The notes under the pieces are model-generated. The model was given only the letters and a program-made list of their open reading frames with translations. It ran no database searches and was not told where the DNA came from. Shown here one piece after another: positions 1 to 11,976 of a stretch of 11,976 nt of DNA. Source of the stretch: an uncultured Oscillospiraceae bacterium (GTDB taxonomy: Bacteria > Bacillota > Clostridia > Oscillospirales > Oscillospiraceae); NCBI GenBank assembly GCA_934668605.1, contig CAKUNY010000058.1, forward strand, positions 1 to 11,976, written 5' to 3'. Each line of letters starts with the position of its first letter. The stretch's first letter is position 1. The position numbers were made by a program, and so were the translations under genes.

Positions 1-77
1 TCGCGGCAAACCTCGAGCTGGCCTATAACAACGCCCGCGCCTGCTCCAAGATCGCCTGCGCCTACGCAAAGCTGTAA
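1..77 (+). CDS. 3' end of an unidentified protein gene (partial)
   Basis: The third reading frame is open from the left edge to a TAA at 75-77, giving 24 residues that end in ...CSKIACAYAKL. It is followed at once by a second in-frame TAA and then by a terminator-like hairpin, as expected for a real gene end. The fragment is alanine-rich with two cysteines and is too short to assign a family. The gene is convergent with the threonine-synthase-like gene. The frame is chosen because the other two forward frames either stop inside the fragment or run on past the terminator. Confidence 0.6.
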   Translation, partial: AANLELAYNNARACSKIACAYAKL

Positions 78-100
78 TAACCCGTTCCAATTGCACGCAA

Positions 101-130
101 AAGCCCCGGAAGATTGGTCTTCCGGGGCTT
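101..130 (+). terminator. Terminator-like hairpin after the partial gene
   Basis: A perfect 13-bp stem is formed by AAGCCCCGGAAGA (101-113) and TCTTCCGGGGCTT (118-130) with a TTGG loop. It lies 24 bases after the stop codon of the partial gene. No long T run follows, so termination may be inefficient or the hairpin may mainly protect the 3' end. The stem is nearly the same as that of the hairpin at 333-362, on the other side of the repeat. Confidence 0.65.
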
Positions 131-140
131 CAGTATATCA

Positions 141-329
141 AAAAACCTCGTAGAGTTTCGCCCCGCAGGGCGAAATTAAATGGAGATCTATTTTATCCGG
201 CGGCTTTGCCGACCGGAAAAATACATATCGCCTCGCAAGTGTGGAATTTTTGCCCCATCGGGGCAAAAATTATGCGCGCAGTCGAGGCGCAGCCCCTTCT
301 GTCAAGAAAGCGTCAGTTTTTTTGACAGG
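141..329. repeat. Structured dispersed repeat, copy 1
   Basis: About 188 bp that reappear at 5936-6122 in the same orientation. Visible hairpins: H1, TTTCGCCC (156-163) with GGGCGAAA (168-175); H2, TCCGG+CGGC (196-204) with GCCG+A+CCGGA (208-217); H3, CGCCTCG (229-235) with CGAGGCG (283-289), enclosing H4, AATTTTTGCCCC (245-256) with GGGGCAAAAATT (260-271); H5, CTGTCAA (299-305) with TTGACAG (322-328). Differences between the two copies inside stems preserve pairing: 202/210 G-C becomes A-T, 234/284 C-G becomes T-A, 302/325 T-A becomes C-G, and 299/328 C-G becomes T-G. This copy lies between convergent gene ends. I do not recognise a named family. No transposase is nearby and no target duplication is obvious. 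Confidence 0.85.
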
Positions 330-332
330 CTC

Positions 333-362
333 AGCCCCGGAAGCCAGATGGCTTCCGGGGCT
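333..362 (-). terminator. Terminator-like hairpin after the threonine-synthase-like gene
   Basis: A perfect 13-bp stem, AGCCCCGGAAGCC (333-345) with GGCTTCCGGGGCT (350-362), loop AGAT. It lies 25 bases beyond the stop codon of the minus-strand operon, so it probably ends that transcript. On the minus strand no T run follows directly. Eleven bases of each arm match the hairpin at 101-130. Confidence 0.65.
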
Positions 363-387
363 CGTTTCGTCTTTGCAGAACCGGCGG

Positions 388-1482
388 TCAGTGATCGGAT
401 TTAAGGCCTGCGCCGCACATGGTGATGAGCGTGTCGGGCGTTTTCCCGTACAGCCTGCAATACTCCAAATAGGCCGCGTAATTGGCCGCCGTCGTGTGCT
501 CGCAGTAGATGCCCTTGCGTGCGATCGTGGCGCGCGCTTCAAGGATCTTGTCCTCCGGCGCGTGAACAAAGCGAACGCCGTGCTTTTTCGCGAGGGCGAG
601 AATTTCGGCGCCCCGCATCGGCTTTCCGATGGCGATGCCCTCGGCGATGGTCGGCGTGGGCGTGACGGGCGCGGGCAGATCGGAGTTTTCTTCCGCCGCG
701 CGAAGAAGCGGGTCGCAGTTCTGGCTTTGCAGGGCGATGATCTGCGGGAAGGTATCGATCACGCCGCTTTTTTGAAGATGCTCGAGCGCGAAGACCGCGC
801 CCAGAAACAGCGTGCCGTTTCCGACGGGGATCACGAGGTTCGCCGGGATTCTTCCGAGCTGCTCAAAGACCTCGTAGATATAGGTCTTTGTGCCCTCGTA
901 GAAAAACGGATTGTAGACGTGGTTTGCGTAGTATACGCCCTCTTTTTCTACCTTCTCGCGGCACACATCCGCGCAGTGGTCGCGCGAGCCGGGAACAACG
1001 GTGCACACCGCGCCGTGCGCGCGGATCATGTCGATCTTCTTGGGGCTCGTTCCCTCGGGGACAAAAATTTCACAGTCGATGCCTGCCTTGGCGCAGTACG
1101 CCGCGACGGCGTTTCCGGCGTTGCCGCTCGAATCCTGCACGACCTTGTCAACGCCGATGGCCTTGCAGTGCGCAATTAAGACAGCCGCGCCCCGGTCTTT
1201 AAACGACAGCGTCGGCATGAAGTAGTCCATCTTGAAAGATACATCTTCATCGAATCTCACGACCGGGGTCATGCCCTCGCCGAGCGTCACGTCCCGCCAG
1301 CTCTCGCCGTCTAAGGCCATGAACCGCCGATAGCGGAACTGGCTCCATTCGTGTGTGTCGATTTTTCCGAGGTCAAACGCCTCCGGCTCATAATCCAGCC
1401 GCCAGAGCCCGCCGCAGTCGCAGCCTGCTTTTCTGGTGGTAACGGCTTGCGTTCGTCCGCATTTCGTGCATACAAATTTCAT
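388..1482 (-). CDS. Threonine-synthase-like PLP enzyme with N-terminal zinc ribbon
   Basis: A 364-residue fold-type II PLP enzyme. It begins with a zinc-ribbon-like C5-x2-C8 ... C21-x-C23 segment, as in many archaeal-type threonine synthases. The PLP lysine is K95 in SFKDRG. SSGNAGNA (118-125) is the substrate/cofactor asparagine loop, GNGT (221-224) is a phosphate-binding loop, and CGAGLKSDH closes the protein. The ATG at 1480-1482 is preferred over an ATG 39 codons upstream because GGGAGG lies just before it and it starts one base after the ridA stop, which suggests translational coupling. Threonine synthase makes threonine from O-phosphohomoserine, but members of this family also include cysteate synthase and various lyases. 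Its place in an operon with a D-amino-acid enzyme and RidA makes a beta-elimination or replacement role possible. The family is clear; the substrate is not. Confidence 0.85.
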   Translation of the reverse strand: MKFVCTKCGRTQAVTTRKAGCDCGGLWRLDYEPEAFDLGKIDTHEWSQFRYRRFMALDGESWRDVTLGEGMTPVVRFDEDVSFKMDYFMPTLSFKDRGAAVLIAHCKAIGVDKVVQDSSGNAGNAVAAYCAKAGIDCEIFVPEGTSPKKIDMIRAHGAVCTVVPGSRDHCADVCREKVEKEGVYYANHVYNPFFYEGTKTYIYEVFEQLGRIPANLVIPVGNGTLFLGAVFALEHLQKSGVIDTFPQIIALQSQNCDPLLRAAEENSDLPAPVTPTPTIAEGIAIGKPMRGAEILALAKKHGVRFVHAPEDKILEARATIARKGIYCEHTTAANYAAYLEYCRLYGKTPDTLITMCGAGLKSDH

Positions 1483-1483
1483 A

Positions 1484-1882
1484 CTAGTCCCTCCCGCTTT
1501 CCATACCCGGCAGCTCTGCCACGGCCTCAATTTCCACGAGCGCCCCGTTGTGAAGTTCCCTTGTCGGAACAATGACGCGCGCGGGCTTATGCGCCCCAAA
1601 AAACGCGCCGTAGACCTCGTTGACGGTATCCCAATGGGAAACGTCCGGAATATAGACCCGGCACAAAACGACGTTTTCCTTCGCGCATCCGGCGGCCTTT
1701 AAAACAAGCTCGACGTTGTGAAGCGCGTCTTTCGTCTGCTCCTCGATCGTTTCGGCCATCGGAAGTCCCGTCTCGTGGTGCACCGGGAGCTGGCCGGAAA
1801 TATAGAGCGTATTTCCCGAGATCATGCCCGGCACGTAATGGCCCTTGTTTTGCAGCTTCGTTTCGATTCTGATTTCCTTCAT
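1484..1882 (-). CDS. ridA: RidA-family enamine/imine deaminase
   Basis: 132 residues, the usual length for the YjgF/YER057c/UK114 family. The C-terminal signature VYIPDVSHWDTVNEVYGAFF followed by HKPARVIVP and LVEIEAVA is typical. R102 (in PAR) and E119 match the active-site arginine and glutamate of RidA proteins. Such enzymes form trimers in the cytoplasm and hydrolyse 2-aminoacrylate and related enamines or imines made by PLP dehydratases. The ATG (1880-1882) overlaps the stop of the regulator gene as ATGA, and the TAG (1484-1486) is one base from the start of the next gene, so this is a tightly coupled operon gene. The likely partner is the DSD1-like enzyme at the head of the operon, whose product from D-serine would be an enamine. 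Other RidA subfamilies act on different imines, so the exact substrate is inferred. Confidence 0.92.
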   Translation of the reverse strand: MKEIRIETKLQNKGHYVPGMISGNTLYISGQLPVHHETGLPMAETIEEQTKDALHNVELVLKAAGCAKENVVLCRVYIPDVSHWDTVNEVYGAFFGAHKPARVIVPTRELHNGALVEIEAVAELPGMESGRD

Positions 1883-2523
1883 CCGCGCTTCCCCCGTACC
1901 TCGTCCAAATAGCTGTAGATCGTGACCTTGCCCACGCCGAGCTTTTCCGCTGCTTTTTCGACGCTGCCCTTCATCAGAAACAGTCCCTTTTCGTCCATGA
2001 AGCGGATTTTTTCCAAGCGCTCGTCCCGGCTCAGGCTCTGCACGTCCGCGCCCTTTAAAATGTTATCCATCAGGTTTTCGATCATCACCGACACATGCGC
2101 GCCCGCCGCTTCCTCTGTCTGCGCCTGCGCTTTTTGGGGCTCGGGCGGCAGCAGCGACTGCAAGAACGCCAGCGCCCCGGAGAGCTTCGTCGTGTCCAGA
2201 TTGATGCACATCGCGCCGGTCAGGTGCCCGCGTTCGTCCTTGATGAGAAGCGACGACGAGCGGATGTATTTGCCGTTCGGCGCGGTAAAATAGTAGTTCG
2301 CAACGAAGTTTTCCTTCAGATCGTCCGACAAAATGACCTGCTTGACCAGCTGATCGAAGCTCTCGCCGATTCTTCTGCCGGTGACGGACGGGTTTTCCAC
2401 ATAGACGACCGAATGCGCGGGATCGTCCAGATCGTGGAGCACGACCTCGCAGTCCGGCCCCAGCGTCTGCACAAGCATCTGCGCCAGCGGAATATAGGGG
2501 CGCAATTCTTTTTTAATTTCCAT
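1879..2523 (-). CDS. YheO/DauR-type transcriptional regulator (PAS-like plus HTH)
   Basis: 214 residues. The N-terminal part, about 1-115 (IPLAQMLVQTLGPDCEVVLHDL ... GAMCINLD), matches the YheO-like PAS-fold domain, which probably senses a small ligand. After a Gln/Ala-rich linker (about 127-145), residues 163-212 form a DauR-type helix-turn-helix with AAEKLGVGKVTIYSYL as the recognition region. DauR controls D-arginine catabolism in Pseudomonas, and relatives are often beside amino-acid utilisation genes, which fits here. GAGGTG precedes the ATG, and the gene starts 9 bases after the DSD1-like stop. As a member of the operon it probably controls its own promoter; whether it activates or represses is unknown. 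Confidence 0.85.
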   Translation of the reverse strand: MEIKKELRPYIPLAQMLVQTLGPDCEVVLHDLDDPAHSVVYVENPSVTGRRIGESFDQLVKQVILSDDLKENFVANYYFTAPNGKYIRSSSLLIKDERGHLTGAMCINLDTTKLSGALAFLQSLLPPEPQKAQAQTEEAAGAHVSVMIENLMDNILKGADVQSLSRDERLEKIRFMDEKGLFLMKGSVEKAAEKLGVGKVTIYSYLDEVRGKRG

Positions 2524-2532
2524 CGCGGCACC

Positions 2533-3642
2533 TCACTGCAATTTCCCGTGGCAGGCGATCGGAAGCGACTTGACGACCTCGTCGCCGTCTATCAAATACG
2601 CCGCGTCATAGAGGTTGCAGACCGGGCAGATGTGCACCGGGATGATACGCACCTTGTCGCCAACCGAGACGCTGTCGTGAAACGCCCGGTCATTTAAAAT
2701 CGCGTGCTCGTCGAAGACCTTTTCGATAGGAACGTCCTCTCGGCCAAAGATCGTGCCCTTGCCGGGAGTTGCGCAGATGCCCTCCGTCCGGGACTGCATC
2801 GTAAGCCCCTTCGCGCCGACGTCCAGAATGGTTCTCGTATCGGTCGGCCTACTGATCACGCTCGCAAGCACCGTCGCCGCGCAGCGCTCTAACGTTCCGA
2901 TCGCGTGCCCCTGCGACGCGTCCATAAGGGCGTAGGTTCCGGGGCGCAGCTCGGTAATGCCGGGGAGAATTTTTACGTGATTCATAAATGTCGGCGTCGC
3001 GCCGTAGCTGACGGTTTTGCAGGGCATACCGTGCGCGGCGGCCAGGCTTGCAAAGTGAAGCGTCCTGTGCTGCGCGCCCTCGGAGAGCGCCTCCAGGGTT
3101 TCGCGGTTTTCTGTCCCATAGCTGTTTCCGTCGTGCGAGAAAATGCCGGAGAACAAAACGTGCGGGCAGGCGCGGATGGTATCCAGCAGCGCGAGAAAAT
3201 CCGCTTCCTCGATGATGCCCGAGCGGTTTTCTCCGACCTCGATCTCAATGAGCACCGGCACCGAAACGGTTTCCTCCGCGAAAATCCGTTCCGCGCGCTC
3301 GACCTGGCAGGGCGTGTCCACGCCGAAGGAAATGGCGACGCCCTTTTTGAGAAGCGCGGCAATGCGGCGGAGCTTCAGATCTCCCACGATTTCGTTCGCG
3401 ATGAAGATATCGCGGATGCCGTGTTCGGCCATGACCTCGGCTTCTCCCGTTTTCGCGACCGCAATGCCGCACGCACCGGCGGCCAGCTGCATCTTCGCGA
3501 TCTCGGGGCATTTGTGCGTCTTCGTGTGCGGCCGGAGCGCGGCTCCGCTTTCGTCTGCGTAGCGCTGCATGTCAGATAGATTCCGCTCCAGACGGGTCTT
3601 GTCGATCAAAAGCGATGGGGTATCGAGTTCGAAGTATTTCAT
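2533..3642 (-). CDS. DSD1/D-threonine aldolase-type PLP enzyme (D-serine dehydratase-like)
   Basis: A 369-residue fold-type III (alanine-racemase-like barrel) enzyme. LDTPSLLID (6-14) opens the barrel, RPHTKTHK (37-44) holds the PLP lysine K41, and VAKTGEAEVMA (62-72) is conserved. Near the C terminus, H337-x-C339 in IPVHICPVCNLYD matches the zinc pair of eukaryotic-type D-serine dehydratase, while D-threonine aldolases tend to have H-x-D. The enzyme therefore probably deaminates D-serine, D-threonine or a 3-hydroxy D-amino acid through an enamine; cleavage of D-threonine to glycine and acetaldehyde is the alternative. The start at 3640-3642 has AAGGAGG eight bases upstream. A longer reading frame starting at 3744 would run through the promoter and a terminator, so it is rejected. 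First gene of the operon. Confidence 0.88.
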   Translation of the reverse strand: MKYFELDTPSLLIDKTRLERNLSDMQRYADESGAALRPHTKTHKCPEIAKMQLAAGACGIAVAKTGEAEVMAEHGIRDIFIANEIVGDLKLRRIAALLKKGVAISFGVDTPCQVERAERIFAEETVSVPVLIEIEVGENRSGIIEEADFLALLDTIRACPHVLFSGIFSHDGNSYGTENRETLEALSEGAQHRTLHFASLAAAHGMPCKTVSYGATPTFMNHVKILPGITELRPGTYALMDASQGHAIGTLERCAATVLASVISRPTDTRTILDVGAKGLTMQSRTEGICATPGKGTIFGREDVPIEKVFDEHAILNDRAFHDSVSVGDKVRIIPVHICPVCNLYDAAYLIDGDEVVKSLPIACHGKLQ

Positions 3643-3662
3643 AGCTTCCGCCTCCTTGTCCT

Positions 3663-3712
3663 TAGAATATATAATTTTTTCTATGCTGTCAAGTACTAGA
3701 ATATAATTTTTT
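3663..3712. promoter_or_regulatory. AT-rich direct repeat around the promoter (candidate operator)
   Basis: Plus-strand TAGAATATATAATTTTTT (3663-3680) and TAGAATATAATTTTTT (3697-3712) are the same element with a 2-base difference, starting 34 bases apart, about three helical turns. One copy covers the -10 box and spacer; the other is upstream of the -35 box. This could be a paired regulator site, perhaps for the operon's own DauR-type protein, or a duplicated AT-rich promoter segment. The repeat is visible; its role is inferred. Confidence 0.4.
3664..3692 (-). promoter_or_regulatory. Sigma-A-type promoter of the D-amino-acid operon
   Basis: On the minus strand, TTGACA (3687-3692) and TATTCT (3664-3669) are separated by 17 bases, about 20 bases upstream of the AAGGAGG of the first gene. 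The -35 box is consensus and the -10 box is 4 of 6. The surroundings are very AT-rich compared with the rest of the window. Confidence 0.75.
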
Positions 3713-3729
3713 ATACGTTCGTAGAAAAA

Positions 3730-3760
3730 AACTCCCTCCGGCATTTCGCCGGAGGGAGTT
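3730..3760 (-). terminator. Rho-independent terminator of the P-type ATPase gene
   Basis: A perfect 13-bp stem, AACTCCCTCCGGC (3730-3742) with GCCGGAGGGAGTT (3748-3760), loop ATTTC. On the minus strand it is followed by a run of T residues (from the A run at 3725-3731). It lies 8 bases beyond the ATPase stop and separates the metal cassette from the promoter of the next operon. Confidence 0.92.
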
Positions 3761-3768
3761 TCGGCTTT

Positions 3769-5871
3769 TTAGATGCTTTCGTGCGTCTGCGATTTTTCGG
3801 GCAGCAGATTGGTCATGCTCTTGAGGCTGATGGCAAGGGTCGATGTGTTGTGGAGAAGCGCCGAGGTCGTCGGCGGCAGGATCCCGGCCACGCCCAGAAC
3901 GATGAGCGAGAAGTTAAAGCCCACAATGAAGCGATAGTTGCGGCGGATGCGCGCCATGAGCTCGGTCGAGAGCTTTCGCAGCGTGACAAGCTCGAAGAGG
4001 TCCTCCGAGGCGATCGTAATGTCGGCAATTTCTCTTGCGATGGCAGCGCCTGTCGAGATGGCAATGCCGGCGTCGGCCTCCGAGAGTGCGGGAGAGTCGT
4101 TCACACCGTCGCCGATCATGATGACCGTGCGTCCGGCGGCCTTTTCCGCGCGGATGAAGGCGGCCTTGTCCTCGGGCAGAACCTCGGCGTAGACCTCGTC
4201 CACACCGACCTGCGCCGCGACGGCCTCGGCAGTCTTGCGGTTATCGCCCGTCATCATGACGACCTTTTGAATGCCGCAATCATGCAGCGCGCGCACAGCG
4301 TCTGCCGCTTCCTTGCGCAGGGGATCATAGATGCAGATCACAGCGGCGAGCTCTCCCGCGATGCAAAGATACAGATGCGAATACTCCGCGGGAAGCGAGC
4401 GGAACTTTTCTTCCTCGCCCGCCGGCACATGGCACCCCTCGTCTTCAAAGACGAAGTGCGCGCTGCCGATGAGGACGGTTTTGTCGTTTACCATGCTGGA
4501 AATGCCGTGCGCGACGACGTACTGCACCTGCGAATGGTATTCCTCGTGGCTCAGCCCCCGTTCCTTCGCGGCCTCCACGACGGCGTTTGCCATCGAGTGG
4601 GGGTAGTGCTCCTCCAGGCACGCGGCAAGGCGCAGCATGTCCTCTTCCTTATAGTCTGCGAAGGTCACAATGCCCGCGACCGTCGGCGTGGCGTAGGTGA
4701 GCGTGCCGGTCTTATCAAAGACGACGGTCGACGCGTTCGCGACGGCCTCCATAAACCGGCCGCCCTTGACGGAAATATGAGACGCGCTTGCCTCGCGCAT
4801 CGCGGACAGAACCGCGATCGGCATTGCGAGCTTCAAAGCGCACGAGAAATCGACCATCAGAACGGCCAGCATCTTCGTGACGTTCCGGGTCAGCAGATAC
4901 GTCAGCACCGTGCCGCCCAGCGTATACGGAACGAGCTTATCGGCAAGGCGGGAGGCCTTGTCCTCGGCGGTCGACTTGAGCTTTTCGGACTGCTCGATCA
5001 TTTTGACGATCCGGTCGTACCGGCCGCCGCCCATCGTCTTTTCCACGAGGAAGACGCACTCGCCCTCCTCGCAGACCGTGCCGGCGTACACGAAGCTTCC
5101 CTCGCGCTTGACAACGGGCATGGACTCTCCCGTCATGGACGACTGGTTGACCATTGCCTCGCCCTCGACGACCTTGCCGTCGAGCGCGATGAGGTTTCCC
5201 GTGCGTACGATCACGAGGTCGCCCGCTTTGACGGACGGCACGGGAACGAGCACTTCGGTTTCCCCAGCCTTGACCCAGACATGGTCGACATTCAGGGCCA
5301 TCGCACCGGCCAAATCGGCGACGGACTTCTTGTGCGTCCACTCCTCGAGAATTTCGCCCAGGCGAAGCATAAACATTACCGAGCCTGCAGTGTTGAAGTC
5401 GCTGCGCACCATCGAAACCGTGACGGCGGTCGCGTCCAGAACGGCAACGGAGAGATGTCCGTGCCAAAGCGCCTTGAGTCCCTCCGCGATATACTTGACC
5501 GAGCGGAAGGCCGCGATCACCGCCCGCACGGGAAGCGGCAGGAACAGCTTTGAAAACGCGCGGCGAAGCACGGTCATGGCGAGCTTGTCTTCATACTCGC
5601 GGTTCAGCGCGCGCGGCGTGTGCGCCGGGACAAGCTCCATCGCCTCTGCCGTCGCAAACGAAAATGCGGCAAAGGCGCGCAGAACGGCGGCGCGCGCTCC
5701 GTTAAAGCTGACGACCGCGTCACACGTACGGTCGAAGACCTTGACCTCGGCCACGCCATTGACGGCCTTGAGATAATACTCCAGAACATCCGCCTGCCGC
5801 AGCGTCATATGCGCGCAGACCAGATGCACCCGCATCCGCCCGCGCGACTCATGCAGAATCTGACATTTCAT
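3769..5871 (-). CDS. P1B-type metal-transporting ATPase with non-canonical SCALK membrane motif
   Basis: A 700-residue membrane pump that uses ATP to move a metal ion, probably outward. Residues 1-75 look like a degenerate heavy-metal-associated (HMA_2-like) domain without a CxxC. Membrane helices follow (about 110-160). The actuator has TGES (247-250). The phosphorylation motif DKTGTLT has D386. PHSMA (424-428) stands where P1B pumps have the HP dipeptide. TGDN (541-544) and GDGVND (587-592) complete the HAD catalytic core, and two C-terminal helices lie at about 645-690. The helix before the DKTGT loop reads DFSCALKLAMP (341-351), so the usual CPC/SPC/CPH is replaced by S343-C344 with the proline moved to 351. 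The metal cannot be named from this. GGAGG lies about 10 bases before the ATG. Probably expressed with the DUF6110-like gene upstream, whose promoter is the only clear one; control by the divergent CsoR-type repressor is inferred. Confidence 0.92.
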   Translation of the reverse strand: MKCQILHESRGRMRVHLVCAHMTLRQADVLEYYLKAVNGVAEVKVFDRTCDAVVSFNGARAAVLRAFAAFSFATAEAMELVPAHTPRALNREYEDKLAMTVLRRAFSKLFLPLPVRAVIAAFRSVKYIAEGLKALWHGHLSVAVLDATAVTVSMVRSDFNTAGSVMFMLRLGEILEEWTHKKSVADLAGAMALNVDHVWVKAGETEVLVPVPSVKAGDLVIVRTGNLIALDGKVVEGEAMVNQSSMTGESMPVVKREGSFVYAGTVCEEGECVFLVEKTMGGGRYDRIVKMIEQSEKLKSTAEDKASRLADKLVPYTLGGTVLTYLLTRNVTKMLAVLMVDFSCALKLAMPIAVLSAMREASASHISVKGGRFMEAVANASTVVFDKTGTLTYATPTVAGIVTFADYKEEDMLRLAACLEEHYPHSMANAVVEAAKERGLSHEEYHSQVQYVVAHGISSMVNDKTVLIGSAHFVFEDEGCHVPAGEEEKFRSLPAEYSHLYLCIAGELAAVICIYDPLRKEAADAVRALHDCGIQKVVMMTGDNRKTAEAVAAQVGVDEVYAEVLPEDKAAFIRAEKAAGRTVIMIGDGVNDSPALSEADAGIAISTGAAIAREIADITIASEDLFELVTLRKLSTELMARIRRNYRFIVGFNFSLIVLGVAGILPPTTSALLHNTSTLAISLKSMTNLLPEKSQTHESI

Positions 5872-5905
5872 ACAATGGAATCCTCCAGGGAAAAATCAAA
5901 GAAGA

Positions 5906-5926
5906 GAGAGCCGCTACGCGGCTCTC
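5906..5926. other. Hairpin in the ATPase 5' leader
   Basis: A perfect 9-bp stem, GAGAGCCGC (5906-5914) with GCGGCTCTC (5918-5926), loop TAC. It lies between repeat copy 2 and the ATPase ribosome site. No T run follows on either strand, so it may stabilise or process mRNA rather than terminate it. Confidence 0.5.
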
Positions 5927-5935
5927 CCAGCGTGT

Positions 5936-6122
5936 AAAAACCTCGTAGAGTTTCGCCCCGCAGGGCGAAATAAAGTAAAATCCATTTTATCCGGCAGCTT
6001 TGCTGACCGGAAAAATACATTACGCCTTGCAAGTGTGGAATTTTTGCCCCATTGGGGCAAAAATTATGCGCGCAGTCAAGGCGCATTCCCTTTTGCCAAA
6101 GAAGCGTCAGCTTTTTTGGCAG
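5936..6122. repeat. Structured dispersed repeat, copy 2
   Basis: About 187 bp matching 141-329 in the same orientation. Hairpins: H1, 5951-5958 with 5963-5970 (same as copy 1); H2, TCCGG+CAGC (5990-5998) with GCTG+A+CCGGA (6002-6011); H3, CGCCTTG (6023-6029) with CAAGGCG (6077-6083); H4, 6039-6050 with 6054-6065 (stem unchanged, loop ATT instead of ATC); H5, TGCCAAA (6094-6100) with TTTGGCA (6115-6121). Stem differences from copy 1 are compensated. It lies between the DUF6110-like gene and the ATPase gene, so a shared minus-strand transcript would carry its complement. No convincing promoter for the ATPase was found in it. Confidence 0.85.
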
Positions 6123-6126
6123 ATGT

Positions 6127-6149
6127 AAGGGCCGCGGGGTGCGGCCCTT
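6127..6149. terminator. GC-rich hairpin after the DUF6110-like gene
   Basis: A 9-bp stem, AAGGGCCGC (6127-6135) with GCGGCCCTT (6141-6149), loop GGGGT, 12 bases beyond the stop codon of the minus-strand gene. There is no adjoining T run, so it may be a weak terminator or an mRNA-stabilising end that lets some transcription continue into the ATPase gene. Confidence 0.45.
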
Positions 6150-6161
6150 GGGGTAGCTTGC

Positions 6162-6434
6162 TTATTCGGCCGCGGGAGCGTCCTCTTCCGAAGCGTCTTC
6201 CACGACAGCAGCCTCCTGCGCCGCCAGACGAGCCTCGTTGATGTCCTTGGCGTCGGCGTAGACGTCCTCCGCACCCTCGCGGACGGTGGTGGCGGCCTTC
6301 ATGACGCAGTCCTTCGCGCGAAGAACGGCGGCGGTGGTGTGGGCGTAGACCTTCTTGGCGTCCTTGCTCCCGAGAATCTTCAGACCGGCCGTTCCGAACA
6401 GAACACCGGCAGCAAACAAACCGATATGTTTCAT
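6162..6434 (-). CDS. DUF6110-like small membrane-anchored protein
   Basis: 90 residues. An N-terminal hydrophobic segment (about 4-21, ending GLKIL) would anchor it in the membrane. It is followed by SKDAKKVYAHTTAAVLRAKD and a helical, charged stretch with EGAEDVYADAKDIN, then an acidic, alanine-rich tail. This pattern matches my recollection of DUF6110 proteins of Clostridia, which often sit beside metal P-type ATPases; their function is not established. The start at 6432-6434 has AGGAGG 11 bases upstream. A start 13 codons earlier (6473) has no good ribosome site. First gene of the minus-strand metal unit; an accessory or chaperone role for the pump is a guess from position. Confidence 0.8.
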   Translation of the reverse strand: MKHIGLFAAGVLFGTAGLKILGSKDAKKVYAHTTAAVLRAKDCVMKAATTVREGAEDVYADAKDINEARLAAQEAAVVEDASEEDAPAAE

Positions 6435-6512
6435 CTGTAAATATACCTCCTGCTTTTTGGTATCCGGCGGCATCAGCCGCTGCTATGGTTAGTCGTCTTT
6501 AATTGCGAAGAC

Positions 6513-6541
6513 AATATAGCACAGGCTCGAAAAAAATGCAA
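6513..6541 (-). promoter_or_regulatory. Promoter for the DUF6110-like gene and ATPase
   Basis: On the minus strand, TTGCAT (6536-6541) and TATATT (6513-6518) are 17 bases apart. Transcription would start near 6505, leaving about a 70-base leader. The half-site GGTATCC (6459-6465) in that leader resembles half of the csoR operator. Confidence 0.65.
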
Positions 6542-6589
6542 GACCGGTTTCAACAAAAAGTGTATTTTTTCGAAAGAAAATCCTGTGCA

Positions 6590-6624
6590 GCTTGTCAAAC
6601 AAGCAGGCAATAGTTTGACTCAAG
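6590..6624. promoter_or_regulatory. Inverted repeats between the divergent promoters
   Basis: GCTTGT (6590-6595) and ACAAGC (6599-6604) form a perfect palindrome around CAA. Overlapping it, CTTGTCAAAC (6591-6600) and GTTTGACTCAAG (6613-6624) form a larger imperfect inverted repeat. The position, upstream of both promoters, suits a regulator site, but no regulator can be named. Confidence 0.3.
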
Positions 6625-6654
6625 CGGTTTTGCGCGGAAACGAACCGAATCCGA

Positions 6655-6683
6655 TTGACAATGAGGTACGGGCAGACTATAAT
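6655..6683 (+). promoter_or_regulatory. Consensus promoter of the csoR-family gene
   Basis: TTGACA (6655-6660), a 17-base spacer and TATAAT (6678-6683): both boxes are exact consensus. The predicted start near 6690 falls next to the palindromic operator, which explains how a repressor could shut off such a strong promoter. Confidence 0.9.
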
Positions 6684-6693
6684 ATGTTCATAC

Positions 6694-6707
6694 CCATACC
6701 GGTATGG
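6694..6707. promoter_or_regulatory. Palindromic operator of the CsoR-type repressor
   Basis: CCATACC followed directly by GGTATGG is a perfect 14-bp palindrome. It lies between the -10 box and the ribosome site (GGAGG, 6707-6711) of the csoR-family gene. CsoR/RcnR-family sites typically have TACCC and GGGTA-type halves, so this is a good candidate for autoregulation. Binding is inferred. Confidence 0.7.
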
Positions 6708-6718
6708 AGGGACGCGCA

Positions 6719-6994
6719 ATGAAGCAGTGTATGGATTCGGACAATCTGCATCGCAGGCTCAAAAAGATCATCGGCCAGGTGCAGGCCATCGACCGCATGA
6801 TCGACGAGGATGTGCCGTGTGAGGACGTGCTCGCGCAGATCAACGCCGCCAAATCCGCGCTCCACGGCTGCGGTAAGGTCGTGCTCGAGGGACATATCAG
6901 GCACTGCGTGCGCGACGGTATCGAGCACGGCGACGCGGACAAGACCATCGAGAACTTTACGAAAGCGGTGGAACGCTTCTCGAATATGGGATAA
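6719..6994 (+). CDS. CsoR/RcnR-family metal-responsive repressor
   Basis: 91 residues, all helical, with RRLKKIIGQVQAIDRMI near the N terminus, which is the hallmark of the family. The metal ligands are visible: the cysteine in DVPCEDVL, and the histidine and cysteine in LEGHIRHCV, the Cys-His-Cys set of copper-sensing CsoR. The tyrosine that precedes the first cysteine in many CsoR proteins is proline here. Metal binding releases DNA in characterised members. The start at 6719-6721 has GGAGG 7 bases upstream; an upstream in-frame ATG (6704) would lie inside the operator and lacks a ribosome site. It is divergent to the DUF6110-like and ATPase genes, which it probably controls along with itself. 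Copper is the usual ligand of this residue set, but the neighbouring pump lacks the copper-type CPC motif, so the metal is uncertain. Confidence 0.9.
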   Translation: MKQCMDSDNLHRRLKKIIGQVQAIDRMIDEDVPCEDVLAQINAAKSALHGCGKVVLEGHIRHCVRDGIEHGDADKTIENFTKAVERFSNMG

Positions 6995-7041
6995 GACATC
7001 GAAAGAAGCCCCCTGCGAAAAATTCAAAGCTGGAAACAACA

Positions 7042-7079
7042 AAACGGGCACGCTGCATGAAACTGCAGCGTGCCCGTTT
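7042..7079. terminator. Bidirectional rho-independent terminator
   Basis: A perfect 16-bp stem, AAACGGGCACGCTGCA (7042-7057) with TGCAGCGTGCCCGTTT (7064-7079), loop TGAAAC. It serves the csoR-family gene on the plus strand and the convergent SLH-protein gene on the minus strand, where TTTTGTTGTTT follows the stem. Confidence 0.92.
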
Positions 7080-7082
7080 GTC

Positions 7083-8237
7083 TTATAAGCTTACATAGGT
7101 TCTTGCGGCGTAGAGCCTTGCGAGAAGTGTCACAGCCTGCTCGCAGGTGAGCGTACCCGCCGGGGAGAAGCCGGAGCCGGTGCCGCTGATGAGGCCAGCC
7201 GTGGTGGCCACTGCGACACCCTCGCGCGCCCAGCCGCTGATGGAGGACGCATCCGCAAACTGCCAGAGGACACTTTCATCCGACGCCAGCGCGTCTCCCG
7301 TGAGCCGCCAGAGCCGCGTGAGCACGACTGCCGCCATCTCGCGTGTAAGCGTGCCGTCGGCGTTGAAGTTTCCATACGCGTCGCCAACCATGAGGCTCAG
7401 ACGCGCCGCCTCCGTCTGCGGCTGACTCAGATCCAGCCAATCGCCGAGCCCATAGGCCGTGTTTACAAGAAGCCGTGCAAACTGCCCTCTCGTGATGGCC
7501 GCGTCCGCGTTCAGGCTCGTCCCGGCCAGAATGCCCCACTGCTTTGCGTGTGATACCGCGTTCTGCGCCCAGTCGGACACCGCGCCCGTCATGTCGCCGC
7601 TGCCCAGAATATCCGCCGCCGACTGGTTTGCCGCCGCACTCAGAGGCGCGGAGGGAAGCACGCCGTTCGTTGCTCGCTGCTCATCCTGCCAGGTATCCTC
7701 CGCAGAAGGCGTCTGCGCTTCGGGGCGGCTGCCGTCGTAGGAAGCGAGCGTATAGAACGTGTAGCAGCTATTGTACGAAATTGTGCGGTTTACGCCCGCC
7801 TGCCCGTTCCAGATCCAGTTCTGCTCGATGAGCGTGATCGTTCCGGCGGCCTCGTCCGCTTCCTTGCACAACACATAGTGCCCGCAGCCGCGCTCGCGCT
7901 CTTCGGCGGTCGCGTAGCCGATATCGCCGGGCTGGGGATCGCTTGTCCGTTCAAAATAATACGTATCGTCGTTTGTGATCCAGATGTTATGTCCGACGGC
8001 CTGAAGCTCCAGACCGTACACCTCGCGATAATACCGCTGCACATAGTCGAGGCAGTCCGGAGAGCCGGTCGTCAAATTGTAGATGGCCGCCACACCGTCC
8101 AGACTGTCGGCGACAAAGCCGTCGCAGGTAATTTCCACATAATCCGTATGCAGGCTTTCATCGCCCGCCAAAGCCGCTGTTGTAAAGCACGCCGCGCAGA
8201 GCGCTGCCGCCAGAAACGCACAGAGCCGTCTCTTCAT
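7083..8237 (-). CDS. Secreted CHAP-like peptidase/amidase with SLH cell-wall repeats
   Basis: 384 residues. MKRRLCAFLAAALCAACF and the following ALA-G (cleavage near 24) form a signal peptide; C14 and C17 could also suggest lipidation but no clean lipobox is seen. Residues about 45-165 resemble a CHAP/NlpC-P60-type domain: C62 in SPDCLDYVQRYY, H120 in CGHYVLCKE and N140 in IEQNW would be the catalytic set. A Ser/Ala/Gln-rich linker follows (about 170-215). Three S-layer-homology-type repeats lie at about 220-262, 278-313 and 330-377, with motifs such as ITRGQFARLLV and LTREMAAVVL; they would hold the protein to the cell wall. The role is probably peptidoglycan cleavage or remodelling, but activity is inferred. 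AGAAGGGA precedes the start; the longer reading frame from 8291 would cover the promoter. It forms a single-gene unit. Confidence 0.8.
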   Translation of the reverse strand: MKRRLCAFLAAALCAACFTTAALAGDESLHTDYVEITCDGFVADSLDGVAAIYNLTTGSPDCLDYVQRYYREVYGLELQAVGHNIWITNDDTYYFERTSDPQPGDIGYATAEERERGCGHYVLCKEADEAAGTITLIEQNWIWNGQAGVNRTISYNSCYTFYTLASYDGSRPEAQTPSAEDTWQDEQRATNGVLPSAPLSAAANQSAADILGSGDMTGAVSDWAQNAVSHAKQWGILAGTSLNADAAITRGQFARLLVNTAYGLGDWLDLSQPQTEAARLSLMVGDAYGNFNADGTLTREMAAVVLTRLWRLTGDALASDESVLWQFADASSISGWAREGVAVATTAGLISGTGSGFSPAGTLTCEQAVTLLARLYAARTYVSL

Positions 8238-8270
8238 TGAACCAGTCCCTTCTAAAAATAACACCCTACT

Positions 8271-8299
8271 ATTGTAACCGTTTGTTATCAATTCGTCAA
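8271..8299 (-). promoter_or_regulatory. Promoter of the SLH-protein gene
   Basis: On the minus strand, TTGACG (8294-8299) and TACAAT (8271-8276) are separated by 17 bases. The start would be near 8264, giving a leader of about 27 bases. Confidence 0.85.
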
Positions 8300-8307
8300 T
8301 CTTTTTC

Positions 8308-8337
8308 TTTACCGGCGCTTGTATGGTATGATATAAT
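8308..8337 (+). promoter_or_regulatory. Promoter of the mrnC-rqcH operon (extended -10)
   Basis: TATAAT (8332-8337) is preceded by TG one base upstream (8329-8330), an extended -10 element. A weak -35, TTTACC (8308-8313), lies 18 bases upstream. It is divergent from the SLH-gene promoter, whose -35 is only 9 bases away. Confidence 0.8.
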
Positions 8338-8370
8338 CAGAAAAAAGAACCACGTACGGGAGGTCTTCGC

Positions 8371-8784
8371 TTGAAGAACTACTTTTCTCTTTCCATGCGC
8401 CAGCAGGACATCGGCCAGATCAGCGCGCTCGGGCTTGCGCACTGCGGCGACGCGGTATTTGAGCTCCTGGTGCGCAGCTGGCTGTGTGACAGCGGCAAGC
8501 TCACCACCAAGCAGCTGCACCGCGCGACGGTGTCGTATGTCTGCGCCCCCGCGCAGGCCGCGCGCGTCGACCGGATGCTCCCGCTTCTGACGCCGGACGA
8601 GCTCGCCCAGTATAAAAGAGGCCGCAACGCGCATGTAAGTGCGATCCCCAAAAACGCGACGCACGAGCAGTATTCCAAGGCAACGGGTCTGGAATGCCTG
8701 TTTGGCGCGCTCTATCTCGCGGGGAAATTAGAGCGCATCAACGAGCTTTTTATTCTGACAATGGAGGAAACCCATGCCGATTGA
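8371..8784 (+). CDS. mrnC: Mini-ribonuclease III
   Basis: 137 residues: an RNase III catalytic domain without the double-stranded-RNA-binding domain. LAHCGDAVFELLVR (22-35) contains the catalytic D27, YKRGRNAH (81-88) is conserved, and TGLECLFGALYL (105-116) carries E108 of the second signature. In Bacillus subtilis the enzyme matures the ends of 23S rRNA as a dimer. The start codon is TTG, chosen because GGGAGGT (8358-8364) lies 6 bases upstream and no upstream ATG is available; the first ATG, eight codons downstream, has no ribosome site. It is often next to cysS in Firmicutes, but here it leads an operon with rqcH, which it overlaps by 11 bases. Confidence 0.92.
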   Translation: MKNYFSLSMRQQDIGQISALGLAHCGDAVFELLVRSWLCDSGKLTTKQLHRATVSYVCAPAQAARVDRMLPLLTPDELAQYKRGRNAHVSAIPKNATHEQYSKATGLECLFGALYLAGKLERINELFILTMEETHAD

Positions 8785-10534
8785 CGCTGTATTTTTAGAG
8801 AGCTTATGCAAGGAATTGCAGGAGAAGCTTTTTGCCTGCCGGGTCGATAAGGTTCAGCAGCCCGAGCGGGACACGATTCTTCTTTCCATGCGGGGCGCAA
8901 ACGGCGGCGGAAAGCTGCTGCTCACGGCCTCGCCCAACCATCCGCGCATCCAGCTGACGAATCTGTCGTTTGAAAATCCCGCGCAGCCGCCGATGTTCTG
9001 CATGCTGCTGCGAAAGCACTTAACAGGCGGACGGCTGGTATCCATCACGCAGCCGCCGATGGAGCGGTTGGCCGAGCTGAGCTTTGACTGCATCGATGAA
9101 ATGGGAACGCCGTGTCGGAAATCGCTCATCTTAGAGCTCATGGGGCGCAACTCGAACCTCATCCTGACGGGCGCGGATGGGCGGATCCTCGATTGCCTGC
9201 GCCGGGTCGATTTTGAGATGTCCGAACAGCGGCAGGTTCTGCCGGGGCTATATTACCATCTGCCGCCCACGCAGGGAAAGCGCAGCCCGTGGGATGCATC
9301 CGAGGACGATCTGCGCGCGCTGCTTGTTTCGCAGAAAACGCAGAAGGCGGCCGATACGTTTTTATTGGAGCATTTCGGAGGCCTGTCTCCGCTTCTTTGC
9401 CGGGAGCTTGCCTACCGCGTGTTCGGGGAGGCCGATTTTGATCTGGCCTCGATGCCGGACGAAGAAAAAGCGCAGGCGGCGGCGCGGCTTTTTCAGGAGC
9501 TCCAGGCGCTTCATACGGGCGAAAAAACGCCGACGGTTTTATTGCGCGACGAAAAGCCGTGGGACTTTACCTGCGTGCCGGTTTTGCAGTATGAAGGCCT
9601 GATTTCGCAGCAGACTGCGCCGTCATTTTCGGAGCTCTTAGACGGATTTTATGCCAAGCGCGATCTTCTCGAGCGCACGCGGCAGAAAACGCAGACGCTT
9701 CGAAAGACGCTTACGAACCTTCACAGCCGCACGGCAAGAAAGCTCCAGAACCAGAAAAAAGAGCTCGAGGCGACGTTTGACCGCGAGCATCTGCGGCGGC
9801 TGGGCGATATCGTGACGGCGAATCTGCACGCGATTTCCCGCGGGCAGGCGCGGCTCACTGCCATCGACTTTTACGACCCGGAGATGAAGGAAATTGACAT
9901 CCCCTTAAATCCCGCCATCTCGCCGCAGCAGAACGCCGCGAAGTTCTACAAGGACTATCAGAAGGCGAAGACCGCCGAGAAGGTGCTGACCGAGCAGATC
10001 GCGAAGGGCGAGGCGGAGCTTTCGTATCTTGCAAGCGTCCTCGACGAGCTCTCGCGTGTCGAATCGGAGCGCGACATTCAGGAGATCCGGCAGGAGCTGG
10101 TAGACGGCGGTTATGTCCGCGAGACGGGGCAGAAGAAAAAAATGAAGCTGCCCGCGTCAAAGCCCATGCTCTTCCGCTCGTCCGACGGGTTCGAAATTCT
10201 CGTCGGCCGCAACAACCGGCAGAACGATCTTCTGACCTGCAAGCTGGCGCAGAAGCAGGATATCTGGCTGCATACGCAGAAAATTCACGGCAGCCACGTG
10301 ATCATTGCCTGCGCGCCCGAAACGCCTCCCGACCAGACGGTGACCGAGGCGATGCAGCTGGCCGTCTTTTTCTCGCAGGCGCGCGAGGGACAGAATGTGC
10401 CGGTCGACTACACGCGCGTCAAAAACGTCAAAAAACCCGCGGGCGCAAAGCCCGGCATGGTCATCTACGACCACTACACGACCGCCGTCGTCACGCCGGA
10501 CACCGCGCTCATCGAAAAGCTCCGGGAGGGGTAA
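8774..10534 (+). CDS. rqcH: RqcH / NFACT-family ribosome quality-control factor (FbpA-like)
   Basis: 586 residues with the full NFACT layout: NFACT-N (about 1-180, with LELMGRNSNLIL at 120-131), a helix-hairpin-helix region (about 185-225), two coiled-coil arms (about 290-345 and 390-445), and NFACT-R (about 465-560, with DIWLHTQKIHGSHVII and VKKPAGAKPGMVIY). In B. subtilis RqcH binds stalled 50S subunits with peptidyl-tRNA and adds C-terminal alanine tails that mark the chain for ClpXP; older annotations call the family fibronectin-binding protein A. The functional Asp-Arg pair at 97-98 of the B. subtilis protein appears here as E97-R98. The ATG overlaps the 3' end of mrnC by 11 bases and GGAGG (8763-8767) precedes it. 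Both products act on the large ribosomal subunit, so their coupling makes functional sense. Confidence 0.93.
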   Translation: MPIDAVFLESLCKELQEKLFACRVDKVQQPERDTILLSMRGANGGGKLLLTASPNHPRIQLTNLSFENPAQPPMFCMLLRKHLTGGRLVSITQPPMERLAELSFDCIDEMGTPCRKSLILELMGRNSNLILTGADGRILDCLRRVDFEMSEQRQVLPGLYYHLPPTQGKRSPWDASEDDLRALLVSQKTQKAADTFLLEHFGGLSPLLCRELAYRVFGEADFDLASMPDEEKAQAAARLFQELQALHTGEKTPTVLLRDEKPWDFTCVPVLQYEGLISQQTAPSFSELLDGFYAKRDLLERTRQKTQTLRKTLTNLHSRTARKLQNQKKELEATFDREHLRRLGDIVTANLHAISRGQARLTAIDFYDPEMKEIDIPLNPAISPQQNAAKFYKDYQKAKTAEKVLTEQIAKGEAELSYLASVLDELSRVESERDIQEIRQELVDGGYVRETGQKKKMKLPASKPMLFRSSDGFEILVGRNNRQNDLLTCKLAQKQDIWLHTQKIHGSHVIIACAPETPPDQTVTEAMQLAVFFSQAREGQNVPVDYTRVKNVKKPAGAKPGMVIYDHYTTAVVTPDTALIEKLREG

Positions 10535-10537
10535 AGG

Positions 10538-10825
10538 ATGGAACACTGGCAAAATAAGCACTATTCGTTTTTTCAGAACACCGAATGCGAGTATTTCCCG
10601 TGCCACGAAACGAAGCACCCCGAGCGCTTCAACTGCCTGTTCTGCTACTGTCCGTTATACGCGCTCGGGCGCGGCTGCGGCGGAAATTTCCGGATTCTTT
10701 CCAATGGCATCAAGGACTGCTCGGGCTGCATGATCCCGCACGAGAAGGACAATTACGGCAGAATCACCGGCCGCTTTCAGGAGCTGTGCGCGAAAATCTG
10801 CGAGCTGAACCGGGAAAAGGAATAA
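10538..10825 (+). CDS. Cysteine-rich small-domain protein
   Basis: 95 residues with ten cysteines (17, 22, 33, 36, 38, 47, 61, 64, 84, 88). The run FNCLFCYCPLYALG followed by CGGNF and DCSGCMIPH matches the Cys_rich_small family (PF04071), presumed to bind zinc or an iron-sulfur cluster; no function is established. GGGAGGGG (10524-10531) overlaps the rqcH stop and lies 6 bases from this ATG, so it is the third gene of the operon. Cytoplasmic, with no signal peptide. Confidence 0.85.
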   Translation: MEHWQNKHYSFFQNTECEYFPCHETKHPERFNCLFCYCPLYALGRGCGGNFRILSNGIKDCSGCMIPHEKDNYGRITGRFQELCAKICELNREKE

Positions 10826-10836
10826 AAAAGCGCCCG

Positions 10837-10857
10837 CCTCAAACACTAGCCTTGAGG
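10837..10857 (+). promoter_or_regulatory. Small hairpin covering a ribosome site
   Basis: CCTCAA (10837-10842) can pair with TTGAGG (10852-10857), which forms most of the ribosome-binding sequence of the 44-residue gene. This might restrain its translation. With only 6 bp the structure is weak. Confidence 0.25.
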
Positions 10858-10864
10858 TGAGAGC

Positions 10865-10999
10865 ATGAAACGAAAAAAGCAGACCGCGCCCTTCGAGCTG
10901 CGCGACCCGATCGTGCCCGAGGTGCGCGGAGCAGCGTCCGGCGAGGCAGACATTGTGGACGCGAGCGGCACGGCGCAGAATTCTTCCCCGGAATTCTGA
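10865..10999 (+). CDS. Hypothetical 44-residue protein
   Basis: ATG at 10865, TGA at 10997-10999. The product starts MKRKKQTAPFELRDPIVPEV and ends NSSPEF: a basic N terminus, then an acidic, Ala/Gly/Ser-rich tail. AGGTGA lies seven bases upstream, and the gene is 39 bases after the cysteine-rich small-domain gene, which supports translation as part of the same transcript. No membrane segment or known motif is seen and I do not recognise a family. Confidence 0.5.
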   Translation: MKRKKQTAPFELRDPIVPEVRGAASGEADIVDASGTAQNSSPEF

Positions 11000-11025
11000 C
11001 ACAAAACGACCCGGCTTCCCATAAG
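10996..11025 (+). promoter_or_regulatory. Weak candidate promoter overlapping a terminator stem
   Basis: CTGACA (10996-11001) and CATAAG (11020-11025) are 18 bases apart. The start would be near 11032, inside the left arm of the following hairpin, so transcripts from here could not form that terminator. The match is modest (5/6 and 4/6). Confidence 0.25.
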
Positions 11026-11058
11026 ATGTCGTGGAGGCAATCCTCCATGACATTTTTT
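11026..11058 (+). terminator. Terminator or attenuator just before the 24-cysteine gene
   Basis: ATGTCGTGGAGG (11026-11037) pairs with CCTCCATGACAT (11042-11053), loop CAAT, with one G-T wobble, and is followed by TTTTTT (11053-11058). This is a classic intrinsic terminator. It ends only 16 bases before the next ATG, with the GGGAGG ribosome site in between. It either ends the mrnC-rqcH transcript or acts as an attenuator. AAAACGACC (11003-11011) can also pair with GGTCGTTTT (11064-11072), enclosing the hairpin and hiding part of the ribosome site. Confidence 0.8.
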
Positions 11059-11074
11059 CGGGAGGTCGTTTTTT

Positions 11075-11443
11075 ATGTGTAATAACGGCGTATATGGCGG
11101 CATCGTATTTCCCAGCTTCGTTGCCAATTCCTGCTGCAACCCCTGCTGCCAGAATTCCAATTCCGGCTCGGTGGGCGGAACGAGCAATTCGAACAACTCA
11201 AACCGCTGCACGTGCACCTGCACCTGCAACAATGGCTCGACCGGCTCCGTCGGCGGAACCAGCAGCGGAAACAACACCTCGAACACCACGTGCGGCTGCG
11301 GCTGCCGCCGGTGCGGGTGCAATTCCTGCTCGTCCGGCTCCGTCGCGGGCACGTCCACCGGCTGCTCCTGCGGGTGCAATGGCTGCAACAGCTGCAACAG
11401 CTGCAATTCCTGCCGCCGCTGCGGCTGCTACTCCACGACGTAA
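11075..11443 (+). CDS. Cysteine-rich low-complexity protein (24 Cys in 122 residues)
   Basis: 122 residues, dominated by Cys, Asn, Ser, Gly and Thr. Cysteines fall in clusters: C20, 21, 24, 25; C45, 47, 49, 51 (CTCTCTC); C73, 75, 77, 80, 82, 85; and C97-118 (CSCGCNGCNSCNSCNSCRRCGC spans 97-118). Three spacers are repeated: GSVGGTS (31-37), GSVGGTS (57-63) and GSVAGTS (88-94), so the protein is built of three or four spacer-plus-cysteine-cluster units. GGGAGG (11060-11065) lies 9 bases before the ATG. Overlapping frames are also open but lack a ribosome site and encode biased peptides. No signal peptide is seen. It could be a metal-binding protein, a disulfide-crosslinked spore or surface coat protein, or a peptide precursor; nothing nearby decides this. 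I do not recognise a named family. Confidence 0.7.
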   Translation: MCNNGVYGGIVFPSFVANSCCNPCCQNSNSGSVGGTSNSNNSNRCTCTCTCNNGSTGSVGGTSSGNNTSNTTCGCGCRRCGCNSCSSGSVAGTSTGCSCGCNGCNSCNSCNSCRRCGCYSTT

Positions 11444-11447
11444 CAAC

Positions 11448-11463
11448 GGCGCCCTCGGGCGCC
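11448..11463. other. Short GC-rich palindrome after the 24-cysteine gene
   Basis: GGCGCCC (11448-11454) and GGGCGCC (11457-11463) are separated by TC, four bases after the stop codon. It is probably a 3' end hairpin; no T run follows. Confidence 0.4.
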
Positions 11464-11488
11464 CTACATGGTGGCCTTCCGAAAACCG

Positions 11489-11514
11489 GAGCCGGCAGGA
11501 TTTCCTGCCGGCTC
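11489..11514 (+). terminator. Terminator-like hairpin
   Basis: GAGCCGGCAGGA (11489-11500) pairs with TCCTGCCGGCTC (11503-11514), a perfect 12-bp stem, followed by TTGCCTTG. It lies between the 24-cysteine gene and the promoter of the next gene. The T content after the stem is low. Confidence 0.65.
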
Positions 11515-11519
11515 TTGCC

Positions 11520-11548
11520 TTGTCAAAGCGGGTGCGCCATGGTATACT
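11520..11548 (+). promoter_or_regulatory. Promoter of the small membrane-protein gene
   Basis: TTGTCA (11520-11525), a 17-base spacer and TATACT (11543-11548), with TG one base before the -10 box (extended -10). AGGAG of the following gene begins about 17 bases downstream. Confidence 0.85.
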
Positions 11549-11579
11549 GATTTTGATTCAGAATAGGAGATGAAACGCC

Positions 11580-11867
11580 ATGGGAAGCTTTATGCGCAAG
11601 CTCTTCGCGCCGTGGACGGCCGGAGACTGCTTTGACGATTTGGACGATTTTTATGTTTTTTTGCTGCGGCGGAACAAGCTGCTCAATGCGGTGCGCGTCG
11701 TGCTTTTTGTCGTTGCCGCCGTGTGCCTGATGCTGGGCTACGCGTTTGAGCCGCAGCCTTATAATTCTGTGGCCGTCGGCGCGCTCGTTCTGGCGCTGGG
11801 CCTGAGCCTCGTCATCATCCAGAACGAAAAGCAGCTCCCGCCGGAGCTTCAGAACCAGAAGTCCTGA
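11580..11867 (+). CDS. Hypothetical small two-helix membrane protein
   Basis: 95 residues. The N-terminal part (1-35, MRKLFAPW ... DCFDDLDDFYVFLLRR) is amphipathic and acidic. Hydrophobic segments follow at about 37-55 (VVLFVVAAVCLMLGY) and 62-80 (VAVGALVLALGLSLVII), then a polar tail rich in Gln. Both ends are probably cytoplasmic. GGAGA lies about 8 bases before the ATG and a good promoter precedes it, so this is an independently transcribed real gene. I do not recognise the family and no function is proposed. Another ATG at 11572 is in a different frame. Confidence 0.75.
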   Translation: MGSFMRKLFAPWTAGDCFDDLDDFYVFLLRRNKLLNAVRVVLFVVAAVCLMLGYAFEPQPYNSVAVGALVLALGLSLVIIQNEKQLPPELQNQKS

Positions 11868-11933
11868 TAAACGTGCGCCCCCGCTATATCGCAATATTTA
11901 AAACTTCACGAAAGAGTTGCAGAAGTGGATGGC

Positions 11934-11976
11934 ATCAAAGCCTTCCCCGCCGGGGAAGGTGCCCCAGTGCGCACAC
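11934..11976. repeat. Start of a palindromic intergenic repeat, cut by the window edge
   Basis: CCTTCCCC (11941-11948) pairs with GGGGAAGG (11952-11959) around GCC, followed by GCCCCAGTGCGCACAC at the window end. The same style of element (a CCTTCCCC hairpin followed by a second palindrome) is common between genes of Oscillospiraceae as I recall it. The second hairpin would need TGGGG just beyond the edge. The preceding 66 bases after the membrane-protein gene hold nothing I can identify. Confidence 0.5.

What the first reader, a model, noticed from the sequence alone, without database searches (positions are those of the whole stretch)
141..329. Dispersed repeat whose two copies show compensatory changes in three stems
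Copies at 141-329 and 5936-6122 share the same five hairpins. H2 pair 202/210 G-C is A-T at 5996/6004. H3 pair 234/284 C-G is T-A at 6028/6078. H5 pair 302/325 T-A is C-G at 6096/6119, and 299/328 C-G is T-G at 6093/6122. H1 and the 12-bp H4 stem are unchanged, with a difference only in the H4 loop. Compensated changes in separate stems point to selection on a folded RNA or single-stranded DNA. The T-G pair would be a mismatch in the opposite RNA strand, which slightly favours the plus orientation as the functional strand. This could be an undescribed structured RNA, a mobile palindromic element, or a protein or nuclease target.
Basis: partly seen in the sequence, partly recalled or inferred. 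Interest (0 to 1): 0.75.

Follow-up and report, generated by a model that had tools for sequence, protein, structure and literature searches.

The report
Jumping structured RNA beside gene ends
The two repeats are copies of a roughly 200-base mobile DNA element, common in a family of gut bacteria, that carries a strongly conserved folded RNA of unknown function and often lands at gene-end hairpins, which it duplicates so that neighbouring genes probably keep their stop signals.

Summary
The compensated changes in the two window copies exist. The copies belong to a large family: in 104 aligned copies, 53 of 59 base pairs show changes on both sides, with 93.5% of cells paired against 70.5% shuffled and 42-48% slid. 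A covariance model built here finds it in 157 of 300 sampled genomes of one family of Oscillospiraceae, and 71 times in a genome inferred to be Vescimonas fastidiosa. No Rfam 15 family reaches its cut-off.

It is also mobile. In 36 of 91 copies the flanks share a direct repeat of 12 bases or more, mostly a terminator-like hairpin (0.12% of cross-locus pairs). Four of six reconstructed insertion sites are empty in relatives. Some IS1182-family insertion sequences have the same ends and target; 3 of 8 with both ends duplicate the hairpin. Copies whose ends have decayed keep the fold as well as intact copies do, which suggests selection on the RNA itself.

Best reading: an IS1182-type non-autonomous element (MITE-like) carrying a conserved plus-strand RNA. 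Neither transcription nor function is shown.

The parts
101..130 (.). left flanking hairpin of copy A (AAGCCCCGGAAG / CTTCCGGGGCTT), partner of 333-362
   Evidence: sequence read directly; shares the exact 11-mer AGCCCCGGAAG with the right flank. It did not pass the T-run rule of the terminator scan
131..145 (+). left terminal repeat of copy A, CAGTATATCAAAAAA (family form CAGYNTGTCRAAAA)
   Evidence: scores 10 of 11 motif positions
146..155 (+). conserved 5' single-stranded motif CCTCGTAGAG
   Evidence: consensus over 104 copies
156..175 (+). hairpin H1
   Evidence: helices 1 and 2 of A9: 6 of 8 pairs with changes on both sides
189..223 (+). hairpin H2 (the outermost pair 189/223 is not supported)
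   Evidence: helices 3-5 of A9: 14 of 15 pairs with changes on both sides; 189/223 pairs in only 13 of 104
229..289 (+). H3 with an internal wobble helix GTGTG/CGCGC (239-243/275-279) and hairpin H4 (245-271)
   Evidence: helices 6-8 of A9: 21 of 24 pairs with changes on both sides
299..328 (+). hairpin H5; its 3' arm contains the right terminal repeat
   Evidence: helix 9 of A9: 12 of 12 pairs with changes on both sides
324..332 (+). right end of copy A, GACAGGCTC
   Evidence: right-end motif 11 of 11
333..362 (.). right flanking hairpin of copy A, terminator-like
   Evidence: terminator-like match
5906..5926 (.). left flanking hairpin of copy B, not a repeat of its right one
   Evidence: terminator-like on the minus strand at 5928-5904; longest repeat shared by the flanks of copy B is 5 bases
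5928..5940 (+). left terminal repeat of copy B, CAGCGTGTAAAAA
   Evidence: scores 9 of 11 motif positions
5936..6122 (+). copy B of the structured element
   Evidence: model R1 match 5933-6130, 216.2 bits; copy B was one of the 18 rows used to build R1
6127..6149 (.). right flanking hairpin of copy B (AAGGGCCGC / GCGGCCCTT)
   Evidence: sequence read directly; not listed by the terminator scan

Best explanation
A non-autonomous mobile element of about 200 bp (MITE-like) with IS1182-type ends, carrying a conserved plus-strand fold of five hairpins, most likely an RNA. Shown here: a discrete unit in tens of copies per genome in some genomes, flanked in many copies by the same hairpin on both sides, absent from the matching site in relatives, with covarying stems and near-invariant unpaired bases. 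Inferred mechanism: an IS1182-family transposase acting in trans joins the element ends at the feet of a terminator hairpin, and repair copies the hairpin to both sides, so neighbouring genes keep a terminator. Inferred afterwards: the terminal repeats and one hairpin decay, H5 becomes the 3' end of the gene that faces it, and the rest of the fold is kept because the transcript is used. The most likely use, which I hold at about one in three, is a cis-acting 3'-end module: a two-way stop plus a protein- or RNase-binding RNA.
For: Covariation in 53 of 59 pairs, none of 500 shuffles reaching it. Plus-strand bias of G.T over A.C, 105 to 29 cells. Flank repeats in 17 of 51 copies against 0.12% of cross pairs and in 36 of 91. 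Empty sites for 4 of 6 copies tested. IS1182 elements with the same end motif flush with a hairpin in 12 of 28 loci by eye, hairpin duplicated in 3 of 8 with both ends. Flank repeats of 11 bases or more track intact left ends: 24 of 28, 12 of 17, 3 of 46, while core pairing stays at 0.925, 0.940, 0.926. Stop codon of the facing gene at the end of H5 in 21 of 42 copies without, 1 of 26 with, duplication.
Against: No IS1182 transposase was found in several element-rich genomes: none in G571, G127, G591, G587, in 16 of 24 genomes including G002, and no PF13751 domain in 6 genomes (where the control rang in only 1 of 14 genomes). Co-occurrence is weak: 24 of 36 with the IS against 133 of 264 without, p = 0.08. 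No promoter signal upstream: 7 of 52 near, 7 of 52 further out, 0 of 39 for copies with flank repeats. Sense placement behind tandem genes is not preferred, 13 against 31. 55 of 91 copies lack a flank repeat of 12 bases, and 17 further copies of G002 all lack one. The searches favour well-folded copies.
Confidence: 0.7

Rival explanations
1. Purely selfish element: the fold serves only its own movement or harmlessness, and copies without terminal repeats are fossils of diverged source elements rather than host-used RNAs.
For: Terminal repeats, target duplication and empty sites show mobility. No promoter is evident. H5 contains the right terminal repeat, so part of the fold is end structure.
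Against: Copies with decayed left ends pair as well as intact ones; the 18 window/G002-type copies, most without flank repeats, have 27 of 60 pairs with double changes. The internal hairpins do not pair the two ends with each other. IS1182 loci examined hold no such fold (best E 0.081).
Confidence: 0.3
2. Trans-acting small RNA: some copies are transcribed as a free RNA ending at H5, and the many copies are a gene family spread by transposition.
For: Near-invariant unpaired bases and strand-specific fold. L010, L012 and L014 have promoter-like sequence just upstream (read by eye). MITE-derived small RNAs are reported in another bacterium (PMC10969869, passages).
Against: No enrichment of -10 motifs upstream over 91 copies.
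Confidence: 0.25
3. Folded single-stranded DNA recognised during recombination, as for integron attC sites.
For: Fold kept while sequence varies, on one strand.
Against: Inverted terminal repeats with a long target duplication fit a DDE transposase (family knowledge). No integrase or HUH gene was looked for, so absence is not claimed.
Confidence: 0.07

Closest known systems
IS1182 family, IS1272 in particular (PMC4923244 and PMC5678879, passages read)
   Same: Targets terminator or palindromic hairpins; here the end motif and the flush hairpin are shared with IS1182 elements of the same bacterial family.
   Different: IS1272 is reported to delete or replace the hairpin without duplication; here the hairpin is duplicated in many copies. 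A duplicating route is only one branch of a model in the legend of Fig. 13 of PMC5678879. The element has no transposase and carries a covarying fold.
BOX, RUP and SPRITE repeats of Streptococcus pneumoniae (PMC3049150, passages read)
   Same: Dispersed intergenic folded repeats, proposed there to be mobilised in trans by an IS with similar ends; SPRITE resembles a terminator and lies near 3' ends of genes.
   Different: In BOX and RUP the terminal repeats pair with each other, according to that paper; here the core is a row of separate hairpins with near-invariant unpaired bases, spread over a whole bacterial family. No sequence comparison with BOX was run.
Transposon-linked structured RNAs such as HEARO and other OMEGA RNAs (recalled)
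   Same: A structured RNA tied to a transposon, often as solo copies.
   Different: No Rfam match at cut-off; the ends are of IS1182 type. No RNA-guided nuclease was searched for.

Membership tests
IS1182-derived MITE | Terminal repeats match those of an autonomous IS | tested here: met
   CAGYNTGTCRAAAA on both; 12 of 28 IS1182 loci by eye, 8 with both ends
IS1182-derived MITE | Same kind of target and target duplication | tested here: met
   Hairpin duplicated: 3 of 8 IS copies; flank repeats of 12 or more in 36 of 91 element copies
IS1182-derived MITE | Empty site in relatives | tested here: met
   4 of 6 copies tested; junctions of three read
IS1182-derived MITE | Autonomous IS in the same genome | tested here: inconclusive
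   24 of 36 IS-bearing genomes also hold the element, 133 of 264 without; none in G571, G127 or G002
IS1182-derived MITE | Internal sequence derived from the IS | tested here: not met
   R1 finds nothing significant in 32 IS loci, best E 0.081; a MITE need not derive from the IS that moves it
IS1182-derived MITE | Moved by the IS1182 transposase | not testable with these tools
   needs a transposition assay
Any Rfam 15 family | Score at or above the gathering cut-off | tested here: not met
   0 matches in the window and in 10 loci; only sub-cut-off matches
Small RNA gene | Own promoter and discrete transcript | tested here: inconclusive
   No -10 enrichment over 91 copies; transcription not testable here
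BOX-type repeat | Sequence or module similarity to boxA, boxB, boxC | not tested
   comparison is by description only

The most novel reading that the evidence does not exclude
A functional structured RNA has been packaged between IS1182-type ends and is spread by transposition through gut bacteria: it lands at terminators, duplicates them so the host pays little, and stays on as a host-used RNA after its ends decay. That would be a mobile, selected non-coding RNA gene rather than merely a folded MITE.
Probability: 0.4. Interest if true: 0.87.

Novelty: new variant of a known kind. Interest (0 to 1): 0.73.

Why it matters
It gives an RNA family, not found in Rfam 15 here, that is present in about half of the sampled genomes of a bacterial family that includes gut commensals, with near-invariant unpaired bases that make its function testable. 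It supplies natural examples of hairpin duplication by IS1182-type ends, a route that the IS1272 paper read here draws only as one branch of a model. It also offers a case of a mobile element that may spare its host by copying the terminator it lands on.

Tried and rejected
Rfam at gathering and relaxed thresholds gave nothing at cut-off. Two exact viral-contig patterns gave no match and a third gave one contig. The single genome-contig scan was thinned too hard by an added 4-mer and returned 2 loci. A dedicated promoter was tested and not found. The fold inside IS1182 elements was sought and not found. A search for further covarying pairs in A9 gave 56 column pairs at the thresholds used, 39 of them in the structure. 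Of the 17 others one looks credible: the bases on either side of CCTCG, G-C in 78 and A-T in 21 of 104, C-C in 3 and A-C in 2. Of the 21 A-T rows, 16 are window or G002 copies, L111, L117 and L189 are from other genomes, and L180 and L187 lack the CCTCG motif, so they are no evidence. The L036 empty site was uninformative, because the relative's contig ends there. Paper searches; no listed title or passage seen describes this element, but most listed papers were not opened. The 3161 microbiome candidates of PMC8040213 (passages) could contain it; supplements could not be opened. Rows dropped: L034 and L059 (no 5' motif in the expected place); loci whose loops did not fit the pattern; L016 and L025 as repeats of L002 and L013. 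In one search L179 was cut by a contig end and its value is invalid, leaving 6 of 19 diverged copies with a shared stretch of 12 or more (cross pairs 3 of 380). L194 and L198 are the two L035 copies fetched again.

Full report
CHECK. The plus strand folds at z = -8.0 and the minus strand at -5.0. No Rfam family reaches its cut-off in the window.

FAMILY. blastn in the plasmid collection found one record, the 861 kb Vescimonas fastidiosa replicon NZ_AP023416, with 32, 33 and 34 places by query and search, and a second V. fastidiosa record, NZ_AP023417, turned up later. There was one faecal record filed as phage, one IMG/VR contig and two genome contigs from a deliberately thinned pattern. One of those genomes, G002 (Oscillospiraceae POC01), holds copies up to 88% identical to copy B. 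A covariance model R1 was built from 18 copies, the two window copies among them. It finds 157 of 300 genomes of the family of G002 at E<=1e-4, with only 8 candidates scored per genome, and 31 of 295 genomes of the order at E<=1e-5. With up to 150 candidates scored it gives 71 hits in G571, 39 in G002 (at least 3 of them antisense echoes of other hits) and 7 in G127. G571 is inferred to be V. fastidiosa because its contig C2 matches the flanks taken from that replicon at 100%. In G571, 66 of 71 hits exceed 90 bits and 5 fall below 70 (counted).

FOLD. Pair counts are (18 copies; 61; 104). In the last, 53 of 59 pairs have changes on both sides; 93.5% of cells pair, 70.5% after shuffling and 42-48% after sliding. 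The alignment was fitted to the model, which leans towards the structure; one search counts on an ordinary MAFFT alignment and gives 27 of 60 pairs and 96.4% against 88.2% shuffled. Bases conserved at 90% or more include CCUCG.AGAGUU at the 5' side and GCGCG.AG after H4, part of them in the wobble helix. The U.G pairs of that helix become C-G in 10 and 7 copies. All 12 counted pairs of H5 show double changes. G.T exceeds A.C at variable pairs by 105 to 29 cells in 61 copies, so the plus strand is the folded one. A variant with a larger H4 (about 100 nt more) occurs twice in G002.

MOBILITY. Outside the core lie CAGYNTGTCRAAAA on the left and TTTTTcGACAGnCTCA on the right. Outside these, many copies have the same hairpin on both sides: shared stretches of 34, 36, 28, 27, 26, 24 and 23 bases in L036, L038, L021, L001, L037, L057 and L041. 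17 of 51 copies reach 12 shared bases, against 0.12% of the cross-locus pairs sampled; in the enlarged set it is 36 of 91. In 17 further copies of G002 none does. The hairpins look like intrinsic terminators by position and shape; in the window only two of four pass a T-run rule. For copy A the two hairpins 101-130 and 333-362 are near-repeats sharing an 11-mer; for copy B they differ.

EMPTY SITES. For six copies with duplication I joined left flank, one hairpin and right flank and searched 32 genomes of the genus of G127. Four sites gave contiguous matches in a relative: L001 in G571 (427 of 427 bases, 95%) and in G592; L023 and L028 in G591; L002 in G587 and in G591. L112 and L021 gave none in another genome. 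Realigned junctions for L001, L023 and L002 show one hairpin and no element.

MOBILISER. IS1182-family transposases (NF033551) occur in 36 of 300 family genomes at E<=1e-50, in 29 over the cut-off. Of 28 such loci scanned, 12 by eye have the end motif flush with a hairpin; the other 16 do not. Of 8 elements with both ends, L144, L150 and L149 have the same hairpin on both sides, L142 and L152 have different hairpins, L147 and L167 have a hairpin at one end only, and L126 runs off its contig. IS1272, of the same family, is published to target terminator hairpins but to delete or replace them without duplication (PMC4923244, PMC5678879; passages); the legend of Fig. 13 of the latter includes a stem-loop-duplicating branch. 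Against this mobiliser: no IS1182 transposase was found in several element-rich genomes, and co-occurrence is only suggestive, 24 of 36 against 133 of 264, p = 0.08 (taking as the same 300 genomes, whose handles agree). A lost or transient IS, or another transposase, remains possible.

AFTER INSERTION. Copies sort by decay of the left repeat: a flank repeat of 11 or more in 24 of 28, 12 of 17 and 3 of 46, with core pairing 0.925, 0.940 and 0.926. The last group's left-end score is at the level of shuffled flanks. If the repeats were present at insertion, the core has been held while they randomised. Two cautions: the searches favour well-folded copies, and insertion without the outer repeats is not excluded. 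In G002, 18 of 20 places fetched later, two of them seen before, are also model hits of 124 bits or more. In copies without duplication, the stop codon of the gene facing H5 lies at the end of H5 in 21 of 42, against 1 of 26 with duplication (genes called from open frames only). This fits H5 serving as that gene's 3' end. No promoter signal precedes the element, and sense placement behind tandem genes is not preferred, 13 against 31.

WHAT IT DOES. Movement and fold are well supported; function is not. I favour a cis-acting 3'-end RNA module, with a trans-acting RNA and a purely selfish fold as rivals. By kind it sits nearest to BOX, RUP and SPRITE repeats (PMC3049150, passages) and to IS1182 elements, and differs in its covarying multi-hairpin core and its duplicated hairpin target.

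WINDOW. Neighbouring genes are ordinary: a PALP enzyme, an L-PSP protein, a PAS/HTH regulator, a P-type ATPase, a DUF6110 protein, a metal-sensitive repressor and an NFACT protein. Copy A lies between the end of the reading frame cut by the window start and the convergent PALP gene; copy B lies between the DUF6110 gene and the start of the ATPase gene, both on the minus strand.

Noticed in passing
L078:1339-1480, L080:1501-1640 (G002); L073, L074, L075 (V. fastidiosa): Other repeats begin with the same CAGCGTGTC[AG]AAAA end; in L080 directly after a hairpin. They share a tract like GAAAGACACCC..GGGTTTC and had no Rfam match at cut-off.
   Followed up: partly
L193:501-790, L204:332-619: Two G002 copies have H4 replaced by a larger domain of about 100 nt more, similar in both, with no Rfam match at cut-off.
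   Followed up: partly
L142, L147, L152, L167: IS1182-type elements with both ends but no duplicated hairpin: different hairpins at the two ends (L142, L152) or a hairpin at one end only (L147, L167); possibly replacement or later rearrangement.
   Followed up: no
L021 left flank (query positions 855-1054): A GTAGGGGCGGGG-type repeat in the left flank of L021 matches many places in G571, G591, G587 and other genomes of the genus; not examined.
   Followed up: no
L171-L178: Diverged members in G307, G330, G348 and G390 have a different H3 (GTGCGTCGA...TCGGCGCG) and no flank repeat of 12 bases.
   Followed up: partly
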